Virus record (IMG/VR): IMGVR_UViG_3300036859_000525
Span: 1 to 46,861 of that record
DNA length: 46,861 nucleotides
DNA from: a virus
Strand: one strand, 5' to 3'
Shown here: piece after piece, positions 1 to 46,861 of the stretch
Position numbering within the stretch: the first letter of the stretch is position 1
Layout: the number at the start of each line of letters is the position of its first letter
Program-made: the position numbers and the translations under genes
Notes under the pieces: generated by a model
Databases searched by the model: none
What the model was told of the DNA's origin: nothing
What the model saw: the letters and a program-made list of their open reading frames with translations, nothing else

Positions 1-127
1 TGGCCGAAGCCGAGGAGGCCTACGTCCAGACCCAGCTCGCCCAGACCCGTGAGTACGCAAGCTCCTTCCGGGCGCCGGAGAAGAAGAGCAAGGAAGCCCT
101 GGCCGCCCGGATGAAACGGGCCGAGGC
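1..127. repeat. terminal direct repeat, left copy
   Basis: The first 127 bases are identical to the last 127 (46735-46861). An exact overlap of this length is the usual sign of a circularly closed assembly; a true short terminal repeat is possible but less likely because the repeat lies inside a coding frame that continues across the join. Confidence 0.97.
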
Positions 128-182
128 CTATGCCCGCTGGCGCTTCAGGACCTATCTCGACAGCGAGGTCGCTTCGCTCTAA
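1..182 (+). CDS. 3' part of a small basic protein that crosses the ends of the sequence
   Basis: This is the carboxy-terminal part of the gene that starts at 46560. Codons run from base 3 and end at TAA 180-182. Joined over the circle it gives about 119 residues, beginning MGRPRKYEDDAARKRAQRER and ending in a helical, charged tail. The basic amino end resembles small phage and plasmid DNA-associated proteins, but I do not recognise a specific family. The stop overlaps the last codon of the converging leftward gene at 179. Confidence 0.8.
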   Translation, partial: AEAEEAYVQTQLAQTREYASSFRAPEKKSKEALAARMKRAEAYARWRFRTYLDSEVASL

Positions 183-430
183 GAACGGGAGCGAGGGATC
201 GCGTGCCAGCTCCGCCCGTCCGGGGAGCGCTCCATTCTCGTCTGCTCCGCCAGGTGCATGATCTCGTCCAGGATCGCCTGCGTGATCTGATCGTCGCCGT
301 GGGCGTCACGAACGAGCCATCCGATCGTCTTCAGCGCCTCTCTCATCCGCTCCTCTTCTCCTTCGCCGGGAGTGAGGCCGTAGGAGACCTGACCGGCGAG
401 CGCGACCAGGAAGTCGTAACGGGGATGCAC
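179..430 (-). CDS. small hypothetical protein
   Basis: This is a leftward frame of 83 residues from a GTG start. It has no recognised domain; the middle (about residues 29-65) looks helical. The GTG lacks a good ribosome site. An internal ATG at 346 follows GGAG and GAGGAG, so the protein may begin there with 55 residues. The gene converges on the frame ending at 182, the two stops overlapping. A rightward frame at 443-568 with a GAGGAGGAG site competes for part of the upstream region but has a biased Arg/Ser composition, so I prefer the leftward genes. Confidence 0.45.
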   Translation of the reverse strand: MHPRYDFLVALAGQVSYGLTPGEGEEERMREALKTIGWLVRDAHGDDQITQAILDEIMHLAEQTRMERSPDGRSWHAIPRSRS

Positions 431-516
431 GAGGAGGAGTCTATGAGATCCGAGGTCGAGCTTCTACTCCGCCGCACAAGCCTGATCCAGCAACGAAGGA
501 TCCTGATCGCCCGCCG

Positions 517-702
517 TTACGTCGCCCGCAAGATCGCCCGGCGCAACTCTTCTCGATCGAGTTCGTAGGCGTAGAGGCGACGATTGACCACTCGCTCCGG
601 CCAGCGCCCGAGCAGGAAGTAGTGCAACCGCTCCAGCCGTGAGTAGCTGAGCGCCTTCGTATGTCGCATCTCCTCCATCAGAAGGGATTGTATGCCCTTC
701 AC
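517..702 (-). CDS. small hypothetical protein
   Basis: This leftward frame encodes 61 residues rich in Leu, Arg and Glu and probably helical. Codon third positions are GC-rich over the distal two thirds, as in neighbouring real genes. The start is GTG at 702, or ATG at 678 in front of a second GGAGGAG-containing stretch. It is divergent from, and overlaps by a few bases, the ribbon-helix-helix gene at 692. No function can be assigned. Confidence 0.5.
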   Translation of the reverse strand: MKGIQSLLMEEMRHTKALSYSRLERLHYFLLGRWPERVVNRRLYAYELDREELRRAILRAT

Positions 703-835
703 CCTCCGTCTTCCTGCCCAGCTCGATCGGGCGCTGTCTCAGGCTGCCGACGCCGAGCGAGTGCCGAAGGCGGTCCTGATCGAGCGAATCATCCGCGAAT
801 GGTTGGAGCAATGGGCAGGACAACGGCCATCGTAA
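692..835 (+). CDS. ribbon-helix-helix (CopG/Arc-like) DNA-binding protein
   Basis: This 47-residue protein starts MPFTLRLPAQLDRALSQAAD and continues with a helix ending in IIREWLEQW. The pattern is that of ribbon-helix-helix regulators: a short hydrophobic/polar beta strand (FTLRLP), a first helix from LDRAL, a turn at VPKA, and a second helix with Arg/Glu. Such proteins bind operators as dimers and are often antitoxins or phage regulators. AAGGG lies about 8 bases upstream of the ATG. The gene is first in the rightward group and overlaps the next small gene by 25 bases. No toxin partner is evident, so an autonomous regulator is more likely. Confidence 0.7.
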   Translation: MPFTLRLPAQLDRALSQAADAERVPKAVLIERIIREWLEQWAGQRPS

Positions 836-897
836 TCGGAGCGTTACTGCTTGGCTGGTTCGTTCCGCTTCTGATCGAAGCCTATTTCCTCTACTAA
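811..897 (+). CDS. 28-residue single-span membrane peptide
   Basis: The frame starts ATG 811 after a TTGGAG site and encodes MGRTTAIVIGALLLGWFVPL followed by LIEAYFLY. Nearly the whole peptide is one hydrophobic segment after a short basic end, so it should insert in the inner membrane. It overlaps the end of the ribbon-helix-helix gene and lies 15 bases before the next gene. Its function is unknown; it is one of many tiny membrane proteins in this genome. Confidence 0.55.
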   Translation: MGRTTAIVIGALLLGWFVPLLIEAYFLY

Positions 898-912
898 TCG
901 CAAGGAGCCGCT

Positions 913-1881
913 ATGGCGAAGATCGGAAGTCAGGACGGTATTACCGCCGCCGTCAATCGCCTCCGAGATCTTGACCCGGGAGGAACCCTTCTGGTCAAAG
1001 GCGCGGACGGGAAATGGCCAGATATTTCCACCCTTCCCTCTGACGTTTCTAAGTGGAAAGCGTACGACAAGCTGCAGAGGACAATTCAGATCCTCAAAGA
1101 GGACCACGATATGGCAAACCCTAAGCCGCCCGAGCCGACGTTCCCGACAGTCCCGTCGCGCTCGGTCGGAAAGAATGGACTGTACTACTACAACCTCTGG
1201 GAACCACAGAGGGCAATCGACTTCGCCAAGCAGCATGGGTTATGGGTAGCGATTCTGGTCAACGAGTGCCAGTACACGCCGATGCGGGAAGGCTCTCGAC
1301 TTTCCGAGAGCTATATCTTCGGGCTGCGAGATCAGTTGAAAGCCGCCGGTGTCTTGACGATCGCCTCCGGTTGGGCGGAGCCATTCGGAGATCTTGACGC
1401 CCAAGCCCAGTTCATCGGCCACATGTCCCAGGGCTTCGATGAATACCTGCTCAATATCGAGGCCGCCTGGGCGTACGAGGCGGGCGCGGAGGCGTTCGGA
1501 CGCTCAGACATCTTCGCCCCCAAGGTCAGGGCTGCTCTTGGCCCGAACATGCCCCTTTCTCTTTCCTGCGACTGGGGTAACAACATCCACTGGAAGCCCT
1601 GGCTCGATCAAGGGGCTTCGGCAGTCAGGGTGCAGTGCTACACGAACGAGTGGCCGCACAAGAACCCGAAGGAGGGGCTTGAACTCTTGGGCCGGGACCA
1701 ACACGACCTGGTCGGCGGCGTCCCCGCCTCGATGCGGGAAGTGAGCTACGGCAAGTATGGCGCTCACCTACAGCCGCTCTCGACCTGGTCTGCGCTAGAC
1801 GACCAGGCGGGGAAGCCTCCCCGTTCGGTCTGGGCGGCCGAGTTCGCCGACTCCGCTGATGCAAGCTGGCTTGCCCGATGA
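913..1881 (+). CDS. TIM-barrel, glycoside-hydrolase-like protein
   Basis: The gene encodes 322 residues, with AAGGAG ahead of ATG 913. Residues from about 90 show the alternating strand/helix layout of a TIM barrel: GLYYYNLWEP, LWVAILVNECQYTP, VLTIASGWAEP, YLLNIEAAW, PLSLSCDWG, AVRVQCYTNEWP. The acidic residues at strand ends are typical of glycoside hydrolases, and similar barrels occur in phage tail-associated or secreted proteins. There is no signal peptide. I infer a role in host-surface glycan binding or cleavage; catalytic residues are not certain. It is coupled to the next gene by ATGA. Confidence 0.55.
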   Translation: MAKIGSQDGITAAVNRLRDLDPGGTLLVKGADGKWPDISTLPSDVSKWKAYDKLQRTIQILKEDHDMANPKPPEPTFPTVPSRSVGKNGLYYYNLWEPQRAIDFAKQHGLWVAILVNECQYTPMREGSRLSESYIFGLRDQLKAAGVLTIASGWAEPFGDLDAQAQFIGHMSQGFDEYLLNIEAAWAYEAGAEAFGRSDIFAPKVRAALGPNMPLSLSCDWGNNIHWKPWLDQGASAVRVQCYTNEWPHKNPKEGLELLGRDQHDLVGGVPASMREVSYGKYGAHLQPLSTWSALDDQAGKPPRSVWAAEFADSADASWLAR

Positions 1882-2150
1882 GCGAGGTCCCCTGGAACTG
1901 TCCGCTCTGTACTCGCCCGGCCCTGCTCACCGCCGATGCCACCTACCAGTACTGCGCTGCCTGTGAGGGATACACGGCGGCCGAGCCTCCGCCCGGTCAC
2001 GGCTGGGTCGAGTTCACCGGCGGCGAACTGGACGGCTGCTACCGGCTGGTCGAGCTACGCCTCCAGCAGGTCGGCGACGAGTGGTCGCCGGAGGGTTTAC
2101 CGCCCGGCTACCGCTGGGACGGAACGACCTGGGTCTACATAGGAGGGTAG
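1878..2150 (+). CDS. zinc-ribbon protein
   Basis: This 90-residue protein overlaps the previous gene by ATGA. The amino end carries CPLC and, after about 16 residues, CAAC, which form a four-cysteine zinc ribbon. The rest is rich in Trp, Gly and Pro and may be a small beta domain (GYRWDGTTWVYI at the end). The role is unknown. Confidence 0.6.
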   Translation: MSEVPWNCPLCTRPALLTADATYQYCAACEGYTAAEPPPGHGWVEFTGGELDGCYRLVELRLQQVGDEWSPEGLPPGYRWDGTTWVYIGG

Positions 2151-2153
2151 GAG

Positions 2154-2342
2154 ATGCCTGAACCAGCCCAGCTCTACCTGGTAGCGATCCTTCTTCAGGC
2201 GACCGAGGACGAACCGGCCGAGCTGTTGAATCCGCTGATGCCGCTTCTGGCTACCTCGCAGTCCGATGCGGAGGCGATCGGTGAGCGGATGGTCCCGGAG
2301 CAACACTCTGCTCGGGCCGAAGTGATCGTCCGTCCCTTCTGA
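2154..2342 (+). CDS. small conserved protein, VRPF family
   Basis: This 62-residue protein follows an AGGAG site. Its plan (hydrophobic strand YLVAILLQ, linker, DAEAIGERMVPEQ helix, final VIVRPF) matches the 69-residue protein encoded at 32191-32400 on the other strand, which ends SVVVRPF. The pair are therefore likely paralogues. The fold looks like a small alpha/beta unit; the function is unknown. Confidence 0.65.
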   Translation: MPEPAQLYLVAILLQATEDEPAELLNPLMPLLATSQSDAEAIGERMVPEQHSARAEVIVRPF

Positions 2343-2359
2343 TCTTCACGGGAGGAACC

Positions 2360-2977
2360 ATGTCAGGAAGTGACCCTGCCGTCGAGGCGGGCGTAGCAGC
2401 GGGCCAGCAGGCGGCGGCGCTCGGTCGCAATCAGATCCAGGCAGCAAGCGCTGTCGGGCAGGGCTATGACGCCGGGCAGCCTGGCTTCTATGCCCCTCCG
2501 GATATCCCCTGGGTTCCGGGGACGGGGACGGCGGGAGTGGTCAACCGCGCCTACATCGTTCGTTTTATCGCCCCTTCTTCCAGGCGGATCACCAAGATCG
2601 CCTTCCAGATAATCGTGGCCGCGACCACAGACGACCCTTGCGATGTGGGGATCTTCTCCGGTGATCTCCAGACCATGCTTGGCTCCTCGGGAGCGACGAG
2701 CGGACAGCTCAACTCGGTCGGCGTCAAGACGGTCAACCTGCTCGCCGGGGTCTCTCTGCTCGGGGGGCAGGTCTACTATGCCGCCTTCGCCTATGGGCCG
2801 GTGGGCGGGACTGCCGCCAGCATCTACATGACCGCCCTGAATGGGGGTCAGTCCCTCTTCGGTACTGGCGCTCCGAACATCGAACAGACCTTCAGCAACT
2901 CCAAGTACCCGCTCTCGGCTCCCTTTGTCGTCGCAGGCAACATCTCCGGTTGTCCGATGCTCGCTCTGTTGCAGTAA
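2360..2977 (+). CDS. possible fibre or host-recognition protein
   Basis: The gene encodes 205 residues with GGGAGG before ATG 2360. A low-complexity Ala/Gln/Gly start (residues 1-45) is followed by a beta-rich domain with strands such as NRAYIVRFIAP, ITKIAFQIIVAA, CDVGIFSGD and GQVYYAAFAYGP. This is jelly-roll-like and typical of phage fibre heads or carbohydrate-binding modules. No catalytic motif is visible. Its place beside the barrel protein and the secreted protein suggests a surface-interaction module. The function is inferred only. Confidence 0.5.
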   Translation: MSGSDPAVEAGVAAGQQAAALGRNQIQAASAVGQGYDAGQPGFYAPPDIPWVPGTGTAGVVNRAYIVRFIAPSSRRITKIAFQIIVAATTDDPCDVGIFSGDLQTMLGSSGATSGQLNSVGVKTVNLLAGVSLLGGQVYYAAFAYGPVGGTAASIYMTALNGGQSLFGTGAPNIEQTFSNSKYPLSAPFVVAGNISGCPMLALLQ

Positions 2978-2994
2978 CCAACTGAAGGAGACGC

Positions 2995-3477
2995 ATGAAA
3001 CTCGTCCTTGCCCTCGCGGCCGTGCTCGCCACCGCCGCTCTCGCCGTCCCGGCCGCGCTGGCCGACTCGCCCCACTTCATCAAGGCTTCCGCCTCGGTGG
3101 ACAACGCGGGCAACTTGGTCTGCTCGTTCAAGGAGGCTGGCCTGGGCAACACCGCCGAGACCGAGGCGGTCACCTGTGCGGCCGACGCGAGCGCCGTCTA
3201 CGCCTGCATCAACGGTGGTAACAACCACCCGCAGGCGGCAAACAAGGAGACGGTCTCTGGTCCGGTCTCCGGTGGTGGCCTCTTCCCGGTCCGGAACGGC
3301 CAGACGACCGGCGAGATCACCGTCGCTCCTCCCTCTCAGGGCGACTTCTCCTGCCCGAACGGCCAGAAGCTCGTGCTCGCGGAAGTCAGCTACACGAACA
3401 TCGTCCTCGCTGGTTCCGCCGGTGACACGGCCGACGTGCCGGGGACGCTCTCGAAGGTTCTGGTAGACCTTTCCTAG
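2995..3477 (+). CDS. secreted protein with signal peptide
   Basis: This 160-residue protein has an Ala-rich signal peptide: MKLVLALAAVLATAALAVPA then ALADS, with likely cleavage after ALA near residue 23. The mature part has four cysteines in pairs (CSFK, CAAD, CING, CPNG), suggesting disulfides outside the cell. AAGGAG lies before the ATG. Secreted proteins of this style occur in actinobacteria, so this may be a lysogenic-conversion gene picked up from a host. It is the last gene before the tRNA. Confidence 0.7.
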   Translation: MKLVLALAAVLATAALAVPAALADSPHFIKASASVDNAGNLVCSFKEAGLGNTAETEAVTCAADASAVYACINGGNNHPQAANKETVSGPVSGGGLFPVRNGQTTGEITVAPPSQGDFSCPNGQKLVLAEVSYTNIVLAGSAGDTADVPGTLSKVLVDLS

Positions 3478-3511
3478 CGGTTGCGGGGGACAGCCGCAGA
3501 AATGCTTGTGA

Positions 3512-3527
3512 GCGCCCTTCGGGGCGC
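3512..3527 (+). terminator. UUCG-capped hairpin
   Basis: GCGCCC-TTCG-GGGCGC forms a perfect 6-bp stem with a stable UUCG loop between the secreted-protein gene and the tRNA. There is no T-run after it, so it may be a weak terminator, an mRNA 3' protector or a tRNA-processing signal. Confidence 0.5.
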
Positions 3528-3541
3528 ATCCCCCACTTCAA

Positions 3542-3613
3542 TCCGGGGTACGACTAACGGTAGGTCGCCAGGCTCTGAACCTGGAGGTGGAGGTTCGACC
3601 CCTTCCCCCGGAG
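3542..3613 (+). tRNA. tRNA-Gln (anticodon CTG)
   Basis: A full cloverleaf can be drawn: acceptor TCCGGGG/CCCCGGA with U1-A72 as usual for Gln; D stem CGAC/GTCG; anticodon stem CCAGG/CCTGG with loop CTCTGAA giving CTG; T stem GGAGG/CCTTC (one G-T) with loop TTCGACC; discriminator G. CCA is not encoded. The anticodon stem directly follows the D stem, so the usual base 26 is missing. It should read CAG, a preferred Gln codon at this GC content. Confidence 0.9.
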
Positions 3614-3723
3614 CTGTTCCCAGGCTAGGCGCACCGGACACTGAGGCTCATGCAGCCAGGGACGATCGAACCGGCCGTAGGCTTTTGACGCGGCACAGAG
3701 TGGAGAACAGACGGCTCTGGGGA

Positions 3724-4116
3724 TCACTCGTCCAACTCCGCGAACAGCCTGACCTCCTCGACCATTCTTGCGTGCCCTTCCAGGGCCTGCTCCAGGGTCG
3801 AGTAGCGGGCGCAGTTGAGATCGGACCAATCGCCCTTGAAGACCATCGACTCGAAGATCAGCGGCGGCAGGTCGGGGTCCCAGCAGTGGTTCAGCCCGAT
3901 CCAGACGGTCGAGACCCAGTACGGGCCGAGCGTGTCGTCGGCCACGCGGCAGTACTCGATCACCCTGTGCAGGCGGCCCCACTCATCGAAGGAGATCGGT
4001 CGGCCTTCCTTGTCGTACTCGCGGCCAGGACCGAAGTCGGGCAGCCCGGGCGGCTCGGTCGAGCCGAGGATCTCTTCCGTCGTCGGGCTACTTGGCGAGG
4101 ATCCGGACTGTTCCAT
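3724..4116 (-). CDS. conserved phage hypothetical protein
   Basis: This leftward gene encodes about 130 residues from ATG 4116 (start MEQSGSSPSS); an in-frame ATG at 4149 gives 141 residues. The core TVWIGLNH ... LPPLIFESMVF followed by RYSTLEQALEGHARMV resembles a family of small conserved proteins in phages and bacteria of unknown function. It is the last gene of the leftward group from 6849, and it overlaps the membrane protein gene upstream. Confidence 0.65.
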   Translation of the reverse strand: MEQSGSSPSSPTTEEILGSTEPPGLPDFGPGREYDKEGRPISFDEWGRLHRVIEYCRVADDTLGPYWVSTVWIGLNHCWDPDLPPLIFESMVFKGDWSDLNCARYSTLEQALEGHARMVEEVRLFAELDE

Positions 4117-4375
4117 CTTCGTGACGATAGACCTCGACCGAGCCTTCATCCGCCTTCTTCCATTCCTCCTTGGAGAGATCGACGTGGCCTCGGGGTGAGA
4201 GCCGGAAGACGAGGCAGTGAACGACGTGGCTCATTCCGTCGAGGGTCTGCCCTCCGGCCGCGTTCAGATCGGTCAGTAGTCGCACGAGCCTGCGGTTCGT
4301 CCGGTGCAAGGACCACATCATCGAGCCGAGCAAGAAGAAGACGACGAAGATCCAGACCGGGAAGTACCAGCTCAT
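4088..4375 (-). CDS. small membrane protein
   Basis: This 95-residue protein starts at the ATGA overlap with the zinc protein gene. It has a membrane span near the amino end (MSWYFPVWIFVVFFLLGSMM) followed by a basic, cytoplasmic-type region and a compact carboxy domain (FRLSPRGHVDLSKEEW ... HEDGTVRIL). The function is unknown. The single anchor suggests a membrane-bound partner of another protein in this group. Confidence 0.65.
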   Translation of the reverse strand: MSWYFPVWIFVVFFLLGSMMWSLHRTNRRLVRLLTDLNAAGGQTLDGMSHVVHCLVFRLSPRGHVDLSKEEWKKADEGSVEVYRHEDGTVRILAK

Positions 4376-4743
4376 CGTCTCGGCGGCATCGTCGTGATGT
4401 GCTTCGGGTTCCAGGTGAACTGCTCCCCCTCTGCTCTTGGCCCCTGGTGGTAGTCCTCGACGTGGCCGAAGGGGCGCCAGCAGGCGACCTCTACTCCGGC
4501 CGCCATCGCTCGTTTGCCGCAGTAGCGCGGGTCGCCTTCGTAGTCGTACTGCCAGCCTCTCGTTCTTTCGACCAGTCGCTCGCGCACGCGCTGTTCGTGG
4601 CCCTCTTCGGGCGTGCGGCTCGCCATCTCCTGCCAGTCGGTCTCGCCCTTGAAGTCGTGGCAGTGCCCGCAGTAGCGGAAGCGAACGTCGTGCGGGTTGT
4701 ACGAGGTCCAGCCGCAGTCGGGGCAGGTGAAAGTCTCGCTCAT
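4372..4743 (-). CDS. zinc-ribbon protein
   Basis: This 123-residue protein begins MSETFTCPDCGWTSYNPHD, with CPDC and CGHC making a four-cysteine zinc ribbon. Further Cys/His (YCGKR, ACWRPFGH) lie in the second half. It is coupled by ATGA to genes on both sides. The role is unknown; zinc ribbons of this kind usually bind nucleic acid or protein. Confidence 0.65.
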   Translation of the reverse strand: MSETFTCPDCGWTSYNPHDVRFRYCGHCHDFKGETDWQEMASRTPEEGHEQRVRERLVERTRGWQYDYEGDPRYCGKRAMAAGVEVACWRPFGHVEDYHQGPRAEGEQFTWNPKHITTMPPRR

Positions 4744-5036
4744 CCTCTCCCCACCGGGGCGACGAAGACATTGATGCCGATCTGCCTGCCGACGTGAACG
4801 GCATGGCCGACCAGGAAGCCGAGGATCATCTGCGCTCGTTCGTGGAGATCCTCGGGCAGTGCGTCACCGGCCGCCGAGGCAGCGGCGTTCGGTTCTCCGC
4901 CTGGCTGTCCTCTCACGTTCAGGGTGATGAAGAGCTGTTCGACGGTCACTCCTTCAGTGGCGAGATACTCCTCGACCGCGTCGATCCCGACCTGGCAGGC
5001 AAGATCGAGCAGCGTGCGCGGCTCCTCACTGGCCAC
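4740..5036 (-). CDS. hypothetical helical protein
   Basis: This 98-residue protein starts GTG 5036 with GAGG about 8 bases upstream. It contains two helical blocks separated by an Ala/Pro-rich linker (about residues 42-60). No family is recognised. It overlaps both neighbours, so it is translated as part of the leftward operon. Confidence 0.6.
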   Translation of the reverse strand: MASEEPRTLLDLACQVGIDAVEEYLATEGVTVEQLFITLNVRGQPGGEPNAAASAAGDALPEDLHERAQMILGFLVGHAVHVGRQIGINVFVAPVGRG

Positions 5037-5181
5037 GAGCGATCCTCAGCAGCTCGCAGCGCAGGCACTCGACCTTCGGCTTGGCCTTCGTTCCCCCCAT
5101 GCAGTTACAGGTCTGGCGCTCCAGCAGATCGACCATCGCTGCTAGGCGATCGCGGAGAGCCGGGCGGCGAGCGATGCGCAC
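5026..5181 (-). CDS. small cysteine-containing protein
   Basis: This 51-residue protein starts GTG 5181 close to a GAGAGGAG stretch just after the preceding stop. It has four cysteines arranged CNC and CLRC around a basic linker (ERQTCNCMGG, KVECLRCELL), so it probably binds one metal ion. The frame extends upstream but the extension overlaps the previous gene, so the GTG is preferred. Confidence 0.55.
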   Translation of the reverse strand: MRIARRPALRDRLAAMVDLLERQTCNCMGGTKAKPKVECLRCELLRIARGQ

Positions 5182-5188
5182 TCCTCTC

Positions 5189-5353
5189 TCATCGGTGTTC
5201 GGTCTTTTCGCGGAGCAGCTCCAGCAGCCGGTACGCCTCGGCGAACTTGCGATGTTTGTAGTCGCGGCCGTCGAGCAGCCGAGCATCCCGCTCGGCCCTG
5301 CGGAGTAGACGCTCGATCCGGTTCAACGCGGCTCTCTCCTCCTCGGCGTTCAT
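5189..5353 (-). CDS. small charged helical protein
   Basis: This 54-residue protein starts ATG 5353 in a TGATG overlap with the upstream gene. It is rich in Arg, Glu and Leu and predicted to be all helix or coiled coil (EEERAALNRIERLLRRAERD). No function is recognised. Translation is probably coupled to the winged-helix gene. Confidence 0.55.
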   Translation of the reverse strand: MNAEEERAALNRIERLLRRAERDARLLDGRDYKHRKFAEAYRLLELLREKTEHR

Positions 5354-5817
5354 CAGTACCAGGGCACTCGCTTTCGCCGGTTGATCTGGAAGATCAGCTC
5401 GCGCTGCATCGCCCGTCCCTCGACTCTTCCAGCAGAGACGAGCTTCTCGCCGACCACGTTGGCTAGATCGAGTGCGGCGTCGGTCCCGGAGATCCCGCTG
5501 GCGATCGTGTTCCGCAGCTTCGAGCGCCGCAGCTTGTCGCCCTCGACCGAGATCATCCACTCGCCTGGCTCCTCGCCCTTCTCGATCAGTCCGAAGCGCT
5601 TCATCCAGGACAGGCGTGACCCGGCGCACTTACGGGCGTGCGTGATTCGATCGGTGTTCTCTTCGAGGTCGGGGATGGCGAAGAGCCGCAAGGCCAGCTC
5701 GCGGGTCGTCACCACCCCCGTCCCGTTCAGGTCGAACATGATCCCGAGCAGCTCCCGGTCCGAGTAGTCCGAGATCCTGATCGTCTGTTCCAGCGAAAGC
5801 TGCTCGGCGGCGCTCAT
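5353..5817 (-). CDS. winged-helix-like DNA-binding protein
   Basis: This 154-residue protein has a middle part that reads like a winged helix: TTRELALRLF, then RLSWMKRFGLIEKG and WMISVEGDKLRR, with the recognition helix followed by a wing. Its carboxy end is basic. It overlaps the next gene upstream by four bases. A regulatory or replication-accessory role is inferred from fold and position only. Confidence 0.5.
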   Translation of the reverse strand: MSAAEQLSLEQTIRISDYSDRELLGIMFDLNGTGVVTTRELALRLFAIPDLEENTDRITHARKCAGSRLSWMKRFGLIEKGEEPGEWMISVEGDKLRRSKLRNTIASGISGTDAALDLANVVGEKLVSAGRVEGRAMQRELIFQINRRKRVPWY

Positions 5818-6644
5818 GCGACGACCGCGAACACGCTCGTCTTCTGGCCCGACTTTGTGGTTAGACCAGCCGCTCGGATGTAGCCCTGCTCACGGAGCTT
5901 CTCGACCGCTGCTCCGAGCTGCGAGTGGTGCAGGCCGAGACCCTTCTCGATCGCCGGTCGCGTGAACGAGCCAGGCACGTCTTCGAGTGCCGGAGGGTTG
6001 GAGGCGACGAAACCCCTGATCCCCTCCAGGATCTTCAGCGCCGTCTCGTCCGAGACGTGCGTGCCGTGCTTCTGCTTCCTGGGCTTCGGAGCTGACTCCT
6101 TTTTCAGGTAGGTCATCCGCTCCACGATCCCAGCCGCCTTCAGAATCGCGAGCAGGCGGTTCGCCTCCGCTCGCGCCTTGGCCAATTCGGTCCCAAGGCG
6201 ATCGACCTCGCGTTTCGCAGCGTCGTAGCGCTCCTGGATCGGAGCGAGCAGCTTGACCAGCTCATCATCTACTTCCTGGTTCAGCTCGGCTCGCTCGACT
6301 TCGGTACGACGCTCGACCGTTCCGCCGCCGAGTCCCGGCGCCTGGGGCTCGTGGCCATTCCGGAGCGACCACTCCTGGATGGTTGCGATCGGGTCCTCTT
6401 CGCTCGCGAGCATTTCTAGGAACGGTCCAATCCGCTCCTGAGTGGTCTCGCCGACTGTCTGCCTTTTGCGGAGCACTGCATACATCTGGCTGGCCGCATC
6501 AGGGGTGCTGTATGGCGTCGCTGCCTTCGTCTCGTTCAGCCAGGCGTAGTTCGCATGGCCGAGCGTGCTCGCCGACAGCTCGCCGACATTGAGACGTTCG
6601 AGCTGCGCCAGCAGCTCTTGCGTCTTCTCCTGGTTCGTTGTCAT
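5814..6644 (-). CDS. coiled-coil protein with carboxy winged helix
   Basis: This 276-residue protein starts ATG 6644 seven bases after GGAGG. Residues about 125-170 form a coiled coil (DDELVKLLAPIQERYDAAKR onward), then a basic linker, then a helix-turn-helix (TRPAIEKGLGLHHSQLGAAV followed by EKLREQGYI). It may be a DNA-binding dimer, perhaps for partition, regulation or replication; no family is recognised. It overlaps the Xre gene by 146 bases. Confidence 0.55.
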   Translation of the reverse strand: MTTNQEKTQELLAQLERLNVGELSASTLGHANYAWLNETKAATPYSTPDAASQMYAVLRKRQTVGETTQERIGPFLEMLASEEDPIATIQEWSLRNGHEPQAPGLGGGTVERRTEVERAELNQEVDDELVKLLAPIQERYDAAKREVDRLGTELAKARAEANRLLAILKAAGIVERMTYLKKESAPKPRKQKHGTHVSDETALKILEGIRGFVASNPPALEDVPGSFTRPAIEKGLGLHHSQLGAAVEKLREQGYIRAAGLTTKSGQKTSVFAVVA

Positions 6645-6849
6645 CGGCAACCTCCTCGGATTGCTCCGTTAGAGATGACAGGTCGCAGTGGAGCGTAACG
6701 CCTAGTCTGGTCAGCGCCCCCAGCAACGGTTCCCGTTTTCCGGCCTCGATCAGGGCCAGTAGTCCAGGGCTGATCTCGCTGCGGCTGGCCACCTCAACCA
6801 CAGATAGGCCTAGTTCACGGCGCCGCAATGCGAGCGCCTCTCCCAGCAA
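6499..6849 (-). CDS. Xre-type helix-turn-helix regulator
   Basis: The protein opens with a clear helix-turn-helix: LRRRELGLSVVEVASRSEIS, then PGLLALIEAGKREP. The likely start is TTG 6849 after GAGGGGGG. The frame stays open for 116 residues but the last part (about 45 residues) overlaps the next gene and has shadow-like composition, so the functional protein may effectively end near residue 70 or be affected by a frame change. It is first in the leftward group, downstream of the operator at 6927-6942, and probably autoregulates. Confidence 0.65.
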   Translation of the reverse strand: MLGEALALRRRELGLSVVEVASRSEISPGLLALIEAGKREPLLGALTRLGVTLHCDLSSLTEQSEEVADDNEPGEDARAAGAARTSQCRRAVGEHARPCELRLAERDEGSDAIQHP

Positions 6850-6908
6850 AGGCGGCCCCCCTCGATTCCTTTTTCGTGCTCTGACGGCGGTCGGAGCGTT
6901 GTCGCGGC

Positions 6909-6937
6909 AGTGTGCACTTTAGGTGACCTGTTGTCAA
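6909..6937 (-). promoter_or_regulatory. likely leftward promoter
   Basis: On the minus strand TTGACA (6932-6937) and CACACT (6909-6914) are separated by 17 bases. The -35 box is perfect and the -10 is poor. It lies 60 bases upstream of the Xre gene. Confidence 0.5.
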
Positions 6938-6942
6938 ACAGG
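6927..6942. promoter_or_regulatory. inverted-repeat operator
   Basis: CCTGTT-GTCA-AACAGG is a perfect 6-bp inverted repeat with a 4-base spacer covering the -35 box of the leftward promoter, and lying just before the terminase gene. It is the natural binding site for the adjacent Xre regulator. Confidence 0.6.
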
Positions 6943-6964
6943 ATGGAGAAGGTCTGGTGAAGCG

Positions 6965-7351
6965 ATGAGTGAAATGCCTGAGCACGTGAAGCGTCATTTG
7001 CATAGCAAGGAGCAGCGGGCTCGTAGCAAGCAGAACGTCCGCACGAACCTGTCCAAGTCCACTCGCACGATGGTTGGCGATGACGGTGAGGCGCTGATCG
7101 CGATCTGGTGGGCGATCGCTAACGACCCGATGCGTCGTGATGCCGATCGTCTGCGCGCAACCGAGCTACTTGCCGACCGGGGCTGGGGCAAGGCCGCCTC
7201 CTTCACCCCGCAGGAGGGAGATCCGCTTGGACTCGAAGATGCCGAAGAGGCAGCCGCAGAGTTCCGCCGTCGGGTCCTTCGCCTCGCTTCCGGAGGAGAC
7301 GAAGGAACAGCTTCTGGCGGAGTTCGCGGAGCAGAGCCTTCTCGGAGCTAA
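6965..7351 (+). CDS. terS: terminase small subunit
   Basis: This 128-residue protein is directly upstream of the large terminase and starts MSEMPEHVKRHLHSKEQRAR. The central WWAIANDPMRRDADRLRATE then LLADRGWGKA segment matches the helix-turn-helix region of small terminases, which recognise phage DNA and load the large subunit. The last 125 bases overlap the large-subunit gene. Identification rests on the motif pattern and position. Confidence 0.7.
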   Translation: MSEMPEHVKRHLHSKEQRARSKQNVRTNLSKSTRTMVGDDGEALIAIWWAIANDPMRRDADRLRATELLADRGWGKAASFTPQEGDPLGLEDAEEAAAEFRRRVLRLASGGDEGTASGGVRGAEPSRS

Positions 7352-8798
7352 CGGCTTCGAGCACTTTCTTTCCTGGTACTGGCCGCTCTGGGCACGCGAG
7401 AACCAGCTCCCCCCGGAGGGGGAGTGGACTTACTGGCTGATCCTCGCCGGGCGCGGGTTCGGCAAGACCCGCTCCGGCGCCGAGTGGATCAGAGAGTCGG
7501 CGACCTCGGGTCGGTTCAAGCACGTCAACCTGATCGGGGCGACCGCCGACGACGCTCGCGACATCATGGTTGAGGGCGAGTCGGGGATTCTGGCGATCTG
7601 CCCGCCTTGGCAGCGGCCGGAGTACCTGCCGACCAAGCGACGGCTCGACTGGCCGAACGGCTGTCGGACGCTGATCTTCACTGCCGACGAGCCGGAGCGC
7701 CTGCGCGGCAAGCAGCATCAGCGTCTGTGGGCGGACGAGCTAGCGAGCTGGCGCTATCAGGAGGCCTGGGACCAGGCGATGCTCGGCCTGCGTCTCGGCC
7801 CCGACCCGCGAGCGTGCATCACCACGACGCCGAAGCCGCGCCCGATCCTGCGTGAGCTGCTCGACCGTGACCGGCTGGTGATGACGCGGGGGACGACCTA
7901 CGAGAACCGCGAGAACCTTGCCGACCAGTTCTACGAAGAGATCATCCGCAAGTACGAAGGGACCCGGCTCGGCCAGCAAGAGCTGAACGCCGAGCTGCTC
8001 CTCGATGAGGGCCTCGCCTACCGCGTCCGCACCGGGGTGCACGTGATCCCGCCTTTCTTCATCCCCGGACACTGGGACCGCTTCGAGGCGATGGACTACG
8101 GCCGCAACCATCCGACCGCCTGGCCGGTCTTCGCCTGCGACTACGACGGCAACATTCTCGTCTTCGACATGTACTACTCGCCCGGGCTCGTCTCCGAGCA
8201 TAGCGCTGCGATCCATGCCTGTCGCAAGCGCTGGTACCCGCCGGGTGAAGCACACGTTTGCTACGGCCCGCCGGACATTCGTTCTCGCTATGGCTTCATC
8301 GACCCCTCCGGTCGGGAGATCTCGGTCGAGACCGAGTTCGCCGATCGAGGGATCTCTTTCGCCACCGCTCAGACCGATCGCCGGGCCGGGTACATGCGAG
8401 TCGAGGAAGCGCTGCGCGAGCGCGAGGAGCGATTGTTTCCGGACTGGCATCCCCTCTCCGGTCAACCCGGCGCTCCACAGCTGTACATCTTCGATCTCGA
8501 TTCCACTCAGCCCTTGATCGAGCAGCTCCGGGAGGCGCCCTTGGAGGATCCATCCTCACCGCTCTCTCGCTTCCCCGGCGAGGCAGTCGAGCAGCTCTGG
8601 GAATCCGATCACGGCCATGCCCACGCGGCGCTCCGTTACGGGCTGATGTCTCGGCCGGGGCCGTCCCCCGGTCTCCCGGACAAGCCGCTCGATGACGAGC
8701 GTGCCGAAGCTCTGCGCCAGAGCTTCCTGCGCGAGCGCGCAGAAGAGGAGGAGATCGATGATGTCGAGTTCGAGTACTTCACCGCCTGGGACCTGTAG
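7227..8798 (+). CDS. terL: terminase large subunit
   Basis: This is the packaging motor with ATPase and nuclease. Walker A is GRGFGKT (about residues 75-81), Walker B RLWADEL (about 166-172), and CITTTPKP is the coupling motif. The carboxy nuclease shows MDYGRNHPTAW, an acidic IDPSG motif and SDHGHAHAALRYG. TTG 7227 follows GGAGGGAG with 7 bases spacing and gives 523 residues; ATG 7239 is a weaker alternative. Confidence 0.93.
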   Translation: MDSKMPKRQPQSSAVGSFASLPEETKEQLLAEFAEQSLLGANGFEHFLSWYWPLWARENQLPPEGEWTYWLILAGRGFGKTRSGAEWIRESATSGRFKHVNLIGATADDARDIMVEGESGILAICPPWQRPEYLPTKRRLDWPNGCRTLIFTADEPERLRGKQHQRLWADELASWRYQEAWDQAMLGLRLGPDPRACITTTPKPRPILRELLDRDRLVMTRGTTYENRENLADQFYEEIIRKYEGTRLGQQELNAELLLDEGLAYRVRTGVHVIPPFFIPGHWDRFEAMDYGRNHPTAWPVFACDYDGNILVFDMYYSPGLVSEHSAAIHACRKRWYPPGEAHVCYGPPDIRSRYGFIDPSGREISVETEFADRGISFATAQTDRRAGYMRVEEALREREERLFPDWHPLSGQPGAPQLYIFDLDSTQPLIEQLREAPLEDPSSPLSRFPGEAVEQLWESDHGHAHAALRYGLMSRPGPSPGLPDKPLDDERAEALRQSFLRERAEEEEIDDVEFEYFTAWDL

Positions 8799-8973
8799 GG
8801 CGGAGGTCCTCGCCGTCCTGCGCGAGTGGCTGACCGAGGCGGACGAGATCTCCTACCACTTCGGTGGCACCTACGCCTTCGTCCTGGCCGAGGCGCTCGT
8901 TCGCCTAGAGCAACGAGAGGAGGAAGATGCGACTGCCGAGCCTGGTCCCGGGAGCGATCTTCGCACCCGGTAA
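8758..8973 (+). CDS. small hypothetical protein
   Basis: This 71-residue protein starts from tandem ATGs at 8758/8761 behind GAGGAGGAG, overlapping the terminase end by 41 bases. A short Ser-rich start leads into a helical part (EVLAVLREWLTEADEI, then YAFVLAEALVRLEQREEED). The function is unknown. Confidence 0.6.
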   Translation: MMSSSSTSPPGTCRAEVLAVLREWLTEADEISYHFGGTYAFVLAEALVRLEQREEEDATAEPGPGSDLRTR

Positions 8974-9253
8974 CTGCATGATCTGCGGGGGCAACGAGGG
9001 GCAGATGGTCGATACCGGGGTGGACATCCCCGGCGACGGACGGATGTACCTGTGCGTTCGCTACTGCGCTCCCCATATCGCCGACTTGCTCCAGCAACGA
9101 GAACCGGAGCAGCGCTGCGCGGCGATGAAGGCGAACGGCCAGCCCTGCACGGCCAAGGCCTTGTCCGGGCACGAAGTCTGTGTGGCTCACCTGAAGGTCC
9201 AACGCGAAAGGGAGGAGCAGCATGAGCTGGTTACATCTGCACGGGAAGCGTGA
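8927..9253 (+). CDS. zinc-binding phage protein
   Basis: This 108-residue protein starts ATG 8927 after GAGGAGG. It has CMICGG and, later, YLCVRYCAPH, then QRCAAMKANGQPC and EVCVAH, giving two probable metal sites. The second is like short zinc motifs that recognise nucleic acid or protein. It lies between the terminase and portal genes and overlaps both neighbours. Confidence 0.65.
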   Translation: MRLPSLVPGAIFAPGNCMICGGNEGQMVDTGVDIPGDGRMYLCVRYCAPHIADLLQQREPEQRCAAMKANGQPCTAKALSGHEVCVAHLKVQREREEQHELVTSAREA

Positions 9254-9458
9254 GAGGGCTGACGGCGAGATCGAGGAGTTCGAGGAGAACGTCGAGGTTA
9301 CCGGCGCGATCCGCGTTCAGGGTTACACGGCGTCCGGCTTCCAATCCTATGAACTACATCCGGACGGTCTCTACTCGATCGAGGTCAGCGACGAAGCTCC
9401 GGTCGAGCCTGTCGCCGCCGCGAAGGCGAGGGCCAGCTCGAAGAAGGACGACTCCTGA
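9222..9458 (+). CDS. small hypothetical protein
   Basis: This 78-residue acidic protein has GGGAGGAG before ATG 9222. A beta-type core (TGAIRVQGYTASGFQSYELH) is followed by a charged Ala/Lys tail. It may be a minor head or decoration component from its location; no family is recognised. It is coupled to the next gene by TGATG. Confidence 0.6.
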   Translation: MSWLHLHGKRERADGEIEEFEENVEVTGAIRVQGYTASGFQSYELHPDGLYSIEVSDEAPVEPVAAAKARASSKKDDS

Positions 9459-9661
9459 TGGCGACGGTGACGATCACCCGGACAACGGTCGCTCGCAACC
9501 CGCTGGACACGAAGACGCCCGGGGCGCCTGCCGCTCAGACGCCGATCGTCGTGGACGCGAAGAATGATCCGATCACGGTTCAGCTCGGTTCGCTCAACAG
9601 CCGAGGGCTGGATCTCTGGCCCCTGACCGTGGGCGAGTCGATCACGATCGCGGTGGCCTGA
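9458..9661 (+). CDS. small hypothetical protein
   Basis: This 67-residue protein is beta-rich and Thr/Val-rich (ATVTITRTTVARNP at the start, TVGESITIAV at the end). Its length and composition suit a small virion decoration or adaptor protein, but this is inference. The start overlaps the previous stop. Confidence 0.55.
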   Translation: MATVTITRTTVARNPLDTKTPGAPAAQTPIVVDAKNDPITVQLGSLNSRGLDLWPLTVGESITIAVA

Positions 9662-9674
9662 GAGGGCGACGACG

Positions 9675-10148
9675 ATGCCGAACTACTTCCTGAAGCTCGG
9701 CGAGGTCATAACGGATCAGAAGACAGGCGCGCAGACGTTCGAGGAGCGTTTCGTCTACGTCCCTGCCGAGGCTCGGCTGATCCTTCCCCGCCTGCGAGAG
9801 GTCGAGCACATCGCCTTCAACGAGACCGGTCTGCGCACGGTCGAGCTGTTCGACCATCCGCCTGCCCCGGAACTCGATGTACTTGAACCGAGCGAGGCAC
9901 GCTACCTCAGCGTCGAGCCGGTGATGATGACTTGCCGAGGGAGGAACTTTCCTCCCGGTGCGGTGATCGTCTTCAACGGCGGCGACGAACCGACCAACTA
10001 CGTCTCCCCGACCGAGATCAGCACGGTGGTAGAGACGGCGACGGTCTCCGGGCCGGTCACCGTGCCGGTCTACGTGCGCAACCCGGACGGGACGAGAAGT
10101 AGCTCACTCGACTTCACCTTCACCGAACCACCGCCAATAGGGAGGTAG
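9675..10148 (+). CDS. Ig-like (IPT/TIG) domain protein
   Basis: This 157-residue protein has a carboxy half (from about 75) carrying an IPT/TIG-type Ig fold: MTCRGRNFPPGAVIVFNG, then VTVPVYVRNPDGTRSS and LDFTFT. Such domains are common in phage surface and decoration proteins and in host-cell adhesion. The amino half is unassigned. It lies in the head gene block before the portal. Confidence 0.65.
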   Translation: MPNYFLKLGEVITDQKTGAQTFEERFVYVPAEARLILPRLREVEHIAFNETGLRTVELFDHPPAPELDVLEPSEARYLSVEPVMMTCRGRNFPPGAVIVFNGGDEPTNYVSPTEISTVVETATVSGPVTVPVYVRNPDGTRSSSLDFTFTEPPPIGR

Positions 10149-10150
10149 TC

Positions 10151-10237
10151 GTGGATCACACGCAAGCCACGATCCTGTTGATCGAGGTCGGGATCATCGC
10201 TGTGCTGATGCTGGTCGGCGCGATCCCGAGGCGCTGA
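10151..10237 (+). CDS. 28-residue membrane peptide
   Basis: GTG 10151 follows GGGAGG and gives MDHTQATILLIEVGIIAVLM then LVGAIPRR. One hydrophobic span ends in two Arg, implying an inner-membrane peptide. It is squeezed between structural genes with no gap to the next start. The function is unknown. Confidence 0.55.
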   Translation: MDHTQATILLIEVGIIAVLMLVGAIPRR

Positions 10238-10238
10238 T

Positions 10239-10394
10239 ATGCCCGCCAAGTCCGCGGCTCAAAGACGCTGGGCGTTCGGCGTGATGGGTCCCGCTTGGGC
10301 GCGGAAGCACCACATGGACACGAAGGGGTCGCTGCCGCCTCGGGTGATCAACCGAGCGATCGCCGGACGGAAGAAGCGTGTTCGGAAGGGGTGA
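10239..10394 (+). CDS. small basic phage protein
   Basis: This 51-residue protein starts MPAKSAAQRRWAFGVMGPAW and is strongly basic at both ends. Short proteins beginning MPAKS..Q are frequent beside portal and head genes of phages, and their role is unknown. It starts one base after the preceding stop, indicating reinitiation. Confidence 0.6.
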   Translation: MPAKSAAQRRWAFGVMGPAWARKHHMDTKGSLPPRVINRAIAGRKKRVRKG

Positions 10395-10602
10395 GTCTGC
10401 CCGCGAGCGGGCGCTTCTTCGCCTGATCGAGCAACAGCAGCGAACGATCTCCGACCTGGTCGATCGGCTGATGCACATGAGCGGCCAGACCTGGATGCCG
10501 CCTCCTCCGCAGGCGAGCGAAGCGATCGAGGAGGAGCCCTACCTGTACTCCGCTCTCGAAGGCCTACCTCCGACCGAGGAAGAGGAGCAGACGTGGCCCT
10601 GA
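10378..10602 (+). CDS. small helical acidic protein
   Basis: This 74-residue protein starts from GTG 10378 behind GGAAG. A helix (ARERALLRLIEQQQRTISDL) precedes a Pro-rich and acidic tail ending TEEEEQTWP. It overlaps both the previous gene and the portal start. The function is unknown. Confidence 0.55.
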   Translation: MFGRGESARERALLRLIEQQQRTISDLVDRLMHMSGQTWMPPPPQASEAIEEEPYLYSALEGLPPTEEEEQTWP

Positions 10603-12653
10603 ATCTGACCGAGGAGGAAAGGCAGCTCTGGAAGAAGCGGATCGCCGCCGCCGAGCACGACCAGCGCAAGTACCACCCGCTCTGGTTGGAGATCCTCGCC
10701 TTCTGTCAGGGCTTCCACTGGGTCAAGTATGCCGGGCCGCTCTCGCGCAAGCTGGTCACGATCCCGCCGCCGAAACACGGCCGCCGGTACACCGTCGATG
10801 AGCTGACCCAGTACCGTCTGACGATCCTCGGCGAGCTGGCCGGAGACAGCGAGCGGCCGATGGCCCTCTTCCGCCAGGACCAACGGCCGGTTGAGGACTA
10901 CGCGAACCAGGCGAATCTGGCGATCGCCTACGGCTGGGACGAGGAGTGGCACGGCAACCGCGTGCTCCAGGACGCAAAGCGGACGATGATCGACCTCGGT
11001 ACGGCGCCGATCCGCTGCTACTTCGATCCGACCAAGGGCGAGTACATCGGCGAGAAGCCGTTCCTGGGCGGACAGATGCTCGAACGCCAGCAGGCGATGG
11101 ATCTGATCGACCAGGGTCACCCGGTCAAGATCCAGAACATCCGCGAGGGGAAGATCTGTTGGGAGCCGGGTCTGCCCTTCAACGCGCTCGTCCCTCCCGG
11201 CGTTCCCCGTGAGGACCAGTTCAGCTGGCTGGTCTGGAAGTCGGTCGCCTTCCTGCCCGACCTGAAGGAGCAGTACCCGAACGCGGCCAAGGATCTAACC
11301 GCCGACGCGATCCGCTCGCTCGCGACTCTTTCCCGCCCCCAGGATCCGATCGGACGCGAGCAAGGAGCGGAACCGTCCTCCGAGAACCTCGGTGACCACT
11401 GTTTTGTTTACACCTGCTTCCAGCTCCCGAACCGGAAGAACCCGCAGGGCAAGGTCGTCCTGCTCGGCTGCGAGCGCCAGGAGCCGCTGGAGACCTTCGA
11501 CAGCCTGCCCTACAGGGCGCCGGATGGAAGCTGGCGGGCTGGGGTCTACTTCTTGCACGCGATCCGCCTGACCGATCGCTTCTGGTCTCGCGGCTTCATC
11601 GAGATGGCGCTCGACCCGCAGCGGGCGATCAACGAACACTCGACTCGGATCGAGCAGACGATCGCCCACGGCCAGCCCTTCCGTTGGATCGAGGAAGGCT
11701 CGATCAAGAAGCTCCCGGACGGATCGGCGGGGAGTGTCGGCTGGTTGAAGGTCGGCAAGCCTCGCCCGCAGACCGACCCGGGGATGCCTCCGGGCACCTG
11801 GATGTACGACGTGATCCGGGCTCGGCGCGAGGATCTCGCCCGAGCGGTGATGCCGGAGGCGGCGATGGGCGAGAACCCGACTAACGTCACCACCTATTCG
11901 CAGCTCGCCCTGCTTCACTCGCAAGCGGCCAAGCGGCTGAACGCGATCCTGCGCCAGAACGGCGAGGTCGTCGTCCACCTGGTCGAGGACTCGGTCTGGG
12001 ACATCAAGACCAAGTGGGGGCCAGAGAAGCAGCTCCTGCTCGCCGGGCATGAGGAGGGTCTGCAGGCCTTCACCTTCAACGCTTCCCAGTGGCCGGACTA
12101 CTACAAGATCGGCTTCGCCTCCGGGCCGCCGTTGCCGAAGGGCCAGGACGCTCAGATCAAGCTGATCGAGGACATGTGGAACGCGGCCGTCCAGTCCAGC
12201 GCCGCCGTCCGCGATCCCGACCGTTGGCTCTCCTGGCGGAAGGACTCAATGGAGGCGGGGAAGATGCTCGCCCTGCCGAGCCCGCCGGTCGATGCCCAGG
12301 TCGAGAAGGCCCAGTACGAGAACGACATCCTCTTCCAGAACCCGGATCCACAGGTGGCGACCCAGCTTGTGGACTACTTCGACAACCACCAAATGCACAT
12401 CACTATCCATCGCTCGCTACAGGGCACCGCCCGGTTGATGGGCCGAACTGATCTCTTCGTCGGCCTGGAGATCCACTGCAAGGAACACGAGCGGCAGATG
12501 ATGGAGACCGCGATGCAGTCGATCGGGACGCCCGGTCCGACGCATCCGACCGGCGATGTCGCCCCTCCGGCGCCGCAGCTTCTCGGCAGCGCCCCGCCGA
12601 GCCCGAACGGAGGCCAGTCGCAGGGTCAGCCCGCGCAGGCGCAGGGGAGATGA
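10593..12653 (+). CDS. portal protein (podovirus type)
   Basis: This 686-residue protein starts GTG 10593 with GAGGAG upstream. The size, position between terminase and scaffold/capsid, and motifs such as QYRLTILGELAGDSERPMAL and ERQMMETAMQ fit the large portal proteins of P22-like podoviruses, which form the DNA entry ring. The carboxy end is Pro/Gln-rich, as in other portals with a barrel extension. No protease fusion is seen. Confidence 0.8.
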   Translation: MALNLTEEERQLWKKRIAAAEHDQRKYHPLWLEILAFCQGFHWVKYAGPLSRKLVTIPPPKHGRRYTVDELTQYRLTILGELAGDSERPMALFRQDQRPVEDYANQANLAIAYGWDEEWHGNRVLQDAKRTMIDLGTAPIRCYFDPTKGEYIGEKPFLGGQMLERQQAMDLIDQGHPVKIQNIREGKICWEPGLPFNALVPPGVPREDQFSWLVWKSVAFLPDLKEQYPNAAKDLTADAIRSLATLSRPQDPIGREQGAEPSSENLGDHCFVYTCFQLPNRKNPQGKVVLLGCERQEPLETFDSLPYRAPDGSWRAGVYFLHAIRLTDRFWSRGFIEMALDPQRAINEHSTRIEQTIAHGQPFRWIEEGSIKKLPDGSAGSVGWLKVGKPRPQTDPGMPPGTWMYDVIRARREDLARAVMPEAAMGENPTNVTTYSQLALLHSQAAKRLNAILRQNGEVVVHLVEDSVWDIKTKWGPEKQLLLAGHEEGLQAFTFNASQWPDYYKIGFASGPPLPKGQDAQIKLIEDMWNAAVQSSAAVRDPDRWLSWRKDSMEAGKMLALPSPPVDAQVEKAQYENDILFQNPDPQVATQLVDYFDNHQMHITIHRSLQGTARLMGRTDLFVGLEIHCKEHERQMMETAMQSIGTPGPTHPTGDVAPPAPQLLGSAPPSPNGGQSQGQPAQAQGR

Positions 12654-12654
12654 C

Positions 12655-12843
12655 GTGCCCGAGATCCTCACCGCCACTTCCGAGAATGATGTCGTCTCCT
12701 GGCGTCTCCATGTCCTGCTCCTATCGGGGGCAGACGTGGCTTCCGCCGAGAAGTTGGCTGCGAGTGATGCCGACCTGCACGAAGCGGTCGAGCTGATCGA
12801 AGCGGGCTGCTCGCCCGAGACCGCCGTCCGCATCCTGCTCTAG
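12655..12843 (+). CDS. small hypothetical protein
   Basis: This 62-residue protein starts GTG 12655 after GGGGAG and immediately after the portal stop. It is mostly helical (SADAELHEAV-type helices such as ASDADLHEAVELIEAG). No family is known. Its spacing shows co-translation with the portal. Confidence 0.55.
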   Translation: MPEILTATSENDVVSWRLHVLLLSGADVASAEKLAASDADLHEAVELIEAGCSPETAVRILL

Positions 12844-12851
12844 GAGGTCAC

Positions 12852-13706
12852 TTGACCGCTTACGTTCCCCGCGAGGGGCCTCCCGGCCCGCCGGGTCCCC
12901 CAGGTGATCTCTCTGCGGCCCTGTTCGACCAAAAGGGCGACCTGCTCGCCGGTACTGGCCCGGATGCGGTCAACCGCCATGGTGCCGGTCCAACCGGGTA
13001 CTTCCTGCGAGCCAACTCGGCGACGCTGACCGGGCTGGACTGGGCGGTCGCCATGTCGCCGACGCTGTTCGACGCGAAGGGCGATCTGCTCGTCGGCGTC
13101 GATAACGACGTGGGCATGCGTCAAGGACTTGGGCCGACCGACTCCGTCCTCACGTCCGATATCGGTCAGGTGACCGGGGTGAAGTGGGTCAAGGTCGGCG
13201 ACTCGATGGTCCTGGCCGGATCGAACCTGGCCAAGCTCGCTGCCGTCACCGGCGCTCCGAACGGGACGAAGTTCCTCCGTGACGACGGCTCTTGGCAGGT
13301 ACCCGGAGCCAGCGCGATCACGATTGCGAGCGCCGTTCTTGCCGCCGATACCCCTGGGCCTGGGACGAATGCCACCTGGTTGGATGCGCTTACGCTCGCG
13401 CTCGCGGCCGGAACCTGGATCGTGGTCTGTACGGCCCTGGCGACCCAGTCGAGTGGCGGCGGCGGGACGATGGCCTATCGGCTCTGGGACGGTACGAACA
13501 CCTTCAACACCTTTGACTCGCCAGGCACGGTCACTACTTCCGCCCCCTTCTCCGCCACGCTCAGCGCGATCGTTGTCGCTGCTAGCGCGATCACCCTGCG
13601 GCTCGCGCTGTGGGATAGCCGGAACGGCTCGACCGTGAAAGCCGCAGGGGTCAATGCCCCCTCTGGCAACAACGCGACCCAGATCAACGCGATCAAGACC
13701 GCATAA
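12852..13706 (+). CDS. fibre-like protein with collagen-type segment and repeats
   Basis: This 284-residue protein starts TTG 12852 behind AGGAGGT. Residues 8-18 are Gly-X-Y repeats (EGPPGPPGPPGD). There follow two imperfect 50-residue repeats with LFDQKGDLLAGT and LFDAKGDLLVGV, then the fibre motif TKFLRDDGSWQVP and a beta-rich head. The architecture indicates a trimeric tail-fibre or head-fibre protein that binds the host. The KFL..DGGW.VP-type motif also occurs in the protein at 18830. Confidence 0.7.
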   Translation: MTAYVPREGPPGPPGPPGDLSAALFDQKGDLLAGTGPDAVNRHGAGPTGYFLRANSATLTGLDWAVAMSPTLFDAKGDLLVGVDNDVGMRQGLGPTDSVLTSDIGQVTGVKWVKVGDSMVLAGSNLAKLAAVTGAPNGTKFLRDDGSWQVPGASAITIASAVLAADTPGPGTNATWLDALTLALAAGTWIVVCTALATQSSGGGGTMAYRLWDGTNTFNTFDSPGTVTTSAPFSATLSAIVVAASAITLRLALWDSRNGSTVKAAGVNAPSGNNATQINAIKTA

Positions 13707-13729
13707 CACGCCTACCTCTAGGAGGTTCT

Positions 13730-14473
13730 ATGGATTTCCTCAGACAGTTGGGGCTGATCGACTACGAAACAACCCCCGACGCTCCGGCCCCCGAGGTACC
13801 AGCGCCGGAGCCAGCGCCGGAACCGGCGCCGGAACCCGAGCCAGAGGAGCCGGAGGCGTGGGCAGGCCCCTCCCAGGAAGAGTGGCAGCAGACCCAGACC
13901 GCACTCGCACAGGCGAATGAGTTCATCAACGCGCTGCAACAGCCGGTCTATCCGGAGGAGCCGCAGCAACCGCAGGAGCTTCCCTCTTACGACCCCTTCG
14001 ACCCCGAAGCGGCGACCCGGTACTTCGACGCTCGTGACGAGCGTCTGCTCTCCGCCTTCCAGTCGATGATCGCGCCGATGTCGGAGCAGTACCAGAACGC
14101 CCAGGCATCGGAGTGGGCCGAGCAGACGCTCGGCAGGCTGGGAGTCCCCGAGGAGGATCACTGGCGTGACGGCGTTCTCTTCGCCTCCGCAGGCTTCCAG
14201 CAGTTCGATCAGATGGGCCGTCCGCTCGTCCATCCCCAGCAGGCCGCGCAGCAGGGCTATGAGTTCTTGCAGCGGTTCGCCGAGGCAGAGCGGGCAGCGG
14301 AGCGTGAACGGATCAAGGCAGAAGGCGCCCAGCAGGACGAGGCGCTGAGGGCGCGTACCCAGGCGCCGACCCCCGCCACCGGCCCTGCCGGTGCTGAAGG
14401 GGTCCCCGAAGGAATGGACGAGCTGCAGGCCGCTCGCGCTTGGCGCGAAGCCCAGGCCGCAGCTCAGTCCTAA
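13730..14473 (+). CDS. head scaffolding protein
   Basis: This 247-residue acidic protein lies just upstream of the major capsid gene. It has a Pro/Ala/Glu repeat stretch (PEPAPEPAPEPEPEEPE region, residues 20-45), a long helical middle and a Lys/Arg-containing end. These are hallmarks of scaffolds that shape the procapsid and then leave. AGGAGG precedes the ATG. Confidence 0.75.
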   Translation: MDFLRQLGLIDYETTPDAPAPEVPAPEPAPEPAPEPEPEEPEAWAGPSQEEWQQTQTALAQANEFINALQQPVYPEEPQQPQELPSYDPFDPEAATRYFDARDERLLSAFQSMIAPMSEQYQNAQASEWAEQTLGRLGVPEEDHWRDGVLFASAGFQQFDQMGRPLVHPQQAAQQGYEFLQRFAEAERAAERERIKAEGAQQDEALRARTQAPTPATGPAGAEGVPEGMDELQAARAWREAQAAAQS

Positions 14474-14552
14474 AGCCCCGGCGGCTCTTCCCGGCCAGCG
14501 GAGCCGCCGGTCTCCCTATCCCCCACATCGAGGTCTGGGAGGGCCTCCCGCT

Positions 14553-15839
14553 ATGGCTGACAGCACCCTCGCAGTGATTCAGAGCCTGCTCTACGAGATG
14601 CGCGGGCCGATGCAATCGCTCTACCCGACCCGGAACTTCCTGCTCGGCTACCTCTCGGGAGTCGGTCAGGACGGAGCGCCCGGTCGGATCACTCCACTCC
14701 AGAACCCGAAGCAGTTCGACGGCTCCTCGGTACGGGTGCCGCTCGACACCGTTGCCATGCAGGGCGGCGGCTGGGTGCTGGAGTCCGGCACGGTCAACGT
14801 CCCGATCGCGCCGATCATCACGCAGGCGAACATCGCCCTGAAGAAGTTCATTCAGCCTTTCGGCATCTCGCTGGAGGCGATGGAGGACTCGCGGGGTGGC
14901 AACTCGGCGATCGACGCGACCGCGATGAATCTGCAGAAGGCGCGGATCGCGATGGCTGACGCCGTCAACGTCGCGCTCTGCGGCGACGGCACCGGCAAGC
15001 TCGCAGGTGTTGCCTCGGGGACCTCGCCGGGTCTCTCAATGGTGCTCGACCCCGGCACCGACTGGGACAAGATCTACGTCGGTCAGGTCGTGGACGTGCT
15101 CACCGAAGGCACCGGCGCGGATGCCGGGCAGGGCAAGCGGCGGAAGATCGCCACGATCAACATCACGACCGGCACGATCACCTTCGACACCGCCCAGCAG
15201 GCCTCGGACGGTGGCACGGGGAACATCACCTTCGGGGCCACTTCGGCGCTGTTCGTGCCGGGCTCCTTCGGGGCGGTGCTCCAGGGTGGTTTTCAGGCGG
15301 CGGGACGGATCTCGCCCTTCGAGGGTGTGAACCTGACCGCCGTCCCGCAGTTCAAGGCTGTGGATGGGCGGGCCGGTGACACCGCTGTGGCGCCGATGTC
15401 GGACGCACTGATCGACCTCGGGGTCACGCTCGCGCAGCGGGCAGGCGACGGTCTCTTCGACGCCGCCATCGGCGACCCGAACGCGATCAACGTCTACAAG
15501 AACAGCAAGGCGAATCAGACCCGGTTCACGACTCCGACCGGGGTGGTTGCCTCCCGCTGGTCCGGGATCCAGGTTGATCTCGGCAACCAGATCGTCACGA
15601 TCGTCCCCGAGCGGAAGTACAAGCCGGGCGAGATCGCCTTCTGGAACCGGCAGGCGAACACGCTGTACGGCTCGTCCGCCGGTCCCGACTACGACGACCT
15701 GGCTGGCTCGATGTTCAAGCAGTTCCAGCGCCAGACCAACTACGAGGTCTGGCTGAAGGATCGTCTGGAGCTGGGCTGGCACTCCCCGTCGAAGATGCTC
15801 TTCTTCGGCGATCTCCAGGTCCAGAACACGGCCGGTTAA
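14553..15839 (+). CDS. major capsid protein
   Basis: This 428-residue protein starts MADSTLAVIQSLLYE with GGGAGG upstream and follows the scaffold. Its length and pattern (mixed alpha/beta, spine-helix-like segment DATAMNLQKARIAMADAV, receptor to the carboxy end) fit the HK97-fold major capsid proteins. It should form the icosahedral shell. No leader protease is present nearby, consistent with a scaffold-dependent P22-like head. Confidence 0.8.
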   Translation: MADSTLAVIQSLLYEMRGPMQSLYPTRNFLLGYLSGVGQDGAPGRITPLQNPKQFDGSSVRVPLDTVAMQGGGWVLESGTVNVPIAPIITQANIALKKFIQPFGISLEAMEDSRGGNSAIDATAMNLQKARIAMADAVNVALCGDGTGKLAGVASGTSPGLSMVLDPGTDWDKIYVGQVVDVLTEGTGADAGQGKRRKIATINITTGTITFDTAQQASDGGTGNITFGATSALFVPGSFGAVLQGGFQAAGRISPFEGVNLTAVPQFKAVDGRAGDTAVAPMSDALIDLGVTLAQRAGDGLFDAAIGDPNAINVYKNSKANQTRFTTPTGVVASRWSGIQVDLGNQIVTIVPERKYKPGEIAFWNRQANTLYGSSAGPDYDDLAGSMFKQFQRQTNYEVWLKDRLELGWHSPSKMLFFGDLQVQNTAG

Positions 15840-15858
15840 CCCGGGCGGGTGAACCGCC

Positions 15859-16332
15859 GTGTTGTCGGTCCGTGAGACGCGGGGTGGTCTGCTCCTCGCC
15901 GAGGAAACGACTGCCCCGCGTGAGATCCAAGAGGCACTGAAGAGGATCGATCCTGACCTGATCCTGGGTCAGGAAGTCGATCAGGCATGGTCCTGTTTCG
16001 TCTGGAAGGTGCTGCTCCAGCAGCCCGACCGTCCGGCACTCTGGCTGTTCGACTGGCGGGAGAAGATGAGGGACGGGCACTCGCGGCCGAGGCCTCTCTC
16101 CTTCGGAATCGTGGAGGAGGCCCAGGCCTTTCGGCGTGACTCTCGGCGAGCTGTGCTTGATCCGCTAAGGGCGAATGAGGAGATGGTCGCCAAGGGCGAC
16201 GAGCAGGCGACCGAAGAGACGCTCGGGATCAGCCGCGAGATCTACAAGCGCTCGCGCACGCTCTCACCCGTCCATCGCAGCCGAAGCCTCTACCTCGCCC
16301 GCGCCCGGGCGCGCAGGGAGGGCAGAAGCTGA
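15859..16332 (+). CDS. hypothetical protein after capsid
   Basis: This 157-residue protein from GTG 15859 has a weak upstream site. A basic carboxy tail (SLYLARARARREGRS) and WLFDWREKMRDG are notable. It occupies the usual place of head-completion genes but shows no known motif. The stop is coupled to the next start by TGATG. Confidence 0.5.
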   Translation: MLSVRETRGGLLLAEETTAPREIQEALKRIDPDLILGQEVDQAWSCFVWKVLLQQPDRPALWLFDWREKMRDGHSRPRPLSFGIVEEAQAFRRDSRRAVLDPLRANEEMVAKGDEQATEETLGISREIYKRSRTLSPVHRSRSLYLARARARREGRS

Positions 16333-17255
16333 TGGCGATCTACGCGCAGAAGGGCGCCGGTTTCGAGGCGACCGCCCAAGGTTTCGATACCGGCCTGGTC
16401 GGCACACTCGGCGTCCGCATCCTCGACAACGTCGGCGGAACGACGATGCCCCGGACGACGGCCGGGATCAGCGAGTTGGTTCCCGGCTCCGGCTTGTACG
16501 CCGTCACCCTGATCGCTCCACAGGTGATCGGCGAGTACACGGTCGCCTGGGACGACGGCCAGCCTGGCCCCGAGCACAGCGCCGCCGAGTCGCTGACCGT
16601 CCAGTCCACGACCGTCATCCAGGTCGGCACCGGCACCGAGGGGATGACCTTCGGCCAGATCCTCGACGACGTACTCGGCAACCCAGACCGCTTCGAGTCG
16701 GACATGCGTTCGCGTGCGGGCCGCTCGGTGAACATTCGCTACGCCCATCTCTGGAGCCTCGAAGACTGGACATTCCGGTTCGCAACCACCGAGCTGACCT
16801 CGTCCGGCAACGTGCTCAGCCCGGCGGCGGCTGACTTCGGCACTCCGATCTACCTCTGGGGGCCGGAAGGGGAGCAGCTCGTCTACCTCAACCAGGACGA
16901 GTTCGCCATCAGGTACGACCAGCTCGCGCTCGGTACGGCGGAGGCGTGGACGGTCATCGCCGAGGAGATCCTACTCGGGCCGACTCCGATCAACGTCGGC
17001 AGCTACCGCTGCTACTACCGCCGCCGCCTCTCGCAGCTGGTGGACGAGTCCGAGTACCCGATGCTCCCACCCGAGTTCCACCTGACCCTCGTCCATGGCG
17101 GCCGGGCCGAGCTGCTCTCCGTCTCCGACGACCCGACCTACGGGCACATGGAGGAGCAGTTCCAGAAGGACATCGAGGCGATGCGGCGCGAGTATCTGAT
17201 CGACGCGCTCGGGCAACCGGCGATGTGGCCGACTGATTACTCGACGGTGAGCTAA
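16332..17255 (+). CDS. head-tail adaptor with amino Ig-like domain
   Basis: This 307-residue protein has residues 1-95 that look like an Ig or carboxypeptidase-regulatory domain (LGVRILDN, GLYAVTLIAPQVIGEYTVAW). The remainder, from SDMRSRAGRSVNIRYAHLW, is adaptor-like and includes YRCYYRRRLSQLVDESEYP and a final helical YGHMEEQFQKDIEAMRREYL. P22 gp4-type adaptors join portal to tail. The fusion is unusual. The role is inferred from order and shape. Confidence 0.55.
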   Translation: MAIYAQKGAGFEATAQGFDTGLVGTLGVRILDNVGGTTMPRTTAGISELVPGSGLYAVTLIAPQVIGEYTVAWDDGQPGPEHSAAESLTVQSTTVIQVGTGTEGMTFGQILDDVLGNPDRFESDMRSRAGRSVNIRYAHLWSLEDWTFRFATTELTSSGNVLSPAAADFGTPIYLWGPEGEQLVYLNQDEFAIRYDQLALGTAEAWTVIAEEILLGPTPINVGSYRCYYRRRLSQLVDESEYPMLPPEFHLTLVHGGRAELLSVSDDPTYGHMEEQFQKDIEAMRREYLIDALGQPAMWPTDYSTVS

Positions 17256-18820
17256 TGGCCAGCGCGGCCATCAAGCCCGCAAGACCCGGCGGGCTGCCCT
17301 ATGCCGAGCTTGCGATCCAGGACTTCTCCGGCGGGCTAAACGTCCGTGATGCCGCCACCGAGCTGAAGGAGAACGAGACCCCGGACTGCATGAACGTTGT
17401 CATTGATGAGCGCGGCGGAGTGGCGAAGCGACTCGGCTACTCGCGCTGGAACGCAACTGCGCTTCCGAACCTGCTTACCTACGGCTACGAGTCCGATGTC
17501 TGCAACTGCGTCTTCTGGTACTCGCAGGCGGATGGGAAGCTGTACCGGGACACGAACGGCCTGCCCACGCTGGTCAAGACCTTCGCTGCCGGAGCGGCGA
17601 TTGCGATTGCCGACTTCGCCGGGGTCTGCTACCTGATCCACGCCTTCGATGGCATGTACGCGAGCACGAACGGAACCTCCTGGTCGCTGACCAGTGCCGC
17701 CTCCGGAGCGATCCCCTCCGGGGACATGCTCGCCGTCTGGCAGAACAAGCTCTGGGTCGCCAGCTCGACCTCGAACCTGCTCAGCTTCTCCGCCCCCGGC
17801 GATCCGACCCGCTGGGACCCGGCCGACGACGCGGGCGCGAACTACATCCGAGAGGGAAACGACTTCCCGATCTCTTGTTTGTTCGGGACCTCGGGCGTGG
17901 ATGTGCAGGCGAAGCCCGCGCTCCTGGTCGGCAAGCGCTCCGGCGCGCAGGGATCGACACACCGCGTCACCGATGCCTCCACCGGCGACTACGCGACCAT
18001 CGACCAGGGCGTTGGCCCTGCGGGGCCACGAGCGATCACATCCCTGTACGGCAGCCTGTACATGCTCTCGACCGCCGGAATCTTCCAGACCGACGGGCAA
18101 TCAGCCTTGCTCCCGATCGGCTCTCGGCTCTCGAAGATGTTCGATCCGGCCGCGCTCGACTTCTCACAGGCGGCAGGCTTCGCCGCCGGGCGGACACGCG
18201 ACCGCGTTCGCTTCTCGATCGCCCGCGCAGACGCGACTGGTAACGACCTCGCGCTCGAATACCACCCTGCCTTCCAAGCCTTCACCGCCCGCTCCGACGC
18301 CGCCTCCTGCTATGTCACCCGAGGGCAGCAGAACGGGATCCTGCTCGGCGGCTCCCCGAATGTGGTCGGCCGGATCTGGCAATTCGACTCCGGCGGCGCC
18401 GACGACGGCGAGCCGATCTCCTCACGGATCCTCACCCGCGTCTTCCAGCCCGGAGTCGGCTGGCTGCTCCGTCTCCAGCACGTACGCATCCTCGGCCGAG
18501 GCCACTTCACGATGGAGTCGCTCGCCGACTTCGCCAAGAGCGGCAAGCAGAAGGATGTTTCGCTCGTCTCGGAGGGCTTTACCTGGGACTCGGACGGCTG
18601 GGACGATCCGACTGTCGGCTGGGGCGAAGACCTGGTCGAAGGCTGGGGCAGCTTCTACCCCCGCCATCTCGGTCGTGCCTTCCAGATCAGAGTCTCCGAG
18701 ACCTCGACCGCGATCGGCACCGCCCCACCATTACTCGAAGACGGCGCCGCGCTGACGGTCGGAGCCTGGTCGCTGTACGGCCTCCAGCTCCACTTCTCCT
18801 CGCTCCACCCCATCGTCTGA
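17255..18820 (+). CDS. tail protein, P22 gp10-like stabilisation protein
   Basis: This 521-residue protein starts in a TAATG overlap. The amino segment DFSGGLNVRDAATELKENET then PDCMNVVIDERGGVAKRLGY is a signature of podovirus tail stabilisation/tube proteins, which cap the portal. The rest is a repetitive beta-propeller-like domain with Gly- and Trp-rich strands. It fits the short-tail architecture. Confidence 0.7.
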   Translation: MASAAIKPARPGGLPYAELAIQDFSGGLNVRDAATELKENETPDCMNVVIDERGGVAKRLGYSRWNATALPNLLTYGYESDVCNCVFWYSQADGKLYRDTNGLPTLVKTFAAGAAIAIADFAGVCYLIHAFDGMYASTNGTSWSLTSAASGAIPSGDMLAVWQNKLWVASSTSNLLSFSAPGDPTRWDPADDAGANYIREGNDFPISCLFGTSGVDVQAKPALLVGKRSGAQGSTHRVTDASTGDYATIDQGVGPAGPRAITSLYGSLYMLSTAGIFQTDGQSALLPIGSRLSKMFDPAALDFSQAAGFAAGRTRDRVRFSIARADATGNDLALEYHPAFQAFTARSDAASCYVTRGQQNGILLGGSPNVVGRIWQFDSGGADDGEPISSRILTRVFQPGVGWLLRLQHVRILGRGHFTMESLADFAKSGKQKDVSLVSEGFTWDSDGWDDPTVGWGEDLVEGWGSFYPRHLGRAFQIRVSETSTAIGTAPPLLEDGAALTVGAWSLYGLQLHFSSLHPIV

Positions 18821-18829
18821 GAGGGGCCT

Positions 18830-19546
18830 ATGCCTTTCGACTTTTCGCCCTACCGGGTCGCCTCGGGAGAGAAGCCTGCCTCCTCGACCAAGTTCAACAA
18901 CTTCCTACAGGTGGTTCAGGACGGGATGAACGCGATGCCGCCCGCGAACCTGCTCGGCTTTCCTTCGGACGCGAGCAAGTTCCTAGACGGAGCCGGGGGT
19001 TGGTCGGTGCCGGTCACAGACATGGCAGCCGTCTACTTGAAGACGACCGCCTTTGATCTGGTCAACAACGCTGCCCTGGTCGATCTGCTCCAAGGCTCGA
19101 TCATCATCCCCGCGAGCAAGCTCGGCCCGAACGCGGCGATCAAGATCTTCGCCGGGGGCAGCTACCTGAACAACTCCGGCGCCAACCGCCAGCTCCGAGT
19201 CGTGCTCGCGCTCGGTCCGCAAACGATCTGGGACCCAAGCATGAGCGACCCGATGACGGGGAACACGGGACGGCGCGGCTGGCACTTCTTCGCCTGCATC
19301 CAGGCGATGGGATCGACCGGCGTCCAAATGACCTCGGGCTACTTCATGATCAATAACCCGGGGACGGCGACGGTCGGGCTGGGCAAGCTGAACAGCACGG
19401 TCGAGATCCTCGCTCCCTTCCAGGGCGCAGGGACGACGGTGAACATGACCGGCTCGCAGGTGCTGGCCTTTTCCGCCCAGCACAGCGTCGCCCACGCCCT
19501 TTGCTCGATGAAGCTCGAATACGCTCGCGTGGAGGTATCGGCATGA
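18830..19546 (+). CDS. fibre-like tail protein
   Basis: This 238-residue protein has a short anchoring part (residues 1-45), the fibre motif ASKFLDGAGGWSVP (about residues 46-60) and a beta-rich, jelly-roll head. The motif matches that of the protein at 12852 and is typical of phage fibres. It probably contacts the host surface. It is coupled to the next gene by ATGA. Confidence 0.65.
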   Translation: MPFDFSPYRVASGEKPASSTKFNNFLQVVQDGMNAMPPANLLGFPSDASKFLDGAGGWSVPVTDMAAVYLKTTAFDLVNNAALVDLLQGSIIIPASKLGPNAAIKIFAGGSYLNNSGANRQLRVVLALGPQTIWDPSMSDPMTGNTGRRGWHFFACIQAMGSTGVQMTSGYFMINNPGTATVGLGKLNSTVEILAPFQGAGTTVNMTGSQVLAFSAQHSVAHALCSMKLEYARVEVSA

Positions 19547-20307
19547 GCAACTACTACTACGGCTCAACCTTCGGCGGTCAGCGGCAGCGGTTGCCGTCCT
19601 ACTACGGCAGTCGAGCGCCATATGCGCCGTACGCGGCGGCTTCTTCGGTGCCACCACCGCCGCAGCCGGGTGCGACCGGCTCCTACTTCCCAACCCCGCA
19701 GGACATGGCCCAGGTCGGCGGCGGCGGGTACACGGTCGGCGGCGGGCAGATGTTCCCGCAGACAGCTCCGGCCCCGGCGCCGACGCCAGCACCGGCGAGA
19801 CCGGCGATCGACTTCGCTAATCTCGACTACTCGAACGATCCGATCCTCGCTCGCACTCGGGCGCTGGCCGAAGAGGCGATCGCCCAAGCAAACGCCGACG
19901 CACGAGCGAACCGCACCCGCCTGGCGATCGGCTTCGGCGACCCCGAGCTGGCCGACAAGCTGAAGCTCGGCGGTGACGTTCGCAAGCAGGCGGCGGAGAA
20001 TACCTTCGGCACCGTCCAGGAGCTGGAGCGGACGCTGAACCGCCGGAACGTGTTCGACATCAACCGCCCGCTCTCCGACACGCGCAACCTCTTCTACTCG
20101 ACCGAGCGCGCCCGCGAGCTGGGCCTCTCCGGCGAGCAGCACCTGCGCGACCGCTCGACCGCCTGGAACTCCGTCCAAGACAAGCTGGCCACAATCTCCC
20201 AGCAGGTACAGGCGTCGAAGATGGCAGCCCAGGCACAGATCATCCAGGCCGAGCAGGCAGCTTACGCTCGGGCGCTCCAACAGGCGATGTACGCCGCTGG
20301 CGTCTAG
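19543..20307 (+). CDS. virion protein with YYGSRAPYA tag
   Basis: This 254-residue protein starts ATG 19543 in ATGA overlap. The amino end is Tyr/Gly/Pro-rich with YYGSRAPYAPY; residues 80-100 are Ala/Pro repeats; the rest is helical. The tag recurs in the next rightward gene (20766). I infer an ejection or internal virion protein. The HNH gene follows on the opposite strand and its end overlaps this gene. Confidence 0.6.
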   Translation: MSNYYYGSTFGGQRQRLPSYYGSRAPYAPYAAASSVPPPPQPGATGSYFPTPQDMAQVGGGGYTVGGGQMFPQTAPAPAPTPAPARPAIDFANLDYSNDPILARTRALAEEAIAQANADARANRTRLAIGFGDPELADKLKLGGDVRKQAAENTFGTVQELERTLNRRNVFDINRPLSDTRNLFYSTERARELGLSGEQHLRDRSTAWNSVQDKLATISQQVQASKMAAQAQIIQAEQAAYARALQQAMYAAGV

Positions 20308-20728
20308 CCTCTTTTGCTCGCTCGCAGGCTAGGCAGCGTCGGCTGAGACCCTTCTGGGAGTGTTCGATGCGAACGTTCTCCGGCGTGAGTTCATGGCCAC
20401 GGACGCAGTGAGTCTTGCGTGCGTTGACAGCCGAGGGCGATAGTCCTCGGAGAATGTTTTCGGAGTCGTCAACAACTTCCAGGTGTTCCGGGTTTACACA
20501 CGCCCGATTCCGGCATAGATGGTCAATGACCAAGCCTTCTGTAATCGGTGCGACGTGGAGTTCGTATGAGACGCGATGGGCGTAGAGCATCGGACCATGT
20601 TTCCCACCTTGGCTGATAACGCCGTATCCGTTCGGAAGTAGAGCAGCGGTCCATCGCCAGCAGCCACTTTCGTCCACGACGTATTTGCTTGCGAATCTCT
20701 CAGAGAGGGGCCTTCTTATGGCATCCAA
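20240..20728 (-). CDS. HNH homing endonuclease, free-standing
   Basis: This 162-residue protein is opposite in orientation to the virion genes around it. Motifs are CWRWTAALLPNGYGVI, AHRVSYELH, VIDHLCRNRACVNPEHLEVV and a carboxy zinc pair CVRGHELTPEN ... CLACERAK. This is the pattern of phage HNH homing nucleases. The start is TTG 20728 with weak site. Base use is less GC-biased than its neighbours, pointing to recent insertion between the two tagged virion genes. Its last 22 codons lie inside the preceding gene. Confidence 0.88.
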   Translation of the reverse strand: MDAIRRPLSERFASKYVVDESGCWRWTAALLPNGYGVISQGGKHGPMLYAHRVSYELHVAPITEGLVIDHLCRNRACVNPEHLEVVDDSENILRGLSPSAVNARKTHCVRGHELTPENVRIEHSQKGLSRRCLACERAKEARRQRRTSPVGAPERKLPARPG

Positions 20729-20765
20729 CTCTAACGGGCATGATCTAGCGGCGGGGGTGTAGCCG

Positions 20766-22277
20766 ATGCCAGCACTTCGCGTGCAGCCGATCCCGCCTTA
20801 CTACGGTTCGAGGGCGCCTTACGCTGGAACGATTCAGCCGAGGCAGCCGATGCCGCCGATCTCTACGCCGCAGCTACCGCCGACTGGCGGGGTACTGCCT
20901 TCCTCTTCGCCTTGGGACATCACGCCCGACGTATCCCAGCAGGTCTTCGGGGTGATCAACCCGCAGCTCCAGTCGGCGGCCGACATCATCAACCGCCGAG
21001 GGCAGATGGGAACCGGCGCGATCTCCGGTCTGACCGGCGCCTACCAGTCTCACCTACAAGGGATCGGCGGGATGCTCGGCGGCTGGGGCCAGGACAAGTT
21101 GAAGGCCGCAGTCGGCTATGGGCGGGACATGCTCACCGGCGCTGGACAGACGCAGGCCGCAGGCCTCGGGAAGGCGATCCAACAGATCGGCCCCGGGATC
21201 AGCCAGGGCAGCGACCTCGACCTCGCCCAGCAGGGCAAGGGTGCGGGTGGTGCCTCCTACGGAACCGGGATCGCCGAGCTGGACGCGCTGATCGCCAAGC
21301 AGGCGGCATCGCAGGCCCGCTCGGCGATGGAGCCGAGCTTCGCCGCGATGGAGGGCCAACAGCAGCAGGGAATGCTCGCGGCCCAGCTCGCCCGTCAGCT
21401 CTACGAGCAGCAGTCGCAGATCATGGGCCAAGTCCCCGAGCTGGCGCTCAATCTCCAGAACCAGGCCTACCAGCGCCAGACCGACCTACGCGACTACCAG
21501 GAGCGGGTGCGCGAGTTCAACATCCAGCAGGGGCAGACGAAGGCACAAATCGTCGGCCCGAACGCGCCGACCATCTCCGGGCGACAGCAGTACTGGGACA
21601 AGGTTGCCGCCGATCGGACCGCGCAGACCGGGACCGTCTATCGGGGAACGACGACGGGCATCCGCCCGATTACCGACCCGAGGACAGGCCAGCAGGTCAA
21701 GACGGCCGAGCAGAAGAAGGAGCTAGCTAACTACGTCCTCGCTACCGGCCTCGACCCGAATACGGGCGCTCCCACGCCGGAGACCGTCGCCAAGCTGAAG
21801 GCGCTCGGCTACGGTAGCGGCGGCGGGGTCAGCGAGGGGACGGTGAAGACGAATGTCGCGGCGGCGACCGCGATGGCGAAGGAGAACATCCGCCACAACG
21901 AGACGATTCGCAAGCTCCAGATCGCCCAGCAGAACGCCGACACCGCTGCAGGAAAAGCACAGATCGCTGCGGCTACAGCTACCGAGCGGCATCGGCACAA
22001 CGTCTGGGTCGAGCAGCACCCGAAGGCAGTCGCGGCCGACAAGCCGATCGGCACTCCGACTGGCAACCGACCTCGCGTCTCGAAGAGTGGGATCTGGACC
22101 TACGCGAGTGGCAAGCGGATCACCGATCCCCGGATCATCAACTACTGGGAGAAGCAGTACCAGACCGGCCGCACCGATGGCCGGGGTGGCCTCGGAGCGG
22201 TCAACAAGAAGAGTGCGAGTGGAGGCGGCGTACCGCCTCACGGAACGAAGAGACAGCCGAAGAAGCCGGGGACGTAG
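20766..22277 (+). CDS. large virion (ejection-type) protein with YYGSRAPYA tag
   Basis: This 503-residue protein has the YYGSRAPYA motif at residues 12-20, followed by Pro-rich sequence. Long Ala/Gln-rich helices occupy the middle (PSFAAMEGQQQQGMLAAQLA). The end has SGIWTYASGKRI and WEKQYQTGRTDG, similar to the start of the next protein. Size and helical makeup suit podovirus ejection proteins. No RBS of note follows the HNH insertion. Confidence 0.6.
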   Translation: MPALRVQPIPPYYGSRAPYAGTIQPRQPMPPISTPQLPPTGGVLPSSSPWDITPDVSQQVFGVINPQLQSAADIINRRGQMGTGAISGLTGAYQSHLQGIGGMLGGWGQDKLKAAVGYGRDMLTGAGQTQAAGLGKAIQQIGPGISQGSDLDLAQQGKGAGGASYGTGIAELDALIAKQAASQARSAMEPSFAAMEGQQQQGMLAAQLARQLYEQQSQIMGQVPELALNLQNQAYQRQTDLRDYQERVREFNIQQGQTKAQIVGPNAPTISGRQQYWDKVAADRTAQTGTVYRGTTTGIRPITDPRTGQQVKTAEQKKELANYVLATGLDPNTGAPTPETVAKLKALGYGSGGGVSEGTVKTNVAAATAMAKENIRHNETIRKLQIAQQNADTAAGKAQIAAATATERHRHNVWVEQHPKAVAADKPIGTPTGNRPRVSKSGIWTYASGKRITDPRIINYWEKQYQTGRTDGRGGLGAVNKKSASGGGVPPHGTKRQPKKPGT

Positions 22278-25200
22278 ATGGCGCTTGGAACCGCACCGCG
22301 CCGGGTCTCGTCCGGTGTCTGGGTCACTCGTACCGGCCGCAAGCTGACCCCGGCCGGAGGCGCCTACTGGGAGAATCTCTACCGCTCCGGGCGCACGAGC
22401 GGCACCGGGCACATGACCCAGCCCTCGGTCGTCCAGCAGAAGCCGACTCCACCTACCCGCCCGGCCGCGCCGAAGACGCCGACCCGACTCCAGCTTGCGC
22501 TTGCCCAGGCAGCCTCACAGGGCCAGGCAGATCGGCGGCGCCCAGACGTACAGCAGGCGATTCGGGCGAGCAGGGCCTACCACGCCGCCGGGGACACGCT
22601 TCTGCATCCCAGAGATCTGCTCGCTCCCGTCCGCGCAGCGGGGGCAGTCGGTCGCGGCGTCGGCGGGACGATGCAGCAGCTCGGGATCGGCCTCTCCGCC
22701 GCCTCTCGGGGGACAAGCGCGGGGACGACCAGGGCGAGAGCGGCACGCGAGACCGTCCCCCGTCTTGCCACTCAGGCTGGCAACATCACGATCGGCCCCG
22801 ACCTGACGGCAGCGATCCAAGGCCGAAAGGCTTCGGGCCTCGGTCTCGGTCTGGACGTGGCGATGCTACCTCTGTTCGGAGTCGGGCCGGTGAGAGGTGC
22901 TCGGGCTGCGATCGCGGGCACGAGAGAGCTGGCTGCGGGCGCAGGACGTGAAGCAGCGGTCGAGGCTGCCGGTGCCGCCTATCGGGGACCTGGGCTCCTT
23001 CAGAGTCTGAAGCGCCCGTATCGGGGAATATGGTATGAGCAGCGCTTCCAGCAAGTTCCGACCGCCCGCTCCGCCTTCGCCCAGCACGTCTTCGAGCGAC
23101 CGATGGACTGGGCGAGCAAGGCGCTGATGGGAGACAGCTGGCTCTCTCGGAGCGGACGCAAGGCGCTCGGTAGCGAGGTCGGGATTCTGCCCAAGGGCAC
23201 GACCGAGATGCGGGTGCCGAAGTACGCCGGACGCGAGCAGGTCACCGCCGAGGCCACGGCCCAGGCCTCGATGGCCAAGCACATGCAAGCCCTCCCGGAG
23301 GCGGGCACGGTCGAGGACATCGCTCATTCCTGGTATCACCAACTCCCCGACGAGCACATGAACGCGCAAGGTCTCCAGCGCCTTCGCGATCTCTGGGGCC
23401 GGGAGCACGAGCAGGTGGTCAGCGGCAGCCGTCTGAAGTCGGTTCAGGAGGAGTTGGCCGCCGTGGACGAGGCGATTAACCAGGCCGAGTACGGCAGTGA
23501 CGACTACTGGGAATTGCTCGAACACAAGGGTGCACTTCGACAAGCGGTTACCGATCTCACCCCCGTAGAGATGGGCGGTAGACAGATCTGGTCTCCGCTG
23601 GAGCGCGATCTTGGGCTCAGTCTGACCAATCTGGACAAGACGATCCAGGCGGACGTGAAGCCCGACCAGAAGATCCTGAATGCGATGAAGGAGCTGACCG
23701 GAGATCGAGAGGAGACCCTGATCGACGCTGGGTTGCTCACTCCGGAGGGAGTAGAGACCCGCTCGAATCTGGTCCCCGAATGGCTTGGATTAGAGGGCGG
23801 AGGAGCGAACTTCCTCGGACATCGCCTCACTGAAGGACGCCGGACGATGTTTCCCGGCCGGGGCGGAGTCGGCCGTCCGAGGATTCCGGCTGGACTGAGC
23901 AAGCGCAACGAGCTGATCCTCGCCCGTTCTGGACGCTTGCGCCAGTCCACCCATGTCGCTGCCGAGGACTGGCTCGCCGCTCAGAACTACCGTCAACAGT
24001 TGAAGGCTCGCGAAGTGCTGGGGCAGATGGGGCGTCCCTTTACCGACCGCTACGCCTACGACCCGGAGACCGAGGTCGTCGTCAATCCGGAGGGCAAGGT
24101 CGTCCCGGCCAAGTGGAAGCGGGACGAGATGGCCTGGGAGACCGCCCATGGGGCAGACGAGGGAGAGCTGTACGACAAGGTCAAGGAACTGACCTCCGGC
24201 TACGTGGCCAAGGGTGACTCCGAGCTAGATCAGATGATCGAACAGGCCCGGCAACAGGGCGTGGATCTACACAACCTGCGAGTCGTGAAGAAGAAGGTCG
24301 CCGATCGCTACTATGCCCAGTTCACGAAGGCGCCACCGGCAGGCGCAGGGATGAGAAACTACGACAAGGCCGTGGATATCATGGCCGCGCATTTGATCTT
24401 CCTTCGCCTCGGCTACATCCCCAAGAACGCCGTCCAGAACGCACTGATGGCCGCTCCTCATCAGGGGATCATGGGCTTCTTCAACATGCCCCGGGCAGCA
24501 CAGATTCTCAACCGTCGGCGGGTGAACGACGAGCTGGGACGGCAGGTGTACGACCACATGGCCGCCCAGGTCGGGCTCGGCGGAGCAGGGACGATCGGCC
24601 AAGAGCTGTCCGGCGGGATTACCGGCACGGTCGGGAAGGTGATCGAGAAGGGACCCGAGGTCTCCTCGAAGATCGCCGATCTGCCCTTCCGGATGTCGGC
24701 TTTCATCCACGAGGCCGCAGCCGAGGGAGTGATCCCCCGCTTCAAGGGTCAGCTCTCGGACGAAGACATGGCCAAGCTGCTCGATCTGATGACAAACCCG
24801 GAGAAGGAGGCCGATCTTGCCAACATTCGCTCTCGGGCGGTCGAGGCGATGGCCGACTTCTCACGGCTCACCCCCGACCAGCGCCGCACCTGGCGCCGAT
24901 TGGCGATCATCCCCGGCTGGCTCTGGGCCGGTTCCCGCTATCCGGTTCACTTCGCTGCCACTCACCCCGGCCGCTCGGCCGCGCTCGCCTACGTCGCTGC
25001 CGGGGAGCCAGGTCTGCCGGAAGGAACGCATGTCGGCCCGATCCCACTGCCGAAGAACCGACCGCTCGATGAGTACTTCGCCAAGAACGTTCCCACCTAC
25101 GCGCAGGGGGTTATGGGTCCGGGCGGGCTCTGGCGGACAGGATCGGTCTCGCCCTATGACACGCCCTTCAGCTCGCTCCAGTCGCTCACCTTCCAGGGCG

Positions 25201-25928
25201 GACGCACACCGGCCGATCTCGTGAATCCACTGATCCCGGCGGCCGTGAACGTCGGCAAGGGCACCTACGAGCTGTCGAGCGGCGAGACGAAGCGAACCAG
25301 GTTCTGGAACAACCTCCAGGAGAACCTCGTAGACCGCTTCTTCCCCGGCTACAAGGCCGTCGCCGAGATGGGCGGCGCTCTCGCTCGGGGCCAGGTCAGC
25401 GGCGGGGTTCCGGCAGCGAATCGGATCTACCCCGATCGCAGCTTCCTCGGCCAGCTTCGCAAGGAGGTCGGAGTCGGTCCGATCGCCTATAACCCGGTCG
25501 CGGGCGAGAGGACACGGGCGAACCAGCTCGGTCTCTCGAATACAGCCAAGCTGCTCAGCGACAAGATCAAGACCCAGGAGCGGATGGCGGCACAGGGGTA
25601 CGACTTTGACTCCGATCTTCAGCGGGCTTATGCCATCAACGTCCAGCGCCAGAGACGGACCGACAAGCTTCTGAACGCCGGTTATACCGGCCTCGGCTAC
25701 TACAAGCGGGCGATGAAGTCCGATGCCGACCTCGCCCTGAAGATCGGCGCGATCGACAAGGAGACCCGGGACGGTCTGTACGAGGACGCTAGGAGTGCCC
25801 AGTCCGAGAGCCAGCTGAAGCGCTGGCGCAACTGGATGCGGAACGAGTACTTCGACGGCAAGATGATCCGGGAGACGAAGGACTGGCTCAACCAGCAAGA
25901 GGCACAGGCGGCTCCGGCAGGAGGATAG
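22278..25928 (+). CDS. very large internal/ejection virion protein
   Basis: This 1216-residue protein starts immediately after the previous stop. Residues 12-42 repeat the SGVWVTRTGRKL and YWENLYRSGRTSG pattern seen at the end of the previous protein. The body is helical with amphipathic stretches (YIPKNAVQNALMAAPHQGIM, RRTWRRLAIIPGWLWAG) that could insert in membrane. It lacks obvious catalytic motifs. By size and place it corresponds to the large internal core proteins that form a conduit during DNA entry. Confidence 0.65.
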   Translation: MALGTAPRRVSSGVWVTRTGRKLTPAGGAYWENLYRSGRTSGTGHMTQPSVVQQKPTPPTRPAAPKTPTRLQLALAQAASQGQADRRRPDVQQAIRASRAYHAAGDTLLHPRDLLAPVRAAGAVGRGVGGTMQQLGIGLSAASRGTSAGTTRARAARETVPRLATQAGNITIGPDLTAAIQGRKASGLGLGLDVAMLPLFGVGPVRGARAAIAGTRELAAGAGREAAVEAAGAAYRGPGLLQSLKRPYRGIWYEQRFQQVPTARSAFAQHVFERPMDWASKALMGDSWLSRSGRKALGSEVGILPKGTTEMRVPKYAGREQVTAEATAQASMAKHMQALPEAGTVEDIAHSWYHQLPDEHMNAQGLQRLRDLWGREHEQVVSGSRLKSVQEELAAVDEAINQAEYGSDDYWELLEHKGALRQAVTDLTPVEMGGRQIWSPLERDLGLSLTNLDKTIQADVKPDQKILNAMKELTGDREETLIDAGLLTPEGVETRSNLVPEWLGLEGGGANFLGHRLTEGRRTMFPGRGGVGRPRIPAGLSKRNELILARSGRLRQSTHVAAEDWLAAQNYRQQLKAREVLGQMGRPFTDRYAYDPETEVVVNPEGKVVPAKWKRDEMAWETAHGADEGELYDKVKELTSGYVAKGDSELDQMIEQARQQGVDLHNLRVVKKKVADRYYAQFTKAPPAGAGMRNYDKAVDIMAAHLIFLRLGYIPKNAVQNALMAAPHQGIMGFFNMPRAAQILNRRRVNDELGRQVYDHMAAQVGLGGAGTIGQELSGGITGTVGKVIEKGPEVSSKIADLPFRMSAFIHEAAAEGVIPRFKGQLSDEDMAKLLDLMTNPEKEADLANIRSRAVEAMADFSRLTPDQRRTWRRLAIIPGWLWAGSRYPVHFAATHPGRSAALAYVAAGEPGLPEGTHVGPIPLPKNRPLDEYFAKNVPTYAQGVMGPGGLWRTGSVSPYDTPFSSLQSLTFQGGRTPADLVNPLIPAAVNVGKGTYELSSGETKRTRFWNNLQENLVDRFFPGYKAVAEMGGALARGQVSGGVPAANRIYPDRSFLGQLRKEVGVGPIAYNPVAGERTRANQLGLSNTAKLLSDKIKTQERMAAQGYDFDSDLQRAYAINVQRQRRTDKLLNAGYTGLGYYKRAMKSDADLALKIGAIDKETRDGLYEDARSAQSESQLKRWRNWMRNEYFDGKMIRETKDWLNQQEAQAAPAGG

Positions 25929-26936
25929 ATGCCACTCACACGGGCGCAGCTCCAGACAGCACAACTGATCATGGGGCTCGCCCGGCAACGGGGCCTCGGC
26001 CCGGGTCGTGCGCGGGAGCTAGCCGCAGCCGCCTATGCAGAGTCCGGGCTGAGCCCGAGCGCGATCAACAAGTCGAGCGGAGCCGCAGGCCTGTTCCAGC
26101 TCCTCTCGTCTGGCTATCGGCAGAAGGCCCAGAAGCTCGGTGGGCTGTTCAATCCGAGGGCGAACACGCTCGCGATCCTGCCCAACTACCAGAGCTACTG
26201 GCAACAGCATCCCGGCGCCGCACCGGGTGAGGCAGCCCGAGACGTTGAACGTTCCGGGCAAGGCGCCGGGTTCTACTCCCGGCCGCTCGGTCTGCTCGGC
26301 GGAGTCGGGGGCGGAGCCGCGCCGCAGATGGCGGCCTCTCCCCCCGCCCCCGACCAGACCGCAGTGGCACCGACTATGGCGCCTGGAGCGGCTATACGCA
26401 ACCTCCTCATTCGCAACCTGATCAGCGGCAAGGACGATCTCGGTCCCGGCGCTCTTCTCCAGGCAGCACAGCAGGTGGCTCGTCAGCAAACGAAGCCCAG
26501 CCCGATGTCGGCCGCCCCGATCAGCGACACACCGCCGACCGACAAGAGCGGCAACTTCGTGGACCCGGTCACCGGCAAGGTGATCGGCACTCCCTTCCAC
26601 GGGACACACACGCTCGGAAACTGGGAGTCCGACCGAGCGCTCGACGTGGCCGTCCCGATCGGCACGCCGGTCCGTTCTCCCTTCGGCGGAGTAGTCGGGA
26701 GCCAGTTCGGCTCGCTCGGAGCTTCGTCCGGCTCGCGCTTCGCCGGGCTGCGCCTGCACATCGCCAATCCACAGAACGAGTGGTACGGCGCTCATCTTTC
26801 ACGGTTCGCTTCCGGCATCCGGCCGGGGGCCAGGGTGAGGCCGGGACAGGTCATCGGTTACTCGGGATCTGCCTCCGGAGTTGCTCACCTACATCAGGCG
26901 CTGCGCAGCGGGGATCCCTACTCGCTCGTGCGCTGA
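25929..26936 (+). CDS. virion-associated lysin: SLT transglycosylase plus M23 peptidase
   Basis: This 335-residue protein has residues about 30-65 with a lytic transglycosylase core: AYAESGLSPSAIN (catalytic Glu near 38) and SGAAGLFQLLSSGY. Residues about 220-335 form an M23 metallopeptidase with ALDVAVPIGTPVRSPFGGVV and the final metal motif HLHQAL (His 320/322). The usual first His of HxxxD is replaced by Asp (SDRALD). The pair likely opens peptidoglycan during DNA entry. Confidence 0.8.
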   Translation: MPLTRAQLQTAQLIMGLARQRGLGPGRARELAAAAYAESGLSPSAINKSSGAAGLFQLLSSGYRQKAQKLGGLFNPRANTLAILPNYQSYWQQHPGAAPGEAARDVERSGQGAGFYSRPLGLLGGVGGGAAPQMAASPPAPDQTAVAPTMAPGAAIRNLLIRNLISGKDDLGPGALLQAAQQVARQQTKPSPMSAAPISDTPPTDKSGNFVDPVTGKVIGTPFHGTHTLGNWESDRALDVAVPIGTPVRSPFGGVVGSQFGSLGASSGSRFAGLRLHIANPQNEWYGAHLSRFASGIRPGARVRPGQVIGYSGSASGVAHLHQALRSGDPYSLVR

Positions 26937-26961
26937 TTCCCCCACCGAAAGGAGAACGTCA

Positions 26962-27471
26962 ATGCGGAAGGTCCTTGCGGGTCTTGCCGTGCTCTCGCTT
27001 GCGGGAGCACTCGTAGGAACCGTCGTCGGAGCAACCGGCGATCTAACACAGAAGGGCCTCCTCTTCCGAGGAGCGAATCCCTTCTGCAACGGCTCCGGCT
27101 ACATCACCCCCGGAGTACCCACGCTCAGCACCTTCCAGCTCCGCTTCAAGATCAAGCTCAACGAAGTGCGAGGACGGGTGACACTTCGCTCCGCCCTCCC
27201 CGAGCACACCTACTACGTCCGCCTCGTCCAGGGCATCTCCGACTGCTTCACGACGGACACGGCCTTCACGACCAACAAGCACGGCAAGGGTTCCTCACCA
27301 ATGATCCACGAGGACGCGCATAGCGGCTCTGCCTTTCTCTTCGTCTGTAGTGACCCAGTGTTCGCCTGCGGCGGCGGAGACGACTTCTACGCCTCCGGGC
27401 CGACGATCCTCCATCACGTGACGCTGACGGCTTCGCTCGCACCTGAGTCTGCCGTACCCGCCGTCCCGTAG
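26962..27471 (+). CDS. secreted protein with signal peptide
   Basis: This 169-residue protein starts ATG 26962 with AAGGAG. The signal sequence is MRKVLAGLAVLSLAGALVGT, with cleavage likely near residue 24. The mature part is beta-rich with Cys pairs (FCNG, DCFTTD, FVCSDPVFACGGG). A second secreted phage protein, it may act outside the cell or be a lysogenic-conversion product. It sits between virion lysin and endolysin genes, so a lysis role is also possible. Confidence 0.65.
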   Translation: MRKVLAGLAVLSLAGALVGTVVGATGDLTQKGLLFRGANPFCNGSGYITPGVPTLSTFQLRFKIKLNEVRGRVTLRSALPEHTYYVRLVQGISDCFTTDTAFTTNKHGKGSSPMIHEDAHSGSAFLFVCSDPVFACGGGDDFYASGPTILHHVTLTASLAPESAVPAVP

Positions 27472-27538
27472 TCCTCCCCCCAAGGGCTGGCCCTGCCTCC
27501 GCAGTCGGGGTCAGCCCTCCCCCTTTAGAAGGAAGCTC

Positions 27539-28441
27539 ATGGCCAAGTGGTACGAACAGGCCTACCCGGGCGGGCCGATGGTCAAGGTCGCAGGGTTCCC
27601 GAGGCCGCTATACCCGCCCGACGCGGCGAAGCAGGGCAAGACCCCCTCCGCGAACGGGCCGGACGTGATCGCCTACAAGCGCACGGTCTCCCGAGCGGGA
27701 CGCTGGCCCTGGCCTGCCTCGGGAAGCGCTGGGTTCGATGACGCCTTCTCGAACGCCTTCTCGCACGGGAAGAGCGGCAACGTCTCCGAGACCGGAATCG
27801 CCGGGGTCCAGCGCCAGCAGAAGCTCGATCCCACCGGCTGGATCGGCGAGAAGACGTTCAACCTCCTGCGCTCGATCAAGATCCCCCAGGGGCTGCCGAA
27901 CGCCGGACAGATGGCGATGGATGCGACCGCCGTCAATCTGATCTCGCAGGCCTGGATGCTCTACGGCGGGAAGGAACCCGAGCCCAAGCCTCCCGAGGAT
28001 GAAGAGGCGACGGTGCGGACGATGATCGTGGAGTTCTGCAACATTGGCCTCTCGCACACGTCGGTCTGGGACTACCGCCAGTACCGGCCGGTGCCCCTGA
28101 ACGTCAATCCAGCCTCGCCGCCGGACGGCGACTGCTCCAGCTCGGTGATCTGGGCGTTCGACTACGCCCGGCGCAAGACCGGCGTCAAGGTTCCCGATCC
28201 GGCGAAGCAGAACTGGTCGGGGTACGGGAACACGGACTACTACGAGGACGACTGGCCGAGGGTCTCGGGCTCGTACAAGGTCGGCGACCTCGCCCACTAC
28301 AACGGGCATGTCACCATGTGCATGGTCGCTGGCGACTGGAACACGTCCGATTGGTGGAGCTTCGGCAGCGAACCGCCCTCACGGCGGAAGCTGGGCTATC
28401 GCTCTGACTTCCGCTTCGTCTGCAGGCCACCGCTATGTTGA
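27539..28441 (+). CDS. endolysin: peptidoglycan-binding plus cysteine-type amidase/peptidase
   Basis: This 300-residue protein has residues about 60-115 carrying a peptidoglycan-binding fold (SETGIAGVQRQQKLDPTGWI then GEKTFNLLRSI). The carboxy domain has Cys199 in PDGDCSSSVIWAFDYARR and His257 in LAHYNGHVTMCMV, as in NlpC/P60 or CHAP enzymes. It precedes two small membrane-associated genes. AAGGAAG lies before the ATG. It should cleave host wall at lysis. Confidence 0.75.
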   Translation: MAKWYEQAYPGGPMVKVAGFPRPLYPPDAAKQGKTPSANGPDVIAYKRTVSRAGRWPWPASGSAGFDDAFSNAFSHGKSGNVSETGIAGVQRQQKLDPTGWIGEKTFNLLRSIKIPQGLPNAGQMAMDATAVNLISQAWMLYGGKEPEPKPPEDEEATVRTMIVEFCNIGLSHTSVWDYRQYRPVPLNVNPASPPDGDCSSSVIWAFDYARRKTGVKVPDPAKQNWSGYGNTDYYEDDWPRVSGSYKVGDLAHYNGHVTMCMVAGDWNTSDWWSFGSEPPSRRKLGYRSDFRFVCRPPLC

Positions 28442-28560
28442 CCGTCTTCGCTCTCTGGATACGCCGCACGATGCGCGACTGGCCGCGCTGGACGAAGCGT
28501 CCGCTCAACCTCTGGCTGCGCCGGTACGGCGATCCGCCGAGCGAGCGGGACCTGCTTTGA
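28435..28560 (+). CDS. 41-residue amphipathic protein
   Basis: The frame overlaps the endolysin end and encodes MLTVFALWIRRTMRDWPRWT and so on: a short hydrophobic start, then Trp/Arg-rich sequence. It may be a membrane-active lysis helper. Overlap on both sides supports translation. Confidence 0.5.
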   Translation: MLTVFALWIRRTMRDWPRWTKRPLNLWLRRYGDPPSERDLL

Positions 28561-28799
28561 CCGCAGCGAACTGGGACATCGGCTGGGAGACGATGACGCT
28601 CGGGATCTTCTTCCTGCTCGTGCTCGCCTTCGTCGCCGTCGTCCTCGTTCTGCGAGAGAAGCACTCGCACAAGACCCGAGTCGGCTTCTTCATCGAGCGC
28701 GATCGCTTCGAGGACGAGGACTGGGAAGAGTGGGAGTCGGTCACTCCGGTGACTCCAGACGAGCAGCCGACGCAAGGGGACTGGCCGACCAGGAAGTAA
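28557..28799 (+). CDS. holin-like single-span membrane protein
   Basis: This 80-residue protein starts TTG 28557 (overlapping the previous stop) or ATG 28593. One hydrophobic span (MTLGIFFLLVLAFVAVVLVL, residues 13-32) is followed by a charged, acidic tail. Position after the endolysin suggests a holin or holin antagonist, but the single span is atypical of many holins. Confidence 0.55.
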   Translation: MTAANWDIGWETMTLGIFFLLVLAFVAVVLVLREKHSHKTRVGFFIERDRFEDEDWEEWESVTPVTPDEQPTQGDWPTRK

Positions 28800-28800
28800 C

Positions 28801-28825
28801 GGGGCCACGCTGGGGCGGTGGCCCC
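28801..28825 (+). terminator. hairpin after the lysis genes
   Basis: GGGGCCAC and GTGGCCCC pair over a 9-base loop directly after the last rightward gene. No T-run follows. Confidence 0.6.
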
Positions 28826-28835
28826 GCTCTGCCGT

Positions 28836-28867
28836 CGGGACGACGGGTCTAGTCCCCCGTCGTCCCG
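28836..28867. terminator. strong 12-bp hairpin
   Basis: CGGGACGACGGG pairs perfectly with CCCGTCGTCCCG over an 8-base loop. It is symmetric, so it could work in both directions between the rightward late genes and the leftward integration genes. Confidence 0.6.
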
Positions 28868-28878
28868 CGAGCGGGAGA

Positions 28879-28908
28879 GTAACAACGGCGCTGCGCTGTC
28901 GCTACAAT
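28879..28908 (+). promoter_or_regulatory. candidate promoter for a small RNA
   Basis: GTAACA (28879-28884), 18 bases, then TACAAT (28903-28908) resemble a sigma-70-type promoter in a region without genes, followed about 95 bases later by a terminator. Confidence 0.45.
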
Positions 28909-28914
28909 CGAACC

Positions 28915-29008
28915 CTCGCGTCATGGTGAAGCGGCGCTCCTTCGGGACGCGCCCCCTCTCTGAGATGCGGGTTGCAGAGGCTCCGGGAAACCGGGGCCTC
29001 ACTTTTTT
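28915..29008 (+). ncRNA. candidate small RNA
   Basis: A transcript from near 28915 would end at the GC hairpin and T6 tract finishing at 29008, about 94 bases with no credible frame. It contains a UUCG-loop hairpin (TCC-TTCG-GGA) and CGGGTTGCA, a 9-base word whose complement occurs in leftward early leaders. An antisense action on those mRNAs is possible but untested. Confidence 0.35.
28977..29008 (+). terminator. rho-independent terminator
   Basis: GAGGCTCCGG-GAAA-CCGGGGCCTC (one G-T pair) followed by AC and six T. This is the clearest intrinsic terminator in the window. Confidence 0.85.
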
Positions 29009-29068
29009 CGTGGTCCAAAACGCGCCGCTTTCGAGCGCGCTAGATACCTACGGGGCGGCTCGAAAAAA

Positions 29069-29377
29069 TGGGCCATCGGAGGGCTCTGGGCCATCGAAAA
29101 CGGCTGCTGCGGGTGACTAACGGCGGTCACAAAGTTGACGAGCGCACGGGCTCGGAGGCGGCGCAAACCCTTTGCCGGTGCCGTTCTGCGCTCCTCTTTG
29201 TGCCCTTGCCGCCGAGCGCTTGATTCGCCCTCCAGCTTCCCTGGACATCACCGGAAATCAGGCCGCGTATGGCTTAACCATGCGGTTCGCTCGCTCGCCG
29301 TGGGCCATCGAATGGGCCATCGGCGCGAAGGCGTGACCCACGGCAGGCCGAAGCGAGCGGTTGGAACCGATGGCCCA
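29069..29377. repeat. five copies of TGGGCCATCG
   Basis: Exact copies lie at 29069-29078, 29087-29096, 29301-29310 and 29313-29322 in one direction and at 29368-29377 inverted. They fall only in the non-coding stretch beside the integration genes. Integrase arm sites, repressor sites or origin iterons are all possible. The intervening stretch 29097-29300 has no gene. Confidence 0.75.
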
Positions 29378-29397
29378 TGCCGCCCGCCTTGGCAACA

Positions 29398-29742
29398 TTA
29401 GAAAGGAAGTTCGTTCGCCAGCTTCTTCAGCTTGGCGATCAGCTCGGCCGGGGGGATGACCCCGCCCTCTAGCTCAGTGGCGATCTGGAGAGCGACCGCC
29501 TTCAGGCTCTCCTCGTCACCGGTCAACAGGTAGTAGGGGCTGACGCCGAGGATCTCAGCAAGGCCCTGAATGATCTCCAGCGAGGGCGTTCGTTCGCCTC
29601 GCTCGATACGGCAGATGAAGGTGTGTGTGCAACCCGGGAAGGCCATGTCTCGCTGGCTGAGACCGCGCTCCTCACGCAGCTTCAGCAACCGGAGACGAAA
29701 GCCTTCGGGATCAGCGATCTCCGGGACGAGCGTGTAGCTCAT
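29398..29742 (-). CDS. Xre-family repressor
   Basis: This 114-residue protein starts at ATG 29742 in ATGA overlap with the integrase. A classical helix-turn-helix occupies residues about 16-70: LRLLKLREERGLSQRDMAF, then THTFICRIERGERTPSLEII and a closing LGVSPYYLLTG. The carboxy third is helical. Coupling to integrase suggests the immunity repressor or a control protein for lysogeny. Confidence 0.75.
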   Translation of the reverse strand: MSYTLVPEIADPEGFRLRLLKLREERGLSQRDMAFPGCTHTFICRIERGERTPSLEIIQGLAEILGVSPYYLLTGDEESLKAVALQIATELEGGVIPPAELIAKLKKLANELPF

Positions 29743-30905
29743 CCGAACGCCTTCCGGTGCATCTCGGCGACCCACTCGGGATTGCGAGTCCGCTCTGTGA
29801 CTTCGTGCTCGTAGGTGGAGCGGACGGTCTCGATCGTATCGCCCATTTGGTCAGCGACCCATGCGATGTCTGCCCCAGCCGAGATCATTCGGGAGCCGTA
29901 GTTGTGCCTCAGCTTGTGCATCGAGAGAGGTTCGTATCCGCCCGAGGCGATGAAGGGCTCACCGAGCCGGTCGCGGAACCCGGGATAGGGCTTCTGGCCG
30001 CCAGGGCGTCCGTTCAAGTAGGCGGTCAGGCCGCCATAGGTCACGTCGCCACAGACCGGCTCATCCGGGCGTCGCATGATTCCAACAAAGGCGAGCTGTT
30101 CCTTCAAGAAATGAGGCGTCTCTTCGCCCATCTCGACTGATCGTCCGACCGGCTGGGTGTGTCGATCGGTCTTCAAGCCGGGGACCCAGGTACCAAGCTC
30201 GGGGTCGAGCATCCCCTCATAGAAGATCTGGCTTGTCTCCCAGAGGATGTTGCGCCAGCGCAAGCCGAGGATCTCGCTGATGCGAGCCCCGGTGTAGTAA
30301 GCAAGAGCGAAGACGATCCGATACTGCGGTGCGACCTCAGCGAAGAGCCTGTCCATCTCAGCCCTCGTGTAGATCCGGATCTTCCCTTTCTTCTTCTCTG
30401 GCCTCTCCTGCGCGGCGAGCCCAGAGACCGGGTTGTTAGGGAACATTCTGTCCGTCTTCCAGGCGAAAGACAAGACCGTCTGAATGTTGGCCAGGTGGCT
30501 ATTCACCGTGTTGCCTGCCAGCCCAGCCGCGAGCATCGGCTGGAGAACTAGCTGGCGGATGTGCTCGGTCGTGATTTCGTGGACCCAGAGCCGGTGCAGC
30601 GGGCTAACCCACTGACTCCGAAGCCGCTTCATGTAGAGCCGTCTCGTTGAGGGCTTTAGCCTCTGATGCCGGGTCTCGATCACACTAGTTGCGTACTCCA
30701 AGTACCTGACTCTCGTCTGAGAGCGGAGCTTGATCTGGCCGCTTTCTCTCAGCTTCCAGTCGTACGCTGCCTTCCAGGCCTTCTCTCCTACTAGGCCTTG
30801 GTACACCTGCTTTGGGACTGTGACGCGCTTCCCGTCGAGCTTGAAGCTGTAGCTATCCCCTCGCTTTACAAGCCCTGGGTAGCGTCTGTTACGTTCTTCG
30901 TGCAC
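29739..30905 (-). CDS. int: tyrosine integrase
   Basis: This 388-residue protein has an amino DNA-binding part, a SAM-like core domain and a catalytic domain. Catalytic residues are Arg208 (TGARISEIL), Lys245, His330 and Arg333 (MHKLRHNYG), and Tyr365 (VRSTYEHEV). The usual His/Trp before the Tyr region is Asp (QMGD). It starts GTG 30905. It should recombine attP with a host site; attP probably lies in the 28800-29397 stretch next to its 3' end. Confidence 0.92.
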   Translation of the reverse strand: MHEERNRRYPGLVKRGDSYSFKLDGKRVTVPKQVYQGLVGEKAWKAAYDWKLRESGQIKLRSQTRVRYLEYATSVIETRHQRLKPSTRRLYMKRLRSQWVSPLHRLWVHEITTEHIRQLVLQPMLAAGLAGNTVNSHLANIQTVLSFAWKTDRMFPNNPVSGLAAQERPEKKKGKIRIYTRAEMDRLFAEVAPQYRIVFALAYYTGARISEILGLRWRNILWETSQIFYEGMLDPELGTWVPGLKTDRHTQPVGRSVEMGEETPHFLKEQLAFVGIMRRPDEPVCGDVTYGGLTAYLNGRPGGQKPYPGFRDRLGEPFIASGGYEPLSMHKLRHNYGSRMISAGADIAWVADQMGDTIETVRSTYEHEVTERTRNPEWVAEMHRKAFG

Positions 30906-30906
30906 G

Positions 30907-30922
30907 GAAAGGTCATCCTTTC
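30907..30922. promoter_or_regulatory. inverted repeat over integrase ribosome site
   Basis: GAAAGG-TCAT-CCTTTC is a perfect inverted repeat just before the integrase start. On the mRNA it would pair the AAAGGA ribosome site, which could limit integrase synthesis; it may also be a protein operator. Confidence 0.45.
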
Positions 30923-30929
30923 TGTGTCA

Positions 30930-30961
30930 GCCCCGGGGTCGTTCAACGCGACGCCCGGGGC
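30930..30961 (-). terminator. hairpin between early operon and integrase
   Basis: GCCCCGGG pairs with CCCGGGGC around a 16-base centre that itself pairs partly (TCG/CGA). It lies between the end of the leftward early genes and the integrase. No T-run is seen. Confidence 0.5.
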
Positions 30962-31006
30962 ATGTGTTTGTGGTCGCGCTCACGTTAGCCGAACGTTGCC
31001 CAATCG

Positions 31007-31237
31007 TCAACGACAACCCGCGCATAGGTACACGCTCCTTCTACCTCGTTTCGCGTTCGGCTTGATCGGCCGGACGGCGCTGATCCAGACCCGGCCGCAC
31101 TCGGCGCAGGTGGCGGAGAAGCAGTTCGGTTCATAGGGCGTCCTGTTGTAGCGATCGGGCCGACGAGCGGCGACCTCCCGGAGCCACTGGCGGAGCTGCT
31201 CGCGCTTGCGGCGCTTCACGTCCGCTCGGTGGCTCAC
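31007..31237 (-). CDS. small zinc-finger protein
   Basis: This 76-residue basic protein from GTG 31237 has CAEC and CAGC near its end (CAECGRVW ... LCAGCR), so one zinc site. It overlaps the previous gene by GTGA and is last in the long leftward early group. The role is unknown; nucleic-acid binding is plausible. Confidence 0.6.
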   Translation of the reverse strand: MSHRADVKRRKREQLRQWLREVAARRPDRYNRTPYEPNCFSATCAECGRVWISAVRPIKPNAKRGRRSVYLCAGCR

Positions 31238-31500
31238 GACTGCCCCTCGCCGTCGAGCACGGCCAGAGCAGCATCGAGGTCGTAACTAGCCTTGTCGTAA
31301 ACCGTGCGCGCTTCGAGGATGCGTCCCTTTACCGCCCGCTCTTGATCGAAGCGTGCCCGCGCCTGGGCATATGTCCTTGCGGCCTCTGCGACGTTGAGGA
31401 GGTCGCGGGCAGTGTCACGGGGGACAACGACCATTAGCGGATGATCGCCGCCGAGGTCGATACGACCAAGATGCTCCCGGTAGCGGTCGCGGCGGCTCAC
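31234..31500 (-). CDS. small helical protein
   Basis: This 88-residue protein from GTG 31500, coupled by GTGA, begins MSRRDRYREHLGRIDLGGDH and continues as long helices (AEAARTYAQARARFDQERAV). No family is recognised. Confidence 0.55.
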   Translation of the reverse strand: MSRRDRYREHLGRIDLGGDHPLMVVVPRDTARDLLNVAEAARTYAQARARFDQERAVKGRILEARTVYDKASYDLDAALAVLDGEGQS

Positions 31501-31919
31501 GGCCGCTCCGGGTCGAGGGCGCGGTGGGCACGGTCGATGATCTGCGTCAACGTGACGGTGCGGCGTTCCTCCCGACCTAGTACGTCCTCGGGGTCGTCTA
31601 GTGAGACGAGCCACTCCAGCACGCCCTTGTAGCGGTCATGGTCGGCTTTTAGACGTGCGTATCTGACAAGATCAATGCCGCTCGCAGCCTCGCGCCAGCG
31701 GTCGCGTTCTTTCTCGGCAGCCTCTACGTCACGGTTGCGCATCCGCTGCCACGTGAGAGCTTCTTTCTCCGCTTCGGCCAGGCGGCCAACGAGAGCGTCG
31801 AGGGCGGCTAGGGCGCACTGCTTCTCGCGCTCGTACCGATCAGGAACTCGGGTTGTGGCAGAGCCATACAGGATGGTCCGCCGCACGTTCTCCACAAGCT
31901 GCTCCACCGGCTCGCTCAC
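31497..31919 (-). CDS. coiled-coil protein
   Basis: This 140-residue protein starts GTG 31919 in a GTGA overlap. Most is charged helix (ALVGRLAEAEKEALTWQRMR, EAAEKERDRWREAA). It may form a coiled-coil dimer. The function is unknown. Confidence 0.6.
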   Translation of the reverse strand: MSEPVEQLVENVRRTILYGSATTRVPDRYEREKQCALAALDALVGRLAEAEKEALTWQRMRNRDVEAAEKERDRWREAASGIDLVRYARLKADHDRYKGVLEWLVSLDDPEDVLGREERRTVTLTQIIDRAHRALDPERP

Positions 31920-32143
31920 GTTGCCTTGTTGAGTAGCTGGCTTGCCGAGTAGGTCGAGGAGGCGACCGGCGGCTCGACATAGGAGACGTTTGGGGTGAGC
32001 TGACCCCCGACGAGCGGGTTCTGTTGCCAGCCCTGGGCGTGCTCGGCGATCTTTCGGAAGAGCGGCTTCTCCTCCGGCGTCCAGAGGCGGGGCGGGATCT
32101 TCGAGCGCGGAACCCTGATTTCCGGCGTGTGGCTTACGGGCAC
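31916..32143 (-). CDS. hypothetical protein with possible upstream AUC start
   Basis: The GTG start at 32143 gives 75 residues. Twelve more in-frame codons back to ATC at 32177-32179 read as real protein (IGSQILEEDEKG before VPVSHTPE), and that ATC is exactly 5 bases after a perfect AAGGAGG (32185-32191), while no normal start codon lies there. The protein could therefore begin at an AUC codon with 87 residues. No domain is recognised. Confidence 0.55.
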   Translation of the reverse strand: MPVSHTPEIRVPRSKIPPRLWTPEEKPLFRKIAEHAQGWQQNPLVGGQLTPNVSYVEPPVASSTYSASQLLNKAT

Positions 32144-32190
32144 CCCTTTCTCGTCCTCTTCGAGGATCTGGCTTCCGATCTCGACCTCCT

Positions 32191-32400
32191 TCAGAAAGGG
32201 CGCACCACGACCGAGAGCCGGTCGAGCTTGTCCATGTACTCCTCGGGGATCGCTCGGGCGGCGATCATTCCGGCCTGGTCAGGATCCTTGGCGAGGATCG
32301 TCGCCGGGTCCACGATCAGCTTCCCCGGCTCGATCTCCTCGCCGTCCTTGTCCTCCTTCGGCTGCAAGATGACGGCGTACTCAAACAGGCGGACTTGCAT
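32191..32400 (-). CDS. small conserved protein, VRPF family
   Basis: This 69-residue protein has GGAGGAG before ATG 32400. It starts with a strand (LFEYAVILQP), has a helix with DPDQAGMIAARAIPEEYMD, and ends LSVVVRPF. It matches the layout of the 62-residue protein at 2154-2342, the two probably deriving from one ancestor. Helices with paired acidic residues suggest protein contact. Confidence 0.7.
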   Translation of the reverse strand: MQVRLFEYAVILQPKEDKDGEEIEPGKLIVDPATILAKDPDQAGMIAARAIPEEYMDKLDRLSVVVRPF

Positions 32401-32797
32401 CTTCTCCTCCTTCGGGTTCGGTGTTCGCTGCGCGCTTCATTACGGCCGCTGCGAAGCTCTGGCGCTCCTTCCAGAGCAGCACGAGCCAGTCGTGATCGAC
32501 CACGGCGACCGGTCGCTTGTGCGGCTGACCGACGACCAGGATCCAGGGAAGCTCCAGGGTCTTGCCGTCCCGCTTCGCCTGCTCGATCCACGAGCCTCTG
32601 ACGCCGCCGGTCTCACGCGAGGAGCGCTTGATCTGGATCGCTAGAGGCACGCCGGAGACGTCGGGTCCCATCTTCCCGACCGGACCGGAGCGGGTACCGC
32701 CCCAAGCCTTGGCCACTCGCAGCTCCAGGTCCTTCCAGGGCACGGTCAAGCGCAGCGCCTCGATCCCGGCGAAGGGGTAACAGTGCTCACTGGGCAC
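32381..32797 (-). CDS. Holliday-junction-resolvase-like PD-(D/E)XK nuclease
   Basis: This 138-residue protein has WKDLELRVAKAWGGTRSGP, then GPDVSGVPLAIQIKRSS, which matches the core of small PD-(D/E)XK nucleases such as phage Holliday resolvases and VRR-like enzymes. The catalytic acid before Lys is Gln here (D46, Q55, K57). PWILVVG then forms the next strand. It likely cuts branched DNA before packaging, though the Gln weakens certainty. Confidence 0.55.
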   Translation of the reverse strand: MPSEHCYPFAGIEALRLTVPWKDLELRVAKAWGGTRSGPVGKMGPDVSGVPLAIQIKRSSRETGGVRGSWIEQAKRDGKTLELPWILVVGQPHKRPVAVVDHDWLVLLWKERQSFAAAVMKRAANTEPEGGEDASPPV

Positions 32798-33071
32798 GCC
32801 TCTCGATCTCCTCCACGATCATCTGGTAGGCGAGGTTCTCGACCCTCAGCCCTTTGTCGGGTCTGTCGGGCAGAGAGATCCAGCGCGGGATCGTGAACGA
32901 CCAGCCGGAGCGCTTGCCCGGGTTCGTCCATCGCTCGTGGTCGAACTCGTCCTTGCTACTGACCTCGAAGAAGGCGGCGACCTCGGGGTTGGAGGTCGAG
33001 CCGATCGCGAGCGTCTCGGCCTCGTTCGTCGTCCAGAAGTCGCAAGCGCGGACTGCCTCCTCGGTGTTCAC
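32787..33071 (-). CDS. hypothetical protein
   Basis: This 94-residue protein, overlapping genes on both sides, has mixed alpha/beta makeup with FDHERWTNPGKRSGWSFTIP and a final helix (LAYQMIVEEIERRAQ). No family is recognised. Confidence 0.55.
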   Translation of the reverse strand: MNTEEAVRACDFWTTNEAETLAIGSTSNPEVAAFFEVSSKDEFDHERWTNPGKRSGWSFTIPRWISLPDRPDKGLRVENLAYQMIVEEIERRAQ

Positions 33072-33757
33072 GCGATCTCCTTCCGCTCATCGAAGAAGTC
33101 TTGGGCGAACAGCTCTTGGTTCTGGACGACCCAGACCAGCGCCGGAGCGAGGACGTGGTAGCGCTTCAGCGCGGATGTGAAGTCCTCGGCTCCGATCGAC
33201 TCGGCGATGATCTCGACCAGCTCATCGAGGATCGCTGCCCCATCTTCGTTGTCATCAGGGACGCGGACGGTCCAGGTCTTGCGCGGGCGCTTCGGCTGGG
33301 GCTCGTGATGCTCGTGCTCGTGTCGGGTCGGTCGTCCACAGGTCGGACAACGCTCAGCCTCCCGGCCCGGGGGGATGGGAGCTGCTGCTTCGGAGGGGGC
33401 CGGGAGGCTCAACGTCCCGATCGAGATCCAGCGGTCGTAGCCGTCGTTCTCTAGCCAGTGGAAGGTCTCGTCCTCGGGGACCCAACGGATCCAAGCCCGG
33501 TGCCCCTTGCCGACCACTCCGGTCACGTCCTCGTGGTGGTGCCAGCACAGACCGACGACGTTGCGGATCACGGTCGTTCCAGTCGTGCTCGGCACTCGGA
33601 CCCACCAAAAATCCCCGCCGAGGAAGGAGCGTCGCCAGAGATGGTGCTTGTGATCGACCGGCCGCTTGCAGCCGGGCGCATCACAAAAAGGGCCGACCGT
33701 GTACCTGTCGCCCTTGACCCCGGCGATGTTCCAGGCCTCGGAAGGGATCAGAGTCAT
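33068..33757 (-). CDS. HNH-type nuclease
   Basis: This 229-residue protein has the core KRPVDHKHHLWRRSF and later NVVGLCWHHHEDVTG, which give the paired His and Asn/His of the HNH fold, with CDAPGC as a metal site. A CPTCGRP zinc ribbon and a helical tail follow. Unlike the inserted gene at 20240, it lies in order within the operon, so it may serve in DNA processing or packaging rather than homing. Confidence 0.65.
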   Translation of the reverse strand: MTLIPSEAWNIAGVKGDRYTVGPFCDAPGCKRPVDHKHHLWRRSFLGGDFWWVRVPSTTGTTVIRNVVGLCWHHHEDVTGVVGKGHRAWIRWVPEDETFHWLENDGYDRWISIGTLSLPAPSEAAAPIPPGREAERCPTCGRPTRHEHEHHEPQPKRPRKTWTVRVPDDNEDGAAILDELVEIIAESIGAEDFTSALKRYHVLAPALVWVVQNQELFAQDFFDERKEIA

Positions 33758-33948
33758 CGGCGCCTCGGGGACTGGCCGGTCGTCGTCGGCTGCTCTACCT
33801 CGCCGGTGCGCAGCTCGCGCCGGTGCTTGTTGAAGGTGTTGGAGACGAGTGCCGACCAGCCCTTGTCTTCGACTGTCCAGGCCAGCTCCTCGACCACATC
33901 GAGCAGGGAGAGGATCGCCCGCTTCTCGGGGGTGTCCTCGGGGATCAA
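33754..33948 (-). CDS. small hypothetical protein
   Basis: This 64-residue protein starts TTG 33948 (TTGA overlap with previous stop) after GAGAGG. A helix of hydrophobic and acidic residues (RAILSLLDVVEELAWTVEDK) precedes a basic end. The function is unknown. Confidence 0.55.
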   Translation of the reverse strand: MIPEDTPEKRAILSLLDVVEELAWTVEDKGWSALVSNTFNKHRRELRTGEVEQPTTTGQSPRRR

Positions 33949-34136
33949 TGCTCTGCCTCTCGGAAGCGATGAGCGGCGCAGAGGTAGAAGATCGCCTGCC
34001 GATGGCCGACCTCGGTGTTCGTGATGAACTTCGCCCGCTCGTCGCAGCCGACGTAGGAGCAAGGCCCGACGTCGCCTGCCGCCTGGCGTTCCTCGGTCAC
34101 GCGGACGCGTGCACGGACGACTACTGACAAGCCCAT
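33945..34136 (-). CDS. small cysteine/histidine protein
   Basis: This 63-residue protein starts ATG 34136 after GGGGAGG. CSYVGC and YLCAAHRF make a Cys3His metal site. It overlaps the transglycosylase end by 16 bases. The role is unknown. Confidence 0.6.
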   Translation of the reverse strand: MGLSVVVRARVRVTEERQAAGDVGPCSYVGCDERAKFITNTEVGHRQAIFYLCAAHRFREAEH

Positions 34137-34630
34137 TCGCCTCCCCGGCCCTGCCGCTCCATCCAGGCGGCGGCGAGGGCGTTCGCATACGGCGACCAGA
34201 CCGACTCGTCGGCGTAGGGCGTCCGGCTCCAGGTCGAGGGGTAGAGGAACTGGAAGAGGCCCGAGGCCGACGAGCTTCGGTTCTTCGCGTAGCGGTTGAA
34301 GGTGCCGCCGGTCTCGCAATGAGCGCGGCGCTTCAGAAGCCCGTAGGAGACGCCGTAGGCGATCGAGGCGAGACGGATCGCCTCCAGTGAATCCGGCCTG
34401 TGTACGGCCTGGAGACGGCGCCCTGTGAGCCTTGTCTCCAGCTCGCGTACCTGGAGCACGCGCTGGGTGAGACGGTGCTGGAGGTTGTCGCGCTGGGCGC
34501 GGTACTTCTTCGCTGCCGCGTGGGCGTAGCGGTAGGAAGATTTCCAGTCGGCGTCGCTCGCGCTCGCACGAGTGCGAAGGGTGGCGAGCAGAAGGAAGGC
34601 TGTTACGAGAACTATGAGGGCGGTGAGCAT
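34121..34630 (-). CDS. membrane-anchored lysozyme/transglycosylase-like protein
   Basis: This 169-residue protein has an amino membrane anchor (MLTALIVLVTAFLLLATLRT), a coiled part to about residue 70, then a lysozyme-like core: RRAHCETGGTFNRYAKNRSS with catalytic Glu, SASGLFQFLYPSTW, and a closing ANALAAAWMERQ ... EWAC. The domain is like those of Rpf/SLT enzymes. Finding a wall enzyme in the early genes, away from lysis genes, is unusual; it may modify the wall during infection. Confidence 0.75.
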   Translation of the reverse strand: MLTALIVLVTAFLLLATLRTRASASDADWKSSYRYAHAAAKKYRAQRDNLQHRLTQRVLQVRELETRLTGRRLQAVHRPDSLEAIRLASIAYGVSYGLLKRRAHCETGGTFNRYAKNRSSSASGLFQFLYPSTWSRTPYADESVWSPYANALAAAWMERQGRGGEWACQ

Positions 34631-34663
34631 CCGGATGATCCCGTTCCTCTCATGCGTTGACAG

Positions 34664-34678
34664 GGCCTCGCCGAGGCC
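34664..34678 (-). promoter_or_regulatory. short hairpin upstream of transglycosylase gene
   Basis: GGCCTC and GAGGCC pair over three bases in the 63-base gap between the nuclease gene and the transglycosylase gene, the only long gap in this operon. It could be a weak terminator or control element. Confidence 0.4.
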
Positions 34679-34693
34679 GTAGCCCGGCGGTAT

Positions 34694-35617
34694 CTACGGG
34701 GCACCGAAGACCTCGCGGCCGATCCGAACCGCGTCCGGATCCCGGTCGTCCCAGATCGGGCAGTCGAGTCGGTAGGCGCACCACTTCGGCGAGCAGCGCC
34801 AGTCGTGATGGATCCCGCGCATCGGCCAGTCCTCGTCGGGGCCGAGCGTCGCGTAGAAGTAGTTCAGCTCGCGTAGGGTCTCGGCGATCCGGCGCTTGGT
34901 CTGCTCGGCGATCAGCACCGAGTAGCGTTCGACCATCTCGTCCTTGTCCAGACCGGTGAGTACCTCCGGCGTCTGGCTCTTGGTTGTGATCACGTGGTAA
35001 TCCACCGGGCGGGGGACGACGAGCTGGTAAACCCGTCCCTGCATTCGCCACTGCGACTTCGGCTCATACACCTTCCGGCTGCTGGTCTTGAACTCGATCG
35101 ACGGCCGCTCGTTCGCCTGAACGAGGTCGATGTAGCCGTGCATCGGGACCGGCAGACCGATGTCGAGCTTGAACTCGTGCTCGATCGATTCCGGCTCCAG
35201 GTAGGCGATCCGAGGGTGGTAGGTGGTGATGAGCTGGACCCCCTTCGCCCGGACCGTCTCCGGCTTGTCATCCCAGATCACTTCATCGAGTCCGCCGTAG
35301 CGCTCGATTGCCTGCGGCCAGATCGCGTCTTGGTAGTAGACGACGATGTTGGCCAGCTGGGGCTCGTTGCCGGTGACCAGCTTGATGTCGAGCCCGTACT
35401 CGATTCCGTGATGAGTGACCGAACCGAGCACGAGCGCTTGCCCCGGCGCCTCCTTGCGATCGAGCAGGTAGCGCTGTTGCCACTGGCGAGGACAGATCTC
35501 GGCCATGTGCAGCTGGGTCGCGGAGAAGTGCTCGATCGGCAGGACCCAGGGCAGCTCGCCGCTAGTCTCATCATGCTCCGTGATCACTCGGGTGGCGGCG
35601 AAGTCCTCGATCCTCAC
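34694..35617 (-). CDS. PD-(D/E)XK nuclease, Cas4/RecB-like with four cysteines
   Basis: This 307-residue protein has Cys42 in ICPRQWQQRYLL, His69/70 in GSVTHHGIEYGL, Asp164 in MHGYIDLV, and Glu175-x-Lys177 in SIEFKTSSRK. The carboxy end adds Cys275, Cys280 and Cys286 (RCSPKWCAYRLDCPIW), as in nucleases with an Fe-S cluster (Cas4, AddB). It likely acts as a 5'-3' exonuclease for recombination or DNA end processing. No recombinase partner is identifiable beside it. Confidence 0.82.
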   Translation of the reverse strand: MRIEDFAATRVITEHDETSGELPWVLPIEHFSATQLHMAEICPRQWQQRYLLDRKEAPGQALVLGSVTHHGIEYGLDIKLVTGNEPQLANIVVYYQDAIWPQAIERYGGLDEVIWDDKPETVRAKGVQLITTYHPRIAYLEPESIEHEFKLDIGLPVPMHGYIDLVQANERPSIEFKTSSRKVYEPKSQWRMQGRVYQLVVPRPVDYHVITTKSQTPEVLTGLDKDEMVERYSVLIAEQTKRRIAETLRELNYFYATLGPDEDWPMRGIHHDWRCSPKWCAYRLDCPIWDDRDPDAVRIGREVFGAP

Positions 35618-35946
35618 AGCCGCTCCCAGACCCGCTGAAGACCGACGTGACGAGCGATCCGCTCAGACTTTCGCATCTCGCCGGTGAAGCGGATCTTTCC
35701 CGTCCTCGCTGCGGCTCCGAAGATCGCGCCGATGACGTTGTTGCGGTTCGGCCCCGAGTCAGGCAGACCGATCAGCCGAATCAGATCGTCGGACGTAACC
35801 CGGTCGCCTCGGCTGAGGTTGTCGAACCAGGAAGCGGCGAACATCTTCCAGAGTCGGACGCGCTCGGCCTGGCTCGCCTGATTCATCCCGACTTGCGCCT
35901 CCAGCTCGGAGCGCTCCCGGTCGAACAGAGATGCCTGCTCGTCCAT
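35614..35946 (-). CDS. winged-helix-like accessory protein
   Basis: This 110-residue protein starts ATG 35946 (TGATG overlap). Its core (RVTSDDLIRLIGLPDSGPNR then NNVIGAIFGAAARTGKIRF) resembles a family of small phage proteins with a winged helix, often near replication or recombination genes. A DNA-binding role is inferred. Confidence 0.6.
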   Translation of the reverse strand: MDEQASLFDRERSELEAQVGMNQASQAERVRLWKMFAASWFDNLSRGDRVTSDDLIRLIGLPDSGPNRNNVIGAIFGAAARTGKIRFTGEMRKSERIARHVGLQRVWERL

Positions 35947-36125
35947 CAGGACTTCTTCTCCGCGCCGAAGTAGCTCTTTGCGCACTCGGTCGAGCAGAAG
36001 GGGTCCAGCTCGGCCACCGTCTTGCCGTACTTGCGGGAGCGCTCCGGATAGCGTGGCCCTCGGCAGACAACACAAAGACCGTCGCGACGCACCTTCGGCT
36101 CAGCCCTTCGCCTCGGTGATCTCAT
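35946..36125 (-). CDS. small zinc-finger protein
   Basis: This 59-residue protein from ATG 36125 follows GGAG. CVVC and CSTEC form one zinc site; the start is basic (MRSPRRRAEPKVRR). It overlaps the next gene by 26 bases. Confidence 0.6.
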   Translation of the reverse strand: MRSPRRRAEPKVRRDGLCVVCRGPRYPERSRKYGKTVAELDPFCSTECAKSYFGAEKKS

Positions 36126-36333
36126 CCCACTCCTGTGGCTCCGCCCCTTTGAGTAGCTCCTGGCAGCGCGCACAGCTCTCTTCAAACCACGCCATGGACA
36201 TTCCGTCCTGGGCGAAGTCGCGCTCTCCTCCAGCCCGGCGGGTCGCTCCGCACGGGCAGGTCAATGTCCAACTGAAGGCGTGACAACCGTCCGAGTGCAT
36301 GTACGTGCTCCAGGTGTGCTCGTGCTCGCTCAT
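36100..36333 (-). CDS. small cysteine-rich protein
   Basis: This 77-residue protein starts ATG 36333 (ATGA overlap) and contains CPCGATRR and CARCQELL, so two Cys pairs likely bind one metal. Trp/His-rich start (EHEHTWSTYMHSDGCH). The function is unknown. Confidence 0.6.
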   Translation of the reverse strand: MSEHEHTWSTYMHSDGCHAFSWTLTCPCGATRRAGGERDFAQDGMSMAWFEESCARCQELLKGAEPQEWDEITEAKG

Positions 36334-36431
36334 TCCTTCGTCCTCCCGAGGAAGCTGCCGACGAGCAGAGCGAGCAAGAAGGCGACGAAGAGCCAGCCGA
36401 GGACGATGCCGAGGACGCCGTACCAGGGCAC
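36330..36431 (-). CDS. 33-residue membrane protein
   Basis: This gene starts GTG 36431 after GGAG and ends in ATGA overlap. The sequence MPWYGVLGIVLGWLFVAFLL and ALLVGSFLGRTKE is one long span with a basic end. It is one of the tiny single-span proteins of the early region. Confidence 0.6.
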   Translation of the reverse strand: MPWYGVLGIVLGWLFVAFLLALLVGSFLGRTKE

Positions 36432-36797
36432 TCATCGCTCCGTCTTGCACGGACCGAAGTAGTGATCGGCGTCCTCAGGCGAGAGCAAGATCGACTCGTC
36501 GGCGCCGATCTTCAGCGTCTTCAGCGTCCGTTCGAGTTGGCAGCGTTCCCGGTGGCCGTCTGGTTGCGATGGCTGATCGGGAAGCGTGATCCGCCCGTAG
36601 CTGTTGGTCACGGTCTTGCCAGCTCGTAGCTCTCGGGCCTTCCGTTCCAGCAGATCAGCCGCGCTCTGGCGCCAGGCTTCTAGCTTCTGCGGATAGGCCC
36701 CCTTCGCCCGCCTGTTTTCAGTTTCGAGTTTGCGCAGTCGGGTCTCGACCACCTTGATCAACTCGGCACGCTTGACCTTGATCTTCGCCTGGGTCAC
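36432..36797 (-). CDS. coiled-coil protein
   Basis: This 121-residue protein from GTG 36797 is Lys/Glu-rich and helical for about 75 residues (VVETRLRKLETENRRAKGAY), then has a short beta part. No family is recognised. Confidence 0.55.
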   Translation of the reverse strand: MTQAKIKVKRAELIKVVETRLRKLETENRRAKGAYPQKLEAWRQSAADLLERKARELRAGKTVTNSYGRITLPDQPSQPDGHRERCQLERTLKTLKIGADESILLSPEDADHYFGPCKTER

Positions 36798-37003
36798 GCC
36801 GCCTCTTTCAACTGCTCCAGCACTCCTTCGGCGAGCAGGCTCACATCACAGATTTGCGTGTAGAGCGTGAAAGCCAGGTGCTGCCAGTTGCCCGGCTGCT
36901 TGCCGATGTCCACGAAGCGGAAGTCGTTCTCGCGGATGATCTGCAGGGCTTCCCGTTGGGCGCCCGCGATCGTCTCCAGTGCCTTGCGGGTCTCCTCGTT
37001 CAC
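36794..37003 (-). CDS. small helical protein
   Basis: This 69-residue helical protein (RKALETIAGAQREALQIIRE) is coupled by overlaps of four bases on each side. The function is unknown. Confidence 0.55.
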   Translation of the reverse strand: MNEETRKALETIAGAQREALQIIRENDFRFVDIGKQPGNWQHLAFTLYTQICDVSLLAEGVLEQLKEAA

Positions 37004-37395
37004 TCCGCCTTCTTCCGCGTGCGCCGCTTCGGCTTCGGCGCTGCCTCGATCACCGGCGGGCCGTCGTCACCCGGAGTCCAGGTCTTCGTCCGCTGCACCT
37101 TCGATTCGCGGAAGTAGCCCTGCTCGTCGTCACGCCAGATGGTCGCGCCCTCCTCCTTGGCGACCTCCTCGGCGTAGGAAAGGGAGAGATCCCGGAAGCC
37201 GGTAACCCCGGCGAAGAGAGCGACGATGTTCTCCTTCGAGCCCTGGTAGATGCGGAGCGTGCCCGTGGGATTGAAGCTCCGCTCGAAGCCATGCTCGTTG
37301 CGCATGGGGGGGCTCCAGGGGCCGAAGGTGATCTTCGCGTCGTCCGGGATCTCCAGCTTGAAAGTCTTCTCACCGAAGACGAGGAGCTGCCTCAT
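37000..37395 (-). CDS. hypothetical protein with basic tail
   Basis: This 131-residue protein from ATG 37395 (ATGA overlap) has a beta-rich body (RQLLVFGEKTFKLEIPDDAK) and an end rich in Lys/Arg (APKPKRRTRKKAE), like some single-strand-DNA- or nucleic-acid-binding proteins. That role is only a guess. Confidence 0.55.
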   Translation of the reverse strand: MRQLLVFGEKTFKLEIPDDAKITFGPWSPPMRNEHGFERSFNPTGTLRIYQGSKENIVALFAGVTGFRDLSLSYAEEVAKEEGATIWRDDEQGYFRESKVQRTKTWTPGDDGPPVIEAAPKPKRRTRKKAE

Positions 37396-37619
37396 GGCCG
37401 CACCACGCCATGCAGACGCTCGGCTTGCTCGACGGGAAAGAAGCCGAGAGCGGCGTTTTGAAGCTCCTTCTCGCAGTCCGAGCACAACTCGGTCTTGGCC
37501 GTAGCTACTTCCTGGTTGTCCATCATCAGTTCGACCAGGCGGAAGCGGCGAAGGTCCCTGCGCTCTACCGTCCGACCGCAGGCATCGCACTGATACTTGG
37601 TCGTTGTCAGAGTCGCCAT
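37392..37619 (-). CDS. small zinc-ribbon protein
   Basis: This 75-residue protein starts ATG 37619 (TGATG overlap). CDACGRTV and CSDCEKEL form a four-cysteine ribbon. The function is unknown. Confidence 0.6.
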   Translation of the reverse strand: MATLTTTKYQCDACGRTVERRDLRRFRLVELMMDNQEVATAKTELCSDCEKELQNAALGFFPVEQAERLHGVVRP

Positions 37620-38299
37620 CACGGCCGCCGTCCCGAGAGCACGAGCCGCTCCAGCTCGGTCAGATTCCAAACCGCCTCGACCGCGTACAGGTCTCCGCCG
37701 ACGTGACGGAGCAGAGCCGGATCATGGGGCGGCCCAGGCGGTGAGGACCACATCCAGTCGTCGGCCTCCCACAGGACGAGCCGATCGCCGAGCCATCGGC
37801 CGGGCCGGTGCTTCGGTGGGACAATCGGCACCATCGCCGTCCATGCCGACCACTGAGTCGCGACGTTGTACGGGCCGGGCTCGAAGCCCTCGGGCAGCTC
37901 GAACTTCGTCTCCAGCTCGATCACCCCGGCGCGGTAGTCGTAGCGGCGGCGCAGCGAGTCGGAGAAGGCGACGCTGCCGTCGCGCTGGACACCGCTCGTG
38001 TAGCAGAAGGCGGCCTGCCAGCGGCAGACGGCCAGCCGGGGGACGGCGTAGTGCTCGCGCCGCTCGCGATCGGTGTCTGGGTTGAAAACGCGAATGCGGA
38101 CGACCGTGCCCCCGGCCTGGATCGTCGGCGTCAGCGCGATCAGGGCGACGTTCTCCTTCGAGGCGATCTCGTAGGCGCGGCCGATCTCCTCCAGCTCGCG
38201 CCGCTCGCGGGGGTCACGAGCACGGCGAGCTTCGCGGCGATACTCGGCCGCAGCCTGGCGGGCGCCAGCACGGGGGATGGTGACGGTAGAGAGATCCAT
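37619..38299 (-). CDS. hypothetical protein
   Basis: This 226-residue protein has a helical amino third (RQAAAEYRREARRARDPRER), then a mostly beta body with VVRIRVFNPDTDRERREHYAV and many Trp residues near the end. No family is recognised. Place and size suggest an early DNA-metabolism gene, but no catalytic motif is visible. Confidence 0.5.
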   Translation of the reverse strand: MDLSTVTIPRAGARQAAAEYRREARRARDPRERRELEEIGRAYEIASKENVALIALTPTIQAGGTVVRIRVFNPDTDRERREHYAVPRLAVCRWQAAFCYTSGVQRDGSVAFSDSLRRRYDYRAGVIELETKFELPEGFEPGPYNVATQWSAWTAMVPIVPPKHRPGRWLGDRLVLWEADDWMWSSPPGPPHDPALLRHVGGDLYAVEAVWNLTELERLVLSGRRP

Positions 38300-38775
38300 C
38301 AGGGCCTCCAGTTGATGATCCAGAGGGCGTAGTACTCGGCCATCGAGGCGACGGCGGTCGGCTTGCGCTGCTCCTCGGGCAGGTGCTGGAGGGACTCGAC
38401 TCCGGCCTTCAGGGCGACCTGCTTCAGGATCAGCAAGTCCTTCTCGCTGATCCCCGGCAGCGCAGACTCGCCGTCGTCGCGGGTCGCTGCCGTCTGTGCT
38501 CGCTCCATCGCGTCGGCGACCGAACCGGCCAGTGTCCCGTCCGGGACGACCTCGATCCCGTTCAGGTACCGGCGAATGAAGCCGCGATCGGTCTTCTCCT
38601 CCTTGAAGGTCAGGTGGACGTGCTCGCCGTTGACCACCGCCTGCTCGGCGACCTGAGCCAGCTGACGGTAGGTCGTGCTGTACTCGCGGCCCTGGGAGTC
38701 CTTGGCGATGTAAAGCGTCTTGCCGGAGTCGAGAGTCTTCGTCTCAACTTCCGAGATCGTGTCCACCCGTTCCAT
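38299..38775 (-). CDS. hypothetical protein near start of early operon
   Basis: This 158-residue protein from ATG 38775 has GGAGGGG upstream. A beta amino half (TLYIAKDSQGREYSTTYRQL then VHLTFKEEKTDRGFIRRYLN) and a helical carboxy half follow. It could be a nucleic-acid-binding protein of the single-strand-binding type, but the evidence is weak. Confidence 0.5.
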   Translation of the reverse strand: MERVDTISEVETKTLDSGKTLYIAKDSQGREYSTTYRQLAQVAEQAVVNGEHVHLTFKEEKTDRGFIRRYLNGIEVVPDGTLAGSVADAMERAQTAATRDDGESALPGISEKDLLILKQVALKAGVESLQHLPEEQRKPTAVASMAEYYALWIINWRP

Positions 38776-39025
38776 TCGTCCCCTCCAGATCGACGGCCCG
38801 GAGACGAGCGGGTGAACAGACGACGCCGTGCTCGGCGAGGACCGCAGCGATCCGCCTCGCGTTGCGTCTCGACACGCGGCTATGGCCCTGCTCGTTTCGG
38901 GAGAGCGAGGAGCGACCAACGTTGGCCTCGACGGCCAGCTCGGTCTGACTCAGATTCGCCTCGTCCCGGACGAGCTTCAGGCGCTTGCCACTCTCGTGCG
39001 CCAGCTGCTCTTCCGTCATCCCCAT
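38744..39025 (-). CDS. Xre-type helix-turn-helix regulator
   Basis: This 93-residue protein from ATG 39025 (or 39019) is the first gene of the long leftward operon. A clear helix-turn-helix spans about 15-65: KRLKLVRDEANLSQTELAVE, NVGRSSLSRNEQGHSRVS. It probably controls this operon and the divergent gene by binding the inverted repeat at 39194-39211. Confidence 0.75.
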   Translation of the reverse strand: MGMTEEQLAHESGKRLKLVRDEANLSQTELAVEANVGRSSLSRNEQGHSRVSRRNARRIAAVLAEHGVVCSPARLRAVDLEGTNGTGGHDLGS

Positions 39026-39193
39026 TGCCCGCCGAAGCCAACCAGAGGGCCTGCCGCTCGGTGTGCTGTCTTTGCGTCACCTTTGCGGCGTTCCTGCGTC
39101 CTTGTGCAGCGCCAGCACTTTACCCAAGCCAAGACCCGCTCTTGTTGAACGGCTGTCTAATCTTTCCGCTATTTGCAGGAATGGGACACTTAC

Positions 39194-39211
39194 CCTTCGA
39201 TTTACCGAAGG
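39194..39211. promoter_or_regulatory. inverted-repeat operator candidate
   Basis: CCTTCG-ATTTAC-CGAAGG, a perfect 6-bp inverted repeat, lies 170 bases upstream of the Xre gene between divergent genes. Confidence 0.45.
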
Positions 39212-39379
39212 CAAATGACTTGGCTTGCCCCGCTAAGTGACTTGACTTTCTTGACGACTCGGCCCCGATCTGTCATCCTCGCCGCCTCAACGTCGGCGCC
39301 GGGCGTCAGGGACCGCAACCCCCCACACCTTCAAGAACGCCCGGATGCGACCATGAAGAAACCCGTCTGATCTGAGGGC

Positions 39380-39430
39380 GTGCGGCATGGGGCTATCCGG
39401 CAGACCGGCCCCCGGGTGATGTAACCGCAC
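39380..39430 (+). ncRNA. candidate structured RNA
   Basis: GTGCGG (39380-39385) pairs with CCGCAC (39425-39430), enclosing a bulged hairpin GGGG-CTAT-CCGG-CAGA-CCGG-CCCC (39389-39412). Nested helices in a non-coding stretch suggest a folded RNA in the leader of the gene at 39567. I cannot match it to a known riboswitch or ribozyme. Confidence 0.35.
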
Positions 39431-39518
39431 GAGCGAGGGCTCCGGTCCATACCGACTGCCTGCTACCCCCTTCCCGACCCTGGGGAGGGGGAGGGTCCGG
39501 CCCGCCCGACCGCCTGTA

Positions 39519-39534
39519 CTAGCCGCTAGGCTAG
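39519..39534. promoter_or_regulatory. inverted repeat upstream of the rightward gene
   Basis: CTAGCC-GCTA-GGCTAG is a perfect repeat 33 bases before the start at 39567, in a position for an operator or leader hairpin. The rest of 39026-39566 shows no gene. Confidence 0.4.
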
Positions 39535-39566
39535 GCGCCGGGGACTTGGGAGCTGCGGGGGGACCC

Positions 39567-40409
39567 GTGGCTCAGCCGATCGAAGAACGTGTGCAGGCGG
39601 TGCAGCTCTTGCTCGCGTCGCTGCTCGACTATCTGCCGACGCCGGTGACAAGCTCGGGCTTGATCGCTCGCTCCAGCCTGCCGGGACCGGCGCCGGGCAA
39701 GCGGGTGCCGTGCGGGCACTGCCGTCGCTCCGGTCGGATCCACTCGATCAAAAAATCTCGGATCTGTCCGGTCTGCGAGGGCCACGGGTGGCGGGCGCGT
39801 CGCCGCTTGAACCCGAGCCACCCCTTGTACGAGCAGCCCTACGACGAGTACACCGGGTTGCCGGTGCAGGCCGACGAGACGCAGCACCCGAGCGCGATGT
39901 CTGACCGCCAGCTCGGAGCCGCGCTGGAGCAGCTGGAGTATGCGCACGAGCTTCGCCTCGGTCACTCGGAGGGCGAGCGCTACGGCTGGGAGCGGGAGCG
40001 GATCGCGCACGATCGGCAGGGCTCCTACCGGGAGTTGCGTCGCTCGCTCGGGCTACTCCATCGCCGCTGGCCGGTTGGCTACCAGCAGGTCCATCGCGTC
40101 CACTTCCGAGGTCTGTCGATGCTCTGGAACAAGATCGATCGGCTCCTGCTTGACGCCGCCGAGGAGTGGGTCGCTCGCGAGATGCGTGGACCGGTTCGGG
40201 TTCCGCCCTGGCTTCAGGAACGGCGAGCGGCCGACCGGCAGAAGACGATCCAAGAACTCACCAAGGAAGGTCTTTCCGCCGGTCAGATCGCCCGGGTGCT
40301 TCGGATCCCGAAAGCGAAGGTGAAACGGCTCCTTGCAGGCACCGGATCGTCTCGTTATTCTCCCGGTGAGCAAACGCTCCCGGGGGAGTCGGAGCGAGTC
40401 CGAACGTGA
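39567..40409 (+). CDS. DNA-binding protein with DnaJ-like zinc motif and helix-turn-helix
   Basis: This 280-residue protein starts GTG 39567 behind GGGGGGA (TTG 39546 also possible). CGHCRRSGR and CPVCEGHGW resemble the CxxCxGxG repeats of DnaJ zinc regions, at about residues 50-75. The carboxy end has a resolvase-type helix-turn-helix (ELTKEGLSAGQIARVLRIPK). It is the only rightward gene in the early half, so it may be an activator or replication protein. Other functions cannot be excluded. Confidence 0.6.
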   Translation: MAQPIEERVQAVQLLLASLLDYLPTPVTSSGLIARSSLPGPAPGKRVPCGHCRRSGRIHSIKKSRICPVCEGHGWRARRRLNPSHPLYEQPYDEYTGLPVQADETQHPSAMSDRQLGAALEQLEYAHELRLGHSEGERYGWERERIAHDRQGSYRELRRSLGLLHRRWPVGYQQVHRVHFRGLSMLWNKIDRLLLDAAEEWVAREMRGPVRVPPWLQERRAADRQKTIQELTKEGLSAGQIARVLRIPKAKVKRLLAGTGSSRYSPGEQTLPGESERVRT

Positions 40410-40442
40410 CCCGGTACTTTCAGGGCGGAGCCACCCTTGGAA

Positions 40443-41012
40443 CTAGCCGACTTCGGACCCATTCCCACTCGCGGCATTGCGGAGCGCGTCGAGGCGCTCC
40501 CGGAGATCCGCCGCTTCGTCCAGCTCGTCGGCGATCCCACGGAAGACCTCGTCCTTGTCTCGCAGGTCCGCGACAAGGCGAAGCAGCTTCGCTTCGGCCA
40601 GCACGTGACGGGCCTCGGCGGGCGAAGCGCTCGCCCGTAGGCCCTGCTTCAGCCTCGATGTCCGGATCTTCCCCGTCCAGACCGCTCGAATGTCGGAGCG
40701 CCGCCCCTGCTCTGCGGTCTCGACCAGGACCTGCCAGCGCCGTTCCAGGATCCTCAGCCTGCGAGCGATCATCCGCTGCTCGGTCTGCTCCGGGGTGCGC
40801 TTCACCCGCGGGTTGTCCCGCCAATGGAAGACTTGCTCGTCCAGCTGCGACTCGGACCAGATCGGTCCGCACTTCAACCGGACGACCGGCTCGACCACCC
40901 GGCCACGGCGAACGAGCGCGGTCATGTTCTTTCTGGTGATCCCCAGGTACTCGGCTGCTTCGTGCACTCCATAGAGACGAACCTCGAATGGGTCGTAACG
41001 GCGCCGTCTCAC
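40443..41012 (-). CDS. excisionase/MerR-like DNA-binding protein
   Basis: This 189-residue protein from GTG 41012 (GTGA overlap) has residues 12-65 that give a winged-helix of the MerR/excisionase type: YGVHEAAEYLGITRKNMTAL, VRRGRVVEPV and WSESQLDEQV. The rest is coiled coil. It could be the directionality factor or a regulator of early genes. It converges on the gene ending at 40409. Confidence 0.65.
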   Translation of the reverse strand: MRRRRYDPFEVRLYGVHEAAEYLGITRKNMTALVRRGRVVEPVVRLKCGPIWSESQLDEQVFHWRDNPRVKRTPEQTEQRMIARRLRILERRWQVLVETAEQGRRSDIRAVWTGKIRTSRLKQGLRASASPAEARHVLAEAKLLRLVADLRDKDEVFRGIADELDEAADLRERLDALRNAASGNGSEVG

Positions 41013-41317
41013 GCCGCCGTTCTCCGGTAGCTCAGTGCTGCTTCGATCGCTTCGGCTCGGGTCTTCATCCAGCATTCGGTTGTGACCCAGCGGTCCCAGG
41101 CATAGTCCAGTTCGTCGTCGTTCGCTGCTTGCTCCAAGGTCCCGTCGTAGCGGGCACAGGCCCAGTAGGTGCCGGGGTCGATCACACCGCTGTCCGGCCC
41201 CTCGTGGTAGCGATAGATCCGCCAGAGCGTCCGGCCGTCGTTCGAGGGGAGCAGGTAGTCCCCGGCCTTGATCCGGACCATCTGGTACTTGCGCTCGGTC
41301 GAGCTAGGGGCAGTCAT
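41009..41317 (-). CDS. conserved actinophage-type small protein
   Basis: This 102-residue protein from ATG 41317 contains RIKAGDYLLPSNDGRTLWRI then YRYHEGPDSGV, a pattern common to small proteins of actinobacterial phages with unknown role. It overlaps neighbours on both sides. Confidence 0.65.
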   Translation of the reverse strand: MTAPSSTERKYQMVRIKAGDYLLPSNDGRTLWRIYRYHEGPDSGVIDPGTYWACARYDGTLEQAANDDELDYAWDRWVTTECWMKTRAEAIEAALSYRRTAA

Positions 41318-41459
41318 AACCGAGAGCATTCCGCTCGCATCCGGAGTAGGCGTCGCCGCCGCCCCAGACAGCGAGCACGATCCAGACAACAACGACTGCC
41401 AGGGCGGCTGCAATCGAGGCGATAGCGATGAGCCGTGACCGCCATGTCGTAGCCCTCAT
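41304..41459 (-). CDS. 51-residue membrane protein
   Basis: It begins MRATTWRSRLIAIASIAAAL, followed by AVVVVWIVLAVWGGG and a short outer part with two Cys (CERNALGYDCP). It has one span and a basic inside end. The start is coupled by ATGA to the gene at 41456-41563. Confidence 0.6.
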   Translation of the reverse strand: MRATTWRSRLIAIASIAAALAVVVVWIVLAVWGGGDAYSGCERNALGYDCP

Positions 41460-41563
41460 AGCGGCCATCCTTGGGCCAGGTAGATGATCAGTCCGATCAG
41501 GGCGATGACGAGCAGGATCGCCGGGAAGATCAGTGCGTCCTTCAGGCCGGTGTTCTTGATCAT
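41456..41563 (-). CDS. 35-residue membrane protein
   Basis: It reads MIKNTGLKDALIFPAILLVI then ALIGLIIYLAQGWPL: one hydrophobic span. AGAGGAG lies before the ATG and both ends overlap neighbours by ATGA. Confidence 0.65.
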   Translation of the reverse strand: MIKNTGLKDALIFPAILLVIALIGLIIYLAQGWPL

Positions 41564-41751
41564 GTCTCTCCTCTGAGCGCTCCGTGGATCAGGGCATCGT
41601 TCAGCCAGACGCGGAGCATCTCGTCCGGCTCTCGTTCGGTCTCGATCTCGACCACCTGGACCGACCCGTCTTCGGACGGGCCGACCCAGAGGATGATCTT
41701 GCCGTCGTCGGTCTCGACAACGAACTTCGCCATCTGCGGGTTCGCGGTCAC
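41560..41751 (-). CDS. small hypothetical protein
   Basis: This 63-residue protein from GTG 41751 follows GGAGG. Beta-type core KFVVETDDGKIILWVGPSED is followed by acidic helix. It overlaps both neighbours. A longer start at 41781 is possible but lacks a ribosome site. Confidence 0.6.
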   Translation of the reverse strand: MTANPQMAKFVVETDDGKIILWVGPSEDGSVQVVEIETEREPDEMLRVWLNDALIHGALRGET

Positions 41752-41789
41752 GAGACCTCCACCCAGAGATGACTGTTCCATTCGCTCAT
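41748..41789 (-). CDS. 13-residue coupled micro-ORF
   Basis: ATG 41789 overlaps the stop of the membrane protein (ATGA) and its own TGA overlaps the next GTG (GTGA). It encodes MSEWNSHLWVEVS. GAGG lies about 8 bases upstream. It may be a leader that couples its neighbours rather than a functional peptide. Confidence 0.4.
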   Translation of the reverse strand: MSEWNSHLWVEVS

Positions 41790-41887
41790 GTCACGGCCTC
41801 GATCAGTCGCCACAGCCCAGTCAGTGCCACCAGGGCAACAAGCCAGACGGGTACTTCTATCTTCTCGGTGAAGAATGCTTTTATCAT
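41786..41887 (-). CDS. 33-residue membrane protein
   Basis: It reads MIKAFFTEKIEVPVWLVALV then ALTGLWRLIEAVT, with one membrane span. Coupled downstream by ATGA. Confidence 0.6.
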   Translation of the reverse strand: MIKAFFTEKIEVPVWLVALVALTGLWRLIEAVT

Positions 41888-41889
41888 CG

Positions 41890-42027
41890 TCAAACCTCGT
41901 TCCATTCCTCATCGAACACGGCGGTTATTTCGCCGTCCCCCTTGCCGATCGCCTCGTATGCGAGCTTCTCGGCTTCCTCGGGGTTGTCTGCTTCAACATC
42001 CACGCGAATCTCTACGCGGTAGATCAT
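41890..42027 (-). CDS. 45-residue hypothetical protein
   Basis: It starts ATG 42027 after GGAGGGAG in ATGA overlap. MIYRVEIRVDVEADNPEEAE has a strand followed by an acidic helix, as in small alpha/beta phage proteins. The function is unknown. Confidence 0.65.
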   Translation of the reverse strand: MIYRVEIRVDVEADNPEEAEKLAYEAIGKGDGEITAVFDEEWNEV

Positions 42028-42158
42028 GGTTTCTCCCTCCGGTTCGCTTCCATGTGGTCGTCGCAGATCGAGCAGAACGGAGCCCCCAGCGGGTTCCCCC
42101 GCCAGGGGCAGTCGTGCTCGCACTCAATGCATTCGGGGTCGTGCTCCACAGGGGTCAT
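42024..42158 (-). CDS. 44-residue zinc protein
   Basis: It starts ATG 42158 after GGAGAAG. Paired cysteines CIECEHDC and CSIC with an adjacent His (CDDHMEA) should bind metal. Coupled by ATGA on the downstream side. Confidence 0.65.
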   Translation of the reverse strand: MTPVEHDPECIECEHDCPWRGNPLGAPFCSICDDHMEANRREKP

Positions 42159-42853
42159 GGCTTCTCCTTCTCGTGCGGGTTGCAGTGGTGAGCGAGCGCC
42201 CAACCGCGAGCGGTCGCGGCCTTGCGCTCAGCGATTCCGGCCGCGCAGTGCTCGGCCGCTTCCTTCGCTGATTCGATGACCCACTCCGAGTCACCGACAT
42301 AGCCGCCGCACTGGTCGAGAGCGTTTCCGTTCTCGTCCTCGACAACGTAGTAGTAGACCTCGCCCCGGAGCCAGGAGTCGTACTCCTCGACTTCCCCGGC
42401 CAGCTGTTTGCAGATCCACTCTTCGGCTGTCCCTTCCCAGTCCCTCGGACAGTAGTAGGGGTCGCCGTTGCGGACGGGCTCGCCGCAAAGCTCGGCGATC
42501 CGTTCCTTGGTCGTGAAAATGATCCCGACCGTGCCGGAGTCCCACCCGGCTGAGTCCGACCAGTGCGCTCCGCCTCCGACGTACATGGAGATCCCGGAGT
42601 GATCGATCAGGCCCAGCTGGGTCAGACCGATCGCACCCTGAGTCAGAGAGAACCAGCGGGCGATCTGTCTCCACGATCTGAAGTCGGAGCGGTAGCTCTC
42701 GACCTGCTCATCCCCGAGCGTATATCGGCCGTGGGCACAGACCATCGTGCCCAGGTTGCAGTTGTCTCTCGGGTCGCAGAAGGAGGAGTCCTCCTCCAAG
42801 CAGATCCGGACCGTGAGTCCGACGTGCTCGAAACTCTCAGCAATGTTGCTCAT
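42155..42853 (-). CDS. conserved phage protein
   Basis: This 232-residue protein contains GLIDHSGISMYVG then WDSGTVGIIFTTKERI, which matches a family of phage and mobile-element proteins with no known function. A second part (EEYDSWLRGEVYYYVVEDEN) is beta-rich. It lies in order in the leftward early operon. Confidence 0.7.
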   Translation of the reverse strand: MSNIAESFEHVGLTVRICLEEDSSFCDPRDNCNLGTMVCAHGRYTLGDEQVESYRSDFRSWRQIARWFSLTQGAIGLTQLGLIDHSGISMYVGGGAHWSDSAGWDSGTVGIIFTTKERIAELCGEPVRNGDPYYCPRDWEGTAEEWICKQLAGEVEEYDSWLRGEVYYYVVEDENGNALDQCGGYVGDSEWVIESAKEAAEHCAAGIAERKAATARGWALAHHCNPHEKEKP

Positions 42854-43044
42854 GTCCGCTCGATTCCAAGCTCGCGGCAGAGCGCATCCTGCACTGCTCC
42901 CATGATGGTGAACTGAAGCGTCTCGTCACTGGCTTGCTCGAACCAGTCGCGGATCTTGACGATGGCTCCGTCCTCGTAGCCGTGTTCGATGCTCTGGGCC
43001 GCGTCATGGACGACTGGCCAAAGCATGGTCTTGAAGCTGTTCAC
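42850..43044 (-). CDS. small helical protein
   Basis: This 64-residue protein (VKIRDWFEQASDETLQFTIM) overlaps both neighbours by ATGA-type overlaps. No family is recognised. Confidence 0.6.
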   Translation of the reverse strand: MNSFKTMLWPVVHDAAQSIEHGYEDGAIVKIRDWFEQASDETLQFTIMGAVQDALCRELGIERT

Positions 43045-43667
43045 TGTCCCTCTCCCTCCAGATAGCGCTTGCGAAGTCGCTCGGCGTCGTCGGCGTAACC
43101 GTGCGAGCGCCGCCCGCTGATCTCGGCCCAGGTCGCCAGAGACCGGACGCAGGCTTGGACGATCTTCCGCTCGTCGGGACGATTCCCGACTCCGGCCAGA
43201 CCGGGCAGGTTGGCGAAGTGAACCGGCGGGAGGAAGCCGAGCCGCATGAACGCCTCGCAGATCTGCCAGCTGAAGTCCATCCCGCCCCCGGTCAGAGCGA
43301 GCGAGTAGGGGTCGTCTCTGCCGTCTTCCCAGACAACGATGCAGAGCGGCAGATCCCGGATTCGCTCGGCCATCTGATGCGAGCCCAGATGAGTCTCAGC
43401 GAGCGGGTAGTGGTAGTTCATCATCGGTCCCTCGCAGTAGGCTTCGTGGGGATCGACTGAGCCGCCGAAGTGTTCGCACTCCTCCTTCGGGCAGACCCAT
43501 TCGTACTCGTCCTCATCCCAGCGGCAGTAGCTGTCGCACTCGGGACAGGACGGAGCCTCGATGTAGTCCCAGTCGTCCGGGTAGCCCTCGGACCAGTCCG
43601 CATCGACCGGGGTCGTGTCGAGACAGTCCGTGCTTAAGGTGGTGATGTCGATCGTCTCGGTCTTCAT
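43041..43667 (-). CDS. zinc-ribbon hypothetical protein
   Basis: This 208-residue protein has a Cys-rich start (CPECDSYCRWDEDEYEWVCP, then CEHFGG) that should bind one zinc. The rest is alpha/beta with LPLCIVVWEDGRDDP. The function is unknown; it is early-expressed by position. Confidence 0.6.
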   Translation of the reverse strand: MKTETIDITTLSTDCLDTTPVDADWSEGYPDDWDYIEAPSCPECDSYCRWDEDEYEWVCPKEECEHFGGSVDPHEAYCEGPMMNYHYPLAETHLGSHQMAERIRDLPLCIVVWEDGRDDPYSLALTGGGMDFSWQICEAFMRLGFLPPVHFANLPGLAGVGNRPDERKIVQACVRSLATWAEISGRRSHGYADDAERLRKRYLEGEGQ

Positions 43668-43897
43668 CCCTGCTCCCTCTTGTCAAAGAGGGCACAAGCC
43701 TGAGCCGCGAGAGTGTTCAGCTTCGCATCCCACTCGCGCTGGACTCCGTTCTTGGAGACCCTGAACCGGACCGTGTTGCCACTGGCCAGGATCTCGACGT
43801 GATGGCCCTCGGCCGAGTCTCCAGACCCGATCGAATAGCCGAGGATGATGCTTGGAGTGGTGACCTCGATGAGGTCCACCTGCACTCTGTGTTCCAT
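43664..43897 (-). CDS. small hypothetical protein, first of operon
   Basis: This 77-residue protein from ATG 43897 follows AGAAGGAGAG. Beta-rich body (MEHRVQVDLIEVTTPSIILG) and a short helix. It is directly downstream of the promoter at 43947-43975 and heads the operon reaching to 40443. Confidence 0.65.
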   Translation of the reverse strand: MEHRVQVDLIEVTTPSIILGYSIGSGDSAEGHHVEILASGNTVRFRVSKNGVQREWDAKLNTLAAQACALFDKREQG

Positions 43898-43932
43898 CTC
43901 TCTCTCCTTCTCCGGGCGGGTCGCCCGGATCG

Positions 43933-43941
43933 CGGGTTGCA
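43933..43941 (-). promoter_or_regulatory. TGCAACCCG leader element
   Basis: This word (minus strand) starts 5 bases after the predicted -10 box, at about the transcription start. The same word occurs at 44654-44662 and 45941-45949 ahead of other leftward genes and at 42176-42184 near a start. Confidence 0.45.
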
Positions 43942-43946
43942 GCCAC

Positions 43947-43975
43947 AAGCTACACGCGGGCGGCGCCGCTGTCAA
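43947..43975 (-). promoter_or_regulatory. leftward early promoter
   Basis: TTGACA (43970-43975), 17 bases, TAGCTT (43947-43952), on the minus strand in front of the gene at 43897. CGCGTG precedes the -10, as in the promoter at 45957-45985. Confidence 0.65.
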
Positions 43976-44002
43976 ACTGGCAACGCCGCCCGGTGCAGGG
44001 TC

Positions 44003-44098
44003 TTACTTCCGTCTTTTCCGGTTCCGGATCACCTCTCCGATGGCGACCCAGCCGAACAGGTAGCAGAGGGCCACCAGGGGTAGAAGTGTCTCCTTCAC
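44003..44098 (-). CDS. 31-residue membrane protein
   Basis: It starts GTG 44098 in GTGA overlap with the clamp-like gene. MKETLLPLVALCYLFGWVAI then GEVIRNRKRRK gives one span and a strongly basic cytoplasmic tail. It ends before the promoter at 43947. Confidence 0.6.
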   Translation of the reverse strand: MKETLLPLVALCYLFGWVAIGEVIRNRKRRK

Positions 44099-44634
44099 CC
44101 GGCGAGCCGGATCGGCATCAAGATGCCCTCGCCCTCCCCGTTCAGGGGCCGGACGTGCATCACGCGCATAGGATTCGGGCTTCCATCCGTGCTGGCCGTG
44201 AACTTGATCCGGACCCTGTCGTCGCCGTAAGCCTGCGCCATCTCGTACAGGAATTTGGCGCTGAGTCCGATCTCGAACTCGGTCGTGTCCTGCGGGACCA
44301 GCTCGGGCAGTCTCGGCCACTGTCCAGCCTCGGGCCGGGAGAACTCGGTTCCCTCCGGAGTGACGAGTCCGCCGTTGGCGGATAGCCGGACAGTGCCACG
44401 GGGGCTGTCCTTCCGAGCCTGCTTCAGAGCCTCGATCGTGACGAAGCCCTCGGTGTCCTCGTCCTCCAGCTCGACCGGGATCATCACGGCCTTATACGAG
44501 TCGGTCGCCTCCAGGGTGCCGACTCTCTCCCCGTTCTCCTCGGTGATGCGGAGGTAGAGATGGGTCAATACCGGCCGGTGCTTCTCTTTGGAGGGAACAG
44601 CCTCCGGCTTGGACTTGAAGCTGAGTAGCTTCAT
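44095..44634 (-). CDS. beta-clamp (DnaN)-like protein
   Basis: This 179-residue protein from ATG 44634 follows AAAGGAG. It shows the spacing and motifs of processivity clamp domains: LYLRITEENGERVGTLEATD then a strand pair, and the terminal GEGILMPIRLAG, close to the last strand of bacterial beta clamps. It is about half their usual length, so it may form a larger ring or act as a partial clamp. As no polymerase gene is present, it may recruit or redirect the host polymerase. Confidence 0.7.
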   Translation of the reverse strand: MKLLSFKSKPEAVPSKEKHRPVLTHLYLRITEENGERVGTLEATDSYKAVMIPVELEDEDTEGFVTIEALKQARKDSPRGTVRLSANGGLVTPEGTEFSRPEAGQWPRLPELVPQDTTEFEIGLSAKFLYEMAQAYGDDRVRIKFTASTDGSPNPMRVMHVRPLNGEGEGILMPIRLAG

Positions 44635-44746
44635 GGGTGTCTCCTTTCTGAGACGGGTTGCAGGAGTGCCGGGATGGACACTCCCCACTCCCCAGACGAA
44701 TCCGAGGAGCAGGCAAGGTCCAGCTGCTGGCAAGATCCGAGCGGAG

Positions 44747-45094
44747 TTACTCTTCCAGCCCGAAGACTGACAGTCGAAGGGTGGTCAGGGCATCGGGTGA
44801 GACTGCCTTTGCCCAGGGTCGAAGCAGGTCCGGGAACAAGGACTCGTTGTCGGACTCGCTCGGGTATTGGACAGCCTCGACGTAGGCTTCGATGAAGCTG
44901 AGCAGAGTCTCCAGGGCCTCGGAGTCCCTCGGCTTCTTCGTCACTCCCAGTCGCAAGTCGTCCCCATCGAAGGTACAGAGACCTTCGACATGGATCGTGT
45001 ATCCGTACTGGGCACGGTCTCCGTCCCAGCGATCGAAGTAGACGGCGACTTCGAGGGGTAGGTCTCTGTCAGAGACGGTTAAGACGGTGGTCAT
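44747..45094 (-). CDS. hypothetical protein
   Basis: This 115-residue protein from ATG 45094 follows TGGAGAAA. A beta amino half (LEVAVYFDRWDGDRAQYGYT) and a helical, acidic carboxy half. No family is recognised. It sits before the clamp-like gene. Confidence 0.6.
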   Translation of the reverse strand: MTTVLTVSDRDLPLEVAVYFDRWDGDRAQYGYTIHVEGLCTFDGDDLRLGVTKKPRDSEALETLLSFIEAYVEAVQYPSESDNESLFPDLLRPWAKAVSPDALTTLRLSVFGLEE

Positions 45095-45095
45095 C

Positions 45096-45281
45096 TCAGT
45101 TTCTCCAGTCGAGGGTGTGTCCGGTGACGTACTGGGGCAAGACTCTTTCTGTGCCCCAGAGACCGAAGTCGATGTGCAGGTACTTGTGCCCGACCTTGAC
45201 GATCCGGCCTTCCTTGACGACTCCGAACATGCGGGGATGGAACGCTGTTACGGTCTCGCCTGTCTTGTAGCTGGGGTTCAT
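45096..45281 (-). CDS. small beta-barrel-like protein
   Basis: This 61-residue protein from ATG 45281 follows AAGGAG. MNPSYKTGETVTAFHPRMFG and VKEGRIVKVGHKYLHIDFGL look like an SH3/KOW-type small barrel with nucleic-acid or protein binding. Coupled to the preceding membrane gene by ATGA. Confidence 0.65.
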   Translation of the reverse strand: MNPSYKTGETVTAFHPRMFGVVKEGRIVKVGHKYLHIDFGLWGTERVLPQYVTGHTLDWRN

Positions 45282-45373
45282 CTCTCGTTCTCCTTGGTCT
45301 CCGTAGGCTTGGCCCAGGTCAGTACCAGTCCGGTCAGGGCTACTGCTAGGACGATGATGATGTAGGGCAGCAT
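45278..45373 (-). CDS. 31-residue membrane protein
   Basis: It reads MLPYIIIVLAVALTGLVLTW then AKPTETKENER: one span and a charged tail. CGGAGAACGAG precedes the ATG. Confidence 0.6.
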   Translation of the reverse strand: MLPYIIIVLAVALTGLVLTWAKPTETKENER

Positions 45374-45461
45374 CTCGTTCTCCGTGGTAGTGGGGCGAAA
45401 GACTTCTCCCCTGGGGCTGTGACCCGGATGGGCTCCGGGCCTGGTCTCGTCCCGGTCGGGG

Positions 45462-45480
45462 ACCGGGATGGGTCGGGGCC
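45462..45480. terminator. hairpin-rich leader, first strong hairpin
   Basis: The 45374-45597 stretch has no gene but several GC hairpins; one is TCCCGGTC-3-GACCGGGA near here. It could terminate or attenuate leftward transcription. Exact ends are approximate. Confidence 0.35.
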
Positions 45481-45554
45481 GAGCACCCTTCCCCCGAGGG
45501 ATCCCCGAGACGGTCGGCGGCCGATCTCGTCTCAGGGACCCCCTAGAACGCCGA

Positions 45555-45575
45555 AACCCTCCGCAGGGGAGGGTT
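45555..45575 (-). terminator. 8-bp hairpin
   Basis: AACCCTCC pairs with GGAGGGTT over 5 bases, right after the leftward gene pair 45598-45896. It is followed on the minus strand by TTCGGCGTT, with no strong T-run. Confidence 0.5.
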
Positions 45576-45597
45576 CCGGTTCGGGACTTGCTACGGG

Positions 45598-45696
45598 CTA
45601 GAGTCTTTCGATCAGACCCCCGAGACCCCCGAGTAGAGCGGGGATGACGAGGACCAGACCGAGGAACAGTCCGTAAGCGTGGATGATGGACTTCAA
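45598..45696 (-). CDS. 32-residue membrane protein
   Basis: It starts TTG 45696 after TAGGAGGAG. The sequence (KSIIHAYGLFLGLVLVIPAL then LGGLGGLIERL) is one long hydrophobic span. The function is unknown. Confidence 0.6.
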   Translation of the reverse strand: MKSIIHAYGLFLGLVLVIPALLGGLGGLIERL

Positions 45697-45704
45697 GACT
45701 CCTC

Positions 45705-45896
45705 CTAGACGGGCCGGTAGCAGTTCAGGCCGAGCTTGATGCCGTTCCCGACGAGCACGTTTCCATGCGTCGAAGCGACGATTTCCGACTTGCCTGAGCC
45801 TGACTTGCCCTGAGTCTGGGTCAGATCGATTGTGATGGTAAGTGTGTCGCCATCGACAACGATCTGAGGATTCTGGGTCTGAGTCTTGGTTGCCAT
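45705..45896 (-). CDS. small conserved phage protein, first leftward gene
   Basis: This 63-residue protein from ATG 45896 follows GGGGAGGG. MATKTQTQNPQIVVDGDTLT and an end with LVGNGIKLGLNCYRPV make up a mostly beta protein like small early proteins of other phages. It is first in the leftward direction from the control region and has its own promoter (45957-45985). Confidence 0.7.
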   Translation of the reverse strand: MATKTQTQNPQIVVDGDTLTITIDLTQTQGKSGSGKSEIVASTHGNVLVGNGIKLGLNCYRPV

Positions 45897-45940
45897 AGAG
45901 TTTCCCTCCCCTCACTGAGTAGGCGGCCGAAGCCGCGTAG

Positions 45941-45949
45941 CGGGTTGCA
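45941..45949 (-). promoter_or_regulatory. TGCAACCCG leader element
   Basis: It lies 7 bases after the predicted -10 box (minus strand), in the leader of the gene at 45896. Confidence 0.45.
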
Positions 45950-45956
45950 AGCGGAC

Positions 45957-45985
45957 TTGTAGCACGCGGCGACAGTGAACGTCAA
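45957..45985 (-). promoter_or_regulatory. leftward early promoter
   Basis: TTGACG (45980-45985), 17 bases, CTACAA (45957-45962), on the minus strand. CGCGTG adjoins the -10 box, as in the promoter at 43947-43975. Confidence 0.65.
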
Positions 45986-46299
45986 GCGAGACCCCCCGAT
46001 TGCCCGACGGATTCGAGCCGCGCATCCTCGCAGCCGTCCGCAGCCGCGGGAGTGTGCGGGCGGAATCGGCCCTCTGGGACGCTGGGAGCCGCGCTGCGGC
46101 CCTGCGAGGGTTCCGGACGGGTCGCGAGCCGTCCCGGCGCTGTCAGGACGCCAGCGGGGCGGAGAATCGCTTGGAACTTGCGCGCCGCCGGTGACCCACG
46201 GGTGGCCCACGCTGCCGCGCAAACCCGCTCCGCGAGCCATGCCGGGAGTCCTCCGGGGATCGCCTGCGTACCTACGTGGTCGCCCCGTTCGAGCCGCAG

Positions 46300-46323
46300 C
46301 TGCGAGCCTGCGAGTCTGCGAGC
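46300..46323. repeat. three tandem 8-base repeats
   Basis: CTGCGAGC, CTGCGAGT and CTGCGAGC lie end to end in the non-coding control region. The rest of 45986-46440 holds no convincing gene; both strands are GC-rich and unbiased. Confidence 0.6.
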
Positions 46324-46440
46324 GTGCTGGTCTCGCGCAATCCCTCTGTCCATGCGGGATTCGGGGACGGGTACCCGGAGGAGACGGTCCCGGAGACCGA
46401 CCCCCCTCCCCCCTCCGGCCTCTCCCCCCTCCCCCACGGA

Positions 46441-46495
46441 CGCCATTTTCGGCTTGATACCGCGGAAAAACGCCGTTTCGAGCCTGATACCACGG
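46441..46495. repeat. two 25-base direct repeats, 30-base period
   Basis: CGCCATTTTCGGC...TGATACCGCGG at 46441-46465 and its imperfect copy at 46471-46495 match at 19 of 25 positions, with a spacing of three helical turns. They could be protein-binding iterons for regulation or origin function. Confidence 0.55.
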
Positions 46496-46524
46496 ACGGC
46501 GTCGCGACGCGCTCCGCCGAATAA

Positions 46525-46560
46525 CGTGACAAGAGTTTCGTGACAGGGGGTTTCGTGACA
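46525..46560. repeat. three CGTGACA direct repeats before the wrap-around gene
   Basis: Copies at 46525-46531, 46539-46545 and 46554-46560 have 14- and 15-base steps; two share TTTCGTGACA. The last touches the start codon at 46560, so a bound protein could block translation or transcription of that gene. Confidence 0.6.
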
Positions 46561-46861
46561 TGGGTAGACCGCGCAAGTACGAGGACGACGCCGCTCGCAA
46601 GCGAGCACAGCGCGAGCGCATGTCCGGCCAGCCCGACACTCCGATCACCACCGACAAGCCGATCGAGGCTCCTCCCGAGCAAGCTCCTACCAGGCCTGTC
46701 GCCTCGACCGGACAGACTTCGGTCAAACAGGCCCTGGCCGAAGCCGAGGAGGCCTACGTCCAGACCCAGCTCGCCCAGACCCGTGAGTACGCAAGCTCCT
46801 TCCGGGCGCCGGAGAAGAAGAGCAAGGAAGCCCTGGCCGCCCGGATGAAACGGGCCGAGGC
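46560..46861 (+). CDS. 5' part of the small basic protein that crosses the ends
   Basis: ATG 46560 begins MGRPRKYEDDAARKRAQRER and is followed by a Pro/Thr-rich linker. The frame runs to the end of the window and resumes at base 3. Together the two parts encode about 119 residues. The basic start is like short DNA-binding or plasmid/phage replication-region proteins; no exact family is recognised. It reads away from the leftward early genes and directly out of the repeat-rich control region, so a role in origin or regulation is plausible. Confidence 0.75.
   Translation, partial: MGRPRKYEDDAARKRAQRERMSGQPDTPITTDKPIEAPPEQAPTRPVASTGQTSVKQALAEAEEAYVQTQLAQTREYASSFRAPEKKSKEALAARMKRAE
46735..46861. 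repeat. terminal direct repeat, right copy
   Basis: Identical to 1-127. It shows that the assembled sequence is circularly closed. Confidence 0.97.

Follow-up and report, generated by a model that had tools for sequence, protein, structure and literature searches.

Tiny, probably coupled genes in an uncultured temperate phage

Is a run of very small open reading frames (ORFs), each with one hydrophobic span, a set of genuine phage genes, and if so, what might their products do? Genes so short are usually omitted from phage annotation. The question is raised by an uncultured temperate tailed phage, whose 46,861-base virus record in IMG/VR is the window analyzed here. The original prediction drew attention to a run of three such ORFs, counted at least nine in all, and proposed that a battery of peptides made early may target host membrane complexes or block superinfection.

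The late genes of this phage lie on the plus strand, and those presumed to be early on the minus strand (Table 1); the early timing is judged from strand and gene order only. A sigma-70 scan for promoter-like sites found none, with a consensus that may not suit the host. A portal scan of genomes, aimed at the host, gave no match, and a terminase scan matched only distant genomes from several phyla, and so does not place it. A nucleotide search of the 36- to 46.9-kb part against phages also gave no match. The nearest relative found is IMGVR_UViG_3300036841_000153 (G001; 46,954 bases; 79% for terminase and 82% for portal), which is collinear with the window except for a circular shift. Its reverse complement (G1r) served for comparison, and as the only near-complete relative in the collections, it alone carries the close-relative comparison.

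Table 1. Genes and tiny ORFs of the window, in order of position
Feature	Coordinates	Strand	Remarks
ORF 811, 28 aa, hydrophobic, doubtful	811-897	+	overlaps end of conserved ORF 692-835
Terminase	7233-8798	+	late module
ORF 10151, 28 aa, single span	10151-10237	+	late/structural module, upstream of portal
Portal	10593-12653	+	late module
Candidate endolysin	27539-28441	+	late module
XRE regulator (XRE-type repressor)	29398-29775	-	
Integrase	29739-30905	-	
ORF 36330, 33 aa, single span	36330-36431	-	start immediately past stop of 121-aa gene
HTH DNA-binding protein	40443-41012	-	last of chain
p102, soluble, 102 aa	41009-41317	-	downstream of TM51
TM51, 51 aa (MRATTWRS...), N-in span	41304-41459	-	ATGA overlap with TM35
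TM35, 35 aa, one strong span (MIKNTGLKDALIFPAILLVIALIGLIIYLAQGWPL), predicted N-in	41456-41563	-	ATGA overlap with p73
p73, soluble, 73 aa	41560-41781	-	
TM33, 33 aa, one span (MIKAFFTEKIEVPVWLVALVALTGLWRLIEAVT)	41786-41887	-	ATG 2 nt past upstream stop
YR45, soluble, 45 aa	41890-42027	-	upstream of TM33
Zn44, Cys-rich, 44 aa	42024-42158	-	68% in G001; left border of variable segment
ORF 44003, 31 aa, single span	44003-44098	-	GTGA overlap with sliding-clamp-like gene; C-in (RNRKRRK)
ORF 45278, 31 aa, single span	45278-45373	-	ATGA overlap with conserved 61-aa gene
ORF 45598, 32 aa, single span	45598-45696	-	TTG start behind TAGGAGGAG; after first conserved early gene

The three ORFs are present on the minus strand where they had been placed, with 51, 35, and 33 codons and one hydrophobic span each. 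Eight short genes on the minus strand (42158-40443) form the chain to which they belong, in the order Zn44, YR45, TM33, p73, TM35, TM51, p102, and HTH. The interleaving with other small genes that had been described is evident, with p73 between TM33 and TM35 and the 102-aa and 45-aa ORFs flanking the run, and so is the geometry of coupling: junctions are 4-nt overlaps (Zn44/YR45, p73/TM35, TM35/TM51, and p102/HTH), a 14-nt overlap (TM51/p102), or gaps of 2 nt (YR45/TM33) and 4 nt (TM33/p73). This geometry is that of translated, coupled genes, and suggests that the chain is translated. Two starts have alternatives: p73 may begin at GTG 41751, where the ribosome site is stronger, and another in-frame ATG would extend TM51 to 54 aa. 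The TM51 span is flanked by charges of +4 on its N-terminal side and -2 on its C-terminal side, and the C-terminal tail, predicted to lie outside, carries two cysteines (CERNALGYDC).

Ribosome sites, codon usage, and chance expectation

The SD duplexes of the trio have energies of -6.6 (TM33), -9.0 (TM35; AGAGGAGA), and -7.4 kcal/mol (TM51), to be read against a background of only 72 random starts, the lowest tenth of which reaches -6.6 kcal/mol. Codon usage was scored as synonymous bits/codon over 35 codons, where true frames give +0.16 +/- 0.13 and wrong frames -0.10 +/- 0.18. By this measure TM35 (+0.40, the best of the nine ORFs), 36330 (+0.31), 10151 (+0.22), and 45598 (+0.18) are coding-like and 45278 (+0.11) is weakly so; 44003 (+0.06) and TM51 (0.00) are neutral, and 811 (-0.13) and TM33 (-0.41) are not coding-like. 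Support within the trio is thus uneven, with geometry favoring all three members and codon usage clearly favoring only TM35. TM33 is the weakest member, with a hydropathy of 1.83 and codons that leave geometry as its only support; it could have arrived recently (GC 0.53) or be noncoding.

All six of the other ORFs in the original count exist, and their number is well above chance, although 811 is doubtful. Its sequence is shared in part with the 3' end of a conserved gene and its ribosome site is weak (SD only -3.4 kcal/mol), so 811 is probably not real. ORF 45598, by comparison, has an SD energy of -10.2 kcal/mol. Kyte-Doolittle values for the nine ORFs (28-51 aa, one span each) range from 1.83 to 3.01 over 19 residues, which, by size and predicted span, would place them in the general class of small single-span membrane proteins (under about 60 aa, one hydrophobic span).

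We estimated chance expectation with a fixed rule (25-60 codons, mean hydropathy >= 2.3 over 17 residues, and SD duplex <= -5 kcal/mol), which leaves out TM33 for its hydropathy and 44003 for its SD energy. Five ORFs qualify on the gene strand of the early half (46000-29398), against zero in antisense orientation and zero over 60 first-order Markov shuffles. For the late half, the corresponding counts are one, zero, and zero. The better control of the two is the antisense count, since in coding DNA Markov shuffles give too low an estimate of chance. Applied across 18 phage records, the same rule finds six in the window, the highest count, and zero to five in the 17 others (median, two; D29, one), part of these latter counts being antisense noise. 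The window is therefore rich in such ORFs, but neither unique nor exceptional, and similar tiny-span ORFs are scattered across other phages.

Conservation and replacement in relatives

Only two of the nine ORFs have a homologue in G001. That of 36330, found in two phages, lies at G1r 15264-15169 before an exonuclease gene (50% over 30 aa; 1e-10, pairwise). ORF 10151 is found in three phages, with homologues of 28-32 codons (L098:8957-9043 and L097:157-252) flanked by an Ig-like structural gene and portal; the pattern TQ..L..EVG.IAV..L.GA is invariant, with the Glu inside the span, and 10151 is the best-supported tiny membrane gene of the window. The trio, 44003, 45278, 45598, and 811 have no homologue in G001, the single close relative. 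Lack of conservation in relatives had been named in advance as the outcome that would count against the prediction; with G001 as the only relative compared, it is seen for these seven ORFs and not for 10151 and 36330. Broader searches gave no relative of TM35 (tblastn in 50,697 phage records) or of TM51 and p73 (IMG/VR viral contigs), no homologue of TM33 in the searches made, and no family, defense, or exclusion model matching the ORFs in PHROG, Pfam, or PADLOC.

Compared with G001, the window has tiny-span ORFs inserted at three sites, namely after the first early gene (63 aa), after the clamp-like gene, and between Zn44 and HTH. In G001, the 63-aa gene adjoins the 61-aa gene, with 45598 and 45278 absent between them, and the clamp-like gene is followed directly by a soluble gene, without 44003. 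Between Zn44 and HTH, G001 carries a different gene set, which assigns the trio to a variable accessory segment; the last member of this set, an unrelated single-span ORF of 32 aa, shares an ATGA overlap with the start of the HTH homologue. Absence from G001 may reflect loss there, gain in the window, or homology eroded past recognition. With one near-complete relative, it argues only weakly against function and more strongly for fast turnover.

The original prediction treated the nine ORFs as one set, which does not hold: they are not paralogues, their predicted orientations differ, two are late, and two others sit elsewhere in the early half or far from the trio. A single paralogous family was rejected since no pair within the window scores better than E 0.005, and matches involve at most 19 hydrophobic residues. 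We also considered tiny spans as companions of p102, which has 13 relatives in IMG/VR (37-63% identity), and found no association; only 2 of the 13 have one within 300 nt. The HTH gene, as a single query against viral contigs, gave no match.

Possible roles of the tiny membrane peptides

We favor, at roughly even odds (about 0.5), the explanation that the trio are genuine translationally coupled small genes encoding fast-turnover accessory membrane peptides, each modulating a host membrane component. The trio would lie in the variable stretch that separates the conserved Zn44 and HTH genes in what is presumably an early operon, and encode single-span inner-membrane peptides of unrelated origins. 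Early in infection, each peptide would insert into the host membrane and there modulate either a membrane complex of the host or a process of its envelope, and being individually dispensable, such peptides could be quickly gained, lost, or swapped. The explanation is built on the ORFs, their coupling geometry, the excess over chance, the non-paralogy, and the replacement in the relative, and we infer translation, early timing, membrane insertion, and a host target. Ribosome sites, the coding-like codons of TM35, and the scattered tiny-span ORFs of other phages speak for it as well. Counted against it are the unusual codons and moderate hydropathy of TM33, the neutral score of TM51, and the lack of a trio homologue in the collections searched. 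As to the battery made early, most of the ORFs do lie in the early block by layout, whereas 811 and 10151 fall in the plus-strand late half.

Tiny single-span phage proteins are already known, and as far as seen here these differ only in number and in their replacement at fixed slots. Most of the tiny genes are missing or replaced in G001, which gives them the look of ordinary accessory genes that change fast, and not of a new system. We consider it quite doubtful that the early operon has dedicated insertion slots that phages of this lineage fill with differing single-span peptides, forming a rapidly evolving set that would, as a whole, remodel the host envelope or exclude competitors.

It is conceivable, though on the whole unlikely, that these are translational spacers or young near-neutral ORFs that keep ribosomes moving between p73, p102, and HTH, with products that do little. 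Low sequence conservation, the weak codon support for TM33 and TM51, and the presence in G001 of an unrelated short ORF coupled at the equivalent position fit this explanation, but a single span recurs far above chance, the TM35 codons are strongly coding-like, and 36330 and 10151 are kept as spans across phages. That the ORFs are artefacts, untranslated hydrophobic reading frames, has the slimmest chance of being correct given the strand bias, ribosome sites, overlap geometry, and shuffles, even though TM33 and 811 fail the codon test and antisense hydrophobic ORFs occur in other phages too; for 811 alone, it is likely.

Superinfection exclusion or prophage defense, in which peptides in the membrane of an infected cell or lysogen would prevent other phages from injecting their DNA or that DNA from entering, is rather improbable. 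In its favor, genes for an integrase and an XRE-type repressor are present, membrane proteins are common among known exclusion proteins, and an arms race fits high turnover; but the trio lies in the middle of a presumed lytic early operon, 11 kb from the repressor and integrase, PADLOC, PHROG, and Pfam give no match, and the examples checked have more spans (four each for Sbash gp31 and RexB; PMC6426596). A part in lysis timing, as holin-like or antiholin-like peptides working with the phage lysis cassette, is a natural thought for small single-span proteins, which can be holins or antiholins, and actinophage lysis cassettes often contain several such proteins, according to work cited in PMC10700055. 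The trio, however, is not located beside the candidate endolysin gene but in the early block, on the opposite strand. Directly after the endolysin gene is a 69-aa ORF (28590-28799, plus strand) with one N-terminal span, a holin candidate that the original prediction had missed, and G001 has two membrane ORFs directly past its endolysin gene; with lysis-like genes elsewhere, a lysis role for the trio is very unlikely.

For the favored explanation, that of accessory peptides modulating host membrane components, the closest parallels are small membrane proteins of phages and bacteria. Mycobacteriophage nonstructural genes include predicted single-span proteins, some of which inhibit growth when overexpressed and others of which do not (PMC11373665, PMC10700055); by analogy, these two overexpression screens are consistent with a host-membrane role for the window peptides, but are not a demonstration of it. 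Adephagia gp33, Hammy gp32, and the 54-aa gp50 resemble them in being small, with one predicted span and no assigned function, and encoded among nonstructural or lysis-adjacent genes (PMC11373665, PMC10700055), although those were assayed in Mycobacterium smegmatis, the window proteins are shorter (28-51 aa), and the likeness is one of size, span, and gene setting. Small bacterial membrane proteins can act on membrane complexes, with MgrB inhibiting PhoQ (PMC2789325). YohP (27 aa) and MgrB (47 aa) are alike in size, single span, and lack of an enzyme domain (PMC7549839, PMC8404706), but are cellular stress genes with conserved families, whereas the window ORFs match no family. P22 SieA and the RexB-like Sbash gp31 are likewise phage-encoded membrane proteins (PMC10883804, PMC6426596), but exclusion proteins are multi-span (in the Sbash gp31 case), are prophage-expressed beside the repressor, and have no homology to the window ORFs.

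In general terms, it is already known that tiny membrane genes are numerous in phages. If translated, each tiny ORF would offer a compact, inexpensive, and testable way to probe a host membrane process, and which of them to test could be chosen by comparing the conserved 10151 and 36330 with the replaced ORFs.

Other features of the minus-strand block

Directly after 45598, at about 45575-45540 on the minus strand, is a perfect terminator-like hairpin (AACCCTCC-CCTGC-GGAGGGTT) with a modestly T-rich tail, which was spotted by eye and not reported by the terminator scan; it could terminate or attenuate the first of the early transcripts. The gene overlapping 44003 (44634-44095, minus strand) encodes a short sliding-clamp-like protein that matches phrog_947, DNA polymerase processivity factor (5e-8), and DNA_pol3_beta below threshold, and has 61% identity to its G001 counterpart. 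At 42155-42853 (minus strand) lies the gene for a 232-aa phrog_6186 protein with relatives at 26-34% in large alphaproteobacteria and Bacillus phages. Also in the early block, and apart from the lysis genes, 34121-34630 (minus strand) encodes an N-terminal span followed by a weakly matching transglycosylase-like domain. Within the minus-strand block is one plus-strand gene, 39546-40409 (55% identity to its G001 counterpart), whose product combines a zinc-ribbon-like stretch rich in Cys with an HTH at the C terminus and has a weak match to late transcriptional activators.
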